This document shows positions 1 to 64,000 of a stretch of 64,000 nucleotides of DNA, piece after piece. The notes under the pieces were generated by a model that worked only from the letters and a program-made list of their open reading frames with translations, was not told the origin of the DNA and ran no database searches. The stretch is from assembly GCA_026390815.1 (NCBI GenBank), contig JAPLFH010000024.1:124001-188000 (forward strand). Direction: 5' to 3'. Made by a program: the position numbers and the translations under genes. The stretch comes from Ignavibacteriales bacterium. Its GTDB lineage: Bacteria; Bacteroidota; Ignavibacteria; Ignavibacteriales; SURF-24. How positions within the stretch are numbered: position 1 is the stretch's first letter; the number at the start of each line of letters is the position of its first letter.

Positions 1-696
1 GCTGCCGATTTGTACAGAATGTACTCCCGATTTTCTGAAATGAAAGGATGGAAGAAAGAAGTAATTGATATTAATGAATCGGGTTTAGGCGGATTAAAAG
101 AAGTTGTTTTCTCTTTAAATGGGCAGGGAGTTTACGGCGATTTGAAATTTGAAAATGGTGTTCATCGCGTGCAGAGAGTACCTTTGACAGAAACACAGGG
201 TAGAGTTCACACTTCTGCGGCTTCTGTTGTAGTTATGCCGGAGGTTGAAGAAGTTCAGATAGATATCGATATGAACGAATTACGAATTGATGTTTACAGA
301 AGCGGTGGCGCTGGTGGACAGAATGTAAATAAAGTTGAAACTGCAATTAGAATAACTCACATTCCAACCGGAATAGTTGTTCAATGCCAGGATGAAAGAT
401 CGCAGTTAAAAAACAGGCAGAAGGCGATGAAGGTTTTACGAGCACGACTTTATGATGCAAAGCAAAAAGAAAGAACAGATGAAATTGCCGCTACCAGAAA
501 ATCAATTGTAAGAAGCGGCGACAGAAGTGATAAAATTAGAACGTACAACTTTCCGCAAAACAGAGTTACAGATCACCGGATTGGTTTAACTCTTTATAAC
601 CTTTCCAACATCATGGAAGGTGATGTAAAGGATTTAATCGAAGCGCTAAAAATGGCTGATAGAGCAGAGAAGCTAAACAGCAGTGTCGAAGCATAA
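1..696 (+). CDS. prfA: Peptide chain release factor 1, 3' part
   Basis: C-terminal two thirds of release factor 1, which recognises UAA/UAG stop codons and triggers peptidyl-tRNA hydrolysis on the ribosome. The frame is open from base 1 ([11 protein letters not shown]), so the start lies before the window; the apparent start at base 10 is only an internal TTG. The catalytic GGQ loop is in [12 protein letters not shown], followed by the family-typical VQCQDERSQ and an ITDHRIG-like VTDHRIG block near the end. Nothing suggests a defect. No terminator is obvious in the roughly 200 bases before the next gene. Product assignment is secure; only the length is unknown. Confidence 0.97.
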
Positions 697-895
697 TCTT
701 AAACTTCTCTTGCTTTGTGCTTGTAACAACCAATCCAAAATCCCACGAGTTGGTACAAACAAAAATGGACTAGCATCAATAAAATTCTATTTCTTTATAA
801 TAAAAACAAAAATTATATTAATATTGAAAATAGTATTGCCATCCTGAAATTCCCGGGTGGCTTTTCTATAAGCCAAAATTTCAAAGAGGTTTTAA

Positions 896-3748
896 ATGAT
901 TAGCTTTAGAAAATTAATGTTCGCATTATTCTTCCTGGTTTTTCTTTGTGGAAATTTTTATAGTCAGAACCTAAGAGTTATTCAAAATGGAAACAGATAT
1001 TATTTATCAAATAAAGTAATTGTAAAATTAAAAACAGCGGCGGTAGACAATTTAAATAAAAGCATTTCACTTTCTTCTTCGCTTTCCAGTAAATTAATCT
1101 TATATAAAGTTCAGAAAGTAAGTAAGACTTTCTTAATCAATTCGTCTTCCTCAAACTCATTAAATAATATTGTAACAATAGAATATTCATCAGAAGTTGA
1201 TCCGATGATTGTTGCTGCAAAAGTCCGCAGTCTTGAAGGAGTGCTTTGGGCAGAGCCGCATTATGTTTATAAAATCAATTTTGTTCCAAATGATCCATCA
1301 TATTCATTACAATGGAGTTTATCAAAAATAAAAGCTCAGGAAGCCTGGGATATTTCAAAAGGAGATACTTCGGTTATTATTGCGATTGTAGATACGGGCA
1401 TAGATTGGGATCATCCGGATTTAGCAGCCAACATCTGGATCAACAGAAATGAAAATCCGAATAACGGAGTAGATGATGACCACAATGGTTTTGTTGATGA
1501 TTACAGAGGCTGGGATTTTGGTGGACTGAGCGGTTCGCCGGATAATAATCCAATGGAAGACCGTCCGGACCACGGAACACATGTTGCCGGTATTGCTTCG
1601 GCGGTTACAGATAATAGTGTAGGTGTTGCATCCATCGGAAGTAAGTGTAAATTGATGGCTGTAAAAACTTCACAAGATAATTACCGGGATGGAAATGGCA
1701 ATCCTTATATAGCGTACGGGTACGAAGGAATTGTTTATGCTGCCGATAATGGAGCTAAAGTAATAAATTGTAGTTGGGGTGGGTCGGGATTTTCTATGCT
1801 ATCGCAGGCGGTTATAAATTACACTTTATCTAAAGGGGCGCTTGTAGTTGCTGGCTCTGGTAATAATGGTGTTTCTGAAACAGAGTTTCCCGCAGGTTAT
1901 GATGGAGTACTTTCAGTTGCTTCAACTGGAACGAGCGATATAAAATCTTCATTTTCAAACTATGGCTATACTGTGGACGTTTGCGCACCCGGAGAAAGTA
2001 TTTATTCTACCTGGATGAATGATGGCTATGCTTACTTGCAGGGTACGTCAATGTCTTCGCCATGTGCTGCCGGCTTAGCCGGATTGGTATTCTCCCAGTT
2101 TCCTAATCTTTCTCCAATGCAAGTCGGGGAACAAATACGTGTTAATTGTGATAACATCGATAATATAAATTCTTCATTTGCAAAGCAGCTTGGTGGTGGA
2201 AGAATAAATGCTTTCAAAGCGTTAAGTAATACAAATTCAATTTCTGTCCGGGCATACAGTATTCAATATACTGATTTGACTACCGGCGGAGATGGTAATG
2301 GAATTTTTAAACCGGGAGAAGAAGTTCAGATTAATGTTAAATTCAGAAATATTTTAAATGCTACTTCAAACCTTGTAATTAATCTGCAAAGTCTTTCTAA
2401 TTTTGCCACTGTTGAAAATCCAGATTACAACGCAGGAACAATTAGTTCGCAAGATTCATTAACAGTAGCATTCAAATTTATTATAAACCAAAATGTACCG
2501 TACGATTATGTTCAATCATTCTTAATTAATTACAATGATGGCTCTTATTCAGACTTCCAGGGGCTGAATGTAACTGTAAATCCAACTTATCTAACTCAAG
2601 GTGGGAATGAAATTGAAATGACGGTTACAAGCAAGGGTAATCTTGGATTTAATGATTATGCAGATAATCAACAGGGAAATGGATTTAAATATAAAAACGG
2701 GAGCAACCTTTTGTTTGAAGGAGCCTTGATGTATGGAACGACAGCAACGAATGTTAATAACGTTGCGAGAAGTTCAGACGCTGGAGTTCAAAGCAAAGAC
2801 TTTTCAATAGTACAACCTTTTACTCTGTACATTCCGGGCGCAATTGCTGACCAGGAAGGACTAACAATTTTTAATGATAATTCTTCTCTTAAAAAACTTG
2901 GGATTACAACAAAATTACACACGTATTCTTTCGCCAGTACACCCTTGGAAAAATCTATTATCCTTCATTATCGATTTACCAATAAAGGCAGGACAAGCAT
3001 ATCTAATCTTTATACTGGTTTATATTTCGATTGGGATTTATATGGTGGTTCCACTGATGAAACAAATTATGACTCCGTGAATAATTTTGGATACGTACAT
3101 CCTACCGGCGGACAACCGGAGACTTATGTGGGTTGTGCATTAATCTCCTCTGCAAATTATGGATATTATGCGATACGCAATGAGGGTGGAGATGGTGGCT
3201 TTGGTGTATATGATGGATTTACTGATTCAGAAAAATGGGAAGCACTTTCCAGCGGTGTTTTTAAAAAGCAAGCCGGTCCCAGTGATATATCGATGGTTGT
3301 TTCTTCAGGACCATACTCATTAACAGTTGGCGATTCCGTTGATGTTGCATTTGCGATTTCTGCGGGGGATAATCTGGCAGACGTTCAGAATTCAATTAAT
3401 GCAAGCCGTACAAAGTTTTCTCAAATTATAACTGATGTAGAAAATAAAGTTGTTAAGGAGTCTTTGGAATTTAGATTGGAACAGAATTATCCGAATCCAT
3501 TCAACCCAGTTACAATTATAAATTACGAATTAGGAATTACTGGTAAAGTAACATTAAAAGTATATGATGTTCTTGGTAATGAAGTAGCAACACTTGTAAA
3601 CGAGGAAAAGTCAGCAGGTAAATACCAAGTTGAATTTAATGCAGCGAATCTGCCAAACGGTAAATCAGCATTTTCAAGCGGAGTTTATTTCTATAAATTG
3701 CAATCGGCAGGATTTACAACCACAAAGAAATTTATTTTATTGAAGTGA
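896..3748 (+). CDS. Secreted subtilisin-family (S8) serine protease with T9SS C-terminal sorting domain
   Basis: A 950-aa exported protease. Order: signal peptide (about 1-23, ending FYSQ), fervidolysin-like propeptide (about 25-125), S8 catalytic domain with Asp166 (VDTGID), His226 (DHGTHVAG) and Ser385 (GTSMSSP), a long beta-rich middle region, and a type IX sorting domain over the last ~90 residues (LEQNYPNPFNP ... GVYFYKL ... FILLK). The triad is complete, so an active enzyme is expected. The T9SS domain implies passage through the outer membrane and surface attachment or release. Start chosen at 896 because AAAGAGG lies just upstream. A hairpin follows the stop. Substrate cannot be read from sequence. 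Confidence 0.95.
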   Translation: MISFRKLMFALFFLVFLCGNFYSQNLRVIQNGNRYYLSNKVIVKLKTAAVDNLNKSISLSSSLSSKLILYKVQKVSKTFLINSSSSNSLNNIVTIEYSSEVDPMIVAAKVRSLEGVLWAEPHYVYKINFVPNDPSYSLQWSLSKIKAQEAWDISKGDTSVIIAIVDTGIDWDHPDLAANIWINRNENPNNGVDDDHNGFVDDYRGWDFGGLSGSPDNNPMEDRPDHGTHVAGIASAVTDNSVGVASIGSKCKLMAVKTSQDNYRDGNGNPYIAYGYEGIVYAADNGAKVINCSWGGSGFSMLSQAVINYTLSKGALVVAGSGNNGVSETEFPAGYDGVLSVASTGTSDIKSSFSNYGYTVDVCAPGESIYSTWMNDGYAYLQGTSMSSPCAAGLAGLVFSQFPNLSPMQVGEQIRVNCDNIDNINSSFAKQLGGGRINAFKALSNTNSISVRAYSIQYTDLTTGGDGNGIFKPGEEVQINVKFRNILNATSNLVINLQSLSNFATVENPDYNAGTISSQDSLTVAFKFIINQNVPYDYVQSFLINYNDGSYSDFQGLNVTVNPTYLTQGGNEIEMTVTSKGNLGFNDYADNQQGNGFKYKNGSNLLFEGALMYGTTATNVNNVARSSDAGVQSKDFSIVQPFTLYIPGAIADQEGLTIFNDNSSLKKLGITTKLHTYSFASTPLEKSIILHYRFTNKGRTSISNLYTGLYFDWDLYGGSTDETNYDSVNNFGYVHPTGGQPETYVGCALISSANYGYYAIRNEGGDGGFGVYDGFTDSEKWEALSSGVFKKQAGPSDISMVVSSGPYSLTVGDSVDVAFAISAGDNLADVQNSINASRTKFSQIITDVENKVVKESLEFRLEQNYPNPFNPVTIINYELGITGKVTLKVYDVLGNEVATLVNEEKSAGKYQVEFNAANLPNGKSAFSSGVYFYKLQSAGFTTTKKFILLK

Positions 3749-3775
3749 GTGTTCTTAAATCAAAAATTAAATTTT

Positions 3776-3800
3776 GGCTGATGAATATGATTTATCAGCC
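3776..3800 (+). terminator. Hairpin after the S8 protease gene
   Basis: GGCTGATGAA pairs with TTTATCAGCC (one G-U) around a 5-base loop, 27 bases after the protease stop. The downstream tract is ATTATTTAAA rather than a clean T-run, so termination strength is uncertain. Confidence 0.55.
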
Positions 3801-3843
3801 ATTATTTAAAGAGCACAATTTATGACACCCAAAAGCTTCATTC

Positions 3844-3957
3844 AAGTTTAACCGCGAGTTTCAAACCGATAAGGCTATAGAAGGACAAATTCATTGTTAC
3901 AAAAAAGAAGATGATCAATCAGTACAGCAGTTTTTAACTATTTCTGGCAATGAATGA
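3844..3957 (+). pseudogene. Short coding-looking remnant, origin unknown
   Basis: About 37 codons without stop read as protein-like sequence (KFNREFQTDKAIEG then QIHCYKKEDDQSVQQF) but have no start codon or ribosome site; a second stretch (NEDDIGKI, GDISDYLSA) continues in another frame after the stop. This is most simply a decayed gene fragment. I do not recognise the family, and chance cannot be excluded. The rest of 3801-4099 shows nothing else I can support. Confidence 0.2.
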
Positions 3958-4099
3958 AGATGATATTGGAAAAATATAAGGTGATATATCTGATTACCTT
4001 TCTGCTTAAGCTATTCATATAATCCATAGCAAATCTTTAAGTCCATTTCATGTAGATGTTTTGTGTTATTTTCAAAAATATATTTTTTAAATAAATTTT

Positions 4100-4126
4100 T
4101 TGTTTCAAAAAAAAGTTATATCTTTC
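4100..4126 (+). promoter_or_regulatory. Candidate Bacteroidota-type promoter for the 43-aa gene
   Basis: TTG at 4100-4102 and TATCTTTC at 4119-4126 resemble the -33 TTG / -7 TAnnTTTG pattern known for Bacteroidetes, with 16 bases between. Transcription would begin about 25 bases before the first leader hairpin. Such short AT-rich matches occur by chance, so this is a weak call. Confidence 0.3.
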
Positions 4127-4156
4127 TTTCAGTTTAAATCTATATAAAATAAAAAA

Positions 4157-4305
4157 CCCGAAGTAATAGCATACTTCGGGTAAAACAATAAATCCCAAAA
4201 ATCTAACAGTCGGCTTGATGTTGGGACTCTTAATAACACAAGGTTCAACTTAAACCTTCCAAGAGAAAAAGTCAAGCCATTTGTATCATTCCTTTAATAA
4301 GGAGG
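4157..4305 (+). promoter_or_regulatory. Structured 5' leader (candidate cis-regulatory RNA)
   Basis: Several complementary segments lie in 150 bases. CCCGAAGTA/TACTTCGGG forms a 9-bp hairpin (4157-4180). TCCCAA (4193-4198) can pair TTGGGA (4221-4226). GGCTTGA (4212-4218), inside that loop, can pair TCAAGCC (4272-4278), which would make a pseudoknot. AAGGTT/AACCTT (4240-4258) is a hairpin between them. TCCTT/AAGGA (4290-4303) covers the Shine-Dalgarno GGAGG (4301-4305). This is the arrangement of a translational riboswitch or other leader RNA, but it matches no class I recognise. The pairings are seen by eye; covariation is untested. On the opposite strand the first hairpin is followed by six T, so it could also act as a minus-strand terminator. 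Confidence 0.45.
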
Positions 4306-4311
4306 ACGCTA

Positions 4312-4443
4312 ATGTCTTCAAAAAAAGGAAAACCTGGATATATCAAAATATTCACCAAGAAAATAACTCTTCGTAATGGAAGAGTTATATATGCTGGAGA
4401 ATGTGGGCTTAAGGCCTTCTGTATCTGGGTTAAATCCAAATAA
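4312..4443 (+). CDS. 43-aa basic small protein of unknown function
   Basis: A 43-codon frame, MSSKKGKPGY to AFCIWVKSK, with a perfect AAGGAGG seven to eight bases before ATG and a strong terminator four bases after TAA. The protein is lysine-rich, has two cysteines, and reads as a compact beta-type segment (IKIFTKKITLRNGRVIYAGE). No signal peptide or membrane segment. The combination of candidate promoter, structured leader, ribosome site and terminator makes it a self-contained transcription unit, which argues strongly for a real gene. I do not recognise a family and propose no function; nucleic-acid binding is possible from charge alone. Confidence 0.7.
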   Translation: MSSKKGKPGYIKIFTKKITLRNGRVIYAGECGLKAFCIWVKSK

Positions 4444-4447
4444 TGAA

Positions 4448-4476
4448 AAAGCCGGTCTTTGGACCGGCTTTAATAT
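4448..4476 (+). terminator. Rho-independent terminator of the 43-aa gene
   Basis: AAAGCCGGTC pairs with GACCGGCTTT around a 4-base loop (TTTG), followed by TAATATTT. The A-rich 5' arm means it may also work for transcription from the right. Confidence 0.8.
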
Positions 4477-4547
4477 TTCAATCATACCAAATTAATTTTT
4501 GAAGCAATAAATACTCTCATAGACTTATAGCATTTTACTGGGGTATT

Positions 4548-4761
4548 CTGGAAGAGTATTTGGATAAAAGCCTTTTGATTTGATTGTGGCAGATTGTAAG
4601 ACGAAGAATATAAAAACACTCTGACAAGCATCTCTTCACTGAATGATCAAAGCATTAGTTTTCAATTAAAGAATGACTTTGTTGAATGTGGGAGATTCCG
4701 TTGTATTGGTAATAAGTTCGGAAAAGATTTTGATGTTATATTGATGCAAAAAAATATTTAA
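4548..4761 (+). pseudogene. Decayed GNAT (phosphinothricin acetyltransferase-like) remnant
   Basis: The 3' part reads SLNDQSISFQLKND then FVECGRFRCIGNKFGKDFDV and ends ILMQKNI-stop at 4761. This is the family-typical end of phosphinothricin-type N-acetyltransferases (ASIxLHexLGF-xexGRFrxVGxKFGrwlDVvlMQk). Upstream, recognisable pieces (LEEYLDKSLL, then ADCKTKNIKTL) lie in other frames, separated by at least two frameshifts, and the N-terminal half is not found. No ribosome site. I read it as a dead gene. It could instead be sequence errors in a live gene, but the missing N-terminus argues against that. The remainder of 4477-4854 holds nothing else I can name. Confidence 0.65.
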
Positions 4762-4854
4762 TATATAATAGACAGATTAAAAATTTCCCCCCATTTTTTT
4801 GTGGTGTTCATCTAAAGTGCTGATGATAAATTATCCGAAAGAAGTACTTTGTCT

Positions 4855-6006
4855 TTAGTCGAAATTCAATTTTATGTTTACAATTTCTGGTCGGTTTCCC
4901 AATCGTATTGGTGGTCCCCATCCGCCAAAACCGCTTGAAACATAAAAGTGCGTATTCCCTTTTTTCTTATAACCCCAGCTAACCTCATAAACCATTTCGG
5001 TAATATAGTTGAATGGCCAAAGCTGTCCGTGGTGTGTATGTCCGGATATTTGTAAATCCACTCCATTCTCAACTGCTTCATTCAATCCAAACGGTTGATG
5101 ATCCATCATAACAACTGGAAGGGTTTTGTCTACGCCCAACATAATTTCTTTTAATTCTTTCCTTTTCTTATGGGCAAATTGATTAATGCTTCTGTCTTCT
5201 CTTCCAACCAAATAAAAGCTGTTGTTAATCTTAACCGAAGTATCGCGCAGCATTTTTATTCCATGCTCACCAAGATATTTTACTGCGGCTTCAACTCCGC
5301 CAATGTATTCATGATTTCCGGTAATTGCATAAACTCCGTGTTGGGCTTTAATATTTCGCAATGTATCTCCAAGATCTTCCTTTATAACCGGCGCAAGATC
5401 TTCATCAATTATATCACCGGCAAGCAACACAATATCTGGCTTTAAGGAATTGATTGTATTTACAAGAAAACTCAGGCGCGATTTACCAATTATTGTCCCA
5501 AGATGAATATCAGAAGCAACAACAACGTTCCAGCTTGTTTGTGAATTAACTTTCTTTGGAATATTTATCTCCAGTGTTTTAATGCGGGGATTAAGAGCAT
5601 TTATCCTTCCGGCAATTAACGCCAAGAAAGAAATTGAAACAAGGATTATCGCTATAACCTGTTTTGTTTTTGCGTAATCTTTAAATATAAATTGAGGAAA
5701 AATTCCTGTTAGATAATTGATCAGTCGGAGGATATCTATCAGCAAAACACCAAGTAAAAGATAAACCATTATTGCAAGCCAGAATGATCCGATCCAAACA
5801 AAGACATCACTAAATGTAGAGAGCGCGAAATTTTCTATAACTCTTCCTGCAAGGTAAGAAAGCGCTAGAAACAAAAAGAGGATCAGGTAATAAGTCCTGA
5901 TTGGTGAGTCTTTTGGAATTGCCTGCCATCCGCGGATGAAGATGTAATAATTAACCGATCCATAAATGAGAAGCACAATAGAAAAAAAGATTATAAAGTT
6001 TTTCAT
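4855..6006 (-). CDS. Membrane-anchored calcineurin-like metallophosphoesterase
   Basis: A 383-aa protein with about four hydrophobic helices in the first ~140 residues, then a metallophosphoesterase domain of the YkuE/YpbG type. Metal-site motifs are all present: ASDIHLG, LLAGDIID, TGNHEY and SGHTHHGQLWP. Members hydrolyse phosphoester bonds with two metal ions; some relatives act on lipid A precursors, but the substrate here cannot be read. The catalytic domain probably faces one side of the inner membrane. Monocistronic by position, with a divergent gap before the lipoprotein at 6286. Fold assignment is firm, substrate is not. Confidence 0.9.
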   Translation of the reverse strand: MKNFIIFFSIVLLIYGSVNYYIFIRGWQAIPKDSPIRTYYLILFLFLALSYLAGRVIENFALSTFSDVFVWIGSFWLAIMVYLLLGVLLIDILRLINYLTGIFPQFIFKDYAKTKQVIAIILVSISFLALIAGRINALNPRIKTLEINIPKKVNSQTSWNVVVASDIHLGTIIGKSRLSFLVNTINSLKPDIVLLAGDIIDEDLAPVIKEDLGDTLRNIKAQHGVYAITGNHEYIGGVEAAVKYLGEHGIKMLRDTSVKINNSFYLVGREDRSINQFAHKKRKELKEIMLGVDKTLPVVMMDHQPFGLNEAVENGVDLQISGHTHHGQLWPFNYITEMVYEVSWGYKKKGNTHFYVSSGFGGWGPPIRLGNRPEIVNIKLNFD

Positions 6007-6285
6007 TTTATTTTGGAAGTTTTCTTGTTGACAACATAGTTTAGCTAAAAGAGGTTTCAGAGCGTTTAATAAATCTCTTTTTATAATCTAATTCAAAATT
6101 AACCCCTCCATGTAAATAATTCAAATTTCAATCGGCAGATACAGTTTTAATTAAGGTAAACCGATCAGCTTTTCTGGTAAATCAATCTAAAAGAAGAAAC
6201 CAAAATCAATTTCAGGTTGTCAACAGTATATAAAAATTCCATTTCTTTTACAGAATTAATAAAATTTAGGATATAGAGGTTCGAA

Positions 6286-7107
6286 ATGAAAAAGATATTT
6301 TATGCGTTTGTTATTTTATTTATGTCAATAAGTTTTTGGCAATGTAGCTCTACAAAAGATTTAGCAAGTATCTGGAATGATAAGAAGATAACCATTGATG
6401 GAAACCAGGAAGATTGGCAGAACAAACTAAATTATAATACTGATGAAAATATTGCCTATGGATTTTGTAATGACGATGAAAATTTGTATTTGTGTATAAC
6501 AACCGGAGAAAGAGCCCGGATGTTTCAGATAATAAGATCCGGGTTTACAATATGGTTTGAAACAATCGGTACTGATGGCAAGACAATCGGAATCAAATAT
6601 CCAATCGGAGAATCAGCGTTTAATCGTGATGAGTCGATGAATATTAATCGGGATGAAATGGAAAAATTAAAGATGGAAGAAATTATCAATAAATTTCAAT
6701 TGACCGAAAATGAATTCTCAGTTCTTAATAAGGAAAAATTTCCATTAACTGCATTTAATCTTCAGAATAAAGCAGGGATAGAAATTAAATTGGGGTACCA
6801 CCTTCAACAATTTGTTTATGAAATGAAAATTCCATTAAAAGGATTGAGCCCAAAAGAGTACTGTGTAAATGCTAATCCTGGAGATGTTATTAAAGTTGGA
6901 TTTCAAACAGAAGAATTTAACCGCGAGAGACTTGGAAACAAGAACATGGGTGATGGAATGGGGCAAGGAATGGCAGGGGGTAGACGTGGAGGAAAATCAA
7001 TGGGCGGTGGAGGAAATCGCAAGGGCAATTTTCCGCAGCAATTGAAACAGTTAGATTTCCAGGTAAAATTAACGTTAGTGAGTAGCACGGGTGTGATTCA
7101 AAAATAG
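6286..7107 (+). CDS. Putative lipoprotein with CBM9-like N-terminal region and Gly/Arg-rich segment
   Basis: A 273-aa exported protein. The N-terminus has a hydrophobic stretch ending SFWQCSS, so Cys20 is a likely lipidation site although FWQC is a loose lipobox. Residues ~30-90 (ITIDGNQEDWQNKL ... DENLYLCITT) resemble the start of carbohydrate-binding family 9-like domains found in secreted Bacteroidota proteins. Residues ~220-250 are rich in Gly, Met, Arg and Lys (MGDGMGQGMAGGRRGG), a low-complexity surface-exposed or flexible segment. It faces the acyl-CoA synthetase gene tail to tail. No close family is recognised. Confidence 0.75.
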   Translation: MKKIFYAFVILFMSISFWQCSSTKDLASIWNDKKITIDGNQEDWQNKLNYNTDENIAYGFCNDDENLYLCITTGERARMFQIIRSGFTIWFETIGTDGKTIGIKYPIGESAFNRDESMNINRDEMEKLKMEEIINKFQLTENEFSVLNKEKFPLTAFNLQNKAGIEIKLGYHLQQFVYEMKIPLKGLSPKEYCVNANPGDVIKVGFQTEEFNRERLGNKNMGDGMGQGMAGGRRGGKSMGGGGNRKGNFPQQLKQLDFQVKLTLVSSTGVIQK

Positions 7108-7164
7108 AAATCCGATTTGAATTTTTATCAAAAAGAATCTGGAAGTAATTGAATTATTTTTTTA

Positions 7165-9243
7165 TTAAATGATTTTAATTCTTACATCAACTGCAGAAAA
7201 AGAATCATTCTCATCAATAACCAGCGGATTGATATCGAATTCCGAAATCTCATCGTAATCTAAAATCATTTGGGCGGCTGACTTAATAATTCTATTTAGC
7301 ATTTCAATATCAATTGCCTTTTCTCCGCGGACTCCACCAAGAATTTTTCCAATCTTTGTTTGGTGAATCAAATCTTCAACATCATAATTTGATAAGTGAG
7401 CAGATTTAATTCTTGTATCATTAATAACTTCAACATATTTTCCACCGCTCCCAAACATAATCATTGGTCCAAAGGACTGATCTCTGAATCCGCCCAGCAG
7501 CAGCTCGTGTTTGGTTTTTAAGTATGGTTGAAGCAAAAATCCTTCAACGGAAAAATTATTTCTTTTAAAGTTTTGTATCATATCTTCAACAGCAGTAATC
7601 AATTCTTCTTTTGATTTGATATTAAGTTTAACCGCTTCAAATTCTGATTTATGAACAACATCTTTGCTTATTCCTTTTAGTACCAATGGGTATTTAAGTT
7701 TGTAAATTTCTTCAAGTCTGTAAAGCTCATCTTCGGTGAACATAAAATTATGAACCAGCGGAAGATTATATTCTGCAGCAAGCTGATCAATTTCCTCTGG
7801 AAGCAGATAACCCGGATTAAATGAAAACTTTTTGGGAGAAGATGATTTATTTAGTCGTTCATTTAAATCATTTTTATTTCTCTCACCACTTTCTTTTAAA
7901 AACAGCATGTTGGAAATAACTTCCACAGTGTCCTCTGGATTTCTGAACACTGGTTTTTTAATTTTTGAATTCTGCCTGTAATCATTCCAGAATTCCGGCA
8001 GTGGCATACAAACCTGAAGAATTGGTTTCTCCGAATGAATTTGGTAAACAGCTTCTATTACAGGAAGCGGTTGAACCATAACTGGCTCAACAAAAATTGA
8101 AATAACAGCATCGATATTGTAATCGTTGATAACGGTTTCAACAACTCGTTTATAAACTTCGGCGGTTCCTCCTGGAAGCAAGTCAACCGGATTTTCTACA
8201 CTTCCCTCTCGATGTACAATTTCTTTAAGTTGCTTTTTTGTTTCATTTGTAAATGAAGCTAAAACCAATTGTCTTTTCTCCAAAGCATCAACAGCAAGGA
8301 TTGCCGGTCCGCCGGCGTTTGTTATAATGGCTACACGGTTTCCTTTCGGTGCCGAGAAATATTCAAAACCTTTTGCGGTGTTAAAAAGTTCGTTTAAATC
8401 AGCGGCGCGGATAATTCCAAATTGATTCATTACTGCATCAACAACTTTATCGCTGCTGCCAAGAGCGCCGGTGTGCGATGAGGCTGCTTTCATTCCTTCT
8501 AAAGTTCTTCCGGCTTTTAATACAATGGTTGATTTTGTAATTTTTCTTTCGTAGAAGTTCTGTATAAATTCTTTTCCATCAACAAAACTTTCCAAGTAAA
8601 GAGCAAGTATTTGTATATTATTATCTTTCTGCCAGAAATCAATTATATCATTCTCATTAACATCCACTTTATTGCCAACAGATATAAAGTGTGCAAATTT
8701 AATATCAGTATCTCTTAATGAATTTAACACGGCGGCACCAAGCGCCCCGCTCTGGGATAGAAAACCAACTTTGCCAAACTCGGGTTTTTCTGCAACGAAT
8801 GTTGCATTAAGTTTTACATCGGCAGATGTATTTATTACACCCATACAATTTGGACCAACCAAACTTGCGCCGGCAACTTTTACTTTTTCTAAAATATTTT
8901 TTTCAATTTGTTCCCCTTCCCTGCCGGTTTCCTTAAATCCAGCAGTGATTAAAATAATTGACTTTACATTCTTGCTCAATAGTTCATCAAGCGTTTGCTC
9001 AACAATTGATTTCGGAACAAGGATGATTGCCATATCAATTTCTTCATTAATGGAAGAAATAGTCTGATAACATTTTAATCCAAGTATTTCGTCTGCCTTT
9101 GGATTTACAGGAAACACTTTTCCTTTATATCCGTAAGTAAGGATTGTTTTAAGAAGCTCATACCCAATGCTTTTTTCTTTTGTGGAAGCTCCAGCAACGC
9201 AAATAGATTTTGGATAGAAGAAGTTTTTAAGATTTGAATTCAT
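7165..9243 (-). CDS. Acetate-CoA ligase (ADP-forming), fused alpha-beta subunit type
   Basis: A 692-aa protein with the ACD architecture in one chain: CoA-binding Rossmann domain (VAGASTKEKSIGYELLK), succinyl-CoA-synthetase-like domain with FLSQSGALG and the phospho-His motif SSHTGALG (about residue 257), and a C-terminal ATP-grasp domain (KYPLVLKGISKDVVHKSE ... FGSGGKYVEV). The enzyme interconverts acyl-CoA + ADP + Pi with acid + ATP, giving substrate-level ATP from acetyl-CoA in fermenting organisms. Some close homologues are protein acetyltransferases (Pat), but those have an extra GNAT domain, absent here. Transcribed alone, divergent from the TonB receptor. Confidence 0.93.
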   Translation of the reverse strand: MNSNLKNFFYPKSICVAGASTKEKSIGYELLKTILTYGYKGKVFPVNPKADEILGLKCYQTISSINEEIDMAIILVPKSIVEQTLDELLSKNVKSIILITAGFKETGREGEQIEKNILEKVKVAGASLVGPNCMGVINTSADVKLNATFVAEKPEFGKVGFLSQSGALGAAVLNSLRDTDIKFAHFISVGNKVDVNENDIIDFWQKDNNIQILALYLESFVDGKEFIQNFYERKITKSTIVLKAGRTLEGMKAASSHTGALGSSDKVVDAVMNQFGIIRAADLNELFNTAKGFEYFSAPKGNRVAIITNAGGPAILAVDALEKRQLVLASFTNETKKQLKEIVHREGSVENPVDLLPGGTAEVYKRVVETVINDYNIDAVISIFVEPVMVQPLPVIEAVYQIHSEKPILQVCMPLPEFWNDYRQNSKIKKPVFRNPEDTVEVISNMLFLKESGERNKNDLNERLNKSSSPKKFSFNPGYLLPEEIDQLAAEYNLPLVHNFMFTEDELYRLEEIYKLKYPLVLKGISKDVVHKSEFEAVKLNIKSKEELITAVEDMIQNFKRNNFSVEGFLLQPYLKTKHELLLGGFRDQSFGPMIMFGSGGKYVEVINDTRIKSAHLSNYDVEDLIHQTKIGKILGGVRGEKAIDIEMLNRIIKSAAQMILDYDEISEFDINPLVIDENDSFSAVDVRIKII

Positions 9244-9538
9244 TTTGTAAAGATAAATTGTTTTTCCAATGATGGCGAATGTTGAACCAGCCAGCAGAAA
9301 GCAAACAAGGAACTACCAATTTAATTGTCAGACTTTTCTGGTGTAAGTTCAAAAGTTATTTTTTGAAAACATTGCAAAAATAACAAAAGGAAAGGACAAC
9401 GAGAATTAAAACTTTAAAGGTTTGAAATCACTTTCCCATCTTATAATACCGCAGCTCAATTATAATTTAGATGATCGTAATGCTACTGTAAATTAAAAAG
9501 TTCCCCAATTCTAAAATATTTTACTTAAAAAATTATTC

Positions 9539-9567
9539 TTGACACTTCATACAAATAGATTTAGTTT
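9539..9567 (+). promoter_or_regulatory. Candidate promoter of the TonB receptor gene
   Basis: TTGACA (9539-9544), 17 bases, then TAGTTT (9562-9567), lying about 50 bases before the chosen ATG. It supports treating the long upstream extension of the reading frame as non-coding. A similar TTGACA stands at 12824, about 48 bases before the next gene's start. The remaining 9244-9538 is divergent intergenic DNA with no other feature I can support. Confidence 0.35.
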
Positions 9568-9613
9568 CCATCGCACGCAAAAGTGTTTAATGCACATAAA
9601 AAATAGGTTTTAT

Positions 9614-12600
9614 ATGAGAATTTTTTACTTTTCAAAATTTATTATAAATGCTGCTTTATGGATTTCAATTTCGGGCAGCCTTGTGTTTGCAGCAAATGGA
9701 AAGATTACTGGAAGAATTACAGATAAGCAAACAGGCGAATCAGTTCCATCAGCAAACATTATAATAACACACGTTATTTTGTCTAACGGCTCTGAAGTAC
9801 CGGTAAATTTTTCTCGCGGTGCTGCTGCAGATCCAGAAGGTTACTACTTTATTCTTGATGTACCGCCGGGCAAATATACAATTAAAGCAAGCAGTATTGG
9901 CTTTTCTTCTGTAACACAGAAAGATGTTGAAGTTGGATTGGATAGAACAATTTCACTCAACTTCCAATTGTCATCAACTGCTATTGAGGTAAACCAGGTT
10001 GTAGTTACAGCAAAGCGGGAAATTGTTAAACAGGACGTTTCCGGTACACAAGAAGTAATTGCTACAGAACGCATTGAACATATGCCCGTGTTAAGAGTTG
10101 ATGAATTTATAGGGAAGATAAAGGGAGTAGAACTGCAGAGCGGCGCTGAAGGAAATGGATTGAGTGTTCGTGGTGGTGCAATTAGAGAAACAGATGTGCG
10201 GTTAGACGGAATTTCTTTGCAGGATCCAAGAACAGAAAATTCCTACTTGGCTTTAAACTCAACGTCAATCCAGGAAATACAAATTCTAACCGGCGGTTTC
10301 CAGGCAAAGTATGGTGGAATTCGTTCCGGCTTGTTGAATGTTGTAACCAAAGATGGAAGCAGGGACAGATACCAGGTGTCTATCAAAATGGATGTAGCTC
10401 CTAAAAACCAAAAAAGATATTTTGGTACAAATCCATGGAGTAATGAATCTTGGATTTATAGAGTTTATGCTGATACATCAGCAAATGGTTATGCTTTCCG
10501 TGGCGTTCCTAAAGGTGATACAACTGTGCCGTTTGAGTTCAGGTCCTTTAAAGGTTGGGGTGGTAAAACGCCACGTTCTGGCGAAAAGCTTCTTGATTCA
10601 GTTCAAAACTGGCAATTATGGAAAGCCCAGCATCCGCAATATACATTTCAGGATAAACCGGATTATTACATTGAAGGAAGTATAAGTGGTCCAATACCTG
10701 GATCTTTTATTCCAATTTGGAGTGAGTTTGCAGATAGAACTACTTTTTTGTTAGCATGGAAATATGAAAACTCGCAGTTATCATTTCCGGTTGGTCCAAG
10801 AAATAATTATGAAGATTGGAATGGTCAATTAAAGTTAACCACCATTCTTCCTAATATGAAACTTTCGGTTAATGGAATGTATTCAAAAATTAATACTGTT
10901 AGCGGTGGAAGAACAACAAGTTACGGTGGTGCTTTGCAGGATTATTCCCAAAGCTTTAGTTTTCTTAACAGCACATCATCCTCTGTAACTGCACAAGCAG
11001 GCTTAATCGGAGGCGGAAATTATAGACAACTATTTAATAGAAGCAGACTTCAATTTTATGATCAACGCCTTGTGGTTGGAGGTGCAAAGTTAACACATAC
11101 TCTTAATCCAGCAATGTTCTATACTTTGGATTTTCAGGTTGGTTATACTGATCAAAGTTTACAACCATTTAGAATGGATACTACTGGTGGCAAAAACCTG
11201 GTTTCTTTTTATAGCGAAAAGAAGAAGACTTGGTATAGCTATTCCGTTCCCAACTACGGAACTCCAAACGCTTCCACTAACCTGCAACCTGATGTTCTTA
11301 ATACGTACGATATGTACGGTGGAATACAAAGAATAGATTCATCATATTCTTATGTTTATCAATTTAAGGGTGATTATACAGCTCAGCTTGGCAGACACCA
11401 TCAGATAGAAGCAGGATTTTCGGCACGATTACAAGATATGTTTGTTTATGCCGGCACATGGCTTCAAACACAATTATCTTACACACCAAATACTTGGCAA
11501 TATTACAAAGCCAAACCTTTAGAGATGGGTGTTTATTTACAGGATAAAATAGAATTTGAAGGATTGGTTCTGAATGCAGGACTAAGACTTGATTATCTTA
11601 ATCCAAATAAGGGTGGATTTTCCGCAAAGTTTCCGCTTGATGAAGAATATATTAAGCTATATAACGAAACTTATTTAAACCTGCCGGGTGAAGAACAAAG
11701 TTTTGAGCGCTGGAAGGAATGGCGGCAGCTTCTTGATTCTCCACCAGGATGGCCCAGAACAGAAAATAAAATTCAGGTTTATCTTTCGCCACGTATGGGT
11801 GTTTCATTTCCAATTACTGAAACAAGCAAAATGTATTTTAATTACGGACATTTTTATCAACGCCCGCCAATCTCGTTTATGTATAATTTATATATAAATC
11901 CAGGCAGTGTTACTGTTCCAACGCCGGATTTAAATATGGCAAAAACAGTTTCATACGAATTTGGTTATGAACAATTGTTCCTTGCAGATTTTCTTGTAAA
12001 TGTAACAGCATACTATAAAGATGTATCTAATGAACCTCTTGCAAGAACATTTATTAATTATTTTGAAAACAACCAGGTTACTCAATATTTTCCAGATGCA
12101 TATAAAGACATTCGTGGTGTAGAAGTTAGGTTTGAAAAACCGGTTGGTCGATTTGTCAGCTTTAATGCAATGTACGATTATCGGTTAACAAGTGCTGGGC
12201 AAAGCGGCTTAGCAGTAGTTTATGAGAACAGATTGAAAGCCAGGGAAGGAGAACTAAGATCAGCTTTTATTTCCACAAGTGAGCCTTTGCCAAGAGCAAA
12301 TATAAATCTTAATCTTCATACACCAGATGATTTTGGACCTGAATGGTTGGGTACAAATTGGCTCGGTGGACTTTTTGCTAATTTCTTTTTTGAATGGAAA
12401 GATGGTGGAAGAATATTACTTAATCCGGAAGAAGCTGATATTAAAAATAGAATTTATGTAGATGTTGTTAATTACTGGAATTTAGACTTTAGAGGTTCAG
12501 CACTTTTCTCTACTCCGTGGGGTAGTTTGGAACTTGTTGTTACTATTCAAAACCTAACTAATAACAAATGGCTAAGCACTGGAAATATGACAACATCTCA

Positions 12601-12757
12601 ATTAAATGATTATAAACAATCTTTAAAAACCCCGGATAAAGGTGGAAACGATAAGTGGGGAGAATATGATAAGCCATATATTAAAACTGGCTGGTATGAT
12701 GCACCACTATTCCTTAATCCAAGAAGGATAGTTCTGGGCTTTAGGTTGAATTTGTAG
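9614..12757 (+). CDS. TonB-dependent outer-membrane receptor with carboxypeptidase-regulatory-like N-terminal domain
   Basis: Chosen start gives 1047 aa, placing a signal peptide first (MRIFYFSKFI ... VFAA). Next comes a CarboxypepD_reg-like domain (GKITGRITDKQTGESVP ... YTIKASSIGF), a plug (EVIATERIEHMPVLRVDEF, LSVRGG, VRLDGISLQDP, ILTGGFQAKYGG), and a long beta-barrel ending in aromatic/hydrophobic FRLNL. Upstream in-frame TTG at 9539 is rejected because it falls in promoter-like sequence. It should import a bulky ligand with TonB energy, or act with the following secreted protein and PorV-like protein. No SusD gene follows, so a classical Sus system is not supported. Ligand unknown. Confidence 0.92.
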   Translation: MRIFYFSKFIINAALWISISGSLVFAANGKITGRITDKQTGESVPSANIIITHVILSNGSEVPVNFSRGAAADPEGYYFILDVPPGKYTIKASSIGFSSVTQKDVEVGLDRTISLNFQLSSTAIEVNQVVVTAKREIVKQDVSGTQEVIATERIEHMPVLRVDEFIGKIKGVELQSGAEGNGLSVRGGAIRETDVRLDGISLQDPRTENSYLALNSTSIQEIQILTGGFQAKYGGIRSGLLNVVTKDGSRDRYQVSIKMDVAPKNQKRYFGTNPWSNESWIYRVYADTSANGYAFRGVPKGDTTVPFEFRSFKGWGGKTPRSGEKLLDSVQNWQLWKAQHPQYTFQDKPDYYIEGSISGPIPGSFIPIWSEFADRTTFLLAWKYENSQLSFPVGPRNNYEDWNGQLKLTTILPNMKLSVNGMYSKINTVSGGRTTSYGGALQDYSQSFSFLNSTSSSVTAQAGLIGGGNYRQLFNRSRLQFYDQRLVVGGAKLTHTLNPAMFYTLDFQVGYTDQSLQPFRMDTTGGKNLVSFYSEKKKTWYSYSVPNYGTPNASTNLQPDVLNTYDMYGGIQRIDSSYSYVYQFKGDYTAQLGRHHQIEAGFSARLQDMFVYAGTWLQTQLSYTPNTWQYYKAKPLEMGVYLQDKIEFEGLVLNAGLRLDYLNPNKGGFSAKFPLDEEYIKLYNETYLNLPGEEQSFERWKEWRQLLDSPPGWPRTENKIQVYLSPRMGVSFPITETSKMYFNYGHFYQRPPISFMYNLYINPGSVTVPTPDLNMAKTVSYEFGYEQLFLADFLVNVTAYYKDVSNEPLARTFINYFENNQVTQYFPDAYKDIRGVEVRFEKPVGRFVSFNAMYDYRLTSAGQSGLAVVYENRLKAREGELRSAFISTSEPLPRANINLNLHTPDDFGPEWLGTNWLGGLFANFFFEWKDGGRILLNPEEADIKNRIYVDVVNYWNLDFRGSALFSTPWGSLELVVTIQNLTNNKWLSTGNMTTSQLNDYKQSLKTPDKGGNDKWGEYDKPYIKTGWYDAPLFLNPRRIVLGFRLNL

Positions 12758-12871
12758 ATTGAATAAGTTGTCCACCAACTTTACACGGGATAAAAAAATA
12801 TCATCCCAGGTAAATTTGAAGTGTTGACAAGTAATGTAAAAATAAAATTAAAATTTCTTTTAGGTATAAAT

Positions 12872-15007
12872 ATGAATGTTAGAAAAGTTTTTCAATGTGC
12901 GTTCGTATTCTTATTTGTGTTTTCTCTAAGCACGCGGGCTCAACGCAATTATAATCCGTCGCAGATGCAGTTTAATGTTGGCAAAATTCAAATGACTATG
13001 GATAGATCGAACGGATCAGATCCTTCTTATCCGCTGGGAGGCATGCTGTCTCAATATAGCTGGAATTTAACAACTGGAAGTCCGCAAAATACAGAAATCT
13101 TTTTCTGGCCTCAGGATGAGTGGCAATCAAATATACTTTATCAAATCTATAATCCTATTTCCCTGGATGATAATGGTATTAAAGATCTGAAAGGAAATAA
13201 GCATGATTTGTATATAAGCGGTGATGCGCTGCGAAATATTGGTTATACAGATTGGGCAATTGAAACACGCCGGTATCGCCCGCCAAACATTGTTGTAGAT
13301 GGTATTCAGCTTAATGCTCCGTACCAGTGGAATGTTGATCCGAATTTAAAATCTGATATTAAAATTGAGTTTGAAGATGTCTTGATTCAATTTGGCATCC
13401 GAAGCCGTTGCGAGATGATTGGATTTGCAAATCCTTACCTTGGGGATTTCTTTATCTGGAAAACCACACACAAGTTTACTGGTGAAACGGTTTTACCAAG
13501 ATCAACCACTCCTGGTGGTAATCGCATAGTTGATCAAACAATTAAATTCTGGTGGCCCCTGTCGTTTAGTTTTGGTCCATCCAAAGCTGGTGAAAAAGCA
13601 GTTCAGAATACTTTTTCTTTCGAAGGTCAGGATGATCTTGATAGCTGGTTTAAAAGAAAATCGGAACTTGTAAAAGGAGGAACACGGGATTCACTTTACG
13701 TTGCGTACTATTGGGATTCTAATGAACCAACAGCAAAAGTTTATACAAATGGTTCATCAGATAATATGGGCGATCCGGATAGAACCACAGGATTTTTAAA
13801 TTCAACACAAATTCCAGGATTTACTCTTCTTTATGCTGATAAATCATTTAATCAAAAAGTTGATGATCCGAATCAACCTTATGCAATGCCGCATGCAACT
13901 ATAAGCAAAGATTTATGGGTAAGAAGAGATGTTAGTTTGAAAAAAACGTATAGGGGTGATGATGACCGTGGTCGCTTTCCTCTTGATGCGATCACTGAAA
14001 AATTTTCTACTCGTCCAGAGACGGGACCAATGAGATTTATAACCGTTGGACCATATGAACTAACAAAAGATTCTGCAACAAGCAGGAATGATTCGGTTAC
14101 ATTTGTTTATGCTGTTGGTGTAGGTGGAATAGGTTGGAATGCCGCAGATTCAATTGGAAGATTGTGGATAAATAATGAAATTTCGGATTCGGTTAAAGAT
14201 GCTTGGGTAATGAAAGGAAAAGATTCATTATGGCAAACGCTTGATAGAGCTAATTGGGCTTGGAATAGATTAAACAATGGGCAGCAAATCCCAGCGTCTC
14301 CGCCGCCGCCAGATATTGATGTTGCATCGGGCCCGGAAAAAAATTATGTAAAATGGAGCTACCCGGATCCTGCTTACTTTAAAGATGCAGAAACAGGTGT
14401 AGATGATTGGTATGCCTGGCGGGTATACCGCAAACGCGGAGCATTGCTTGTTAACGATCCTTTAGATCAAAAGAGTAATGCAATTTGGAAGTTGGTATAT
14501 GAAACTACTGATCGCAATGTACTTTCGTATGATGATATAAATGTTGAGCGTGGTGTAGATTATTATTATGCGGTTACTGCTGTTGATAATGGCTCGCAAA
14601 ATAATTCCGGTTTATTTACAAATGCTAAATTAGAAAGTTCACGCTATGTAACCCGTTCTTTGCTGCCCGTAATTCCTTTTAAACCAGGTTTATCTGAATC
14701 CGGAAAAGTTCGTGTTGTTCCTAATCCTGCAACAGTAGCTGCAGGTGCTGGTTTGGCTGGTGGAACACCGGACAAAATTTCATTTTTCAATTTACCATAT
14801 AAATGTACTTTAAGAATTTTTACAGAAACCGGCGATTTAATTAAGATAATTGAACATCAGGGTACCGCCGATGAAGAGTGGAATCAGCGCACGGATAATA
14901 ACCAATATATAACTGCCGGAATTTATATCCTTGCAGTAACCGGATGCCAAAGTGTTGATGGAAATAATCTGGATGATCAGTTTGTAAAATTTGTACTTGT
15001 CAGATAA
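12872..15007 (+). CDS. Large secreted protein of unknown function
   Basis: About 711 aa from the ATG at 12872 (MNVRKVFQCA), which directly precedes a signal peptide ending STRAQ; the frame is open earlier but without a start context. The bulk is beta-rich with no recognised catalytic motif. Near residues 490-590 a fibronectin-III-like stretch is visible (DWYAWRVYRKRG ... GVDYYYAVTAVDNG). The C-terminus (GIYILAVTGC ... VKFVLVR) resembles T9SS-exported ends but lacks NYPNPFNP. It lies between the receptor and a PorV/PorQ-like gene, all on one strand, so a shared transport or surface complex is likely. Function not assignable. Confidence 0.8.
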   Translation: MNVRKVFQCAFVFLFVFSLSTRAQRNYNPSQMQFNVGKIQMTMDRSNGSDPSYPLGGMLSQYSWNLTTGSPQNTEIFFWPQDEWQSNILYQIYNPISLDDNGIKDLKGNKHDLYISGDALRNIGYTDWAIETRRYRPPNIVVDGIQLNAPYQWNVDPNLKSDIKIEFEDVLIQFGIRSRCEMIGFANPYLGDFFIWKTTHKFTGETVLPRSTTPGGNRIVDQTIKFWWPLSFSFGPSKAGEKAVQNTFSFEGQDDLDSWFKRKSELVKGGTRDSLYVAYYWDSNEPTAKVYTNGSSDNMGDPDRTTGFLNSTQIPGFTLLYADKSFNQKVDDPNQPYAMPHATISKDLWVRRDVSLKKTYRGDDDRGRFPLDAITEKFSTRPETGPMRFITVGPYELTKDSATSRNDSVTFVYAVGVGGIGWNAADSIGRLWINNEISDSVKDAWVMKGKDSLWQTLDRANWAWNRLNNGQQIPASPPPPDIDVASGPEKNYVKWSYPDPAYFKDAETGVDDWYAWRVYRKRGALLVNDPLDQKSNAIWKLVYETTDRNVLSYDDINVERGVDYYYAVTAVDNGSQNNSGLFTNAKLESSRYVTRSLLPVIPFKPGLSESGKVRVVPNPATVAAGAGLAGGTPDKISFFNLPYKCTLRIFTETGDLIKIIEHQGTADEEWNQRTDNNQYITAGIYILAVTGCQSVDGNNLDDQFVKFVLVR

Positions 15008-15026
15008 TTAAAAAGTCTACTCCCAA

Positions 15027-15053
15027 CCCTCTTATTAAAGTAAGAGGGCTTTT
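15027..15053 (+). terminator. Hairpin between secreted protein and PorV-like gene
   Basis: CCCTCTTA/TAAGAGGG (8 bp, 6-base loop) followed by CTTTTAAT. It sits about 30 bases before the next start, so it may only attenuate read-through into the PorV-like gene. Confidence 0.6.
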
Positions 15054-15080
15054 AATGGGTTTAATATGATGGAGTTTAAT

Positions 15081-16112
15081 ATGAATAAAAAGTTTTTTCA
15101 GGTAATAGTTGTAATGCTGATTGTCGGAAATATCAGCTATTCCCAAATTGTAAAAAAGGGGCAGGTTGGATTCCGCTTTCTTGAAAACCCGGTTTCTGCC
15201 GAAGTAATGGGGCGCGGTGGAGTTGGTATTACATCAACACTAAATGCAAATGGTATCTTCTGGAACCCGGCATTGCTTGGTTGGACAGACCACTCGGTTG
15301 ATCTAAGCCTTAACCATACGCGGGGCATTGCAGATATTAATTATAGCGCTATTGCTGCAGCATTGCATGTTGGCAATTTTGGAGTCCTTGGATTTAGTTT
15401 GCTGGCAATGGATTACGGAACATTCTATGAAACACACCGCGCAGCTAACGAGCAGGGCTATGTTGAAACTGGAACGTTTTCTCCTGCGGCATTTGCAGTG
15501 GGACTTGCTTTCTCCCAGAAAGTTACGGATAGATTTTCATATGGTGTGCATATAAAATATGTTTACCAAAATTTAGGTGATGCATATGTTTCTACAAAAG
15601 GAACATCGCTTACAGATTCCGCTTTAACTTTAGAAAAGCGGAGTTATGAATCATCAAAATTTAATACGCTTCCTATTGCTATGGATGTTGGCGCGTACTA
15701 CGATTTTCTTTATAATGGAATCCGCTTTGCTGCTGTACTTCAAAATATCTCGCGCGAATTCCGTTATGAAAGCGTTGATTTCCCAATGCCGTTTGCTGTA
15801 AGTTTTGGGGTAACAGTTCAGCCGTTAAACTTTTTTTATGAAGAAAGTAAAGAACACAATTTTATTCTCAGCTTCGAATCCAGGCACCCGCGAGATTTTG
15901 GCGAGAAGATAAAACTTGGTGGTGAATACCATTTTAAAGATTTATTTGTTGCACGAATTGGCTACCAGCAAAATTACGATGAACGTGGTTTAACTTTCGG
16001 TGCTGGATTTAAGTATGATGTATCCAATGTGCCGCTCCGTTTTGATTATGCTTACGAACCATTTGGGCTTTTTGGCGGAAGGCATTATTTATCACTTGGA
16101 ATTAGTTATTGA
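15081..16112 (+). CDS. PorV/PorQ-family outer-membrane protein
   Basis: Signal peptide (MNKKFFQVIV ... SYSQ) followed by a barrel that opens with the family signature GFRFLENPVSAEVMGRGG and NGIFWNPALLG and ends with strand-like HYLSLGISY. PorV shuttles T9SS cargo at the outer membrane; PorQ relatives have related roles. About 343 aa, a usual length. Start 15081 is preferred over 15066 because GGAG lies six bases before it. Its place behind a TonB receptor and a secreted protein suggests a dedicated surface-assembly role rather than the housekeeping PorV, but that is inference. Confidence 0.85.
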   Translation: MNKKFFQVIVVMLIVGNISYSQIVKKGQVGFRFLENPVSAEVMGRGGVGITSTLNANGIFWNPALLGWTDHSVDLSLNHTRGIADINYSAIAAALHVGNFGVLGFSLLAMDYGTFYETHRAANEQGYVETGTFSPAAFAVGLAFSQKVTDRFSYGVHIKYVYQNLGDAYVSTKGTSLTDSALTLEKRSYESSKFNTLPIAMDVGAYYDFLYNGIRFAAVLQNISREFRYESVDFPMPFAVSFGVTVQPLNFFYEESKEHNFILSFESRHPRDFGEKIKLGGEYHFKDLFVARIGYQQNYDERGLTFGAGFKYDVSNVPLRFDYAYEPFGLFGGRHYLSLGISY

Positions 16113-16139
16113 TCGCACTCCTCTAAATAAAATGAATGA

Positions 16140-16163
16140 CCCCGGACTTGTTCGGGGTTTTTT
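16140..16163 (+). terminator. Rho-independent terminator after PorV-like gene
   Basis: CCCCGGA/TTCGGGG stem (one G-U), loop CTTG, then six T. The T-run reaches the stop codon of the convergent small gene of the restriction system. Confidence 0.88.
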
Positions 16164-16368
16164 ATTCATCATCTACTGACTCCAATCCAAGCTGTTCATA
16201 AATCAAAGAGTGTATTGAATCATACCAACTGAAGTAATCTCCAATTTTAGCTTCGATAATTTTGAGTTCATCTTTTGTCAGTTTTCTTCCAAAGTTTTCT
16301 TCTGCAACCTGCTGAACATCGGCAAAGTTGATTGAATAGATTATTTTGTTTTCACTTTTCTTATTCAT
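16162..16368 (-). CDS. Small acidic protein at the end of the restriction-modification operon
   Basis: 68 aa from ATG at 16368 (MNKKSENKII), preceded by AAAGG at good spacing; the longer frame begins only at a TTG. It overlaps the end of the nuclease gene by eight bases, so translation is probably coupled. Contains FADVQQVAEENFGRKLTKDEL and a mostly helical, acidic C-terminus (LGLESVDDE). No HTH is evident, so it is not an obvious controller. It may be a nuclease subunit or an unrelated small protein; I do not recognise its role. Confidence 0.65.
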   Translation of the reverse strand: MNKKSENKIIYSINFADVQQVAEENFGRKLTKDELKIIEAKIGDYFSWYDSIHSLIYEQLGLESVDDE

Positions 16369-17143
16369 TTCTAAACCTTTCAAAGTATTTGTCTATTTCT
16401 GGCCTGAGCTCAATTCCGACTTTTTCGAAGCAATCTAATAAAGCGTGATAAGCACCAACACCACCAAGAAAATCCCAAAATTCGTTTGCTACATATATTT
16501 CTTCTTTTAAATCGAGCATTCCTTTCGCTGTCCATCTTTCATACGGCTTTGGCTCATAAGGATTATAAGGAATCGCGATAGCTGTCTTTATTTTCTCTTC
16601 AGGATTATTCGATAAAACGGCTGCTACCCATTCTAACAAAGTACGTTTATATTCCTTAAAATTTCCTCGATTTGGCTTGACTGTTTTAATATCGATTAAT
16701 ATCAACGTTCCATCTAAACTTCTTAATTGAAGGTCTACTTTTGTTGGTTTTACAGTTATTAACGCCCCACTCTTGCATACATTTCTAATCTGGTCAATTT
16801 CGTGAATTTTATTAGAATCAAGTTGTCCGGTAATTAAACTATCCATTATTTGTTGAATTACTTTTTGTGCCTCTTCGCTTATTTTGTTACCAGAAACTTG
16901 TTGGGATTTAGCTTCAATAAAATTGAGTTTTCCAAGCGCTACTGCGACGGGTTCAAAAATCGAATTTCCAAATTTCGAAACTAAAGATTGCATAAAAGAA
17001 TAAAGCGCCATCCTATCTTTTCCCAATAACCTATAATGAAACGGCATATTGTTAGTTTCGGGTTTATAATTCTTAAACTTATTTTTTAGGGAATTCTTAA
17101 TAGCATCATTAATAATTTTTATCTGATTTTCTGTAAAGGACAT
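16361..17143 (-). CDS. Type II restriction endonuclease, TdeIII-like
   Basis: A 260-aa PD-(D/E)XK-type nuclease. Asp137 (TKVDLQL) and Asp151-x-Lys153 (LILIDIKT) are spaced as in this fold. The family-characteristic block AIPYNPYEPKPYERW lies near residue 195. This composition matches the TdeIII family of type II enzymes as I remember it; the prototype cuts GGNCC, but specificity here is inferred only. The gene starts three bases after the methyltransferase stop on the same strand, a normal M-R operon order that lets methylation precede cleavage. All catalytic residues appear intact. Confidence 0.75.
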   Translation of the reverse strand: MSFTENQIKIINDAIKNSLKNKFKNYKPETNNMPFHYRLLGKDRMALYSFMQSLVSKFGNSIFEPVAVALGKLNFIEAKSQQVSGNKISEEAQKVIQQIMDSLITGQLDSNKIHEIDQIRNVCKSGALITVKPTKVDLQLRSLDGTLILIDIKTVKPNRGNFKEYKRTLLEWVAAVLSNNPEEKIKTAIAIPYNPYEPKPYERWTAKGMLDLKEEIYVANEFWDFLGGVGAYHALLDCFEKVGIELRPEIDKYFERFRNE

Positions 17144-17146
17144 AAT

Positions 17147-18739
17147 TTATATCTCTTTTAAATGGAATATTATTTCTGAATATGCCCCTTTATCTTTCTC
17201 TGTTCTATTTAAAACAGGTCTTTTGAATTGGTTTACAATCCTCATCCCCGATTTTTCGGCAATGATTGGGTATATATTGTTCTTGTCATTCGCTACAAGG
17301 AATACGCTATAGTCGTCGACAAAGAATTTTTTACAATTCAGTAAAACTTCTGAAATACCTTTAATGTAAGATTCCTTGGCTTCTTTTCCAGTTCCTTTGC
17401 ACAACGGTCCAATCTCTAATTTATCATTTCTTTTAAAATTAAAAAGATCATAAGCGTAAGCATGTTGTTCGTGGTAATCAATCAATCCAACGTAAGGAGG
17501 ACTTGAGAAAATTCCTTTTATCTTTTGGCTCTCTACAAGTTTACCAAACATCATATTTTTCTTTTTAATTTCATCAACCAAATTGATGGTACGTGAATCG
17601 CCAGTAATACAATATTGCGAAGTATCAGTACGAAGTTTGTTAAAATGAGAAAGTCTTACTAAAGTATCTTTGCTATATCGTTCCCACCAGCTAAGAATAG
17701 AAAACAATGGCTTACAAATCTTTCCATGCTTTGCACAAAAGTAAGTAGAAGTTATTGGTTCTTTCAGCGTTGCTAAGTCAGCGTGTGTTGTTGCCCTGCA
17801 AGATCGAATTGTTCGGCTTAAAATAATGGTTAGAACTTTTTTTGTAGAAGGATTTTTTATTTTCTTTACTAAATTAAAAGCGAAATCAATTTCTGAACGG
17901 ATATGATGCAAGTACCATTTATCTAAAAACGTATCTTGGCTTTCTATCTTTAACTTTATATCAAATTCTTTTATCAACTTTTTGAATACAGGTAAAAACT
18001 CTTTAGCTTTTTCTTCACCATAAACATCTTCATCTATTTCCTTTCGTTTAACTTTGTACTTGAATTCAGGAGATGGAAAGAATTTAGTGTTAAATTTAAA
18101 AAGCTCTTCAACTAATCGAGCTTCAAACTTTATTGTAGCTAAATCAGTAATAAACCGTTTAAGAGCTAAAGTAATATTTTGAATTTCTTTGTGGAGATCG
18201 ATAAAATTAGGCTTACCCACTTTTACGTTGCTAATAAGTGCATTAAAAGCGGAGACATCAATTCCTATTGCGTGTATTCCAAGTTCACTTGCTTGTACCA
18301 ACGTTGTTCCACTCCCACAAAAGGGATCCAGAATTATGTCTCCTTTGTTGAAGTAAACTTCTTTTTTGAATTCGTCGGTATGGTCATCTAAAAAATATTC
18401 AACAAGCTGTGGAATAAACTTCCCTTTATATGGATGCAATCGGTGAACATGTTTTGTCGTTTCTGCTTCTTTGAAAGATTCAAAAGAAAGATGCCAGTTC
18501 AAATCATCGCCAAGCCTATCTTTCCAATTCATCTCTCTTTTCCCGTAATACGAATCGTAATAGTGTTGTAACTCGGCTCTGGAAATAGTTATTCCACCAT
18601 TCTCACCAAACTTTTTAATTCTTCCATATTGGATTAAATATGAAACGTTGGATTCCGTTACATTTTTATTTATGTACGAACTTGCCCAAGTGGTTGCTTC
18701 TTTAATTGAAATCAAATCGGTCTTAGTGAATAATTCCAT
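17147..18739 (-). CDS. DNA methyltransferase of the first restriction-modification system
   Basis: 530 aa. An N-terminal helix-turn-helix-like segment (residues ~8-60: SIKEATTWASSYI ... VSYLIQYGRI) precedes the SAM-binding motif I DPFCGSGTT (138-146) and the catalytic SPPY (413-416). SPPY is typical of N4-cytosine methyltransferases, although some N6-adenine enzymes use it. About 270 residues separate the motifs, room for a target-recognition region, giving the I-TRD-IV order of the alpha class. First gene of the operon, divergent from the aldo/keto reductase. Expected to protect sites cut by the adjacent nuclease. Confidence 0.88.
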   Translation of the reverse strand: MELFTKTDLISIKEATTWASSYINKNVTESNVSYLIQYGRIKKFGENGGITISRAELQHYYDSYYGKREMNWKDRLGDDLNWHLSFESFKEAETTKHVHRLHPYKGKFIPQLVEYFLDDHTDEFKKEVYFNKGDIILDPFCGSGTTLVQASELGIHAIGIDVSAFNALISNVKVGKPNFIDLHKEIQNITLALKRFITDLATIKFEARLVEELFKFNTKFFPSPEFKYKVKRKEIDEDVYGEEKAKEFLPVFKKLIKEFDIKLKIESQDTFLDKWYLHHIRSEIDFAFNLVKKIKNPSTKKVLTIILSRTIRSCRATTHADLATLKEPITSTYFCAKHGKICKPLFSILSWWERYSKDTLVRLSHFNKLRTDTSQYCITGDSRTINLVDEIKKKNMMFGKLVESQKIKGIFSSPPYVGLIDYHEQHAYAYDLFNFKRNDKLEIGPLCKGTGKEAKESYIKGISEVLLNCKKFFVDDYSVFLVANDKNNIYPIIAEKSGMRIVNQFKRPVLNRTEKDKGAYSEIIFHLKEI

Positions 18740-18894
18740 TTTTTCTTTTCATTTTATTCTGCTTAAACTTATCAAATTTTCCAGCCTTATTCAATTTAAC
18801 TTTCGGTTACTTCCTTGCCTTTCTGTTTTCTTTTCAATAGGTTTTTACAAGACAAAATCTACATCAATAAATTAAATTTAGATAAGAGAAAAAT

Positions 18895-19857
18895 ATGGAA
18901 TATGTTCATCTCGGTCGCTCAGGAGTAAAAGTAAGCCGGTTATGTCTTGGTACAATGAACTACGGCGCTTATAATTCCGAAGAAGAAAGTTATAAAATAA
19001 TGGATCACGCACTGGATTCAGGAATAAATTTTTTTGATACGGCAAATGTTTATGGTTCTTTCAAAGGACAAACAGAAGAGTTCATCGGGCGGTACCTTGC
19101 ACAAGGCGGGCGCAGAGAAAAAATTGTTCTTGCAACAAAAGTTTATGGCGGCATGAGTGATTGGCAGAACGATTCAAAGCTGTCAGCATATCATATTATA
19201 AAAGCCTGCGAAGATAGTTTAAGAAGATTGCAAACCGATCATATCGATCTTTACCAGATGCATCACATCGATAGAGAAACTCCGTGGGAAGAAATTTGGC
19301 AGGCAATGGAGCAGCTTGTTAAAGAAGGAAAAGTTATTTACGTTGGCAGCAGTAACTTTGCCGCATGGAATATTGCCGAAGCAATCTACAAAGCAAAAGC
19401 AAGAAATTTATTGGGAATGATTTCTGAACAAAGTATTTACAGTTTAAGAAACCGCCACATTGAGCTTGAAGTTATTCCGGCTTGCAAAGCACTTGGCGTA
19501 GGTTTGATTCCATGGAGTCCGCTTGGCGGAGGGATTCTTTGTGGAATTTTAGATAAGCCAGAAATCGGAAGAAGGGCAAGACCCGCGCTACTGGCATCAG
19601 CAGAAAAACTTAGACCACAGATTGAGAAATACGAAAACTTGTGCAAAGAGATCGGGCAAAAACCTGCTGTTGTGGCGCTTAGCTGGGTGTTAAGTAATCC
19701 AGTAGTTACTGCACCGATTGTTGGACCAAGAACAATCGAACAATTGGATGAAAATATTTCCGCGCTTGAATTCAAACCATCAAAAGAGATTTTGGATAAG
19801 CTAAATGAAATTTGGCCCGGACCAGGAAACCAGGCTCCGGAAGCTTATGCGTGGTAG
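18895..19857 (+). CDS. Aldo/keto reductase
   Basis: A 320-aa NAD(P)H-dependent oxidoreductase of the TIM-barrel AKR family. The catalytic tetrad is visible: Asp48 and Tyr53 (FFDTANVYG), Lys82 (ATKVYGG), His123 (LYQMHHID). Cofactor-binding segments near IVGPRTIEQLDEN are present. Sequence style (GRSGVKVSRLCLGTMNYG) places it with the YghZ/Tas-like group of broad carbonyl reductases. Natural substrate unknown. Monocistronic, followed by a tandem repeat rather than a clear terminator. Confidence 0.93.
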   Translation: MEYVHLGRSGVKVSRLCLGTMNYGAYNSEEESYKIMDHALDSGINFFDTANVYGSFKGQTEEFIGRYLAQGGRREKIVLATKVYGGMSDWQNDSKLSAYHIIKACEDSLRRLQTDHIDLYQMHHIDRETPWEEIWQAMEQLVKEGKVIYVGSSNFAAWNIAEAIYKAKARNLLGMISEQSIYSLRNRHIELEVIPACKALGVGLIPWSPLGGGILCGILDKPEIGRRARPALLASAEKLRPQIEKYENLCKEIGQKPAVVALSWVLSNPVVTAPIVGPRTIEQLDENISALEFKPSKEILDKLNEIWPGPGNQAPEAYAW

Positions 19858-19862
19858 TATGT

Positions 19863-19955
19863 TAGAAATTAGGAATCTGAAATTGGGAATTAGAAATTAG
19901 GAATTGGGAATTAGAAATTAGGAATCTGAAATTAGGAATTAGAAATTAGAAATCT
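19863..19955 (+). repeat. Imperfect tandem repeat of GAAATTAGGAATCT-like units
   Basis: About 93 bases of irregular repeats of 7-14-base units such as GAAATTAGGAATCT and GGGAATTAGAAATTA, directly after the aldo/keto reductase stop. No fixed spacer-repeat alternation, so not a CRISPR. Probably a slippage-prone minisatellite. Confidence 0.85.
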
Positions 19956-20018
19956 GGGGAATATTAGTTAGTTGATTTTAATAGTCCGGATATAAGTAAA
20001 AGAAAAGTTCTTCCAATT

Positions 20019-20810
20019 TTATTTTATACTTGTTTTCCCGTCCCCGGTGGACCGTGTTCTTAAAAAATTTGCAAGGAAGTTTTTAGTAAAATTTGACAGG
20101 ATTAATTTTGCACTGATTTCTGCTCGATCTTCCAATAATTTTTTTAACTCTTCTTTATCGTTCCATAAAATAGATTTTAAATGCGTCATTGCTTCAGGAC
20201 TTTTTTTAGAAAGGTTTTCCACAAGCTGGTTTGTTGCTTCATCAAGTTCCTGTAAAGTAGAAAAAGTATTGGCATACAATCCAAAGTGTTTTGCCCAGCC
20301 GGCATCGCGCCAGCCTGTATCAATAGTCATCGCGCTGGAAGCGGCAATCCCAATCTTTCTTTCTACAATTGGAGAAATTACAAATGGACCGATTCCAAGG
20401 TCAAGTTCGCTCAGTTTTATAGAAGCAGTATCAAGCGCAAGTGCATAATCCGAAGCGGCAATAATTCCAACTCCGCCGCCAACGGCTTTCCCCTGAACGC
20501 GCGTAATAATAAATTTGCCGGAGTTTATCATTGCAAAAATTAATTTTGCAAAACCATGGAAAAACTCTTTGCTGTTTTCATAATATTTTAATTCAGCAAG
20601 TTCATCCAAAGAGGCGCCGGTGCAAAACGAACCGCTTCCCCCGCTTTTAAGAAGGATAACCTTGCACAGAGAATGTTGACCGAATTTAATTATTGAATCT
20701 GTTAACTGGTGAAGAAGTGATTTATGGAGTGAGTTACCTTTTGAATTGAAGAACGTGATGGTTCCTATTCCATCCTTAAGTTCCAGTTGTACATTTCCTT
20801 CTTCCTTCAT
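20019..20810 (-). CDS. Enoyl-CoA hydratase/isomerase family protein
   Basis: 263 aa with the crotonase fold. The oxyanion-hole segments are GSGSFCTGASLDELAEL and VQGKAVGGGVGIIAASDYALA; the second catalytic region is KLSELDLGIGPFVIS. The usual Glu pair of hydratases is not plainly conserved: the position after GGGVGI is Ile-Ile rather than Glu, so a hydratase reaction should not be assumed; an isomerase or thioesterase-like crotonase is possible. Next to a HAD phosphatase on the same strand, 55 bases apart. Some crotonases act in leucine or fatty-acid degradation, which cannot be shown here. Confidence 0.82.
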   Translation of the reverse strand: MKEEGNVQLELKDGIGTITFFNSKGNSLHKSLLHQLTDSIIKFGQHSLCKVILLKSGGSGSFCTGASLDELAELKYYENSKEFFHGFAKLIFAMINSGKFIITRVQGKAVGGGVGIIAASDYALALDTASIKLSELDLGIGPFVISPIVERKIGIAASSAMTIDTGWRDAGWAKHFGLYANTFSTLQELDEATNQLVENLSKKSPEAMTHLKSILWNDKEELKKLLEDRAEISAKLILSNFTKNFLANFLRTRSTGDGKTSIK

Positions 20811-20864
20811 TTATTACTCGCTTTTTGAAGGCTGATTTAACAAAATTTATTTTCAGATGATTCT

Positions 20865-21524
20865 TTAATCTAATTTTAAAATTGCAACCAGATCCCTAAT
20901 ATCATCAACAACAAAATCTGGGTTTTCATTCAACAAAAACTCTTTATTCCGGTAACCAAAAGTTACCGCACAGGATTGCGCTCCTGCAGCTTTACCGCAT
21001 TTAATATCCAGTTCAGAATCGCCCACCATTAATGTATTAGCGGGTAGTATACCAACCTGGCGGCAAATCCTAAGCAAAGCATCCGGTGCTGGTTTAATTT
21101 TAATTCCATCCTGCCTTCCCATTATAATGGTAAAATAACTTCTCATTCCAAAGTGATTGATAATTTTATCCGCCTGATCCTGTGCTTTAGTTGTAAGTAT
21201 GGATGCCGGTATTTTGTTTTCCTTTAACGTTTGGAGCACTTCAACTACATTAGGAAAAAAGTTGGAATCATCTATAAAATCAAAATAGTAAGTTTTGTAC
21301 CGGTCTATAAAATATTCTATGTCGCTAACATCAACCTTAAAATCATCAAAAATATTTTTAAAGTGATGACCGATTTTTCCATTAAACTCATCTTCGGTAA
21401 AATTTGGAGTAATATTAAATTCTTCTAATGTTTTAATTGTAGCCTTGTAAATTGTAGCGCTGGACATCATCAGAGTTCCATCCAAATCGAATACTACGCT
21501 TTTAATTTGTTCCTGATCCTTCAT
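20865..21524 (-). CDS. HAD-family hydrolase, phosphoglycolate phosphatase-like
   Basis: 219 aa, class IA HAD fold. Motif I VFDLDGTL near the N-terminus carries the nucleophile and acid Asp; the helical cap follows; motif II is ILTTKA; Lys of motif III is in IKPAPDAL; motif IV is MVGDSELDIKCGKAAG. Such enzymes dephosphorylate small sugar phosphates, commonly phosphoglycolate. Usual length. Substrate inferred from family only. Divergent from the aldolase gene. Confidence 0.85.
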   Translation of the reverse strand: MKDQEQIKSVVFDLDGTLMMSSATIYKATIKTLEEFNITPNFTEDEFNGKIGHHFKNIFDDFKVDVSDIEYFIDRYKTYYFDFIDDSNFFPNVVEVLQTLKENKIPASILTTKAQDQADKIINHFGMRSYFTIIMGRQDGIKIKPAPDALLRICRQVGILPANTLMVGDSELDIKCGKAAGAQSCAVTFGYRNKEFLLNENPDFVVDDIRDLVAILKLD

Positions 21525-21715
21525 TGAATAACTTTATTTTGTGTAGCCCAAATATAACAAAACGGTAACAATTGGAATAGTACAGTTTTCGATTGACAAT
21601 TGAAGACTGAAAACCGCAAAAGATTTTTAAATCAATACTTGCCAGACCTCCTCGTTGAAAATCTATTAGATATTGGTTAAGTTTGACCGAGAAATTTTTA
21701 AAAATGGAGTAAAGA

Positions 21716-22747
21716 ATGCCCTTAGTAGATTATCAAAAATATTGTGAAATGCTAGATAATGCCAAGAAAAATAAATTTGCTTATCCTGCAATTAACGTAA
21801 CTTCAGAAGTTAGTGCCAATGCGGTATTGGAAGCTTTTGCCGAATTAAAATGTGATGGAATTATACAGGTTTCTACCGGAGGAGGAGAATTTGCATCCGG
21901 ACAAATGCTAAAAGATGCCGCTCTTGGTGCAATATCTATTGCTAATCATGTGCATCTGGTTGCAGATAGATATGACATTAATGTTGCTATGCATACCGAT
22001 CACTGCCCCGCTAAAAAAGTTGAACCATTCCTAAAACCTTTGATTGAAGAATCAAGGAAGAGAGTTAAAGCTGGATTAAAGCCACTCTTTAATTCACACA
22101 TGTTTGATGGCAGCGAACTTCCGCTTAAAGAAAATATGGATATTGCAGTAAAGCTTCTAAAGGAATGTAAAGAACTAGGAATTGTTTTAGAAGTTGAAGC
22201 CGGTGTTGTTGGCGGTGAAGAAGATGGTGTGAATAATGAAGGCTCGCCGATAGAAAAATTATATACAACTCCAGAAGATATGGTGGAAGTTTACCACAGG
22301 TTATCTGAAGTTAAAGATGCAAAATTTATGTTTGCAGCAACATTTGGAAACGTGCATGGTGTATACAAACCTGGAAATGTAAAATTAAAACCTGTTATAC
22401 TTAAACAGGGGCAGGATGCTGTTGTTGCTAAGTATGGAAAAGAAGCTTCCTTCTATTTGGTTTTCCATGGCGGCAGTGGTTCTTCTTTGGAAGAAATAAG
22501 GGAGACTCTTGAGTACGGTGTAATAAAAATGAATGTTGATACCGATACTCAATATGCGTTTACACGCCCACTTGTTGATCACTTCTTTAAGAACTATGAT
22601 GGGGTTCTTAAAGTTGAAGGTGAAGTTGGCAATAAAAAATTGTACGATCCACGTACTTACTTAAAAAAATCTGAAACTTCTATGAAGGAAAGAGTTAAGC
22701 AAGCTGTGCGGGATTTGCGGGCTGAAGGAACAACTTTAGGAAGATAA
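21716..22747 (+). CDS. fbaA: Class II fructose-bisphosphate aldolase
   Basis: 343 aa. Zinc and catalytic motifs are present: AMHTDHCPAKK (Asp and His of the active site), LEVEAGVVGGEEDG (metal-ligand Glu), AATFGNVHGVY (zinc-ligand His) and VFHGGSGSS (His plus phosphate loop), with NVDTDTQYAFTRP near the end. This is the E. coli FbaA-like subgroup. It cleaves fructose-1,6-bisphosphate to DHAP and glyceraldehyde-3-phosphate in glycolysis and gluconeogenesis. GGAG lies before the ATG. A terminator hairpin follows at 22811. Confidence 0.96.
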   Translation: MPLVDYQKYCEMLDNAKKNKFAYPAINVTSEVSANAVLEAFAELKCDGIIQVSTGGGEFASGQMLKDAALGAISIANHVHLVADRYDINVAMHTDHCPAKKVEPFLKPLIEESRKRVKAGLKPLFNSHMFDGSELPLKENMDIAVKLLKECKELGIVLEVEAGVVGGEEDGVNNEGSPIEKLYTTPEDMVEVYHRLSEVKDAKFMFAATFGNVHGVYKPGNVKLKPVILKQGQDAVVAKYGKEASFYLVFHGGSGSSLEEIRETLEYGVIKMNVDTDTQYAFTRPLVDHFFKNYDGVLKVEGEVGNKKLYDPRTYLKKSETSMKERVKQAVRDLRAEGTTLGR

Positions 22748-22810
22748 TTATATCATCGTACTCTTAATCAAATGGAAAAGAGTAAGAGTAAGAAAAGGAA
22801 AATGGATAGA

Positions 22811-22841
22811 ACACGCTGGTGGTAATATCTGCGTGTTTTTG
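22811..22841 (+). terminator. Terminator after fbaA
   Basis: ACACGC pairs with GCGTGT around a 14-base loop, followed by five T and GTTTT. Confidence 0.65.
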
Positions 22842-22946
22842 TTTTAAAGATAATCTTTACTTGACTTATACTCAAAAATACTTTGTAAGAATATTTTTTG
22901 TATATTGCAAATGAAACAGAAGTCGTTTTAGAATAAAGGTGAACCA

Positions 22947-23183
22947 ATGGATGGATTAAGTATTAACTCAACTAGGGACAAAATAATAATTGAAATAGAT
23001 AAAAAAGTATTTGATCCGCGCTTTATAAATAACCTTCTTAAAGGACTTCGGTTCGAAGAGCTTGTAGCCAGGGGGAATTTTTCCAAACAAATAGTTGATC
23101 TCTCGGAAGAGATAAAACAAAATTGGTGGAAAAAGAACAAAAAGAAATATTTACGGGGAATAGATGCGAAAAGTAGTAATTGA
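22947..23183 (+). CDS. Putative antitoxin of a PIN-domain toxin-antitoxin pair
   Basis: 78 aa, small and charged, starting with ATG after AAAGGTG. The middle (DPRFINNLLKGLRFEEL) and the basic tail (WWKKNKKKYLRG) do not show a familiar DNA-binding fold by eye. Assignment rests on context: its last 20 bases overlap the start of a PIN RNase gene, the usual arrangement of VapBC-type modules. A TTTG/TATATTGC promoter-like pair lies at about 22881-22906. Possible neutralising protein; family unknown. Confidence 0.65.
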   Translation: MDGLSINSTRDKIIIEIDKKVFDPRFINNLLKGLRFEELVARGNFSKQIVDLSEEIKQNWWKKNKKKYLRGIDAKSSN

Positions 23184-23592
23184 TACCAACATTATTTTTT
23201 CAATGTTGCTATTTAAGCAATCTAAACTGCGAAAGATTTTTTTTAATCAAAATGTAGAATTTATATCTCCTAATTTTACTCTAATAGAAATTTTCAAGCA
23301 CAAAAGAAAACTTCTGATGCAATCACAATTAAAGGAAACCGAAATTGATGAAATGTTCAATATGATTTCATCCCGGATAACCTTTGTTGAAGAATATCAA
23401 ATAGCTTTGGAAAACAGAGCGTTAGCTTATAATTTATGTAAGGATATAGATGAGGCGGATACTCCCTTTATGGCAGCGGCAATAGAATTTGAAGCTTTTT
23501 TATGGACAAGTGATAAAAAATTAAAAACCGGATTAACTAAAAGAGGTTTTACGAATTTTTTTATTCCGTCAAAAACTGAATATTTATTGTGA
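23164..23592 (+). CDS. PIN-domain RNase toxin (VapC-like)
   Basis: 142 aa. The acidic PIN active site is visible: Asp7 (VIDTN), Glu42 (TLIEIF), Asp96/Asp99 (DIDEADTPF) and Asp117 (TSDKKL). Members cleave RNA and slow growth when free of antitoxin. The gene overlaps the preceding small gene by 20 bases and the following GDPD gene by the 4-base GTGA, so the three may be co-translated. All acidic residues intact suggests an active toxin. Confidence 0.85.
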   Translation: MRKVVIDTNIIFSMLLFKQSKLRKIFFNQNVEFISPNFTLIEIFKHKRKLLMQSQLKETEIDEMFNMISSRITFVEEYQIALENRALAYNLCKDIDEADTPFMAAAIEFEAFLWTSDKKLKTGLTKRGFTNFFIPSKTEYLL

Positions 23593-24260
23593 ACTGGTTA
23601 ACACAAACTCCAATTGCTCATCGTGGTTTGCATGATAACCAAACTGTGCCGGAGAATTCCCTTCTTTCATTTACCAAAGCAATTGAAAAGAACTATCCAA
23701 TAGAACTTGATCTTCAATTATTAAACGATAACAGCATTGCTGTTTTCCATGATATTAACCTTTCCAGAATGACCGGAGAACAAGGATCAATTCATAAGAA
23801 GAATAAAAACATTCTCTCATCTTTAAAGTTATTAAACACACAGGAAAAAATTCCAACTGTAGAAGAGATGCTGGAACTTGTTGCAGGAAAGGTTCCTTTA
23901 CTAATTGAATTGAAAAGCCGGTTACTTCCCGGCAGATTTGAAGAAAATTTGCTAAAGATTTTAAGAAAATACAAAGGACAGTTTGCAATTGAATCTTTTA
24001 ATCCGCTTACGGTTCTATGGTTTAAGCTGAATGCGCCAAAGATACTCCGCGGAATGCTTTCCCGTTCCATTTATCGGGCAGATCTTTACACTTCGTTTAT
24101 AAATGCAAATTTTCTTGCTGTTAATATTCACCATTTGCCGGAAAAACTCATCTTAAAAAAAACTAAACCAATAATCGGATACACGGCAAAATCAAAAGAA
24201 GAAGAATTAAATGCAAAAAGGATTTGCGATAACATTATTTTCGAAGGATTTATTCCATAA
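23589..24260 (+). CDS. Glycerophosphodiester phosphodiesterase family protein
   Basis: 223 aa starting at GTG, which overlaps the toxin's TGA (GTGA). The GDPD hallmark IAHRGLH ... PENSLLSF, metal-binding IELDLQL, and FHDINLSRMTG are all present near the N-terminus; later LLIELKSR and AIESFNP complete the TIM-barrel sites. It hydrolyses glycerophosphodiesters to glycerol-3-phosphate and an alcohol. No signal peptide, so probably cytosolic. Its coupling to a toxin-antitoxin pair suggests the TA module sits in front of an older gene. Confidence 0.88.
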   Translation: MNWLTQTPIAHRGLHDNQTVPENSLLSFTKAIEKNYPIELDLQLLNDNSIAVFHDINLSRMTGEQGSIHKKNKNILSSLKLLNTQEKIPTVEEMLELVAGKVPLLIELKSRLLPGRFEENLLKILRKYKGQFAIESFNPLTVLWFKLNAPKILRGMLSRSIYRADLYTSFINANFLAVNIHHLPEKLILKKTKPIIGYTAKSKEEELNAKRICDNIIFEGFIP

Positions 24261-24381
24261 CTTTTAATCTTTGGCAATACAAATTCTTACTGAAGATTCC
24301 TGACTTTCTCCTGCAGTTCATTTATAAATTCAATATTTTTAAAAAGAATTTTAAGATTTTTTACTTATAAAGGAGAATAGA

Positions 24382-25755
24382 ATGATGTTTAAATTTCATT
24401 TAGAAAAAACTTCAAGACATTTTGTTTTTCTAATTTTGGCTTTCCTTTTTGTTTTTAGTAATCAAACTTTTACACAATCAACAAAAACATCAGTTGCACA
24501 TCCGGAATGGAGCCGCAACCAAACCATCTATGAATTAAACATCCGTCAGTTTTCTAAGGAAGGAACATTTAAGGCAATTGAAAATGAGCTGCCGCGGTTA
24601 AAAGAACTTGGTGTTGGAATTATCTGGCTAATGCCGATTAATCCAATTGGCAAAGTTAACCGGAAAGGAACGCTTGGCAGTTATTATTCTGTAAAAGATT
24701 ATTTAGATGTTAATTCGGAATTTGGAACCAAGGAAGAGTTCAAATCGCTCGTGCAAAAAATTCACCAGCAAGGAATGCATGTAATAATTGATTGGGTTGC
24801 AAACCATACTTCGTGGGATAATGAATTAACAAACACACACCCGGAATTTTTTACAAAAGATTCTGCCGGAAAGTTTGTGCCTCCAGTAAAGGATTGGGCA
24901 GATGTAATCGATTTAAATTATGACAACAAAGAGCTGTGGAAATACATGACTGATGCATTGAAGTTTTGGGTGAAAGATTTTGATATTGATGGCTATCGTT
25001 GCGACGTTGCCGGTATGGTGCCAACGGAATTCTGGAATCAGGCGCGGATTGAATTAGATAAAATTAAACCGGTTTTTATGTTGGCGGAAGAAGAGAAACC
25101 GGAAATGCATTCAGCTTTTGATATGACTTACGGCTGGGATTTGTATCATTTATTAAATGATATTGCCAAAGGAAAGAAAAAAGCAACTGATCTGGATATT
25201 TATTTTCTTAAGGAAGACAACACTTATCCCGCTGATGCCTACCGTATGCTATTCATTACTAATCACGATGAAAATTCCTGGAACGGAACTGAATTTGAAA
25301 GATTAGGCGCTGCAGTAGAAGCTTGTGCTGTGTTAACAGCAACCGTTAAAGGAATGCCTCTTCTATATAACGGACAGGAAGCTGAATTGAATAAACGCCT
25401 TAGCTTTTTTGAAAAAGATCCTATTGAATGGAAGTACAGCAAGCTTGGAGATTTTTATTCAGCACTGTTCAACCTTAAGCTAAAGAACAAAGCATTATTA
25501 AATGGTAATGCTGGAGGCGAGATGATTAAAATTTCTTCTACAAATGATTCTTCAATATTTGCTTTTGTAAGAGAGAAAGGAAAAAATAAAGTGCTGGTTG
25601 TTTTGAATCTATCGGATAAAAGTCAGGATGTAACTTTAACCAACGATGTAATGAAAGATAAATATAAAAACCTGTTCACTGGTATAAAGACATCCATCAA
25701 AGCACAGTATGATTTTAAACTAACACCATGGGAATACCAGGTTTATATTAAGTAG
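24382..25755 (+). CDS. Secreted GH13 alpha-amylase family glycoside hydrolase
   Basis: 457 aa. A signal peptide or N-terminal anchor occupies about 1-33. GH13 regions are seen in order: DWVANHTS (region I), DGYRCDVAG with nucleophile Asp208 (II), LAEEEKPE with acid/base Glu236 (III), and FITNHDENSW with Asp296 (IV). No starch-binding module is visible. Acts on alpha-glucans, probably in the periplasm or outside; specificity cannot be read. GGAG six bases before the first of two adjacent ATG codons decides the start. Confidence 0.93.
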   Translation: MMFKFHLEKTSRHFVFLILAFLFVFSNQTFTQSTKTSVAHPEWSRNQTIYELNIRQFSKEGTFKAIENELPRLKELGVGIIWLMPINPIGKVNRKGTLGSYYSVKDYLDVNSEFGTKEEFKSLVQKIHQQGMHVIIDWVANHTSWDNELTNTHPEFFTKDSAGKFVPPVKDWADVIDLNYDNKELWKYMTDALKFWVKDFDIDGYRCDVAGMVPTEFWNQARIELDKIKPVFMLAEEEKPEMHSAFDMTYGWDLYHLLNDIAKGKKKATDLDIYFLKEDNTYPADAYRMLFITNHDENSWNGTEFERLGAAVEACAVLTATVKGMPLLYNGQEAELNKRLSFFEKDPIEWKYSKLGDFYSALFNLKLKNKALLNGNAGGEMIKISSTNDSSIFAFVREKGKNKVLVVLNLSDKSQDVTLTNDVMKDKYKNLFTGIKTSIKAQYDFKLTPWEYQVYIK

Positions 25756-25863
25756 AATAATTTCAAATAGGGTATTGATAAATATGCAGCAACAGACGAT
25801 TTAGTAATTAAAGGTGAACTGCCATAAAAAATTCGCAAGTCTGCTGTAATGTATACGGCTGAT

Positions 25864-25936
25864 GGGAAGAAATGTATGATGGTTGATGGAAGTTTTGTTT
25901 TTACATCAACCATTTTACATCATCCATCTATTTCCC
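25864..25936 (+). repeat. Long imperfect inverted repeat between convergent genes
   Basis: ATGGTTGATG/CATCAACCAT forms a 10-bp core around a T-rich 15-base loop; outer arms (GGGAAGAAATG ... TATTTCCC) extend it. It ends at the stop of the minus-strand dienelactone hydrolase and follows the GH13 gene, so it probably terminates transcription from both sides. Short coding-like fragments in 25760-25860 have no start or ribosome site. Confidence 0.6.
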
Positions 25937-25937
25937 G

Positions 25938-26711
25938 TTATTTGAAAATTTCATCAAAGAAAATTTTCATCGCTTCCCAGGAACGCTTATCCGCTTTTTC
26001 ATTATATGCCACACCTTTGGTTGCATCATTACCATTTGCTGGATTTGTAAAACCATGAACAGCATCGCAATAGATGTTTAACTGCCAATCAACTTTTGCA
26101 TCATTCATTTCTTTTTTAAAACTTTCCACCTGCTCAACAGGAGAATAAGGATCATTGGAGCCATGGAGAACTAATACTTTACATTTGATATTTTTTGCAT
26201 CAGCAGGATTTGCCGTAGAAAGATTTCCATGAAAGGAGACAACACCCTTTACATCAGCACCGCTTCTGGCAAGTTCCAATACTCCACCGCCACCAAAGCA
26301 ATATCCAATTGCAGCAATTTTGTTTTCGGCTATCATTTTATTCTTTTTTAAAACTTCCAGGGCAGCATTTAATCTCTTGCGGAATTTTGTACGGTCCTTG
26401 TAAAACTCACCGGCTAATTTCCCGGCTTCTTCAGGTGATTTAGCAACTATTCCTTTACCATAAATATCTGCCGCAAAAGCAACGTAGCCAAGTTTTGCCA
26501 ATTGCTCTGCCCGCATTTTAGCATAATCATTCAAGCCGTACCATTCATGAACTACAAGAATCCCCGGTCGTTTTTCTTTGACTGATTCATCGTAAACAAG
26601 ATAACCCTGAAGCGGAACATTACCCTCCTTGTAATCAATATATTCTTTGTGAATCTGGGCTTTAAGATCCAGTAATAAAAGTCCCAAAAGCAAAACCAAA
26701 AGCATCTTCAT
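25938..26711 (-). CDS. Dienelactone hydrolase family protein, secreted
   Basis: 257 aa with an N-terminal signal peptide (MKMLLVLLLG ... DLKAQ). Alpha/beta hydrolase of the DLH type: nucleophile Cys in IGYCFGGGG, Asp in LHGSNDPYSP and His in CDAVHGFTNP, plus the VVHEWYGLND segment. A Cys nucleophile is characteristic of dienelactone hydrolases. Family members open lactones or cleave esters; the secreted location argues against a role in an intracellular ring-cleavage pathway. Strong AAAGGA ribosome site. Confidence 0.9.
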   Translation of the reverse strand: MKMLLVLLLGLLLLDLKAQIHKEYIDYKEGNVPLQGYLVYDESVKEKRPGILVVHEWYGLNDYAKMRAEQLAKLGYVAFAADIYGKGIVAKSPEEAGKLAGEFYKDRTKFRKRLNAALEVLKKNKMIAENKIAAIGYCFGGGGVLELARSGADVKGVVSFHGNLSTANPADAKNIKCKVLVLHGSNDPYSPVEQVESFKKEMNDAKVDWQLNIYCDAVHGFTNPANGNDATKGVAYNEKADKRSWEAMKIFFDEIFK

Positions 26712-26743
26712 TATATCCTTCTTTTCTATTTTACAACAGAAAG

Positions 26744-26868
26744 GAGGTTTATTTTGTTCCTTATTATCGGGCTACTGTCCGGCAGATATTTATAGAATCC
26801 ATGAAGCGCTGAATGTTCAACAGGTATTGAAAATGCAGGCTGAATTAGAAATGTCAGAGGAGATTTAA
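26744..26868 (+). pseudogene. Short open fragment without start codon
   Basis: About 41 codons are open, reading GGLFCSLLSGYCPADIYR then IHEALNVQQVLKMQAELEM to a TAA. No in-frame start after a ribosome site. May be the tail of a lost gene or chance. Weak call. Confidence 0.2.
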
Positions 26869-26916
26869 TCGTCTTCAATTTGACCACAAGTTATAGAATT
26901 GTGAAGGGACAGGATA

Positions 26917-28224
26917 TTAAAATACATGTCCCTTCTTAAATTGGATTATACTTACAACACTTAATAGTGCAGCAATTCCCAAAAGTATTCCAAGGTTTGG
27001 CAGGATTTCCAGGAAAGAAGCATTTCTCCAGAGTACTTGTAAAAAACCGTCAATGGTCCAGTAAACAAAAGTTAATTTACCAATGGACTGTATGAATGCC
27101 GGCATAAGAAAGGTTGGAAACCAGGCGCCGCCAATAGCGCTCATTCCTAAAATTAAAAATGTGCCCCATCCGTTTGCCTGTGCAGATGTTTTTGTGAATG
27201 CGGCTAAGATCATTCCAAATGATGTGCATGCAGTTGCCCCAGCAATAATTACTAAAAAAAGATTAACAACATTTGAAAAAATATCCAGCTTAAACATAAA
27301 TGAACCGGCAATAAACAGAACAAAAAGCTGAATTATGCCTAACGAAATATTGAAAATATATTTGCTCCATAAAATATGAACACGGGAAACCGGTGAGGTA
27401 AGAATTCGTAAAACAACCCCGCTTTTCTTATCATCAAATAGAGAAGATGCTGATGCACTTATGCTGAACAATAAGAACATCATTGCCCAACCGCCAACAC
27501 TTCGGGCAGCCCAGGGATTGGTTATATCCTTACCAACTAATTGTTCTTTTTCAAATTGAAGAATATTTGAAAAGAAGTTCTTTGAATCTCGCGAAGTATC
27601 GTTTGCAGTTGTTGCTGTATCATTTAAATTGGAATTTAATATCTCCGAAGCATCTACATTGAAATACTTGCTAACTACAATTGCCATTTCTTTGTTAAAA
27701 ACATTTCCTTTATCGTTGCCAAGATATTTTTTAGATTGCTGCTGCAGGCTTTTATTAAAAATAGAAGGCAATTCTTCCATCACGGTTTTTTGAAGCATAC
27801 CTTGAATCAATTGTATTTCTAAATCATTCTTCGGATCATAATAAAATTTTAATTTAAGAGCCGAGGAAGTATCGGTGTAAGCATCTTCCGGAATAACCAA
27901 TCCCGCAGAAGCATTTCCTTTTCTAACATAATCTTTAATAGAAGTAGTATCGAAATTAACTTTTTTCCCCGCATCGTTTGTAAATGATTTTATAAGAATA
28001 AAAGTTTTCATTGTGTCCAAAGTACGTTCAAGTTTTTTTGCAACCGGAGCAGTGCTCTTGTTAATAAAAGCAAGGTGAATTCCCTGTGGTTGAGAGCTTC
28101 CGCTGAATATTGATCCGAAGATGAATATTAAAAAAATGGGGACCAAAAAAGTAAGACTCATGCCAACCTTATCGTTCCAGAACAAACGATATTCTTTTTT
28201 TAGTAGTGATAATATGGCGCTCAA
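26917..28224 (-). CDS. ABC-2 type transporter permease
   Basis: 435 aa. One N-terminal membrane helix (LTFLVPIFLIFIFGSIF), an extended extracytoplasmic domain of about 200 residues, then five or so hydrophobic segments toward the C-terminus (WAMMFLLFSISASASSLF ... GILLGIAALLSVVSII). This is the NatB/YhgE-like ABC-2 layout. Its start overlaps the ATPase gene by four bases, so the two form one exporter. Substrate (ion, drug or lipid) unknown. Confidence 0.88.
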   Translation of the reverse strand: MSAILSLLKKEYRLFWNDKVGMSLTFLVPIFLIFIFGSIFSGSSQPQGIHLAFINKSTAPVAKKLERTLDTMKTFILIKSFTNDAGKKVNFDTTSIKDYVRKGNASAGLVIPEDAYTDTSSALKLKFYYDPKNDLEIQLIQGMLQKTVMEELPSIFNKSLQQQSKKYLGNDKGNVFNKEMAIVVSKYFNVDASEILNSNLNDTATTANDTSRDSKNFFSNILQFEKEQLVGKDITNPWAARSVGGWAMMFLLFSISASASSLFDDKKSGVVLRILTSPVSRVHILWSKYIFNISLGIIQLFVLFIAGSFMFKLDIFSNVVNLFLVIIAGATACTSFGMILAAFTKTSAQANGWGTFLILGMSAIGGAWFPTFLMPAFIQSIGKLTFVYWTIDGFLQVLWRNASFLEILPNLGILLGIAALLSVVSIIQFKKGHVF

Positions 28225-29138
28225 TCTCTTAACCTCCTTCCAGTCAAATGCAGGAACACAGCTTCGAGTGATGGTTTTTTTAATACGATTGATTGATATT
28301 CAATTCCACCTTTTTCCAGCTTGGCAAAAAATGAAGAAAGCACTAAACCGTCATTCGGTTTTAATTCAAAATAGTCCTGCTCATCTATCAGATCCCCAAA
28401 TTGTTTAAACAAATCAGTTTGGTGGATGGTAGTTTGGTTTTTATTAATCAGGATCGTTTGTTCATAGGGAAGCTTATGGATAAGTTCGCCAACGGAACCT
28501 TCGGCAATTATTTTACCCAGATCGATAATTGCTATTCTGCTGCAAAGTCGTTCGGCTTCTTCCATATAATGGGTTGTGTAAATAATCGTTTTACCCTGTT
28601 CATTCAAGTTAATCAGGAAATCGAAAATTGCGTTTCTTGATTGCGGATCGACACCAACAGTTGGTTCATCGCAAAGAAGAACAGTTGGATCATGTAAAAG
28701 GCTGGCGATCATATTTAGTCTGCGTTTCATTCCACCGGAAAAAGTTCTAACTTTATCTTTGCGGCGCTCATACAGTTCAACCGAGTTTAACCTGTCTTTA
28801 ATCTTTTCTTTTAGAATATTTTTGGGGATGTTAAAAAGACTGCCAAATATTTCCAGGTTCTCTTGCGCAGATATATCATCATATAATGCCAGAGATTGCG
28901 GCACCAATCCTATTGATTTCCGTAACTCTAAATTATCTATAGAAACTTTCTGATTGTTGATTGAAATTTCACCCGCATCAGGATTAAAATAACCCACCAA
29001 TAAATTCATCAATGTTGATTTACCGGCACCGTTGGGACCTATCAATCCAAAAAACTCTTTTTCTTTTATCTCAAGGGAAATATTATCCACTGCGGTGATT
29101 GTTGGAAATTTCTTTGTTACGCTTTTTATTTGAATCAT
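28221..29138 (-). CDS. ABC transporter ATP-binding protein (ABC-2 partner)
   Basis: 305 aa. Walker A GPNGAGKST, Q-loop GLVPQSLAL, signature FSGGMKRR, Walker B LLCDEPTVGVDP and switch His in YTTHYMEEAE are intact. The C-terminal ~90 residues form the extension typical of CcmA/DrrA-like exporters. First gene of a two-gene operon with the permease. Powers efflux or flippase activity at the inner membrane. Confidence 0.93.
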   Translation of the reverse strand: MIQIKSVTKKFPTITAVDNISLEIKEKEFFGLIGPNGAGKSTLMNLLVGYFNPDAGEISINNQKVSIDNLELRKSIGLVPQSLALYDDISAQENLEIFGSLFNIPKNILKEKIKDRLNSVELYERRKDKVRTFSGGMKRRLNMIASLLHDPTVLLCDEPTVGVDPQSRNAIFDFLINLNEQGKTIIYTTHYMEEAERLCSRIAIIDLGKIIAEGSVGELIHKLPYEQTILINKNQTTIHQTDLFKQFGDLIDEQDYFELKPNDGLVLSSFFAKLEKGGIEYQSIVLKKPSLEAVFLHLTGRRLRD

Positions 29139-29332
29139 ATTTTCCCAAATTTTTCTTTGTCTAAAATAATAAAAAAGTATTAATGAAAGATGATTATCAC
29201 TTAATATGACGAATGGTGTCTTACATTTGTTTCTCTTACAGAAATTGTTCCACTGCCAACTTGATTTATTATGGGATAATTGCTAAAATAAAGCAGAACT
29301 AATTTGGTCTTATTTATAAGGGCTAAACATTT

Positions 29333-29785
29333 ATGAATACGGTTAGAGAAATTCTTGAGATTAAAGGGAAAACAACTTTTTCTATTTCGCCCAACGTAAA
29401 AATTATAGATGCACTTAAATTAATGGCAGAAAAAGAGATTGGTGCTTTACTTGTGTGCGAAGGTGTGGAATTGGTTGGAATAATATCCGAGAGGGATTAC
29501 GCAAGAAAAGTTGCCTTGTTAGGAAAATCATCCAGGGAAACATCTGTAAATGAAATTATGTCTGCCGATGTTTTGTATATCAACATAGACCAAACAATAG
29601 AAGAATGCATGGCGCTAATGACTAATAAACGAGTCCGGCATCTTCCTGTTTTACAAGACGAAAAATTGTGTGGTATAATTTCTATTGGAGATGTGGTGAA
29701 AGCACTAATTGATAAAAAAGAATTTATGATAGATCAGTTGGTTCACTATATAAAAGGAGCTCCATCAATTACAAATAATGGATAA
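29333..29785 (+). CDS. CBS-domain pair protein
   Basis: 150 aa consisting of two CBS repeats (about 8-65 and 72-130), with the typical IGALLVCEGVELVGIISERDYARK and RVRHLPVLQ...CGIISIGDVVKALI patterns split across them. Stand-alone CBS pairs bind adenine nucleotides and often tune enzymes or channels. No effector domain. Target unknown. Located 240 bases before carA, with a terminator in between, so probably separate. Confidence 0.9.
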   Translation: MNTVREILEIKGKTTFSISPNVKIIDALKLMAEKEIGALLVCEGVELVGIISERDYARKVALLGKSSRETSVNEIMSADVLYINIDQTIEECMALMTNKRVRHLPVLQDEKLCGIISIGDVVKALIDKKEFMIDQLVHYIKGAPSITNNG

Positions 29786-29992
29786 GATTTCAGGAATGTT
29801 CATTTGATTGCAGGATTTTTGTGGGTTCGGTTGTGTTGTTTTACTTTATTCTTTAAATTTGAAACCAGAAATTATGAATTAAAACTAAAAGGCAATTAAA
29901 AATTTTATTGAAAAATAATACTTTATCAGTAAATAAATTAAAGAAGAGAAAAATACCGTTCTCCACAGGAGAAATAATTATTATATTTTAAC

Positions 29993-30019
29993 AGCCACTC
30001 TTAGAGTGGCTATTTTTTT
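29993..30019 (+). terminator. Strong terminator directly before carA
   Basis: AGCCACTC/GAGTGGCT (8 bp, loop TTA) followed by ATTTTTTTATTT. It ends only about ten bases before the carA start. A second hairpin, TTCTCC/GGAGAA (29959-29973), precedes it. Either it ends the CBS transcript or it attenuates carA expression from a promoter within 29786-29950. Confidence 0.85.
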
Positions 30020-30028
30020 ATTTAGGAA

Positions 30029-31105
30029 ATGAATGTGAACAACATTAAAGCAAAACTAATTTTGAAAGACGGCTCGGAATTTCCCGGCTATTCCTTTGGT
30101 TATACCAAAAACACAAATGGCGAGGTTGTCTTTAATACCGGAATGGTTGGATATCCGGAAACTATGACGGATCCTTCTTACCGAGGACAAATACTCGTGT
30201 GTACTTATCCGCTTATTGGTAACTATGGAGTACCAGGGGACGAAAGAGAAAATGATCTTGCGAAAAATTTTGAATCTGAAGAAATTCATGTCCGGGCTTT
30301 GATAGTCTCGGATTATTCCTTTGATTATTCACATTGGAATGCAAAAAAATCTTTAAAAGATTGGATGATAGAAAAAATGATTCCGGGGATTTATGGTATT
30401 GATACACGCCAGCTAACAAGGAAGCTCCGGGAAGAAGGAACAATGCCCGGTAAAATTATTTTTGATGACGAAAATGAAATTAGTTTTGAAGATCCGAATC
30501 AAAATGATTTAGTAAGTGAGGTTAGCGTAAAAGAGCCGATTGAATATTCCAAAGGTAAGAAAAAAATTGTGGTTGTTGATTGTGGCACCAAGAACAATAT
30601 TCTTCAAGCTTTCCTTGGTAGAAAAATTTCTATTTTGCGTGTTCCTTATAACTATGATTTTTCCAAAGAAAAAGTTGATGGAATTGTAATTTCGAATGGA
30701 CCAGGCGATCCAAAAATATGTAAGACAACGATAGAAAATACAAAACGGGCAATCGAAAACAACATTCCGATTTTAGGAATTTGCCTTGGCAGTCAAATAC
30801 TTGCTCTTGCTGCAGGTGCAGACACGTATAAATTAAAATATGGGCATCGTGGACACAACCAGCCGTGCAATGAATCCGGCACAAAACGATGTTATATTAC
30901 TTCGCAAAACCATGGATACGCAATTAAAACAGAAACTCTGCCGGAAGATTGGCGTGAATGGTTTATAAACGATAACGATGGTACAAACGAAGGCATCATT
31001 CATATTTCAAAACCAATCTTTGGTGCACAGTTCCATCCCGAAGCATCGCCGGGTCCCGATGATACAGAATTTATTTTCGATATGTTCGTGAGGTCTATAA
31101 AGTAG
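30029..31105 (+). CDS. carA: Carbamoyl-phosphate synthase small (glutaminase) subunit
   Basis: 358 aa class I glutamine amidotransferase. The nucleophile is Cys252 (GICLGSQ), with His336 and Glu338 (AQFHPEASPGP); the N-terminal CPSase small-chain domain has YPETMTDPSYRGQI and GIDTRQLT. It supplies ammonia to CarB for carbamoyl phosphate used in arginine and pyrimidine synthesis. ATG at 30029 has a very close AGGA; GTG two codons on (30035) has better spacing, so either may be used. First gene of the arginine block, preceded by a terminator-like hairpin. Confidence 0.96.
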   Translation: MNVNNIKAKLILKDGSEFPGYSFGYTKNTNGEVVFNTGMVGYPETMTDPSYRGQILVCTYPLIGNYGVPGDERENDLAKNFESEEIHVRALIVSDYSFDYSHWNAKKSLKDWMIEKMIPGIYGIDTRQLTRKLREEGTMPGKIIFDDENEISFEDPNQNDLVSEVSVKEPIEYSKGKKKIVVVDCGTKNNILQAFLGRKISILRVPYNYDFSKEKVDGIVISNGPGDPKICKTTIENTKRAIENNIPILGICLGSQILALAAGADTYKLKYGHRGHNQPCNESGTKRCYITSQNHGYAIKTETLPEDWREWFINDNDGTNEGIIHISKPIFGAQFHPEASPGPDDTEFIFDMFVRSIK

Positions 31106-31165
31106 CCTCGCCTTTATCCCCGCTCCTTCCTACTGGTAGGTAAGCCCAAGGAGAGGGGAAAGAAT
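31103..31165 (-). repeat. Palindromic repeat, left copy in carA-carB spacer (with a nested hairpin)
   Basis: Begins at the carA stop (TAGCCTCGCC). CCCC + CTCCTT (31118-31128) pairs with AAGGAG + GGGG (31148-31158); the loop holds an extra perfect palindrome CCTACTGGTAGG (31129-31140). It is an inverted relative of the copy before carB and of the argH copies. The extra palindrome looks like one repeat inserted in another. Confidence 0.65.
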
Positions 31166-31340
31166 ATGCAGAGGTTAATTCTAAAATAAATATTGTAAAT
31201 AACTAAATGCTAAAATTTTGATCTTCAAAATTCCTTGTTCGAAATTTGGTGTTCATTATAGCTGAATTCTCTTCTATTTATTCCTCTTGCAAGAAGCAGA
31301 AAAAAAAATAGAGATGAATAAAGCAGAAATTTTAAATGAT

Positions 31341-31384
31341 ATATTAATTCCCTCTTCCTTTGGGAGAGGGTTGGGAGTGGGCTA
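31341..31384 (+). repeat. Palindromic repeat, right copy, providing the carB ribosome site
   Basis: CCCTCTTCC pairs with GGGAGAGGG around TTT (31350-31370), followed by TTGGGAGTGGGCTA and the carB ATG. The GGAG at 31374-31377 inside the repeat is the only Shine-Dalgarno-like sequence at proper distance from carB. Confidence 0.7.
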
Positions 31385-34300
31385 ATGATAAAAAAAAGAA
31401 AAGCCAACAAAGTTTTAATTCTTGGTTCCGGTGCACTTCAAATTGGGCAAGCAGGCGAATTTGATTATTCCGGCAGTCAGGCAATAAAAGCACTTAAGGA
31501 AGATGGGATAACAACCATATTAATAAATCCAAATATTGCTACAATCCAAACCTCGGAAGATTTTGCCGATAAGGTTTATTTCCTCCCGATCAAAACTAAT
31601 TTTGTAGAGAAGGTGATTGAAAAAGAAAAACCGGATAATATTCTGCTAAGCTTTGGTGGTCAAACAGCGCTAAACGTTGGAGTCGATCTTTACAAAAAAG
31701 GAATTCTTCAGAAACATAATGTTAACGTTCTGGGTACATCGGTAGAAGCAATTATGAATACCGAAGACCGGCTTCTCTTCAATAATAAAGTTACGGAGGT
31801 TGGACTAAAAGTAGCCAAAAGCAAAACTGTAAATTCGCTTGAAGAAATTGATGCGGCTGCAAATGAAATTGGTTTTCCATTGATGGTTCGGATTGCGTAT
31901 GCACTCGGTGGTCTTGGCTCTGGCATTGTGAAGGATAAAACCGAATTGCTTGATAAAGCAAAGCGTGCATTCTCATTTACGAATCAAATTCTTTTGGAAG
32001 AGTCTCTCTACGGCTGGAAAGAAGTTGAGTATGAAATTGTACGCGATCGATTTAATAATTGCATAACAGTGTGTTCGATGGAGAATGTCGATCCGATGGG
32101 AATCCACACCGGCGACAGCATTGTTGTTGCTCCGGTTCAAACGCTTTCCGCAAAAGAAAACTTTATGCTTCGCTCAATCGGAATTAAATTAATCCGTCAT
32201 CTTGGAATAATTGGTGAGTGCAACATTCAGTACGCACTCGATCCACATTCTGATGATTACAGAATAATAGAAGTGAACGCACGGTTAAGCCGGAGTTCAG
32301 CGCTTGCGTCTAAAGCAACCGGTTATCCGCTTGCATTCATTGCTACAAAATTAGCTCTCGGTTATGCTTTGAATGAAGTTGAAAATATTATTACGCAAGA
32401 AACTTCTGCCTGTTTTGAACCGGCACTTGATTATATCACACTTAAGTACCCACGCTGGGATTTGCAGAAATTCAGCCAGGTAAGTACATTACTCGGAAGT
32501 GAAATGAAATCCGTTGGTGAAGTAATGTCCATCGGAAGAAGTTTTGAAGAAGTTATGCAAAAAGCAATTCGCATGCTTGATGTTGGCATGAACGGATTTG
32601 TTTGCAATGAAATTGAATTAACTTCATTTGGTGGCATTGAAGAAGCGATTGAAAAACCCACAGATAAAAGAATGTTTGCAATTGCCCAGGCGATACGTTC
32701 GGGAATTACCGTTGAAAGAATTCATGAACTTTCCAAAATTGATAAATGGTTTTTATATAAGCTTAAGAATATTGTTGAATCAGAAAAAGAGTTGATGGAA
32801 TGCAGAACTGAAAACATCCCGGAAGAACTATTCCGTAAAGCTAAGAAGCAAGGATTTTCTGATAAGCAAATTGGATTGATCTTTAAAACCAACGAAAAAA
32901 ATATCCGTGAAAAAAGGAAGGAATTGAATATCATTCCTTTCGTAAAGCAAATTGATACTTTGGCGGCGGAATTCCCCGCCAAAACAAATTATCTTTATCT
33001 TACTTATAACGGCAGCGAAGATGACATTGTTCAGGGTGAAAGCGACCAGATTGTTGTGCTTGGCAGTGGAGCATATAGAATTGGTTCCTCTGTTGAGTTC
33101 GACTGGTGCTGCGTAAATTCCGTTCAAACGCTTAACAACTTAGAATATAAAACAATAATGATTAACTGCAATCCGGAAACAGTTAGCACTGATTATGATA
33201 TTTGTGATAAACTTTATTTTGAAGAGCTGACTTATGAGCGGGTGATGGATATTTATGAAAAAGAAAATCCGATGGGAATTATTGTTTCGATGGGAGGGCA
33301 AACTCCAAATAACCTTGCAATGAAGCTGCATAATTCTGGTGTTCGAATTTTAGGAACATCACCTTTACAAATCGATAATGCAGAAAATCGCCATAAGTTT
33401 TCTAAAATTCTTGATGAACTAAAGATCGACCAGCCGGATTGGAAAGAACTAACAAGTTTGAAAGAAGCAAAAGAGTTTTCTGTACGCGTTGGTTACCCGG
33501 TTTTAATCCGCCCAAGTTATGTACTAAGCGGCGCTTCCATGAGCATTGTTCTAAATGAAGATGAGTTAGAATTCTATCTTAATAAAGCATCGCTTATAAG
33601 TAAAGATTATCCTGTAGTAATTAGTAAGTTTATTACAGAAGCAAGGGAAATTGAAGCTGATGCTGTTGGAGATAATGGTGAGTTATTTTGTTATGCAATT
33701 TCTGAACATGTAGAAAACGCCGGAGTTCATTCTGGTGATGCTACGTTGGTTTTACCGCCGCAGCGGACTTACTTGGAAACTATGCGCAGAGTGAAAATTA
33801 TTACTAAAGAAATCGCTGCTGCTTTGAAAATAACCGGTCCATTCAACATCCAGTTTATTGCTAAGGATAATGATGTAAAAGTAATTGAGTGTAACCTGCG
33901 TGCTTCACGAAGTTTTCCATTTGTTTCTAAAGTTTTAAAAATAAATTTTATTGATATTGCTACTCGGTTAATGATGGGGGAAAAAGTAAACAGGATTGAT
34001 AAATCATCGTTTGATTTAGATTATGTTGGCGTTAAAGCGCCCCAGTTTTCTTTTACAAGATTAAAAGGATCCGATCCGGTTCTTGGAGTTGAAATGTCTT
34101 CCACGGGCGAAGTTGCCTGCATTGGAGATGATTTTAATGAAGCGTTTTTGAAAAGCTGTCTTTCAACTGGATTTAAAATTCCTAAAAAAGCAATCCTGCT
34201 TTCTACCGGAACACCAAAGGATAAAGCAGAATTTCTGGAAGGAGCAAGAATTCTTTATGAAAAAGGTTTGAAATTTTACGCAACTAAAGGAACAGCTGAT

Positions 34301-34588
34301 TATTTACAAGGCAATGGTATGGAAGCGGAAGTGCTTTACTGGCCATTCGATAATTTAGAACCAAACATTATGACTTACCTTTCCGAAGGCAAAATCGATC
34401 TTGTTGTAAACATTCCCAAGAGTGCTGAGAAGGCAGAATTAGAAAATGATTACCTGATCCGGCGGAAATCTGTTGATATGAATATTCCGCTTATTACCAA
34501 CATCCAGTTTGCAAAACGGTTTGCAAAATCTCTTGGACTCTATTCCTCTGGCAGCTTAAAAATAAAAAGCTGGGATGAATATAGTTGA
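31385..34588 (+). CDS. carB: Carbamoyl-phosphate synthase large subunit
   Basis: 1067 aa, the usual length. Two homologous ATP-grasp halves: the first begins VLILGSGALQIGQAGEFDYSG, the second (about residue 556) IVVLGSGAYRIGSSVEFDWC. Acceptor and ATP-site motifs VEYEIVRD, VNARLSRSSALASKATGYP and, in half two, ECNLRASRSFPFVSK are intact. The C-terminal MGS-like allosteric domain follows. Makes carbamoyl phosphate from bicarbonate, ammonia and two ATP. Translation appears to depend on a Shine-Dalgarno within the repeat upstream. Confidence 0.97.
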   Translation: MIKKRKANKVLILGSGALQIGQAGEFDYSGSQAIKALKEDGITTILINPNIATIQTSEDFADKVYFLPIKTNFVEKVIEKEKPDNILLSFGGQTALNVGVDLYKKGILQKHNVNVLGTSVEAIMNTEDRLLFNNKVTEVGLKVAKSKTVNSLEEIDAAANEIGFPLMVRIAYALGGLGSGIVKDKTELLDKAKRAFSFTNQILLEESLYGWKEVEYEIVRDRFNNCITVCSMENVDPMGIHTGDSIVVAPVQTLSAKENFMLRSIGIKLIRHLGIIGECNIQYALDPHSDDYRIIEVNARLSRSSALASKATGYPLAFIATKLALGYALNEVENIITQETSACFEPALDYITLKYPRWDLQKFSQVSTLLGSEMKSVGEVMSIGRSFEEVMQKAIRMLDVGMNGFVCNEIELTSFGGIEEAIEKPTDKRMFAIAQAIRSGITVERIHELSKIDKWFLYKLKNIVESEKELMECRTENIPEELFRKAKKQGFSDKQIGLIFKTNEKNIREKRKELNIIPFVKQIDTLAAEFPAKTNYLYLTYNGSEDDIVQGESDQIVVLGSGAYRIGSSVEFDWCCVNSVQTLNNLEYKTIMINCNPETVSTDYDICDKLYFEELTYERVMDIYEKENPMGIIVSMGGQTPNNLAMKLHNSGVRILGTSPLQIDNAENRHKFSKILDELKIDQPDWKELTSLKEAKEFSVRVGYPVLIRPSYVLSGASMSIVLNEDELEFYLNKASLISKDYPVVISKFITEAREIEADAVGDNGELFCYAISEHVENAGVHSGDATLVLPPQRTYLETMRRVKIITKEIAAALKITGPFNIQFIAKDNDVKVIECNLRASRSFPFVSKVLKINFIDIATRLMMGEKVNRIDKSSFDLDYVGVKAPQFSFTRLKGSDPVLGVEMSSTGEVACIGDDFNEAFLKSCLSTGFKIPKKAILLSTGTPKDKAEFLEGARILYEKGLKFYATKGTADYLQGNGMEAEVLYWPFDNLEPNIMTYLSEGKIDLVVNIPKSAEKAELENDYLIRRKSVDMNIPLITNIQFAKRFAKSLGLYSSGSLKIKSWDEYS

Positions 34589-34623
34589 TAGTAATTTGAG
34601 GATTTCGGAATAAGAAAATAACA

Positions 34624-34692
34624 GATCCAAATAAAACTGGATATTATTCCACCGGAGAGGAATCCAATCCAGAATATTTAAATTTTCTGGAT
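34624..34692 (+). promoter_or_regulatory. Mutually exclusive hairpins in the carB-argC spacer
   Basis: Four short complementary segments alternate: ATCCA (34625-34629), CTGGAT (34637-34642), ATCCAG (34667-34672) and CTGGAT (34687-34692). The second and third can pair, strengthened by ATTCC/GGAAT inside; alternatively the third and fourth pair as ATCCAGAA/TTCTGGAT. This is the logic of an attenuator, though no T-run follows the last stem. The rest of 34589-34908 has a CCCC-GCTT-GGGG mini-hairpin near 34832 and otherwise nothing I can name. Confidence 0.35.
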
Positions 34693-34908
34693 ATAAATCC
34701 CCTTTAACTCTTGACAAACTTTCCTTCATGATTTATCTTTGAATCAAATGAAAAACAAATTTTCACATATAAAAATTATTGAGTCAGCTTTTTCTTCGTA
34801 TAAAAGTCTTAACAGCTTACGTCCTCGCCGCCCCCGCTTGGGGTAATACATCATTTTAAAAACATATTTAATTAATTCAGTTTTCAATTTTAGTAAGGAG
34901 TCTAAAAA

Positions 34909-35943
34909 ATGATTTCGGTTGGAATTATTGGCGGCAGCGGTTATACGGGTAAAAAGTTAATTCAATTTTGTAACAATCATCCTTTTGTTGATGGGTTTGA
35001 AGTTTACGGAAATATAACCGCAGGCGAAAATATAAGCACAGTCTTTCCGGAAATGTCCGGGTGGGTTGATGATAAAACAATTAAATCTGTTGGCGATCTT
35101 TCACTTGAACATGATTTATACTTTACCGCTTTACCGCATGGCGAAGCTTTAAACTACATTCCATTCTTAATTAATCAGGGCAAAAAAGTTATTGATCTTG
35201 GCGGAGATTACCGACTTGATATGGAAGAGATTTATACAAACTGGTATAAAATTAAACATTCATCTCCATATCTGCTTAAAAATAAAATTTATGGACTTGC
35301 AGATTTTTCCGACACAGATTATTCCGGATATGATTTGGTTGCCAATCCTGGATGTTATCCAACAGCCGCATTACTTTCGCTACTTCCGCTTGCATCAAAT
35401 TTCAGTGAAGAAATATTATCAGTTAGTACAGTTGCTTATTCAGGAACCAGCGGAGCAGGTAAATCCGCTAAAACTGATTTGCTAATGTCTGAAATGGATG
35501 GCAACGTTAGAGCGTATAACGTTAATCAACACAGGCACCAACCGGAAATTTTGCAGGAGTTGCACAAAGCAGGATTCAACTCACCATTTTCCTTTACAAC
35601 ACACTTGCTTCCTGTTGCTGTTGGAATTTACTCTACTACATCAATTCATTTGAAGAGCAAAATAAGTGAAAACGATTTGAACCAGGCTTTCAAAGAGTCA
35701 TATGGCAGTTCATTTTTTGTACGATTGAGAAACACTCCACCGAATTTAGGCTGGGTAACAGGAACAAACTTTTGCGATATAAATGTAGCGGTAAAGGACA
35801 AAACAGTAATCCTCACTTCCGCAATTGATAATTTAATTAAAGGCGCTGCCGGGCAGGCAATTCAAAATATGAATAAACTATTTGATTGGGATGAGAAACT
35901 TGGAATATTAAATAAAGGAGTTAAAGATGTATCAGTTTATTGA
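34909..35943 (+). CDS. argC: N-acetyl-gamma-glutamyl-phosphate reductase
   Basis: 344 aa. N-terminal NADP-binding GIIGGSGYTGKKLIQF and the active-site Cys in VANPGCYPTAA are present, with HRHQPEI later. Third step of arginine synthesis: reduces N-acetylglutamyl phosphate to the semialdehyde. Strong TAAGGAG ribosome site. Its 3' end overlaps argJ by 17 bases. Confidence 0.96.
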   Translation: MISVGIIGGSGYTGKKLIQFCNNHPFVDGFEVYGNITAGENISTVFPEMSGWVDDKTIKSVGDLSLEHDLYFTALPHGEALNYIPFLINQGKKVIDLGGDYRLDMEEIYTNWYKIKHSSPYLLKNKIYGLADFSDTDYSGYDLVANPGCYPTAALLSLLPLASNFSEEILSVSTVAYSGTSGAGKSAKTDLLMSEMDGNVRAYNVNQHRHQPEILQELHKAGFNSPFSFTTHLLPVAVGIYSTTSIHLKSKISENDLNQAFKESYGSSFFVRLRNTPPNLGWVTGTNFCDINVAVKDKTVILTSAIDNLIKGAAGQAIQNMNKLFDWDEKLGILNKGVKDVSVY

Positions 35944-37132
35944 GAATGGAACCGTTACCTCTACTCCAGGATTTGTAGCTGCTGGAATTTTTTGCGGCAT
36001 TAAGAAAAGGAAAAAAGATCTTGCGCTAATTTTTTCTAAAAAGGAATGCACGGCTGCTGGTACTTTCACTTTGAATAAAGTTAAAGCCGCCCCACTTATT
36101 CTTTCACAAGAACTCATCAACAATAAAAATTTAATTAGAGCAATTCTGGTTAATTCTGGCAACGCCAATGCATGCACTGGCGAATCGGGTTATAGAGATG
36201 CTGAGATTTCTCAAAAATATTGTGCCGCTTCATTGGGCATTTCACCTTCGGAGGTTTTGGTAAGTTCAACAGGAGTAATTGGACAAAGAATGCCGATGGA
36301 AAAATTGCTTTCAGGTATCGATGCAATAGTTCCACAGCTAACTATCACTGGTGGAGCCGATGCCGCCGAAGCGATTTTAACTACAGATAAAAAAGAGAAA
36401 TCGTTTGCGGTAAAAGTTAAACTGGAAAAAGACGAGATTACAATCGGAGCAATCTGCAAAGGCAGCGGAATGATTATGCCCAATATGGCAACTATGCTTG
36501 CGTTCATTACAACTGACGCAAAAATTGATCAACCCGTTTTACAAAAAATGCTTAGCAATGCAGTTAAAAATTCATTCAATAAAATTTCTGTGGATGGCGA
36601 TACAAGCACAAATGATATGGTTGTTCTATTATCAAATGGAATTTCCGGAATAGAGATAAATGAACAATCCAAAGATGAAAAATTTTTCCAGGAAGCACTT
36701 CACGCAATTTGTGTGGCAATGGCAAAATCAATTGTTTCTGATGGAGAAGGAGCAACTAAATTAGTAACGATCAATGTAACCGGAGCGCATTCGCAACAAG
36801 ATGCGGATATGGTCGGAAAAGCTGTTGCTAATTCTTCTCTTGTTAAAACAGCTTTGTATGGTCAGGACGCAAACTGGGGAAGGATTATGTCGGCGGCTGG
36901 AAACAGCGGTGCAGATATTGATCCTGCTACTATGAGCATTTTCTTTGATGATTTGCCAGTTGTGCTTCCTAATTACAATATTGTTTTAAATGAGAAAGCT
37001 GCCAAAGAAATTTTAACTAAACCAGAGTTTCGGATTAAAATTAATCTTAACGGCGGAAACGATTCTTCGACTTGGTGGACGTGCGATTTCTCTGAAGAGT
37101 ACGTTAGAATAAATGCGGATTATAGAACCTAA
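35927..37132 (+). CDS. argJ: Glutamate N-acetyltransferase / ornithine acetyltransferase
   Basis: 401 aa ArgJ. The self-cleavage/nucleophile Thr is in MIMPNMATMLAFI (about residue 190), preceded by GAICKGSG; SVDGDTSTNDM and the C-terminal EYVRINADYRT are family signatures. It transfers the acetyl group from N-acetylornithine to glutamate, closing the acetyl cycle. Whether it is also able to use acetyl-CoA (bifunctional) cannot be read, but no argA is in the window. Overlaps argC by 17 bases, start ATG after AAGGAG. Confidence 0.96.
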   Translation: MYQFIENGTVTSTPGFVAAGIFCGIKKRKKDLALIFSKKECTAAGTFTLNKVKAAPLILSQELINNKNLIRAILVNSGNANACTGESGYRDAEISQKYCAASLGISPSEVLVSSTGVIGQRMPMEKLLSGIDAIVPQLTITGGADAAEAILTTDKKEKSFAVKVKLEKDEITIGAICKGSGMIMPNMATMLAFITTDAKIDQPVLQKMLSNAVKNSFNKISVDGDTSTNDMVVLLSNGISGIEINEQSKDEKFFQEALHAICVAMAKSIVSDGEGATKLVTINVTGAHSQQDADMVGKAVANSSLVKTALYGQDANWGRIMSAAGNSGADIDPATMSIFFDDLPVVLPNYNIVLNEKAAKEILTKPEFRIKINLNGGNDSSTWWTCDFSEEYVRINADYRT

Positions 37133-37151
37133 AATAGCGTGAAGTGTGAAA

Positions 37152-37175
37152 CCCGACTACCGTCAGGCAGGCGTC
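37152..37175. repeat. Short GC-rich repeat fragment
   Basis: CCCGACTACCGTCAGGCAGG stands out as GC-rich in an AT-rich spacer between argJ and argB. It resembles the CTACC-GGTAGG palindrome seen at 31129. Probably a degenerate mobile palindrome. Confidence 0.35.
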
Positions 37176-37260
37176 AAACGCAAGACGAAAAGCAATGTAA
37201 CAATTAAACAATTATCCTGATCGTTGAGAAGTAAACTAACATTTAGAAAAGAGATTTAAG

Positions 37261-38034
37261 ATGAAGATAGCAGTTCTAAAAATATCTGGTAAAGCTTTGA
37301 ACGAATTGTTCGCTTCCGAAGCATGGATTCAATCAATCCAAAAGCTAAATCATTTTTATGATGGATTAGTAATAGTTCATGGTGCAGGAAAAAATATTTC
37401 CGAATGGTCAGAAGCACTTGGTCACCAAAGTAAATTTATTGACGGTCAGCGCGTAACAACCGAAGAAGTTATGGATGTTGTTGCAGCAGTTCAGGCGGGC
37501 ATATTGAACGCGAAAATCGTAAGCAAATTAATTTCTTCCGGTTTGAATGCAATTGGTTTAACAGGAATTGACCGAGGATCATTTGTTGCAGAAAATGTAA
37601 ATGAAGAATTAGGTTTTGTCGGCGTGCCCAAACAAGTTCAATCCATTAACTGGATTAAGGATTTGGCAAAAACAAAAGTTATTCCTGTTTTTTCTAGTGT
37701 GTGCAGAGATGCCGCTGGCAATCTTATGAATGTTAATGCAGATATTTTTACTGAAGTTCTTGCTGCTTCGCTAAAAGCTGAATCAGTTTTCTTTGTGTCG
37801 GATGTTCAAGGCGTAATGCTGAATGGAAATTTTCAGCAGACAATTGATGCGGAAGATATTCTTAAAGGAATTAATGAAGGCGAGATTACCGACGGAATGA
37901 TTCCAAAGATGAATAGCTGCCTTGACCTTTTGAATAAAGGGATAAACAAAATCTGGATTGGTTCAAAAATTCTGGAAGATATAATTGGAGAAAAGAAAGT
38001 TTCAGGAGGAACGTGGATTGTTCAATCAGCATAA
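37261..38034 (+). CDS. argB: Acetylglutamate kinase
   Basis: 257 aa amino-acid kinase fold. VLKISGKAL, VIVHGAGKNIS, GLTGIDRGSF, VNADIFTEVLAAS and ITDGMIPKMNS match ArgB. The usual GGG of the glycine-rich loop near residue 45 is HGAGKN here, as in some ArgB relatives. Phosphorylates N-acetylglutamate. Its 3' end overlaps the start of argD by 17 bases. Confidence 0.93.
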   Translation: MKIAVLKISGKALNELFASEAWIQSIQKLNHFYDGLVIVHGAGKNISEWSEALGHQSKFIDGQRVTTEEVMDVVAAVQAGILNAKIVSKLISSGLNAIGLTGIDRGSFVAENVNEELGFVGVPKQVQSINWIKDLAKTKVIPVFSSVCRDAAGNLMNVNADIFTEVLAASLKAESVFFVSDVQGVMLNGNFQQTIDAEDILKGINEGEITDGMIPKMNSCLDLLNKGINKIWIGSKILEDIIGEKKVSGGTWIVQSA

Positions 38035-39202
38035 TGATATAGTTGAAAAAGAATCATCGCTTTTAAAAAATTACTCCCGCTATCCGGTTGAATTTGTTTC
38101 TGGAGATGGCGCTTACCTTTTTGATAAGAACGGAAAAAAATATCTCGACTTTCTTAGCGGTATTGCTGTAACAGGATTTGGGCACAGTAATCCAAGAATT
38201 AAATCCGCCGTAGAAAAACAGATTAATAAATTATGGCATGTTTCAAATCTATTTGAATCAGAACAGCAGGAAATTCTTGCTGAAAAACTTGCTGAAATAT
38301 CCGGATTGGATTCCGTTTTCTTCTGCAACTCAGGAACTGAAGCAAATGAAGCCGCAATCAAGTTTGCAAGAAAATGGGGCAAAGGAAGAAGTCATATCAT
38401 CACGGCTCTAAACAGTTTTCATGGAAGAACAATGGGAAGCCTTTCTGCAACCGGACAGAAAAAAGTCTGGGAAGGATTTGAACCACTTACGCCGGGTTTT
38501 TCTTATGCTGAGTTTGGAGACATAGATGTGCTTGAACAAGAATACAATAAACATGCGAACGAAACTGTCGCAATAATGTTGGAGCCAATTCAAGGAGAAA
38601 GCGGAATCATAATTCCTCCTGAAGGATATTTAAAAAATGTAAGACAATTCTGCGATGAGCATAATCTTCTTTTAATTCTTGATGAAGTTCAAAGTGGAAT
38701 GGGAAGAACCGGGAAGTTTTTCGCACACCAGTGGGAAGAAATAAAGCCGGACATCATTACGATTGCAAAAGGAATTGCAAATGGCTTACCGCTTGGTGCT
38801 GCAATTTGTTCTAAAGAAGTCGGAGATGAAATTAAACCGGGCAGTCATGGTTCAACCTTTGGCGGCAATCCGGTTGCTGTTGCCGCAGCGATTGAAGTTG
38901 TTAATCTTCTTGATGATTCTGTCTTAAACCAAATAGATAAGTTGGGAACAAGTTTAATTGAATCGATCATAAATCTTCATGCAATTCAGATAAAAGAAGT
39001 GAGAGGTAAAGGATTGATGATAGGAGTTGAATTTAATGAAGGAATTTCTGCAAAGGTAATTGCGCAAAAGTTATTAAGCGATGGTGTAGTAACCGGAACA
39101 TCTGGTGAAGTTGTTCTGCGTTTGCTTCCACCATTTATAATAACGGAAAAAGAGATTGTACAATTTGGTGCTGCTTTAAGTGGAGTATTGAATGAACTTT
39201 AA
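38018..39202 (+). CDS. argD: Acetylornithine aminotransferase
   Basis: 394 aa from a TTG at 38018, chosen because AGGAGGA lies seven bases before it inside the end of argB; no in-frame ATG offers a comparable site. Class III PLP aminotransferase: FCNSGTEANEAAIKFAR, FHGRTMGSLSATG, LILDEVQSGMGRTG and the PLP-Lys in ITIAKGIANGLPLG. Converts N-acetylglutamate semialdehyde to N-acetylornithine. Start overlap implies coupling with argB. Confidence 0.95.
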   Translation: MFNQHNDIVEKESSLLKNYSRYPVEFVSGDGAYLFDKNGKKYLDFLSGIAVTGFGHSNPRIKSAVEKQINKLWHVSNLFESEQQEILAEKLAEISGLDSVFFCNSGTEANEAAIKFARKWGKGRSHIITALNSFHGRTMGSLSATGQKKVWEGFEPLTPGFSYAEFGDIDVLEQEYNKHANETVAIMLEPIQGESGIIIPPEGYLKNVRQFCDEHNLLLILDEVQSGMGRTGKFFAHQWEEIKPDIITIAKGIANGLPLGAAICSKEVGDEIKPGSHGSTFGGNPVAVAAAIEVVNLLDDSVLNQIDKLGTSLIESIINLHAIQIKEVRGKGLMIGVEFNEGISAKVIAQKLLSDGVVTGTSGEVVLRLLPPFIITEKEIVQFGAALSGVLNEL

Positions 39203-39294
39203 CGAAACATTTGTGAAGCACCAAATCTTAAGTTATAAAAATTCAAAAGAATCTTTACCAGAAAGTTGGCATTTAAAAATTATTTGCTATTTGG

Positions 39295-39309
39295 TCCCGC
39301 AATGCGGGA
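39295..39309. repeat. Perfect palindrome TCCCGC-AAT-GCGGGA
   Basis: A 6-bp perfect stem with a 3-base loop in the argD-argR spacer, GC-rich against AT-rich surroundings. No T-run follows, so more likely a dispersed palindrome than a terminator. Confidence 0.5.
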
Positions 39310-39405
39310 TTAGAGTTTGGAATTTAAATTCCTTCATCTTTGTCTTTAGCAATATTTCTCAAAAATGTTATATTGCATTCCATCCAAAAACAATTTGAGA
39401 AAGAA

Positions 39406-39879
39406 ATGTCTGCAAAACTAAGAAGACAATACAAAATTAAAGAGATCCTCAACTACAAATTTATTTCCTGCCATGAGGATCTGTTGAAAGTGCTTCACAA
39501 AGAAAATGTAGAAGCAACACAGGCAACGCTAAGCCGCGATTTTGCGGAGCTTGGTGTTGTTAGAACCTTTACCGATAGAGGTCCGCGATATATCCTGAAC
39601 GCTGATGAATCAGGAAAGCAGATTGCAAAACTTATCGGATTCGAAATTTTAAATGTTGAGCAAAATGAATCACTTGCTCTTATCAGAACCCTTGCAGGAC
39701 GGGCTCAGGGTGTTGCGCATTATATAGACCGGTTGAACAAGCCGGAAATATTAGGCACCGTTGCGGGTGATGATACAGTGCTTGTAATACCAGCTTCGGT
39801 AATTCAGCTTGGTAAAATTGTTCTAATGATAAAACAAATGATGGCTGAACCGCCGGCATTTAAAAAGATTCATAAGTGA
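39406..39879 (+). CDS. argR: Arginine repressor
   Basis: 157 aa from ATG at 39406 (MSAKLRRQYK); the frame is open further upstream but that extension is not ArgR-like. N-terminal winged helix with ATQATLSRDFAELGVVR, the ArgR DNA-recognition region, and a C-terminal arginine-binding oligomerisation domain (ALIRTLAGRAQGVAHYIDR ... GTVAGDDTVLVI). It should repress the surrounding genes when arginine is abundant. I could not identify a convincing ARG box by eye. Confidence 0.94.
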   Translation: MSAKLRRQYKIKEILNYKFISCHEDLLKVLHKENVEATQATLSRDFAELGVVRTFTDRGPRYILNADESGKQIAKLIGFEILNVEQNESLALIRTLAGRAQGVAHYIDRLNKPEILGTVAGDDTVLVIPASVIQLGKIVLMIKQMMAEPPAFKKIHK

Positions 39880-39986
39880 AATAGTGGAACCGTATAAAAA
39901 AGTATAAATGATTATCCTGATTTTTCATTCCACCAGTTCACCATCGAAAAAGAATTAACATATTTAAATTTATAAAGGAGTGAAAA

Positions 39987-41207
39987 ATGTCCAGGAAAAA
40001 AATAGTGGTCGCATACTCGGGAGGGTTAGATACTTCCATTATGGTAAAATGGTTAAGCGAAAAATATGATGCTGATATAATCACAGCAACCGGAAATTTA
40101 GGGCAGCGAGCAGAGCTTGAAGGACTTGAAGAAAAAGCTATGAAAACCGGCGCTGTTAAATCAATTATTTTAGATTTACGCCACGAGTTTGTAACTGAAT
40201 ATCTTTGGAAAGCATTAAAAGCCGGTGCATTATACGAAGGTGTCTATCCGATGGCTTGTTCAATAGGAAGACCGCTGCTGGCAAAGATGCTTGTTGATGT
40301 TGCTCTGCAGGAAGGCGCGGATACAGTTGCTCATGGCTGTACTGGTAAAGGAAACGATCAGGTAAGATTTGAAGTTGGTGTTCAGACTCTTGCCCCACAG
40401 TTAAATGTTATTGCCCCGCTGCGCGAATGGGAATTTAAAAGCCGAGAAGAAGAAATTGATTACGCAATCGAAAATAAAATTCCCATAAAAATTACCAAAG
40501 CAAAACCATATTCAATTGATGAAAATCTTTGGGGCATTGCAGTTGAGTGCGGCGTACTTGAAGATCCAACCTGCGCTCCTCCGGAAGATGCATTTCAAAT
40601 AACAACTAATCCAATTTATGCTCCGGATAAATCTGAAACAGTAACCATCAGTTTTGAAAAAGGTATTCCGGTTTGTGTTAATAATTCTGTTACAGATCCT
40701 GTTGAAATGCTTGAAGTGCTTAATGCGATTGGTGGTAAGCATGGAATTGGAAGAATGGATTTGATTGAGAACCGTGTTGTTGGTATTAAGTCGAGAGAAG
40801 TGTATGAAGCGCCCGCCGCGGTTATTCTTCATAAAGCACACAACGAACTTGAGAAGCTGATACTTGATAAAGAAACATTCAGATTTAAGCAGGATGTTTC
40901 TAACAAAATTGCTAATTTAATTTATGACGGATTGTGGTTTTCACCGCTGTTCAACTCGCTTATGGCGTTTGTTGATTCAACTCAGAAAAATTTAACCGGT
41001 GAAGTAACAATGGAATTTTACAAAGGAAACATTACCGTGCTTTCAAGAAGCTCGCAGTTTAGTTTGTATAATCTTGAGCTTGCAACTTATACGAGCGATG
41101 ATAAGTTTGATCATAAAGCGAGTGAAGGCTTTATAAAAATTTACGGTTTACCATACAAAACAATCACCCAGGTTTACGAATCAGTTTTAGAAAAGGAAGT
41201 TGCCTGA
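39987..41207 (+). CDS. argG: Argininosuccinate synthase
   Basis: 406 aa. The ATP pyrophosphatase loop AYSGGLDTS lies near the N-terminus; HGCTGKGNDQVRFE, PYSIDENLWG and GRMDLIENRVVGIKSRE are typical. Joins citrulline and aspartate using ATP. Good AAGGAG ribosome site. Stop TGA shares one base with the argH ATG. Confidence 0.97.
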   Translation: MSRKKIVVAYSGGLDTSIMVKWLSEKYDADIITATGNLGQRAELEGLEEKAMKTGAVKSIILDLRHEFVTEYLWKALKAGALYEGVYPMACSIGRPLLAKMLVDVALQEGADTVAHGCTGKGNDQVRFEVGVQTLAPQLNVIAPLREWEFKSREEEIDYAIENKIPIKITKAKPYSIDENLWGIAVECGVLEDPTCAPPEDAFQITTNPIYAPDKSETVTISFEKGIPVCVNNSVTDPVEMLEVLNAIGGKHGIGRMDLIENRVVGIKSREVYEAPAAVILHKAHNELEKLILDKETFRFKQDVSNKIANLIYDGLWFSPLFNSLMAFVDSTQKNLTGEVTMEFYKGNITVLSRSSQFSLYNLELATYTSDDKFDHKASEGFIKIYGLPYKTITQVYESVLEKEVA

Positions 41208-42622
41208 TGTTGTGGGGCGGAAGGTTTAAAGAAAAGTTAAACGACAAAGCGCTGAGTTTTTCTTCATCGCTTTCCGTTGATATAAATTTAATTCTTGAAG
41301 ATCTTCTTGCCAGTAAAGTTCATGCGGAAATGCTTTCTAAAGTTGGATTGATTACGGAAGATGAAAGCAATCAAATTATAAATGGATTAAATAAAATTGA
41401 AACGGAATGGAAATCTAATGATTGGGTTCTGGATGAAAACAAGTTTGAAGATATTCATACAGCCGTTGAATGGCGGCTTACAGAACTGATTGGCGAATCC
41501 GCAGGCAAACTACATACTGGAAGAAGCCGGAATGATCAGGTTGCGACAGACATGAAACTGTGGATACGTAAAGCCGGCAATCAATTGAAAGATGAAATTC
41601 TTTCATTCCAGAAAACTTTAGTAGAAACAGCGAAACAGCACACAGAAACAATTATTCCCGGTTATACACATCTGCAAAGAGCGCAACCAATTTCTTTTGC
41701 GTTTCATCTGCTGACTTATGTAGAAATGCTTGAAAGAGATAAAGCAAGAGCCTATCCCCTAACCCCTTCCCCAAAGGAAGGGGATTTTAAAATCTCTTCC
41801 ATTGGGAAAAGGGCTGAGGCTGCATGTCCGCTTGGTTCTGGCGCACTTGCCGGTTCAACGCTTCCACTTGATAGAAATTATACATCAGAAAAATTAGGTT
41901 TTGATTTTCCGGCTCGCAATGCTTTGGATGCAGTTTCTGATCGCGATTTCCTTCTTGATTTTTTAAATACCTGTTCAATTGGAATGATGCACCTTAGCCG
42001 CCTTGCTGAAGAAATTATTCTCTGGTCTTCGGCTGAATGGAAGTTCATAAAACTATCAGACGAATTCGCAACCGGTTCATCATTGATGCCACAAAAGAAA
42101 AATCCTGATATGGCGGAATTAGTTAGAGGAAAAACCGGAAGAGTATTCGGCAACCAGTTTTCTCTTCTTTCCACAATGAAAAGTTTACCGCTAAGTTACA
42201 ACCGCGATTTGCAGGAAGATAAAGAGCCGGTGTTCGATTCATTTAATACTTACATCAATTCTCTTTCCATTATGAAGATGATGATAGCAACAATGGAAGT
42301 GAACGCTAAAAGATTTACAGAAGAACTAAAGAAAGATTTTTCTCTTGCAACAGATTTGGCAGACTGGCTTGTATTGAAAGGAATTCCATTCCGTGAAGCG
42401 CATAACATTGTTGGAACTCTTGTTCGGCATTGCGAGGATGATGGAAAAACTTTTAATGATCTTGTGCTGGCAGATATGAAAGAAATTAATCCAATCTTTG
42501 ATGAAACAGCATTGGAGTGTTTGAATCTTGAAACTGCGTTAAGCCGGAAGAAAACATTCGGCTCTCCAAATCCGAAAATGGTTAAAGAGCAAATAGAATT
42601 CTGGAAGAATAAATTTAAATGA
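41207..42622 (+). CDS. argH: Argininosuccinate lyase with in-frame repeat-derived insert
   Basis: 471 aa. Fumarase/aspartase superfamily: LHTGRSRNDQVATDM near residue 103, TIIPGYTHLQRAQPISF, and the signature GSSLMPQKKNPD. Cleaves argininosuccinate to arginine and fumarate. Residues 182-205 are unlike ArgH and are encoded by a palindromic repeat (separate entry); in other ArgH proteins a shorter helical link joins MLERDK to PLGSGALAG. The frame is kept, both flanks are intact, and catalytic motifs are present, so the enzyme is probably functional. Directly coupled to argG, ended by a terminator. Confidence 0.95.
   Translation: MLWGGRFKEKLNDKALSFSSSLSVDINLILEDLLASKVHAEMLSKVGLITEDESNQIINGLNKIETEWKSNDWVLDENKFEDIHTAVEWRLTELIGESAGKLHTGRSRNDQVATDMKLWIRKAGNQLKDEILSFQKTLVETAKQHTETIIPGYTHLQRAQPISFAFHLLTYVEMLERDKARAYPLTPSPKEGDFKISSIGKRAEAACPLGSGALAGSTLPLDRNYTSEKLGFDFPARNALDAVSDRDFLLDFLNTCSIGMMHLSRLAEEIILWSSAEWKFIKLSDEFATGSSLMPQKKNPDMAELVRGKTGRVFGNQFSLLSTMKSLPLSYNRDLQEDKEPVFDSFNTYINSLSIMKMMIATMEVNAKRFTEELKKDFSLATDLADWLVLKGIPFREAHNIVGTLVRHCEDDGKTFNDLVLADMKEINPIFDETALECLNLETALSRKKTFGSPNPKMVKEQIEFWKNKFK
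41749..41821. repeat. 73-bp imperfect palindrome inserted in frame in argH
   Basis: Ends AGCCT ... AGGCT; centre GATTTTAAAATC (41783-41794). The left arm contains CCCCTTCC/GGAAGGGG (41763-41783); the right arm TCTTCCATTGGGAAAAGGG is a diverged inverted copy. The left arm in reverse complement closely matches the repeat before carB (CTTCCTTTGGG, GGGTT, GGCT). It encodes 24 residues of ArgH. Confidence 0.75.
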
Positions 42623-42627
42623 ACGAT

Positions 42628-42652
42628 AAAGGCGACCTTTAAAGTCGCCTTT
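42628..42652 (+). terminator. Bidirectional terminator after argH
   Basis: AAAGGCGAC/GTCGCCTTT, 9-bp stem with a 7-base loop, A-run on one side and T-run on the other, between convergent genes. Confidence 0.85.
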
Positions 42653-42673
42653 CAACTCGCCAAATATATTTGA

Positions 42674-43618
42674 CTAATCTATTTTTTCCTTTTCTATTTT
42701 TACTTTCCTTGCATAATAAGGAGCAGATGTTTCATATGCTTTAGACGACTCTGCAATCAATCCAATGATTGTGTTAATGATTAATTGCTGTCCAGAAGCA
42801 AAAGACTGAACCATCATTTTATTCTTTGCATCATTTCCGTAATGGCATTTAGCCAAACTTTCATTAAATGGCGCACAACGCAATTTAGCTTTTTCTTTCA
42901 TATCCGCCCATTTACCACCGAAGACTTGTAGTTCTTCATCAACAACGGCAATGTGTTTTTCTGCTGCCTTTAATTTTATATTGTGCACAAGCTGTGGATC
43001 TTTATACGACATTTCTCCTGTAGATAAATTTGGCAGCTTTTCTATTTCCGCACGCTCCCAATCATCAATTTCTTTATGCTTAGCTTCCAGTTTTTGTGCA
43101 TACTCTGCTTCAGCCGGATAATTACTCATCACTTTTTGTAATTCTGTTGAATAGGCTTGTGTTAGCTCAGAAGCATCCTGAAAAGCCTTTATCACCGCAG
43201 GAGATTCAATAGTTGCCTGTGGACCCATATTTTTTCCCATTTCCATCGCCCACTTAATTTTTTCTTCCTTGCTCATATTTTTTAATTTTTCATCCATCTT
43301 CTCATCCTTAAACTTTTTTGCCATATCTATCTGATCTTGATTGGGCATATTATCTTGTAAAACCGTTGCGTTTATTTCTTTCAAAAAATTTTCCAATTGA
43401 TCCTTCAGCGGTTTGAAAAGTGGTTCTGAATTGCAAAGTGGATCTTCCGCCTCTTCAGATTTGACACATATTTTTTCAAACGCATCTTTGGCAGTAGCAG
43501 GCGGTGGAATTACTTTTTCAAAGAATGGAAGCAAGTCGGTTTTTATTGGTCTCTGAGCAAAAACCGGAAGAAACATTAGAACCAGGAAAAAGAGAGTTAT
43601 GTGTATTGTTGTTTTCAT
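42674..43618 (-). CDS. Secreted helical protein of unknown function
   Basis: 314 aa with a signal peptide (MKTTIHITLF ... PVFAQ). The mature part is strongly helical and charged (DMAKKFKDEKMDEKLKN, AEYAQKLEAKHKEIDDWE). Four cysteines occur as two pairs (ICVK and PLCNS near residues 50-62; LRCAP and AKCHYG near 247-258), which could form disulfides in the periplasm. A good AGGAG lies before the ATG. No family recognised. Confidence 0.75.
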   Translation of the reverse strand: MKTTIHITLFFLVLMFLPVFAQRPIKTDLLPFFEKVIPPPATAKDAFEKICVKSEEAEDPLCNSEPLFKPLKDQLENFLKEINATVLQDNMPNQDQIDMAKKFKDEKMDEKLKNMSKEEKIKWAMEMGKNMGPQATIESPAVIKAFQDASELTQAYSTELQKVMSNYPAEAEYAQKLEAKHKEIDDWERAEIEKLPNLSTGEMSYKDPQLVHNIKLKAAEKHIAVVDEELQVFGGKWADMKEKAKLRCAPFNESLAKCHYGNDAKNKMMVQSFASGQQLIINTIIGLIAESSKAYETSAPYYARKVKIEKEKID

Positions 43619-43837
43619 ATAATACTCCTAAAAATTTTCTTGAAAAGTTAACAAAGATTTCCATTAATTGGAAGCAATCTTTTCATTGGACGGAATTGCA
43701 TATCATTTTATATGAATTTTTACAGTTTCTTTAAACGGGACGGACATGTATTTTAATTAAGAATAAAAATATCTATCTTACTTCAAGAATTACTTCCCTC
43801 TTATGAAATGAGGATAACCTAATTTAAGGAGGCTGAT

Positions 43838-44566
43838 ATGAAAGTAAAAAGTGAAAGTGAAAAAGCTCGGGAGTATCTCGAATCCCATACCGCAGGTTCT
43901 CATTTAATAAAAATGGTTGGTCCATGTATAACCGTCTCCCGCCAATCTGGCGCGGGTTCCGGCATTGTTGATGAAAAACTAAAAGATATTCTCCGGCAGC
44001 ATCAAAGCGAGGAATATGGAGATTGGGAAATATTTGATAAAAATTTAATTGAAAAAGTTTTGGAAGATCATAATCTTCCCGAAAGATTGGGCAAATTATT
44101 TCACCAGGAAAAACATTCATCTGCCAAATCCATGGTGAGTGAACTACTTGGGCTTCAGCCCTCGATGTATTCTTTACTTCACAAAACAACGCATACTATT
44201 TTACAACTTGCACAAATGGGGAATGTAATTATTGTCGGCAGAGCTGGGAATATCATAACCGCGCATTTGCCAAATTCTTTCCACGTTCGCTTAGTTGCTC
44301 CGCTTGAAGACAGAATAAAGCGAATGATGGATTACTACAATGTTGGAAGGAAAGAAGCTCTTGCAATGATTAAAAATGAAGATGATTCCAGAAAAGAATA
44401 CTTGCACAAACATTTTCATAAAGATATTGATGATCTGCTTCTGTATCATTTAGTCCTGAATACGAATCTGCTTAGCTATGAAGAAACAGCAAACATAATT
44501 GCAAATGCTGTAATGAAGAAATTTCCGAAGATGTTTTTGATTCATCAGGAATCGGCAGTTTTGTGA
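43838..44566 (+). CDS. Cytidylate kinase-like family protein
   Basis: 242 aa. P-loop-like ITVSRQSGAGSG at residues ~29-40 and downstream VIIVGRAGNII, VRLVAPLEDRIKRMM and DDSRKEYLHKHF fit the cytidylate_kin2 group, paralogous to Cmk. Nucleotide kinase activity is plausible; the true substrate of this group is not well established. AAGGAGG ribosome site. Stands alone between two minus-strand genes. Confidence 0.85.
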   Translation: MKVKSESEKAREYLESHTAGSHLIKMVGPCITVSRQSGAGSGIVDEKLKDILRQHQSEEYGDWEIFDKNLIEKVLEDHNLPERLGKLFHQEKHSSAKSMVSELLGLQPSMYSLLHKTTHTILQLAQMGNVIIVGRAGNIITAHLPNSFHVRLVAPLEDRIKRMMDYYNVGRKEALAMIKNEDDSRKEYLHKHFHKDIDDLLLYHLVLNTNLLSYEETANIIANAVMKKFPKMFLIHQESAVL

Positions 44567-44636
44567 TTGCGGATTTCAGATTTTAGGTTGCGAAAGGAAT
44601 GAATTAATTCTGCAATCCAAAATCCGAAATAAAAAT

Positions 44637-46109
44637 TTACTTTGTGTAATGCTCTATTACTTTTATAATTGCTTGTTCACAAACTTTGCAGAACGGTTTC
44701 TTTCCTTTGCTGAACATAATGCAATCCAGCATTGGACGATACAAACCGTTGGAAGCGTAACCGGCACCTTCAAATGCTCCAACTTTATTCCAATACTTAC
44801 TCTTCAACAAATAAGCATCGGCTTCATTTGCTCTTTCAAGTGAAACACGTTCAGATTTTTCCTCCAGTGCCGCAATCGCTTTTTTATCTCCACCACCTCG
44901 TTTCATTTCAGCAATTTTATTATTCAATTCGCGGCGGATTTTTTGGTAATCGTAATCTGCTGAATCATAACCGGCTTTTTCCCATTTAGCTGGAATTTCA
45001 ATTCCCGGTGTTGCAAGGTTTTTCCATTTTAAATTTTCCGGATCAAGCAAAGCGGTGATGTTTGGTTCTACAGGTTCAATTCCTTTTGGATAAAATTCAT
45101 TGTACGCAACATCGGAAGTGTAATACTCATCGGCAAGTCCGGAAAAAGAATGTCCAAACTCATGCAGGAAAAGATACTCGTGCCATTGGTTATCGGTTGT
45201 GAAAGTACAATAGAGATTATAAATCCCGCCGCCGCCATACCGTTTATGATTTACCATAATATAAATTGCATCGTAAGGAACGTGGGCTGCAAGATCGCGC
45301 ATTGTTTTGTTGTCCTCAGTTAAAAGATATCTTTCGGAGCCAAGTGAATTGAAAGTACAGTTTAGAGTTGTATTCTTGAATGATCCGTGGTCAGGCTCAT
45401 CTACACCGCTCTCCTCCGATGGTTTAAGCACGCCGTAAATATTGAAATTTTTCTTTAATGATTTATATGGCTCCTGTGCAAAATGGATTTTTGAAAATTT
45501 CTCCAAATCATTTTTAAATTTGTTTACTTCTTTTGCGGTATAACCCTCACCTAAAATTACAATATCCACTTTTGTATGCGGATTGCCGTTCTTAACAGCT
45601 TCAAAAACTTTTACTGATTTATCAATTATTTTATCTTTCAAAACGCCAATGCTGTTAGGATCAATTTCCTGGCGGAAGAATTCTTCAAGCTGATTCTGTT
45701 TGTTTCTTTTTTCCAGAGCAAAAATAATTTTATCTTTTGGATATGGGAGAAGACACGATTCGTGGTAAGTCCGTTGGATGCCTTTTATTCCATCGTCGCT
45801 TGTTTTGTATTCGCCAAAGTAACTGTCGAATCCTTTTGAATAGATAAGCGTGCCGGAGGATTTATCATAAATTTTATAATAATATTTTCCATTGTTAAAG
45901 TCGTCGATCAGGTTGTTCAAGCTGCCAGCCCAAATTCCCTGCTGATAAATTTTATCAACTGTAATGATTTCAGAATTAGCATTGCCAACGTGGAAATAAT
46001 CAATCCGCATTGTTTTATCAAAGAAAAAATTGTTAAATTTTATAGGTTGTGCAAGAAGGAGAATAGGAAAAAGCGCCATCAAACATAGCAGTTCAAATAG
46101 AATTTTCAT
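44637..46109 (-). CDS. M64 family metallopeptidase, secreted
   Basis: 490 aa with a signal peptide (MKILFELLCL ... LLAQP). An N-terminal beta domain (residues ~20-160) is followed by the peptidase: VDIVILGEGYT, then zinc site HEFGHSFSGLADEY (HExxH plus downstream Asp/Glu) near residue 315. A charged helical stretch (~385-425, NNKIAEMKRGGGDKKAIAA) interrupts the C-terminal part, and CKVCEQAI closes it. Related to IgA peptidases of gut Bacteroidota, but here substrates are unknown. Confidence 0.9.
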   Translation of the reverse strand: MKILFELLCLMALFPILLLAQPIKFNNFFFDKTMRIDYFHVGNANSEIITVDKIYQQGIWAGSLNNLIDDFNNGKYYYKIYDKSSGTLIYSKGFDSYFGEYKTSDDGIKGIQRTYHESCLLPYPKDKIIFALEKRNKQNQLEEFFRQEIDPNSIGVLKDKIIDKSVKVFEAVKNGNPHTKVDIVILGEGYTAKEVNKFKNDLEKFSKIHFAQEPYKSLKKNFNIYGVLKPSEESGVDEPDHGSFKNTTLNCTFNSLGSERYLLTEDNKTMRDLAAHVPYDAIYIMVNHKRYGGGGIYNLYCTFTTDNQWHEYLFLHEFGHSFSGLADEYYTSDVAYNEFYPKGIEPVEPNITALLDPENLKWKNLATPGIEIPAKWEKAGYDSADYDYQKIRRELNNKIAEMKRGGGDKKAIAALEEKSERVSLERANEADAYLLKSKYWNKVGAFEGAGYASNGLYRPMLDCIMFSKGKKPFCKVCEQAIIKVIEHYTK

Positions 46110-46210
46110 TTAGTGCTCCAGATTATTCAGTAATAATTTAATCATTTTTCTTGGATTTAAGCAAAATTTGTAGTTTCCTGTAAAAATATATTTGATGTTG
46201 GAACTTTTAA

Positions 46211-46232
46211 TGTTACAACACTTGTTGTTATA
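46211..46232. promoter_or_regulatory. Candidate MarR-family operator before the YceI/nitroreductase operon
   Basis: TGTTACAACA, two bases, TGTTGTTATA: an inverted repeat with two mismatches in ten, 45 bases before the first ATG. MarR proteins bind such AT-rich palindromes and a MarR gene ends this operon. The link is inference. Confidence 0.4.
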
Positions 46233-46276
46233 ACTAAGAACGAAAAATTATATAAACAAAATTTAAGGAGTAGAAA

Positions 46277-46852
46277 ATGAATTCATCAAATATATTGCAA
46301 GAAGAAAGTGTAAGCCAGGTTCAAAGCTGGGCAATCGATCCAATGCATTCCAAGCTTCAATTTTCTGTGCGCCATATGGTAATCTCAGAAGTTGTCGGGA
46401 ATTTCAAATCTTTCAATTTCAAAATGAATAGTTCAACTGACGATTTTATAGATAGCGAAGTTGAATTAACCATCGATACAAACAGTATAGATACCGGTGT
46501 TACCGACCGGGATAACCATCTTCGTTCAGCAGATTTTTTTGATGCACAAAATTTTCCGGAGATAATTTTCAAAAGCAAAATATTTAATAAAGTTGATGAT
46601 GAGAAATATAAATTGCTTGGTAATCTTACTATTAAAAATATTACAAAACCAATCGAACTTGATGTTACCTATGGTGGACAGATAGTTGATCCTTACGGAA
46701 ATCTTCGCGCAGGATTCAAAGTTATAGGCAGCTTAAACCGCTTTGATTATGATTTAAAATGGAATGCTCTGATTGAAACCGGCGGGGCAATGGTTGGGAA
46801 GAATATTAATATCACCTGCGATTTTGAAATAATAAAACAAAAATCTTTATAA
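46277..46852 (+). CDS. YceI family protein, cytoplasmic form
   Basis: 191 aa lipocalin-like YceI fold: WAIDPMHSKLQFSVRHMVISEVVGNF, DNHLRSADFFDAQNFPEI, LNRFDYDLKWN. Members bind isoprenoid quinones or similar hydrophobic molecules. No signal peptide, unlike its neighbour. First gene of the operon; AAGGAG ribosome site. Confidence 0.92.
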   Translation: MNSSNILQEESVSQVQSWAIDPMHSKLQFSVRHMVISEVVGNFKSFNFKMNSSTDDFIDSEVELTIDTNSIDTGVTDRDNHLRSADFFDAQNFPEIIFKSKIFNKVDDEKYKLLGNLTIKNITKPIELDVTYGGQIVDPYGNLRAGFKVIGSLNRFDYDLKWNALIETGGAMVGKNINITCDFEIIKQKSL

Positions 46853-46886
46853 AACTTTAATTCAATCAAAAAAAAGGAATAGGATC

Positions 46887-47471
46887 ATGAGAAAAATAAA
46901 TTTGCTATTAGTACTCCTGGTGTTATCGGCAGTATCCTTTGCTCAAACCACAAATTGGAAGTTTGATAAATCACATACACAGATAAAATTCAGCATTACT
47001 CATTTGGTAATTAGCAGTGTAACCGGAAATTTTAAAAAGTTTGATGGAACAGTTACAACAAATGGAGATGATTTTTCAACTGCAAAAATTGAATTTACAG
47101 CAGAAACGAACAGCATTAATACCGATAACGAGAAGCGGGATGCTCATCTTAAATCGGATGACTTTTTTAATGCCGAAAAATTCCCGCAGATAAAATTTGT
47201 TAGCAAATCGATGAAGAAAGTTGATGATAATAAATACGAGCTAACCGGCGATTTTACAATGCGCGATGTTACCAAAACAGTAACATTTGATGTAGTTAAA
47301 ACCGGTGAGATTGAAGCCTTTGGAAGCAAACATGTTGGCTTTAGTTTAACAGGTAAAGTAAATCGGTTTGACTTCAATCTAATATGGAATTCATTAATTG
47401 AAGCTGGTGGAGCAATAGTTGGTAAAGATGTTGACATTCAGTGCAATATTGAGATTGTAAAAGAAAAATAA
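46887..47471 (+). CDS. YceI family protein, exported form
   Basis: 194 aa paralogue of the preceding gene with a signal peptide (MRKINLLLVL ... SFAQT). Conserved blocks WKFDKSHTQIKFSITHLVISSV, RDAHLKSDDFFNAEKFPQI, VNRFDFNLIWN. Predicted periplasmic lipid or quinone binder. The tandem pair would place one copy on each side of the inner membrane. Confidence 0.93.
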   Translation: MRKINLLLVLLVLSAVSFAQTTNWKFDKSHTQIKFSITHLVISSVTGNFKKFDGTVTTNGDDFSTAKIEFTAETNSINTDNEKRDAHLKSDDFFNAEKFPQIKFVSKSMKKVDDNKYELTGDFTMRDVTKTVTFDVVKTGEIEAFGSKHVGFSLTGKVNRFDFNLIWNSLIEAGGAIVGKDVDIQCNIEIVKEK

Positions 47472-47555
47472 AGTAAAGAACGATTGAATGTTGAAGATTA
47501 TTTCTTCCTCAATCAATAATTACTTGAGTTAAGAAAATAAAAAGGAATTGAAATT

Positions 47556-48149
47556 ATGTTACACGAACTGATAATTAAAAGAAATAGCCCAAGAGCGTTT
47601 ACAGAAAAAGAAATTGAACCGGAAAAGCTTGAAGATTTATTTGAAGCCGCTCGATGGGCTGCATCATCTATGAACGAGCAACCATGGCGGTTTATTGTAG
47701 CGGTTAGAAAAGATTTGGAGAATTTCGATAAAATGGTTAAGATATTAAATGAGCCAAACAAGATCTGGGCAAAGAACGCCGGAGCGCTTATTTTAACTGT
47801 CGCAAAACAAAATCTTGATTTCAACAATAAACTCAACAAATATGCTTTTTATGATGTTGGTCAGTCCGTTGCAAATTTAACATTGCAGGCAACGGCTATA
47901 AATTTATATGTTCATCAAATGGGAGGATTCAGTGCCGAAAAAGCAAAAGAAGTATTTCTATTACCGGACGAATTTTCTGCGGTAAGTGTGCTTGCAATTG
48001 GCTATAAAGGTGAACCTGAAATGCTTCCGGAAAATTTGAAAGTTAGAGAACTTGCTGTAAGGACAAGGAAACCTATTGATGAAATTATTTATGACGGAAA
48101 ATTTGGGGTACCGTGGGAATCGGAAATTAAACATTTGGAAGAAATATAA
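47556..48149 (+). CDS. Nitroreductase family FMN oxidoreductase
   Basis: 197 aa. IIKRNSPRAFTEKEIE and the FMN-binding RWAASSMNEQPWRFIV are typical, with YDVGQSVANLTLQATAINLYVHQMGGF and VLAIGYKGEPE later. Uses NAD(P)H to reduce quinones or nitro compounds by two electrons. Middle of a six-gene unit; 85 bases after the second YceI gene, with an imperfect hairpin in that gap (47482-47514). Confidence 0.92.
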   Translation: MLHELIIKRNSPRAFTEKEIEPEKLEDLFEAARWAASSMNEQPWRFIVAVRKDLENFDKMVKILNEPNKIWAKNAGALILTVAKQNLDFNNKLNKYAFYDVGQSVANLTLQATAINLYVHQMGGFSAEKAKEVFLLPDEFSAVSVLAIGYKGEPEMLPENLKVRELAVRTRKPIDEIIYDGKFGVPWESEIKHLEEI

Positions 48150-48163
48150 AATTAGAGAGAAAT

Positions 48164-48874
48164 ATGAAAACAATAATTCACCGTGCAGAAGATAGAGGTG
48201 CCGCCGAACATGGCTGGCTTCATACAAGATTTAGCTTTAGCTTCAGCGAGTATTATGATCCGGACAAAATGAATTTCGGGTTGCTTCGCGTATTAAACGA
48301 TGATATAGTTGAACCCGGTCAAGGATTTGGAACCCATCCACATAATAACATGGAAATAATCACAATTATTCTTGAAGGAGCACTTGAACATAAGGATAGT
48401 ATGGGTAATGGTTCAGTAATCAAGAAAGATGAAGTACAGGTAATGTCTGCCGGATCTGGAATTTTGCATTCGGAATTTAATCCGTCCCAAAATGATTTGC
48501 TAAACCTGCTTCAGATATGGATTTTTCCAAAGGAAAAGAACATAAAGCCACGCTATGATCAGAAATATTTTTCACCTGATGACAGGAAAAATAAATTTCA
48601 AACTGTTGCTTCCGGAATTGATAAAAATGAAGCGCTTTACATTCATCAGAATGCAGCATTATCACTTGCATCCATGGAGAATTCAACTGAGATAAATTAT
48701 AAAATAAAATTTCCGGGTAATGGTATTTATGTTTTTGTGCTTGATGGAGAAATTAAAATTGCGGATGAAGAATTATTTAAACGTGATGCAATTGGTTTGA
48801 ATGGTTTGAGTGAAATATCAATTAGCGCTTTATCAGACTCAAAAATTTTATTAATAGAAATTCCAACTGAATAG
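48164..48874 (+). CDS. Pirin family protein
   Basis: 236 aa bicupin. Metal ligands in FGTHPHNNMEII and the GALEHKDSMGN ... HSEFNPS segment match pirins (His, His, His, Glu). Bacterial pirins such as YhaK and YhhW act as redox sensors or quercetinases, opening flavonoids. Starts 14 bases after the nitroreductase stop. Confidence 0.93.
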   Translation: MKTIIHRAEDRGAAEHGWLHTRFSFSFSEYYDPDKMNFGLLRVLNDDIVEPGQGFGTHPHNNMEIITIILEGALEHKDSMGNGSVIKKDEVQVMSAGSGILHSEFNPSQNDLLNLLQIWIFPKEKNIKPRYDQKYFSPDDRKNKFQTVASGIDKNEALYIHQNAALSLASMENSTEINYKIKFPGNGIYVFVLDGEIKIADEELFKRDAIGLNGLSEISISALSDSKILLIEIPTE

Positions 48875-48880
48875 TAAAAA

Positions 48881-49774
48881 ATGCAGGAATATTTTATACA
48901 TCCAGACGCACAAATTGGTAATGTCGAATTGCAGGTTTCCGATCTTGATCGTTCTGTAAAGTTTTATAAAAATGTGCTGGGGTTACAGGAAATCATTCAA
49001 GAAAAGCGAGCCAGCCTTTTGTATGCTTCTGCAAAGAAACAACCAATAATAATTTTAAGGGAAAACAAACTTGCGTTGGTTCAAAAAAAGGCAAGCGTTG
49101 GACTTTATCATATTGCCATAAAAGTGCCTAACCGATTTGAATTAGCAAAAATGTTTGTTCATATAAGTAAATTGGAATATAAATTTAATGGATTTGCAAA
49201 CCATGGTGTTAGTGAAGCAATCTACCTTGCCGACCCGGATGGAAATGGAATAGAACTCTATTCAGATCTTCCGGAAAATGTAGGGGGAAGAAAAGAAGAT
49301 AATATTGAAATGGTAACTGAACAGCTTGATCTAGAAAATCTTTTAAAAGAATTAGAAGGCAAAGATTCTAACTTGACTGTAATTCATCCGGACACAATTA
49401 TAGGGCATATCCATTTACGAGTATCAGATCTGGAAAAAGGAAAACGATTTTATAATGAAATCCTTGGTTTTAAAATAACACAAAGCAGCTATCCGGGCGC
49501 CTTGTTTGTAGCTGCCGGTAACTATCATCATCATATTGGATTGAATACCTGGACGAGTAGTGGAGCAAAACCAAACAATGAAAACTCTATCGGACTTAAA
49601 TCTTTTTCTATTGTTGTTCCTGATGATGAAACGGTTAATGTTTTGGCGGATCGTTTAACACAGAATAGTTTTAGAATTAAAGAATTCGATTTTCCTGCTG
49701 ATGGAAAAACAATTTGCACATATGATTTTGATGGAATTAAGATTATGATTCAAGCAATAAATTCCTTTAAATGA
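48881..49774 (+). CDS. Two-domain VOC ring-cleavage dioxygenase-like protein (CatE type)
   Basis: 297 aa of two paired vicinal-oxygen-chelate modules: NVELQVSDLDRSVKFYKNVLGL and, about residue 170, GHIHLRVSDLEKGKRFYNEILGF. Candidate metal ligands are GLYHIAIKV, GIELYSD and GHIHLRV/HHIGLNTW; the first HxxL position is Glu instead of His. This layout matches catechol-2,3-dioxygenases of the Bacillus CatE/MhqA type. Starts six bases after the pirin stop. Confidence 0.87.
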   Translation: MQEYFIHPDAQIGNVELQVSDLDRSVKFYKNVLGLQEIIQEKRASLLYASAKKQPIIILRENKLALVQKKASVGLYHIAIKVPNRFELAKMFVHISKLEYKFNGFANHGVSEAIYLADPDGNGIELYSDLPENVGGRKEDNIEMVTEQLDLENLLKELEGKDSNLTVIHPDTIIGHIHLRVSDLEKGKRFYNEILGFKITQSSYPGALFVAAGNYHHHIGLNTWTSSGAKPNNENSIGLKSFSIVVPDDETVNVLADRLTQNSFRIKEFDFPADGKTICTYDFDGIKIMIQAINSFK

Positions 49775-49808
49775 TTTTTTAAATAACGCAATAATCTTTT
49801 TAACAAAT

Positions 49809-50258
49809 ATGAAACTAGAAGAAGAAATCTCACAGAAAAATTTCAGGAATGTTTACCACAAGGCTGCGGTAAATGTTTTTTATACTTTCAATTGGGCATA
49901 TGAATTTCATACAAAAATATTAAAACCTTTTAACATTACTCCTCAACAATATAATATATTACGAATATTAAGGGGACAGCACCCCGAGCCGGCAACAGTA
50001 AAATTGTTGAAGGAAAGAATGATAGACAAAATGCCGGATGTATCAAGAATTGTTGAAAAACTTCGTACAAAAGGATTTGTTGAGCGGCATATTTGTGAAA
50101 AAGACAGAAGAATGGTTGATGTTTGGATAACACAACACGGCTTAGATTTGCTTGCAAGACTAGATGATAAAAATGATGAACTGGATAAGTTTATGTCAAA
50201 CTTGAATATTGACGAAGCAATTACTCTTAACTGCCTATTGGATAAATTAAGAGGATGA
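49809..50258 (+). CDS. MarR family transcriptional regulator
   Basis: 149 aa winged helix: FNITPQQYNILRILRG, then recognition region DKMPDVSRIVEKLRTKGFVER and the wing EKDRRMVDVWITQHG. Two cysteines (HICEKD and LNCLLD) could sense electrophiles. Last gene of the operon, so probable autoregulation. Resembles MhqR-type regulators in context. Confidence 0.9.
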   Translation: MKLEEEISQKNFRNVYHKAAVNVFYTFNWAYEFHTKILKPFNITPQQYNILRILRGQHPEPATVKLLKERMIDKMPDVSRIVEKLRTKGFVERHICEKDRRMVDVWITQHGLDLLARLDDKNDELDKFMSNLNIDEAITLNCLLDKLRG

Positions 50259-50278
50259 AATTCTTAGAATGTCTTAAT

Positions 50279-50419
50279 TCAACTTTTAATAGTTTTGACT
50301 TGTTCTCGTGGGGAACCGAAGTGAAATCCTCGCTCATCTTCATATCCCTTTGGTGCAACTAGTAATTCTATCAACATCCAAAGTGCAAAAACGCAAAAAA
50401 AGCCAATTAAATATAACAT
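50279..50419 (-). CDS. One-helix microprotein, copy B
   Basis: 46 aa: MLYLIGFFCV, FALWMLIELL, then VAPKGYEDERGFHFGSP. A single membrane helix (~1-21) is followed by a short conserved acidic/aromatic motif. GAGGGCGT precedes the ATG. It is a paralogue of the frame at 50696-50833: both share ELLVAP[KR]G[YF]ED..GFH[FY]G[AS]P. The matching protein sequence with diverged DNA argues for selection. Function unknown. Confidence 0.7.
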   Translation of the reverse strand: MLYLIGFFCVFALWMLIELLVAPKGYEDERGFHFGSPREQVKTIKS

Positions 50420-50695
50420 ACGCCCTCAAAGGTTTGTTTATCTATATTATCGATTTATTTGGAAGTTTGTTTAAGGGCATGTTAAAGTGAATCCGGAGGA
50501 ACCAATACTATGCGGATATTTGAAGTAACTCACTATAAGTAGCAAGTGTATAAGTTATAGAAATTTCAAATAACAAAAGCAAATTCCAAACAAACACCAA
50601 TTTCTAAAAAAGTTTTTGTATTTGGAATTTTTCTTCCGCTCCTTTTTTTACATTATGTGAATGAAGCAAATAATAATTTATGGAATGATAGAAAA
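50420..50695. other. Spacer between the microprotein genes
   Basis: Contains a ten-codon plus-strand frame (MRIFEVTHYK, 50511-50543) after a good GGAGGA, which may be the start of a truncated gene. Otherwise AT-rich sequence with no feature I can support. The stretch 50834-51068 likewise shows nothing beyond a possible promoter for the minus-strand copy. Confidence 0.3.
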
Positions 50696-50833
50696 TTATT
50701 GTTTGCTTAAATCCTGTTTTTCAGGAGCTCCGTAATGAAATCCTGAATCATCTTCAAAGCCACGTGGTGCAACCAACAGCTCAATTGCCATCCAAACGAT
50801 AAAGACGGCAACATAAATACCCAGGTAAATCAT
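50696..50833 (-). CDS. One-helix microprotein, copy A
   Basis: 45 aa from the second of two close ATG codons (MIYLGIYVAV, FIVWMAIELL, VAPRGFEDDSGFHYGAP); AAAGGA has seven-base spacing to this ATG, and it aligns with the start of copy B. An alternative start six bases earlier (50839) adds MK. One membrane helix with the C-terminal motif probably cytoplasmic or periplasmic, orientation uncertain. Possible small subunit of a membrane complex. Confidence 0.7.
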   Translation of the reverse strand: MIYLGIYVAVFIVWMAIELLVAPRGFEDDSGFHYGAPEKQDLSKQ

Positions 50834-51068
50834 TTTCATATCCTTTCATTCATAACATAAAATCAAAAAACCCATTGTTAAAATCATAAACTGCTCTTGC
50901 CCTCATATTAATCAACAGTATAATAATGTAAAAAAGTTTCCGAGTTTAAAGTTTAATAATACTTTAACTAATACATCGGATTTCCAGATTAAATACAATA
51001 GTGTTTTCTGTTCAACACCAGCACTAAGTAGAAATTAGGTGGAAAATTTTTTGGATAAAAATTGGGTT

Positions 51069-52010
51069 TCAGGGATTCCTAAATTTTATAAGCTGATAAA
51101 TTTTTTGTGATATTTCTTTCATCTTTGGAAGAGCTTGCTCTTCTTTCAAAGGAATAAAACAGGAAATGATATACTTTATTTTTCCATCATCAACAAGTCC
51201 AACATCATTTGTCCAGAAAGAATACCAACCCGTTTTATGGTAGTACATAGCTTCTTTCGGTAGTCCGGCTGCTATTTTTGATTTATCAAGCTGTCTGCCA
51301 AGCAAACATTTTAATTGCTGGCTAACCCAAGGATTTATCATTTGGTTGGAAAAAACTCTGTACATAAAATCTGCGGCATGAAGAGCACAAGTTACTGTGC
51401 TGCGGATAGTATCATAACCGGCATCTTCAAATTTTCGCTTAAGGAATTTTCGGGTAACTTCACTTCCCTGCCAATTTAGTTCATGCATCATTTTGTTTAT
51501 TCTAGGACGAGTTGCAACATCGATTAAGCAATTTGCTGCTGAGTTATCGCTGCGGGTGATCATTAAATCAAGAAGATAATTGATGGTAACCGTATCATTT
51601 CCTTTTAACAACGGGCGCGGATCGCCTAAAATTTCTTTTGCTCCATCTACTGCATTATAATTTTTTACAATATGTTTTGCATAAAGCGAATATTCGTTTC
51701 CGAACACCTGAGAAAGAATTTGAGCCGCAACATACATTTTATAAACACTGGCTGGATAAATAAAATTATCCATATTAACGCCACCAAGTTTTGCCGTACC
51801 ATTATTTAAATCAATAACAGCAAGAGAGATTTGTTCCGTTCCATCCTCACCAACGTCAAAGGTTTTATCCAGATTAAGTGAAGAAACTATTTTGTTAAGT
51901 GAATCGCTTAGTGAATTATCGATTGAATAGTATTCCGGGATCTTTATTGCCTGCGGGCAAATTTGTGCAAGCAAAAAAACATTCAAAAGAATAAGAATTC
52001 TAATCTTCAT
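51069..52010 (-). CDS. Class A-like serine beta-lactamase family protein, exported
   Basis: 313 aa from ATG at 52010, with AGGAG eight bases upstream. Signal peptide (MKIRILILLN ... AQICPQA). All three serine-hydrolase motifs are seen: SVYK (S-x-x-K) about residue 89, SDN in TRSDNSAANCL, and KTG in YYHKTGWYS. An omega-loop Glu may be in KFEDAGYD, but the classical ExxLN is not clear, so efficient deacylation is uncertain. Either a beta-lactamase or a related peptidoglycan hydrolase. Confidence 0.82.
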   Translation of the reverse strand: MKIRILILLNVFLLAQICPQAIKIPEYYSIDNSLSDSLNKIVSSLNLDKTFDVGEDGTEQISLAVIDLNNGTAKLGGVNMDNFIYPASVYKMYVAAQILSQVFGNEYSLYAKHIVKNYNAVDGAKEILGDPRPLLKGNDTVTINYLLDLMITRSDNSAANCLIDVATRPRINKMMHELNWQGSEVTRKFLKRKFEDAGYDTIRSTVTCALHAADFMYRVFSNQMINPWVSQQLKCLLGRQLDKSKIAAGLPKEAMYYHKTGWYSFWTNDVGLVDDGKIKYIISCFIPLKEEQALPKMKEISQKIYQLIKFRNP

Positions 52011-52082
52011 TTGTAATTCTCCTGACAAAATTATTCTTTAAGTTCAAGTATTTAATTAACGTAATCGTAATCTAATGGTGCT

Positions 52083-52247
52083 GCCGCTAACCGACAGCCA
52101 AGAACAAAAATGCCGAATGGAAGCAACAACTTTTAATTAAAAAAATATTTTATAGAACAAACAACTTTAATGAGAAACTAAGCAATGAAAACGAAACTAA
52201 ATAATTACAAAAAAGCAGCACTGAAAACGCTGTCCGTGTTGTGCGGC
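52083..52247 (-). other. attC-like inverted structure downstream of a toxin-antitoxin pair
   Basis: Ends form a paired structure: GCCGC-T-AAC-C-GACAGC (52083-52098) against GCTGTC-CGT-GTT-GT-GCGGC (52229-52247), leaving 5-bp, 3-bp and 6-bp stems with small bulges. On the minus strand the ends read GCCGCACAACACGG ... CGGTTAGCGGC, close to the RYYYAAC / GTTRRRY boxes of integron attC sites, and the site lies 35 bases past the toxin stop as in a cassette. The distance between ends (165) is long and the interior shows little symmetry. The box match is imperfect. Confidence 0.4.
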
Positions 52248-52282
52248 GGGATTTACCTTGTATATTAGTTTTAACAAAAGAT

Positions 52283-52564
52283 TTAGTAAGCGTCTTTTCT
52301 CAAATCTATTGATAGAATATAAACAGTTTTTTCATTCTCATCGATTACATAAAACAATCTATATTTTCCAATTCTATAGCGCCAAGTTTCAGGTTTGTAG
52401 TCCATCAATTTTTTGATATTGTTACCATAGTGGGGTTCTTCTTTTAACTGAGGATAAATATATTGAAGAAGTTTCCTTTCAATGAAGATTTGATCCCGAT
52501 TTGTGATTTTTTTAATCTTCTTAAGAAATTCGTCGGTTTCAAAGATTTGATAATTACTCAACAA
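52283..52564 (-). CDS. RelE/ParE-family toxin
   Basis: 93 aa. FETDEFLKKIKKI, KKLMDYKPETWRYRIGKYRLFYVIDE and ILSIDLRKDAY are typical of RelE/ParE. No in-frame ATG; a TTG after AGGGGG serves as start and overlaps the antitoxin end by 11 bases. The basic residues of RelE-type active sites (Arg in WRYRIGKYR) are kept. RNase or gyrase poison cannot be separated by eye. Confidence 0.85.
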   Translation of the reverse strand: MLSNYQIFETDEFLKKIKKITNRDQIFIERKLLQYIYPQLKEEPHYGNNIKKLMDYKPETWRYRIGKYRLFYVIDENEKTVYILSIDLRKDAY

Positions 52565-52796
52565 ATCGCCCCCTTTTTGATTTCACATCAGCCAAACCTC
52601 TCTTCAGACTTTTATTCAGTTCTGAATTACTGCGTATTTCTTCCATTTCGAATTCATCTACGAATACATTATGCTCGATGAATCTTTTGACGGCTGTTTC
52701 AATAAAATTAGAAATAGGTCTATTATCTCTATCTGCTAACTTTCTAAAGACTTTATAATTTTCTTCGCTTAATCGAAGAGTAATTGTTTTGGACAT
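52554..52796 (-). CDS. Ribbon-helix-helix antitoxin
   Basis: 80 aa. SKTITLRLSEENYKVFRKLAD matches the RHH N-terminus; the C-terminal ~30 residues, ending SKRGRFVE, would wrap the toxin. GAGG lies seven bases before ATG. First gene of the pair and probable autoregulator. Confidence 0.85.
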   Translation of the reverse strand: MSKTITLRLSEENYKVFRKLADRDNRPISNFIETAVKRFIEHNVFVDEFEMEEIRSNSELNKSLKRGLADVKSKRGRFVE

Positions 52797-52899
52797 AAAA
52801 TAACCTCAATGAATGTTTATCGTTTCTTTGCGTTCTAATGTATTCATATCCATCGAAATATTCAATATCATTTTTGTGGTAAAAGGAATAACAGTTCAA

Positions 52900-53604
52900 T
52901 TATATTCTTTTTAATAACGCCAATGTATGAAGAATTAAATTTCTTCCTCCCCATTTGCCATGTCCTGGTATTACAGCTTTAATATCAGGGAACTTATCAA
53001 CAACATTTTTAATTGATTTAGACCATTCCTTTACATCAGCATCGGCAATATTGCCAAGGCTCTCAGACATTTCGGATTTAAACATGCATCCGCCAAAAAG
53101 CAATTTAAAATTCGGAAGCCAAACAACAATATTATCGATTGTGTGGGCAGCCCCAGGGTAATAGAGTTCAAATATAGTTTTATCAACTACAAGCAGGGTA
53201 TCGCTTTTCGTAAATGCATAAGGCGTTTCATAACCTTTTTCTTTTGCTAACTTTGCTGTTAGAGCGGAACTAATAACCCGAATATTATTTTTCTTAAGAG
53301 AACTTATTCCGCCAATCCTGTCTTCGTGGCAATGTGTAATAATTGCAAGCACAAAATATTTGTTAAATTTTTCTTTGCAGATTTTTATCAACTCTTCAGT
53401 TTGAGGGTTATCCCAGGGTGTATCGATTAAAACCAAACCTAAAGCGGTTACAACTACTAATCCGTTGGAAGGTGTAGGGTAACCGTTATAAAGCTTGTAA
53501 GTTGTATGAATCCAAACAGAGTCGTTGATTTTACGGAGTTCAACTTTATCTGCAGCAAATAAACAAACATTTATAAGGAACAATGTCACGATCAATTTTT
53601 TCAT
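52900..53604 (-). CDS. Subclass B1 metallo-beta-lactamase
   Basis: 234 aa with a signal peptide (MKKLIVTLFL ... CLFAA). The full B1 zinc site is visible: His91, His93 and Asp95 (THCHEDRIGG), His154 (GAAHTIDNIVVWLP), Cys173 (LFGGCMFKS) and His215 (IPGHGKWGG). The Lys of GGCxxKS, which binds the substrate carboxylate, is kept. Length fits B1 enzymes such as BcII. It should hydrolyse penicillins and carbapenems in the periplasm. Activity is predicted, not shown. Confidence 0.92.
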   Translation of the reverse strand: MKKLIVTLFLINVCLFAADKVELRKINDSVWIHTTYKLYNGYPTPSNGLVVVTALGLVLIDTPWDNPQTEELIKICKEKFNKYFVLAIITHCHEDRIGGISSLKKNNIRVISSALTAKLAKEKGYETPYAFTKSDTLLVVDKTIFELYYPGAAHTIDNIVVWLPNFKLLFGGCMFKSEMSESLGNIADADVKEWSKSIKNVVDKFPDIKAVIPGHGKWGGRNLILHTLALLKRI

Positions 53605-53725
53605 TTTAATTCCAAATTTTTGCCACTGATTTATCGTGACAATTAGGTTTAATTTTGTACGAGCTTTTTATTCCCCACAATTTTTTAAATCATAGATTTA
53701 ACAAATATCTTCAACTCATTGTTCT

Positions 53726-54571
53726 CTATACCGGATCAATATGGACAAAAACCTTTTGTACTTCTGCCAAAGATTCAATTGCATTTTGAACTTGCTTTCC
53801 AATATTATGAGACTCAAATGTAGTTGCCGATTTATTTACCTCAATATGAATCTCTACATGAAATTTATCACCGACATAATGAGAGCGCAAATCATTAAAT
53901 CCTTCCACACCTTTTACCTTTAAGGCACGGTTGGCAATTTCTACAATCAATTTTTTATCAGCAGCTTTGTGCATTAAGTAATCGATATTCTCTCTGGCTA
54001 TTTCATAACCGGATCGAAAGATGAAAAATGCCACCAGCAATCCTCCAACTCCATCAATTCTTGGATAACCAAATTGAACACCAATAATTCCAAATAATGC
54101 AAGTGAAGAAGCAAGAACATCGTTTATGCTATCAACAGCCTGGGCGCGGACCGCGGGGCTGTAGTATTTTTTGCCGATATAGCTCTGATATCTGTTCATT
54201 AAAATTTTGGTGATAATGGTGATTGCTAAGACAAGGTAAACCCAGATGCTTACTCTTACATTTGGTGGAGTAATTATACGCTTGATCGATTCTTGCACGA
54301 TGTTCAAGCCCAAAACACCGGCAAGAACAGCAACAATAAATGTTGCAATTGGTTGGGCTGCATTATGTCCGAACTGATGTTTTTCATCAGGTTTTTGTGA
54401 TGAGATTTTAACACTTATTTTTATGGCAATTGAAGAAATAATATCGGTAAAGGAATTTCCTGCTTCGGAAATCATTGTTATGGAATTAGAAATAATTCCC
54501 ACTGTAATTTTAAGTAGAAAAAGAAATACATTTAATCCAAGTGCTCTGTTAACAGCTTTTTTTACCGGCAT
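53726..54571 (-). CDS. Cation diffusion facilitator family transporter
   Basis: 281 aa. About six membrane helices in the first ~190 residues, and a C-terminal cytoplasmic metal-sensing domain (NDLRSHYVGDKFHVEIHIEVN). Metal-site signature in EAGNSFTDIISS (helix 2, the DxxxD/NxxxD position reads Asn-xxx-Asp) and VDSINDVLAS (helix 5, Asp-xxx-Asp). The Asn variant suggests Mn, Fe or Co rather than Zn. Exports divalent metal by proton antiport. Confidence 0.88.
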   Translation of the reverse strand: MPVKKAVNRALGLNVFLFLLKITVGIISNSITMISEAGNSFTDIISSIAIKISVKISSQKPDEKHQFGHNAAQPIATFIVAVLAGVLGLNIVQESIKRIITPPNVRVSIWVYLVLAITIITKILMNRYQSYIGKKYYSPAVRAQAVDSINDVLASSLALFGIIGVQFGYPRIDGVGGLLVAFFIFRSGYEIARENIDYLMHKAADKKLIVEIANRALKVKGVEGFNDLRSHYVGDKFHVEIHIEVNKSATTFESHNIGKQVQNAIESLAEVQKVFVHIDPV

Positions 54572-54712
54572 ATTTTTAATTCAAAAATAATTATCAGTGA
54601 ACCTCTTTGAAATCAAAATTTTTTTCTTCCATCATCCCAGCCAGAACAAATCAAGGTGGGTATCAACGGTAATCAATACTTAAATAGAAGAAAAAGATTG
54701 TTTTAAATATTG

Positions 54713-54787
54713 CTCTTAATCGTAATCTTAATCTGCTTTAAGTTTTTAATAATGAGTAAGATTAAGAAATTAGATTATGATTAAGAG
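54713..54787 (-). repeat. Inverted repeat after pepT
   Basis: CTCTTAATC (54713-54721) and GATTAAGAG (54779-54787) bracket internal TAATCTTAATC/GATTAAGAAATTA repeats. It follows pepT on its strand and may slow read-through into the CDF gene. Built from short TTAATC units, so partly a low-complexity repeat. Confidence 0.5.
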
Positions 54788-54816
54788 TTTTTCATTCAAC
54801 TTCACAAAATAATTTC

Positions 54817-56067
54817 TTAAGCTCTTTCTTCCCAAACCTGGCAAATAGTAATGATGTTATGTACTGCCATTTGCATATCCTGTACTGCAATCCATTCAAG
54901 TTGAGAATGAAAGCTGTGTTCACCTGCAAAAATGTTGGGCGTTGGCAAACCCATATACGAAAGACGCGAGCCATCCGTTCCTCCGCGTATTGGTGAAAGT
55001 ATTGGTTCAAAGTTCAATCTTTTACTTGCTTCAATTGCGCATTCTGCAACCTGCGGATGTTCATCCAAAATGTATTTCATATTCCGGTATTGTTCGTTTA
55101 TTGTAAATTCTATTTTTGCACCGGGAAATTCTGCCAAAGCTTTATGAGCCAGATCCCGGAGAAACTCTTCGTACTCCCCAAGTTTTTCCGTAATAAAATC
55201 TCTTATTATAAACTTTACTATCGCTAATTCTTCATTTCCATTTATATTTGTTGCGTGAACATATCCTTCGCGTTTTTCCGTGGTTTCCGGAGATAGCCTG
55301 TCTTTGGGTAAACTTTCTACAAACTTTGCAGCTATCTTGATTGCGTTTACCATTTTTCCTTTAGCGTATCCCGGGTGAATATTTTTACCAATAAATTTAA
55401 CTACTACTCCATCAGCGCTGAAAGTTTCCGATTCAATTTCTCCACGAGATGATCCATCAACGGTATACGCATACTTTGCTCCAAACTTTTCAACATTAAA
55501 CTTTTCTGTTCCCCTGCCAACTTCTTCATCAGGAGTAAAGCAAATTTTAATTGTTCCGTGTTTAACTTCGGGATGCTTAATCATGTAATTTACCGCATCA
55601 ACAATTTCTGCAACGCCGGCTTTATTATCAGCGCCAAGTAGTGTTGTTCCATCCGTTGTAATGATGTCGAATCCAATCATGTTTTTTAATTCGGGATTTT
55701 TTTCTACCTCAATTACTTGTGTCGGATCTTTGGGAAGAACAATATCTCCACCCTGGTAATTTTTAAGGATAATTGGATTTACATTTGCACCACTAACAGC
55801 AGGAGAAGTATCCACATGCGAGATGAAACCAATAACCGGAACATTTTTATTTGTATTTGATGGCACCGTTGCAATTACATAACCGTGTTCATCCAAGTGC
55901 GCATCTTCTAATCCAACTTCTTTTAATTCTTTAACTAAATCTTTAGAAAGTATAAGTTGCTTTTCTGAGCTGGGGAAAGTAGTTGATTCTTCATCTGATT
56001 GAGTATCATATTTTACATATTTCAGAAATCTATCAACACACGTAAACTTATAATTTGGATCTAACAT
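54817..56067 (-). CDS. pepT: Peptidase T (tripeptide aminopeptidase)
   Basis: 416 aa from ATG at 56067, which has AGAGG at six bases; the frame continues upstream without family similarity. M20 metallopeptidase: GFISHVDTSPA with zinc His and catalytic Asp, TLLGADNKAG (bridging Asp), FTPDEEVGRG (catalytic Glu), YTVDGSSRGE, IRGGTDGSRLSYMGLPTPNIFAG and HSQLEW (final His). Releases N-terminal residues from tripeptides in the cytosol. Confidence 0.95.
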   Translation of the reverse strand: MLDPNYKFTCVDRFLKYVKYDTQSDEESTTFPSSEKQLILSKDLVKELKEVGLEDAHLDEHGYVIATVPSNTNKNVPVIGFISHVDTSPAVSGANVNPIILKNYQGGDIVLPKDPTQVIEVEKNPELKNMIGFDIITTDGTTLLGADNKAGVAEIVDAVNYMIKHPEVKHGTIKICFTPDEEVGRGTEKFNVEKFGAKYAYTVDGSSRGEIESETFSADGVVVKFIGKNIHPGYAKGKMVNAIKIAAKFVESLPKDRLSPETTEKREGYVHATNINGNEELAIVKFIIRDFITEKLGEYEEFLRDLAHKALAEFPGAKIEFTINEQYRNMKYILDEHPQVAECAIEASKRLNFEPILSPIRGGTDGSRLSYMGLPTPNIFAGEHSFHSQLEWIAVQDMQMAVHNIITICQVWEERA

Positions 56068-56270
56068 ATCAGCCTCTAAATTTTTATTGTAGATTGATTT
56101 TTCATAACAAATAATATTGAAAAGGTGCCTGATATGCAATAAAGATGAAAAATATGATAAACATTAAGCTTATTTTAAATACTTAACCACGGATAAGTTT
56201 TTTATGTTCTCGAGTTTAAATTATATGAGGATGGATGAAGTTACTAAGTATTTGAATAGATTTAGATCAA

Positions 56271-57119
56271 TCAATTTTTCTTATCGAGTTCTTTCACCCA
56301 TTCTTTAACAAGTTGCGGAATACGATCAACTACTTCTTTCCCGAATAATGCTTCAGTTAAAAAGCCCATATGAAGCATATCACAAATCCTGCAGAGATAA
56401 GATTTACCTTGCTTCCACCAGGTATCATATGCGTCAACCATTAAGTAATGATTAATATTTTTATTAAGGAAATCCCGAGTTTCGGTAAGCTCATATCCAT
56501 CCAAAAGTGTCTCATATATCCCGTCAGCAATTCTACTACCAAAAGTTGTTGTATAGTAATATTCTTTTATCTCCCATAAAGCAATAGGATTAATAACATC
56601 TGGAAAACAACCATCAATTCTACGTGATAAAATTCTTATTGGGAAATTATTTTGGGTGAATGCTGTCAATTCCATTGGAGCATAGTTACAATGATAACCC
56701 TTGGAATTTGCTTCAATAAGCATATTTATTATCCCGGTAAAAAACGCAGGAGTTCTTTTCTTTCCTGATTGTTTATTCATAGGAATTGGACATTGGGGTT
56801 TCAATTCTTTTTTTAGTTTATTAAAAAGCATTTTTGCTTCATTTTTATCCATTAAGTTTGGTTCAACAATATCATTAAGAATTTTTGCACGATGTTGAAA
56901 ATACTCAATCAGTAAGTCACCAAATGGTGTGAGAATTTCATTATTAAATATTTTACTACTATCAAGCCCAAGTGATTTATAAATGATCTGTATATTTTCA
57001 AATTTTGGTATTTTTACTTTTGTTGTTCCTTTTTCAGTATAACCAATTTTCTGACCAATGAGTTTTATATTAGCCCAGAATTCAAGTGGTTGATTTAGAA
57101 ATTTAATTTCAGGTTTCAT
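56271..57119 (-). CDS. Putative type II restriction endonuclease (second RM system)
   Basis: 282 aa. A probable PD-(D/E)XK core: Asp169 (RRIDGCFPD), then Glu183-x-Lys185 ([11 protein letters not shown]), followed by [21 protein letters not shown]. Assignment rests on this core and on context: it overlaps an XRE controller by 11 bases and faces a DNA adenine methyltransferase. I do not recognise the specificity family. A large helical N-terminal part (~1-120) may hold dimerisation or DNA-recognition elements. Confidence 0.72.
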
Positions 57120-57357
57120 TAAGTTTCATTTCCAATACGGTTATAAATTCTAATAGATTTGTATTAAGATATTTGCATATTGCCCTTAATTCAATAATAT
57201 CAAGGCGTCTTTCGCCACTTTCTATTTTACTGATAAAAGACTGTGGTACTTTTAATTTTATCGCTAGATCTTGTTGACGCAATCCAGAAGCAATTCGTTG
57301 TTGATAAAGCTGTTCAAGTAGAATTTTGTGTTCTTTGCTATTTAATGTTTTTTTCAT
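57109..57357 (-). CDS. XRE-family HTH protein, probable RM controller
   Basis: 82 aa. HTH in [30 protein letters not shown], then helices for dimerisation ([15 protein letters not shown]). Such C proteins activate nuclease expression late and so delay cutting until methylation is complete. Located between the nuclease and the divergent methyltransferase and directly below two palindromes, which fits this role. Confidence 0.85.
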
Positions 57358-57365
57358 GATCGAAA

Positions 57366-57401
57366 ACTATATCCTATAATAGTATATCCCAAATTAGGAT
57401 A
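57366..57401. promoter_or_regulatory. Paired palindromes between controller and methyltransferase genes
   Basis: ACTAT-N8-ATAGT (57366-57383) and TATCC-N7-GGATA (57385-57401) lie side by side in the 88-base divergent spacer, close to the controller ATG. Position matches C-box operators, though sequences differ from the classical GACT-AGTC boxes. Confidence 0.55.
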
Positions 57402-57445
57402 ATGGCATTTGTTTACTTATATTTATTTTAAAGAACATAGGAAGC

Positions 57446-58318
57446 ATGCAGCTAACTCTTGAAAACAAATATATAAGTTATTATCCTCCAAAAGCTCAAC
57501 TTTTAAAGTGGATCGGAAATAAACAAAAATTTGCAGTTGAAATAACGAAATATTTTCCGACTGATTATGGAAGATATTTTGAACCTTTTCTTGGAAGTGG
57601 GGCAATATTGGCTACTATAGTACCACATAGTGGTCTTGGATCAGATACCTTCAAGCCCTTGATGGAAATTTGGATGATGTTAAAAAAGGATCCGAAAACA
57701 TTAATTGGATGGTATGCTGAAAGAAGAAAACGAATAGGGAAGGAAGCGAAAGAAGAAGTTTACGAGGCTATTAAAGCATCATACAATAAGCAACCAAATG
57801 GACCGGACTTTCTTTATCTAAGCCGTGCTTGCTATGGTGGAATCGTTCGATTTAGAAAAGCAGATGGTTATATGTCGACTCCATGTGGTATCCATAATCC
57901 TATTCCCAGCGAGAGTTTTGCAAAACGTGTGACTGAATGGAGTAATAGAGTTAAAAATGTAGACTTTGCTAACTGTGATTACAAGGAAGCATTTGCACAA
58001 GCAAGATTTGATGATTTAATTTATTGCGATCCGCCATATTCTCATAGCCAATCAATTCTTTACGGTGCGCAAGATTTTAAATTAGAAGAATTGTTGACTG
58101 AGATCGAAAAGGCAAAGATAAAGGGTGTTAAAGTTGCATTGAGCATTGATGGCAAGAAAAAGTCAGGAAGTTTACTTTGTAATTTGCCAATTCCCGATGA
58201 TCTTTTTCAAAACGAAATCTTTATCGATTGTGGTAGGTCAATGTTAAGAAGATTTCAACTTATTGGTCAAACCTTGGAAAGGGAGGATGTATCTGACCGT
58301 CTTCTACTTACATACTAA
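57446..58318 (+). CDS. Dam-family N6-adenine DNA methyltransferase
   Basis: 290 aa D12-class (alpha) enzyme: LLKWIGNKQKF (motif X), YFEPFLGSGAIL (motif I), and DLIYCDPPYSHS with catalytic DPPY (motif IV) near residue 192. The block between (SRACYGGIVRFRKADGYMSTPCG) is the Dam-like target region. Protects sites of the second RM system. Divergent from its controller and nuclease. Confidence 0.93.
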   Translation: MQLTLENKYISYYPPKAQLLKWIGNKQKFAVEITKYFPTDYGRYFEPFLGSGAILATIVPHSGLGSDTFKPLMEIWMMLKKDPKTLIGWYAERRKRIGKEAKEEVYEAIKASYNKQPNGPDFLYLSRACYGGIVRFRKADGYMSTPCGIHNPIPSESFAKRVTEWSNRVKNVDFANCDYKEAFAQARFDDLIYCDPPYSHSQSILYGAQDFKLEELLTEIEKAKIKGVKVALSIDGKKKSGSLLCNLPIPDDLFQNEIFIDCGRSMLRRFQLIGQTLEREDVSDRLLLTY

Positions 58319-58377
58319 TTTCCCAACAATAATTGTAATTATTCTAAGTTCTACACCCTATTCTCACTTAAAAAATG

Positions 58378-58398
58378 AACCTTTCTATAAGGGTTTTT
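58378..58398 (+). terminator. Weak terminator after the Dam-type methyltransferase
   Basis: AACCTTT/AAGGGTT stem (one G-U) with loop CTAT, and five T at its end. Confidence 0.5.
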
Positions 58399-58578
58399 GA
58401 ACAGACTGGCACGCCGCATCTGAAAGTCAATGTAAACTACGAACGTTAAAGATAGATTAATACATGCATTCCAGAAGAAAAATAATCAAGTAACCTAAAA
58501 AATATTGTTTAGTTTTGATTCGTTATTCTTTTGCACTTCAACTATATTTGCTTTATAAAAAGCCATCGACTAATAAAT

Positions 58579-59883
58579 ATGAACACAGTAGAACTAATCC
58601 GCAAAAAACGAAATGGAGCAGCATTAAACCAGGAAGAAATCAATTTTCTTATTTCATCTTATACTTCCAATAAAATTCCCGATTATCAGTTTTCTGCCCT
58701 GCTGATGGCAATTTATTTTAAAGGAATGAACAAGGAAGAAACCGCTTCTCTTACAAAAGCCATGCTTTACAGCGGAAAGGTGATTGACTTAAATGCAATT
58801 GCAGGATTTAAAGTAGACAAGCATTCTACCGGTGGTGTTGGCGATAAGACGTCACTAATTCTTGCACCAATTGTTGCCGCAGCAGGTTTAACGGTTCCGA
58901 TGATTTCCGGAAGAGGATTGGGGCACACTGGTGGCACGCTGGATAAATTGGAAGCTATCCCGGGTTTTAGTACAAATCTAAGTTTGGCAAAATATAAAGC
59001 AGTTCTAAAAAATTGCGGTGCTGTTTTAATTGGGCAAACAAAAGATATTGCTCCCGCCGATAAACTTATTTACGCATTAAGAGATGTTACCGCAACTGTT
59101 GAATCGATACCGCTAATAACAGCAAGTATAATGAGCAAAAAATTAGCAGAAGGAATTGATGGATTAGTGCTTGATGTAAAAACCGGCAGCGGTGCTTTTA
59201 TGAAAGAATTGCATGATTCACAAAAACTCGCTATCTCACTGATGGAAACTGCAAAGATGTTTGGGAAAAAAGTTATAAGTTTTGTAACGGATATGAATGA
59301 GCCGCTTGGAAATTATATAGGTAATTGGCTGGAAGTTTATGAATCAATTAAAGTATTGCAGGGAGAAAATGTTAGTGATCTTCTGGAAGTTACATTAAAT
59401 CTTTCCGGTGCAATGATCTGTTTAAGCGGTAAAGCACAGTTTCTTGATGAAGGAATAGAAATTTCCAGGGAGATGATTAAAAGTGGTAAAGCGTTTGATA
59501 AATTTGTTAAGATTGTAGAACTACAAGGTGGCGATGTAAACCTGGTTAATAATCCAGAAGAATATCCTAAGTCAAAAATCATTGAAAAAGTTTTATCAAA
59601 AGAAGATGGCTATTTCTCCAAGATTGATAATTACCAGCTCGGAATGATTTCCCTTGAGCTTGGCGCTGGAAGGTTAACAAAAGAAGATAAGATCGATCCC
59701 AAAGCCGGTATAATCTTTAATTTAAAAATTGGTGATAAAGTAAAACCCGGCGATGTTATTGCTGAATTACATACCGATAAGGAAAGAGTTGTTAATGAAC
59801 TAAAGAAAAGATTATATTCAATCATTTCTTTTTCAGATGAAAAACCGGAGAAACACAATCTTATTCATGATGTGATAGTTTGA
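58579..59883 (+). CDS. Pyrimidine-nucleoside phosphorylase
   Basis: 434 aa from ATG at 58579 (MNTVELIRKK), the usual length; the upstream frame is not conserved. KVDKHSTGGVGDKTSLI (phosphate loop), MISGRGLGHTGGTLDKLE (family signature), ALRDVTATVESIPLI and DVKTGSGAFM are intact. Cleaves thymidine, uridine or deoxyuridine with phosphate. Could be DeoA or Pdp; not distinguishable by eye. Confidence 0.94.
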   Translation: MNTVELIRKKRNGAALNQEEINFLISSYTSNKIPDYQFSALLMAIYFKGMNKEETASLTKAMLYSGKVIDLNAIAGFKVDKHSTGGVGDKTSLILAPIVAAAGLTVPMISGRGLGHTGGTLDKLEAIPGFSTNLSLAKYKAVLKNCGAVLIGQTKDIAPADKLIYALRDVTATVESIPLITASIMSKKLAEGIDGLVLDVKTGSGAFMKELHDSQKLAISLMETAKMFGKKVISFVTDMNEPLGNYIGNWLEVYESIKVLQGENVSDLLEVTLNLSGAMICLSGKAQFLDEGIEISREMIKSGKAFDKFVKIVELQGGDVNLVNNPEEYPKSKIIEKVLSKEDGYFSKIDNYQLGMISLELGAGRLTKEDKIDPKAGIIFNLKIGDKVKPGDVIAELHTDKERVVNELKKRLYSIISFSDEKPEKHNLIHDVIV

Positions 59884-60015
59884 TTCCTTTCTATGGAATT
59901 ATATTTTGCAAATTAGAAAAGGATTTTTACAAACTAAATCAATTAAAACTAAATTGCGTTTTTATTTTTCAATGTGAAATTAAAATTAACGGTAAATAGA
60001 TTAGGAGAAATAAAG

Positions 60016-60885
60016 ATGGTGTTTATAATTTCATTATTAGCTGCTGTTGTTGCCTTTTTGGTTTATCTAAACGCAAAAAAACGACTTAGTAACTCGGAAG
60101 CAACTTTTGCAAAAATCGGAAGCATCGTAGCAATATTTATTGCATTTATTCAGTTGTTCACTGTTATCCCGGCGGGTTCGGTTGGTGTAGTTGATTTTCT
60201 TGGAACTGTTAGCGATAATACGCTTAAAGCAGGTGTAAATATTGTAAATCCACTTGCCAATATTGTTAAGTTTACAATCAAAACTCAGGAACTGAAAGAA
60301 ACAATGAACGTCCCATCCAAAGAAGGTATGAACGTTCAGCTTGAAATTAGTTTGCTTTATCACCTTAATCCGGATAATGCTTCGCGCATTTATAAAACTG
60401 TTGGAGAAAATTATAACGACATAATTTTAATTCCACAGTTTCGTTCTGTTGTAAGAGGCATTACCGCACGCTATGAGGCGAAAGCTTTATATACGGCTGA
60501 AAGAGATTTGATTGGCAAAGAAATGGAAAAAGAATTATCTAGGTTGGTGGAACCGAGAGGAATTACAATTGAGTCAGCACCTTTACGTCAGGTAATATTG
60601 CCTGCGGGACTAACAGCTTCGATTGAAGAAAAATTAAAAGCAGAACAGGAAAGCCAGCGAATGGAATTTATTTTAAAGAAAGAATCTCAGGAAGCTGATC
60701 GAAAGAGAATTGAAGCAAAAGGTATTGCAGATTTTCAGGATATTGTTTCTAAAGGAATTAGCGAACAGCTGCTTAAATGGAAAGGAATTGAAGCGACAGA
60801 AAAACTTGCAAATTCTCCCAATTCCAAAATCGTTGTTATAGGATCCGGAAAGAGTGGGCTGCCGTTGATTTTAGGAAACAATTAA
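60016..60885 (+). CDS. Prohibitin/SPFH domain protein
   Basis: 289 aa from ATG at 60016, which has AGGAG eight bases away. Two N-terminal hydrophobic stretches (VFIISLLAAVVAFLVYL and IGSIVAIFIAFIQLF), an SPFH domain (VIPAGSVGVVDFLGTVSDNTL ... GITARYEAKALYT), and a coiled coil (EEKLKAEQESQRMEF and onward). Prohibitins form large membrane rings and act in protease control or membrane organisation. Confidence 0.92.
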   Translation: MVFIISLLAAVVAFLVYLNAKKRLSNSEATFAKIGSIVAIFIAFIQLFTVIPAGSVGVVDFLGTVSDNTLKAGVNIVNPLANIVKFTIKTQELKETMNVPSKEGMNVQLEISLLYHLNPDNASRIYKTVGENYNDIILIPQFRSVVRGITARYEAKALYTAERDLIGKEMEKELSRLVEPRGITIESAPLRQVILPAGLTASIEEKLKAEQESQRMEFILKKESQEADRKRIEAKGIADFQDIVSKGISEQLLKWKGIEATEKLANSPNSKIVVIGSGKSGLPLILGNN

Positions 60886-61010
60886 TTTTTAAAATTGGAC
60901 AAGTGCCGTAGGCATCACTTCGTGAGAATCTTGAAGGCTGAATCATTCTTTTGAAGTTCAGCATTTCTTGTTTGAGATTCATTAATCAAGAATAAATATT
61001 TAATATAATT

Positions 61011-61361
61011 ATGATATCACCAACGCAAATAAAACTTAATGGAATAGAGTCAATTACCATCACTTGGGGAAATGGAAAAGTTCATTCGTTTCCATTAAAA
61101 TTTTTACGTGATGAATCACCAGATGCCGGCAATAAAGGCGAAACAATCTTATGGAAACAATATGAACCATTAAAAAAGGGACCCGATTTACCCGGTAAAT
61201 ATGAAGTTGCAAAACTTGACTTGGTTGGCGAGTACGCAGTTAACATCAAATGGAAAGACGGATACGATTACGGAATTTATTCCTGGGATCTGCTTTATCG
61301 CTGGGGAGAATATTTAAACGTGAAGAGTAACCTGCATGAGGATTTTGAACACGAAGATTGA
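61011..61361 (+). CDS. DUF971 (GBBH-like N-terminal domain) protein
   Basis: 116 aa. SITITWGNGKVHSFPLKFLRDESPDA and VGEYAVNIKWKDGYDYGIYSWDLLYRW match the DUF971 pattern, the stand-alone form of the gamma-butyrobetaine hydroxylase N-terminal domain. The domain is often next to iron-sulfur assembly or Mrp genes. No Cys cluster. A terminator follows. Confidence 0.88.
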   Translation: MISPTQIKLNGIESITITWGNGKVHSFPLKFLRDESPDAGNKGETILWKQYEPLKKGPDLPGKYEVAKLDLVGEYAVNIKWKDGYDYGIYSWDLLYRWGEYLNVKSNLHEDFEHED

Positions 61362-61397
61362 ATTCAGTAATAATTTGAATAACGAAGTAGAATAAAA

Positions 61398-61446
61398 AAC
61401 ACCGAACGATGAAGTCTTTACTTCACAATTCGGTGTTCCTTTTTTG
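61398..61446 (+). terminator. Bidirectional terminator between DUF971 and TlpA-like genes
   Basis: AACACCGAA/TTCGGTGTT outer stem plus TGAAGT/ACTTCA inner stem, T-run on the right and A-run on the left; convergent genes on either side. Confidence 0.85.
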
Positions 61447-61461
61447 CTTTTAGAAGTTCGG

Positions 61462-62109
61462 TTATGATGTTGCTAAAAGTTTCTTAATCTCTTTATTATA
61501 AATAGCTTTCTCAGTTAATCCGATATAAGATTTAACAACTTTTCCATCTTTATTAATTATAAATGATGTTGGAATGGATTCAATCCCGCCATAATTCTGG
61601 ATAATATCCATATTATAATAAACAACCGGATAGTTTATTTTAAATTCCTTTATAAAAGGAAGAACATTAGCAATTGTGTTATCCTGATCTAAAGAAACAC
61701 CGATAATTTCTAATCCTTTATTTTTATATTCATTCTTCAAAGCAACTAAGTCGGGAATGCCTCTTCTACATGGGGCGCACCAGGTTGCCCAAAAATCGAG
61801 TAGAATAACTTTGCCTTTGAAATCAGAAAGTTTAAGTTTCTTTCCATCGCATGTTTTAAGCTCAAAATCCGGAGCCATCTTTCCTTCAAAAGGATTTGCT
61901 ACGGATTGAGTTGCCGGGTTATAGTTGGGCGGATATGGTCCTTGTTCCGGTTCGCTTTGAGAATTGTTTACTATAAAGAAAACCAATATTACTGCAATGA
62001 ATCCTACTGTATAAATAAGGTTTTTATAACGTGGATCTATTAACGGTTTTTTTTCAACCTTTTGTGTCCCGATTTTTCTTTCTTTTGGTTTTGCGTTCTT
62101 TGGGTTCAT
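61462..62109 (-). CDS. TlpA/ResA-like membrane-anchored thioredoxin
   Basis: 215 aa. One membrane helix (~30-47, IYTVGFIAVILVFFIV), then a periplasmic thioredoxin domain with WATWCAPCRRG (redox CxxC) and PTSFIINKDGKVV containing the cis-Pro. Such proteins keep cytochrome c or other exported thiols reduced. Next to a Cys-bearing DUF1858 gene. Confidence 0.92.
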   Translation of the reverse strand: MNPKNAKPKERKIGTQKVEKKPLIDPRYKNLIYTVGFIAVILVFFIVNNSQSEPEQGPYPPNYNPATQSVANPFEGKMAPDFELKTCDGKKLKLSDFKGKVILLDFWATWCAPCRRGIPDLVALKNEYKNKGLEIIGVSLDQDNTIANVLPFIKEFKINYPVVYYNMDIIQNYGGIESIPTSFIINKDGKVVKSYIGLTEKAIYNKEIKKLLATS

Positions 62110-62228
62110 TAATTTTTCCTTTCTCTTTTCAATTATTTGCTTGTTAAAATAAAGAATTTTTATAACGAATTAAACTCAGTAAAGCAGGTAGAATTGAATA
62201 CAATAAATGTCGTTGTTCAATTAATAGT

Positions 62229-62453
62229 TTATTCTTTCTTTAACTGGTTTAATTCCTTCACAAACTTGTTAATCTTTTCATCATCAAAGCCCTTTTCTTT
62301 TGCGGAATCTTCCAGTGTTCCCCAAGCTGGTTCACCGCATCGCAGGCAGCGTATCCCATGTTCCATCAAATAAGTTACTGCTTCTGGTAAAATCTCTATA
62401 AGATCTTCTATAAGAATATTTTTATTTATTTGAATTGTTTCCATCGGTGTCAT
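62229..62453 (-). CDS. DUF1858 domain protein
   Basis: 74 aa. EILPEAVTYLMEHGIRCLRCGEPAWGTLEDSAKEKG is split by the paired CxxC (CLRC) of the hybrid-cluster-associated redox disulfide fold. Start at 62453 or at the ATG nine bases later. Overlaps the preceding gene by about 30 bases. Probable small redox or metal-binding protein. Confidence 0.88.
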   Translation of the reverse strand: MTPMETIQINKNILIEDLIEILPEAVTYLMEHGIRCLRCGEPAWGTLEDSAKEKGFDDEKINKFVKELNQLKKE

Positions 62454-62649
62454 TTTTTTTCTTTCCTGGTAGAGCGAATATCAAACCAACCGCAGCGCCA
62501 TAAAATGTTGAATAGTAGGGATTGCTTTTTATTGGACAGGAGCCGGATTTGCATCCGATAAAATAGTAATAAGCAAATCCAAGTGATGCTCCACCTAAAA
62601 TGGGTAAAAATCTTTTTGCAAAATATTTTATTTTATCATTTAGAAACAA
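62422..62649 (-). CDS. Small membrane protein, DUF6132-like
   Basis: 75 aa beginning at TTG, supported by GAGGA about seven bases upstream and no in-frame ATG. Hydrophobic segments FLPILGGASLGFAYYYFIG and FYGAAVGLIFALPG flank CKSGSCPIKSNPYYS, with two cysteines in CxxxxC spacing. Coupled to the DUF1858 gene. Possible link to the adjacent thioredoxin; function unknown. Confidence 0.8.
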   Translation of the reverse strand: MFLNDKIKYFAKRFLPILGGASLGFAYYYFIGCKSGSCPIKSNPYYSTFYGAAVGLIFALPGKKKNDTDGNNSNK

Positions 62650-62825
62650 TTTTTATCCTCTTTGTAGAATAAGATGGTGCTATTTATTAAAAGATTCATC
62701 ATCTATGCTTATCTTTCTTTAACTTTTATACACCAGCCAACAAATTCTATGGGATGAAATAAATATCAATATAAAAGCACAGTTGAATAATTTATTCGAA
62801 GAATCCCGGTTAGTCTATTGTAGTT

Positions 62826-63275
62826 CTATTTTTTCTTTCCCCATTCCAATACTTCTATTTTCACTTCAGCCAATCCAGATTTGAGCATATCCAATTCTTT
62901 TGCTGCTCCGTAAGAAAGATCAATCATTCGGTTATTTCTTGCTGGCATTCTATCATTTATTATTAAAACAATCGATTTATAATTCTTCAAATTAGTTATC
63001 CGCACTTTGGTTCCAAGCGGATAGGTTTTATGAGATGCTGATAAATCAAACATATTGTACATTTCACCACTGGCTGTTTTCTTACCATTAAATTTTTTAC
63101 CATAATAAGAAGCTGTACCTGTGGTTGTTTTGGATGGCGTAATAAAATCTGATCGTTTATGCAATTGATGTTTAGATTGCCATTCCGATTTTTCATTAGA
63201 AAATCGTGTAGAAGAACTACAGGAAATAAACAGGAAACCAAATAATAAGATAATATTGTAAAAATGTGATTTCAT
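62826..63275 (-). CDS. RlpA-like septal ring lipoprotein
   Basis: 149 aa from ATG at 63275. Signal peptide with lipobox FISC (Cys about residue 19). Double-psi beta-barrel: GTASYYGKKFNGKKTASGEMYN, SASHKTYPLGTKVRITNL, INDRMPARNNRMIDLSYGAAKEL. The catalytic His and Asp of RlpA transglycosylases are in SASHK and NDR. No SPOR domain, so shorter than E. coli RlpA. Confidence 0.9.
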   Translation of the reverse strand: MKSHFYNIILLFGFLFISCSSSTRFSNEKSEWQSKHQLHKRSDFITPSKTTTGTASYYGKKFNGKKTASGEMYNMFDLSASHKTYPLGTKVRITNLKNYKSIVLIINDRMPARNNRMIDLSYGAAKELDMLKSGLAEVKIEVLEWGKKK

Positions 63276-63434
63276 TTTAAAAGAATTTTTGTCAATATAA
63301 AGCAAAATTTTGTAAGAAGAAATCAAGTGGAATTTTCCATCGCTCCTGGTTTAATAATTTTTAACGGCTCGATTTTGATTGCGGCAATAATTAACTTTAC
63401 CAGCAAATTTGTGAAAAGTTAAAAAGAGAATTAA

Positions 63435-64000
63435 ATGAATGATGAATTGTTTATAAACTACCTTGGTCCGAAAGCCGAGAACTTAAATCTGTTAAAGAAG
63501 TTGGTAAACCGGGTTTTAGACCACCAAGCCGAGTGGAGGAAATCCTTTTTCCCTACCGATCCAGAAATTTATCCAAAAGAAATTTTAGAAAATTCAAAAT
63601 TAGAAGAAGAACTGGAAAAATTTTTGTTAAGGAGCGATGGAAATTTACCATACTTTCACCCACGGTATATTGCACAGATGGTTAAGGATCCTTCTTTGCC
63701 AACAATACTTGGATATTTATCTTTTATGTTGTCTAATCCTAATAATCATGCTTATGAAGGTGGACCAGTTACAACAGAAATGGAAATGGAAGTTGTTGAG
63801 TTACTTTTAAAATTTATTGGATTTGAAAATGGATGGGGACATTTAACAAGTGGCGGTTCATTAGCAAATTTAGAAGCTCTTTGGGTGGCAAGAGATTTTT
63901 ACCCCGAAGGCGCAGTTTATTTTTCGGAAGTATCCCACTATTCCTGGAAGAGGATTTGCAAGATTCTTAGGATAAACAATTTTGAGGAAGTTCCTGTTGA
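63435..64000 (+). CDS. PLP-dependent (group II) decarboxylase, 5' part
   Basis: Open from ATG 63435 to the window edge, 188 codons. MNDELFINYLGPKAENLN starts it; the typical blocks YFHPRYIAQMVKDPSLP, LSNPNNHAYEGGPVTTEME and GWGHLTSGGSLANLEALWVAR are present. These are the substrate cap and the cofactor-phosphate region; the PLP-Lys is beyond the edge. Likely an aromatic amino-acid or glutamate-type decarboxylase; substrate not readable. Divergent from the RlpA gene. Confidence 0.87.
   Translation, partial: MNDELFINYLGPKAENLNLLKKLVNRVLDHQAEWRKSFFPTDPEIYPKEILENSKLEEELEKFLLRSDGNLPYFHPRYIAQMVKDPSLPTILGYLSFMLSNPNNHAYEGGPVTTEMEMEVVELLLKFIGFENGWGHLTSGGSLANLEALWVARDFYPEGAVYFSEVSHYSWKRICKILRINNFEEVPV

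Follow-up and report, generated by a model that had tools for sequence, protein, structure and literature searches.

The gene for ribosomal protein S15 (rpsO) is controlled by several distinct leaders, some of them pseudoknotted, and the RNA sequences of these leaders differ between phyla (PMC4137082). As for S15, the unit analysed here places a gene for a small basic protein behind a structured leader of its own, beside the ribosome-binding site, and the S15 leaders are its closest working parallel. Unlike in the S15 case, the protein encoded in the window (i.e., the whole 64,000-nucleotide stretch of DNA that was analysed) is neither S15 nor any known ribosomal protein, having no relative in Pfam, NCBIfam, or the PDB. 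It also differs in being mobile and phage-borne, and binding of the leader by the microprotein is a prediction.

A second comparison concerns the preQ1-II and preQ1-III riboswitches, which fold as HLout pseudoknots with a long-loop hairpin, near the Shine-Dalgarno (SD) sequence, and are fit for translational control (PMC11625349). An HLout pseudoknot beside the SD is present in the window unit as well, a likeness that is restricted to layout: unlike the preQ1 riboswitches, the unit gives no covariance-model match, has no pocket sequence conserved across the family, and is not followed by a queuosine gene. Type III toxin-antitoxin systems (ToxIN, CptIN) resemble the family in being carried by mobile elements and phages and in encoding a pseudoknot RNA immediately ahead of a protein gene. 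The window unit differs from them in that tandem repeats are absent, RNA and gene are not separated by a terminator, and the protein has 43 residues and is not a ToxN-type endoribonuclease (PMC5086642). Tandem Repeats Finder (TRF) detects no repeats in the leader, and only an AT-rich 13-mer at 4076–4101, outside it. Assignment to type III was rejected on these grounds, together with the lack of a rightward terminator at 4183–4312 and of any match in PADLOC, Pfam, or NCBIfam.

For modules of an Xre regulator and a COG2856 protein (M78, ImmA/IrrE), control over a further, unknown component has been predicted (PMC2701414). Here the likeness is one of position, since 9 of 34 loci have the family gene immediately behind an Xre and M78 pair. 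No upstream regulator was detected for the window copy or for about half of the family, which sets these apart, and other members follow DUF5343, HARE-HTH, or unnamed genes.

Small genes with a structured leader are already known as a kind of element. The cis-acting pseudoknot leaders form a new family, joined to a new microprotein family; these members, their mobility, and the pairing with regulator modules are absent from the libraries searched. Annotation systematically overlooks microproteins of about 40 residues that have structured leaders.

Layout and folding of the unit

The first-pass annotation had described a self-contained unit with a 5' hairpin, pseudoknot, inner hairpin, SD stem, reading frame, and 3' hairpin, and all of these parts were found where it had placed them:

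4156–4181, plus strand: 5' hairpin of 10 bp, ACCCGAAGTA/TACTTCGGGT; a minus-strand terminator site, with 0/100 shuffles as good
4193–4226, plus strand: pseudoknot stem S1, TCCCAA (4193–4198) with TTGGGA (4221–4226); pseudoknot script and family comparison
4212–4278, plus strand: pseudoknot stem S2, GGCTTGA (4212–4218) with TCAAGCC (4272–4278), and an extra T·G pair 4219/4271
4227–4265, plus strand: long-loop hairpin of the pseudoknot, CTCTT (4227–4231) with AAGAG (4261–4265), inner stem 4240–4245/4253–4258; folding
4289–4304, plus strand: SD-covering stem, TTCCTT (4289–4294) with AAGGAG (4299–4304), SD AAGGAGG at 4299–4305; folding
4312–4443, plus strand: gene for a 43-residue basic protein, net charge +10, predicted three-stranded beta meander; homologues, dN/dS, and AlphaFold2
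4448–4471, plus strand: 3' hairpin of 10 bp, probable intrinsic terminator; terminator scan and shuffles

The loop of S1 contains the first strand of S2, which is the arrangement of an H-type pseudoknot. One copy of the unit is present in the 4.5 Mb assembly. In ordinary nested folding with the first hairpin included, none of 200 shuffles folds as well as the whole leader (z −4.3); without that hairpin z is only −1.6, in a method that is blind to the pseudoknot. The pseudoknot was therefore scored with a script that adds up the stacking energies of both stems within set loop limits and compares the sum with dinucleotide shuffles. By this score the window leader exceeds all 150 shuffles (p 0.007) and each of the 45 leaders of other genes in the window, and its value is reached by 2 of 1315 segments across the 64 kb, placing the leader in the best 0.2%. 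The SD is almost fully paired, with an unpaired probability of 0.02.

The T-run of the first hairpin is on the minus-strand side, so that it scores as a leftward and not as a rightward terminator; it is probably a boundary element of the unit. The 3' hairpin also has its better T-tract on the minus-strand side. The hairpin itself is as first described, but calling it a strong terminator was generous, because the rightward T-tract is imperfect (TTTAATATTT). The terminator scan found no rightward terminator between leader and gene at 4183–4312, and a transcription attenuator was rejected for this reason. Of the 34 family loci, 18 have a significant hairpin (p<5%) ahead of the leader and 27 have one behind the gene, where 1.7 would be expected in either case.

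At two loci in different phyla, L010 (2801–2876) and L048 (1297–1371), tRNA-like genes are located directly upstream of the family leader and occupy the expected place of the 5' hairpin. They are called as tRNA-Ser, with anticodons ACT and GCT, are only 75–76 nt long, and are devoid of the long variable arm of serine tRNAs. In the window, TATCTTTC at 4119–4126 and a TTG upstream at 4100–4102 resemble, as read by eye only, a Bacteroidota-type promoter with short spacing.

The microprotein family and its surroundings

On the evidence of its homologues, the 43-codon frame is a member of an undescribed family of proteins of 35–67 residues. About 33 further members were found in Bacteroidota, deltaproteobacteria including Geobacter, Nitrospirota, Gemmatimonadota, a plasmid, and phages. 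A phylum-wide protein search returned two relatives (52 and 44% identity), and profile searches detected the family in 4 of 164 genomes of the order, in 6 of 396 of the phylum (three of them weak), and in 4/63, 10/244, and 10/246 genomes of three distant groups; a profile search of GTDB genomes added seven loci in deltaproteobacteria, Nitrospirota, Gemmatimonadota, and Geomonas. One member is encoded by a Microcystis phage and others by four more viral contigs, and a Geobacter plasmid carries a member that is absent from the gene table of its record.

The family consensus is RPGY-LIF--YIT--G-R-YA--YGLKAFPIWV. In five of six close pairs, dN is 0.03–0.24 versus a dS of 0.36–1.7 (e.g., 0.03 versus 0.54); in the sixth (L009/L010) dS is undefined by saturation, and third positions account for 20 of 27 differences. 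This pattern is that of a frame under purifying selection. A net positive charge (+4 to +13) is shared by 33 of the 34 proteins; the exception, L007, is acidic overall owing to its C-terminal tail. AlphaFold2 models the window protein as a three-stranded sheet (pLDDT 85). The protein family has no match in Pfam, NCBIfam, PADLOC, or the PDB, where the sequence search gave chance matches to antibody chains only and the fold search nothing significant. PHROGs offers no family either, with a single weak match (phrog_33859, E 0.001) obtained for two of the members, and three small uncharacterised siphovirus proteins are weak relatives in the viral fold library. At the RNA level, Rfam has no class at the window leader at the gathering score, or at the leaders of 13 family loci with E up to 1. 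The initial impression that neither RNA nor protein belongs to a described family is thus borne out in Rfam, Pfam, NCBIfam, PADLOC, and the PDB.

A regulator gene on the same strand precedes the family gene in 16 of 34 loci. M78 (ImmA/IrrE) accounts for nine of these, usually together with an Xre gene, DUF5343 for four, an unnamed family for two, and HARE-HTH for one. The neighbours of the window copy are a subtilase-type gene on one side and a metallophosphatase gene on the other; no regulator is adjacent, and no regulator-gene remnants were found around it. In another genome of the same family the unit is in an unrelated location, and synteny in four genomes of that family shows differing flanks, so that no clean empty site can be defined. 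Beyond what the first-pass annotation had noted, the unit is mobile, present in phages and prophages, and often placed behind Xre-M78 regulator genes. It occurs across phyla in phages, prophages, plasmids, and genomic islands, as a mobile cassette would.

Small proteins recur downstream of the unit, namely DUF2188, YjzC-like proteins, and a family with the motif NPPTGDGHRNG...RSQ, the last of which has no Pfam match (L208 3749–3967, L212 3695–3943, L199 3742–3909, L215 3728–3916, L206 4174–4347, L207 3845–4018, and L015 3235–3408). One viral contig that carries a family member (L017) has C4 antisense RNA and isrK RNA on the minus strand at 5238–5418, both typical of P4-like satellites and prophages.

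Conservation of the leader

In four Bacteroidota leaders, S1 is TCCCAA/TTGGGA (window), ACCCAA/TTGGGT, AACCAA/TTGGTT, and ACCAAC/GTTGGT, and S2 is GGCTTGA/TCAAGCC (window), GGCTTGCC/GGCAAGCC, GCTTGC/GCAAGC, and GGCTTGC/GCAAGCC. The sequences differ yet stay complementary, and pairs have thus changed on both sides. A Nitrospirota member has the same arrangement, with GCCCCA/TGGGGC as S1 and GAGTGACC/GGTCACTC as S2, and the long-loop hairpin recurs as CTCCCCTTT/AAAGGGGAG in L007 and as TCTTCTT/AAGAAGA in L008. Across phyla, the pseudoknot stems are kept at a near-fixed distance of about 30–45 nt from the start codon; L048 and the window, which represent different phyla, have stems of unrelated sequence at equal distances. 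The first-pass annotation had staked its proposal on the frame and the base pairing being conserved, and both are kept in related as well as distant genomes.

A MAFFT alignment of the leaders leaves the stems unaligned, and the stem statistics therefore derive from the script and not from a formal covariance model; the script does not always pick the stems that were read by eye. The pseudoknot score exceeds that of shuffles over the 34 leaders (Fisher p about 7e-15), and with the geometry fixed from the four Bacteroidota leaders, a test on the 30 held-out leaders gives p 3e-9, both values being optimistic because groups of leaders are related (L009/L010/L031 and L036/L039/L040/L046). Taken singly, 8 of the 30 held-out leaders are below p 0.05. 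The score of S1 given S2 is significant over all leaders (p 7e-7) and outside Bacteroidota (p 1.7e-4), with the same optimism from related groups. The architecture is absent or weak in L015, L037, L044, L050, L052, and L054.

Neither the loops nor other RNA outside the stems are conserved in sequence across the family, while GGCTTG/CAAGCC of S2 is nearly constant in the Bacteroidota members. A search of 164 genomes of the order for the leader pattern, S1 included, found it only ahead of this gene; the matches in viral contigs were all attributable to chance, and neither scan placed the leader ahead of metabolic or transport genes. Pairing of the SD varies from an unpaired probability of 0.02 in the window to a mean of 0.48 over 32 members, i.e., occlusion is not uniform, and a switch may consequently lack one uniform expression platform.

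Proposed mechanism and alternatives

The cassette would consist, in order, of a boundary hairpin, an H-type pseudoknot leader, the SD, the gene for a basic beta-sheet protein, and a terminator hairpin, with the SD positioned just after a stem or, in the window, inside one. Our favoured, still tentative, account is that the pseudoknot leader sets the translation of a mobile microprotein, most likely through binding of the basic protein to its own leader. The leader would limit translation of the microprotein, and excess protein would bind the pseudoknot of its own mRNA and lock the start site, i.e., autogenous control; the microprotein may in turn serve the regulator module as an output or accessory. 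This account is favoured because the stems are kept while the loops vary, which is also seen in leaders that a protein recognises, and because the protein is small and basic. A structured leader at the ribosome-binding site, kept together with a basic-protein gene, is also what is found in the family. Points against it are the non-uniform SD occlusion, the members in which the leader is absent or weak, the acidic L007, and the lack of an adjacent regulator in the window; in addition, the conserved CAAG of S2 could reflect sequence-specific recognition by something else. Of the two mechanisms offered by the first-pass annotation, a translational riboswitch or an autoregulated small protein, the layout suits both and the mechanism is a prediction, in which autoregulation fits better.

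A less likely, though plausible, alternative is that pseudoknot and hairpins are passive, serving to define the 5' end and to stabilise or insulate the mRNA in phage or operon transcripts with no regulatory ligand. It agrees with the hairpins at both ends being the commonest shared feature, with the non-uniform SD occlusion, and with the tRNA-like genes at two loci, which replace the 5' hairpin as a processing or boundary element would. A boundary element requires a hairpin only, however, whereas the pseudoknot stems keep complementary changes about 30–45 nt from the start codon.

We consider it improbable that the leader is a new class of metabolite or ion riboswitch acting at translation through an HLout-type pseudoknot like those of preQ1-II and preQ1-III. 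The layout with a long-loop hairpin close to the SD (PMC11625349) and the near-constant GGCTTG/CAAGCC in Bacteroidota would suit such a switch, but the family has no conserved loop sequence that a binding pocket would need, gives no Rfam match with E up to 1, and in the pattern scans is not found ahead of any metabolic or transport gene. Autogenous control fits better than a metabolite riboswitch because the loops are not conserved and the leader is found only before this gene.

Quite improbable, too, is a leader RNA that is itself the working partner, in a ribonucleoprotein or toxin-antitoxin-like pair acting with the neighbouring regulator module. A mobile, self-contained, phage-borne RNA with a small basic protein could be expected in such a pair, and Xre-M78 pairs have been predicted to form a mobile stress system that would act on a further, unknown component (PMC2701414). 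Against this stand the absence of tandem RNA repeats and of a terminator between RNA and gene, a protein far smaller than ToxN-type endoribonucleases, and the lack of conserved RNA sequence outside the stems. Finally, it is very improbable that the folds are generic structure of mobile-element intergenic DNA, with a conservation that is merely apparent and stems from few related leaders: the relatedness of the leader groups, which makes the combined p-values optimistic, and the 8 of 30 held-out leaders with p<0.05 singly are in line with it, but not the unrelated stem sequences at equal distances in different phyla (e.g., L048 and the window) or the 2 of 1315 window segments that reach the leader score.

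If its own protein reads the leader, as autogenous control predicts, the cassette would be a compact, mobile autoregulation unit, open to study outside the ribosome. A more far-reaching interpretation, which we regard as rather unlikely, is a new class of mobile protein-RNA cassette that has spread across phyla, in which an undescribed phage-borne microprotein and its dedicated pseudoknot RNA, placed behind varied regulators such as the Xre-M78 protease, DUF5343, and HARE-HTH genes, are the unknown further component of these modules. Were the unit to be that component of Xre-M78 modules, the proposal made for them (PMC2701414) would become directly testable. With about 30 independent leaders, the family also provides the material for a proper analysis of covariation.

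Two further features of individual leaders involve the SD. In the deltaproteobacterial leaders of L009, L010, and L031, about 105–10 nt before the start codon, the GGGCC of S1 has two possible partners, namely the other strand of S1 and the GGCCC closing the SD hairpin. The two folds are mutually exclusive, and this alternative pairing looks like a bistable switch as judged from the base complementarity. In L041, about 75–15 nt before the start codon, a TTTCGGAG element is present in two similar copies, both complementary to GCCTCTCCGG, and one of the copies is a possible decoy of the true SD.
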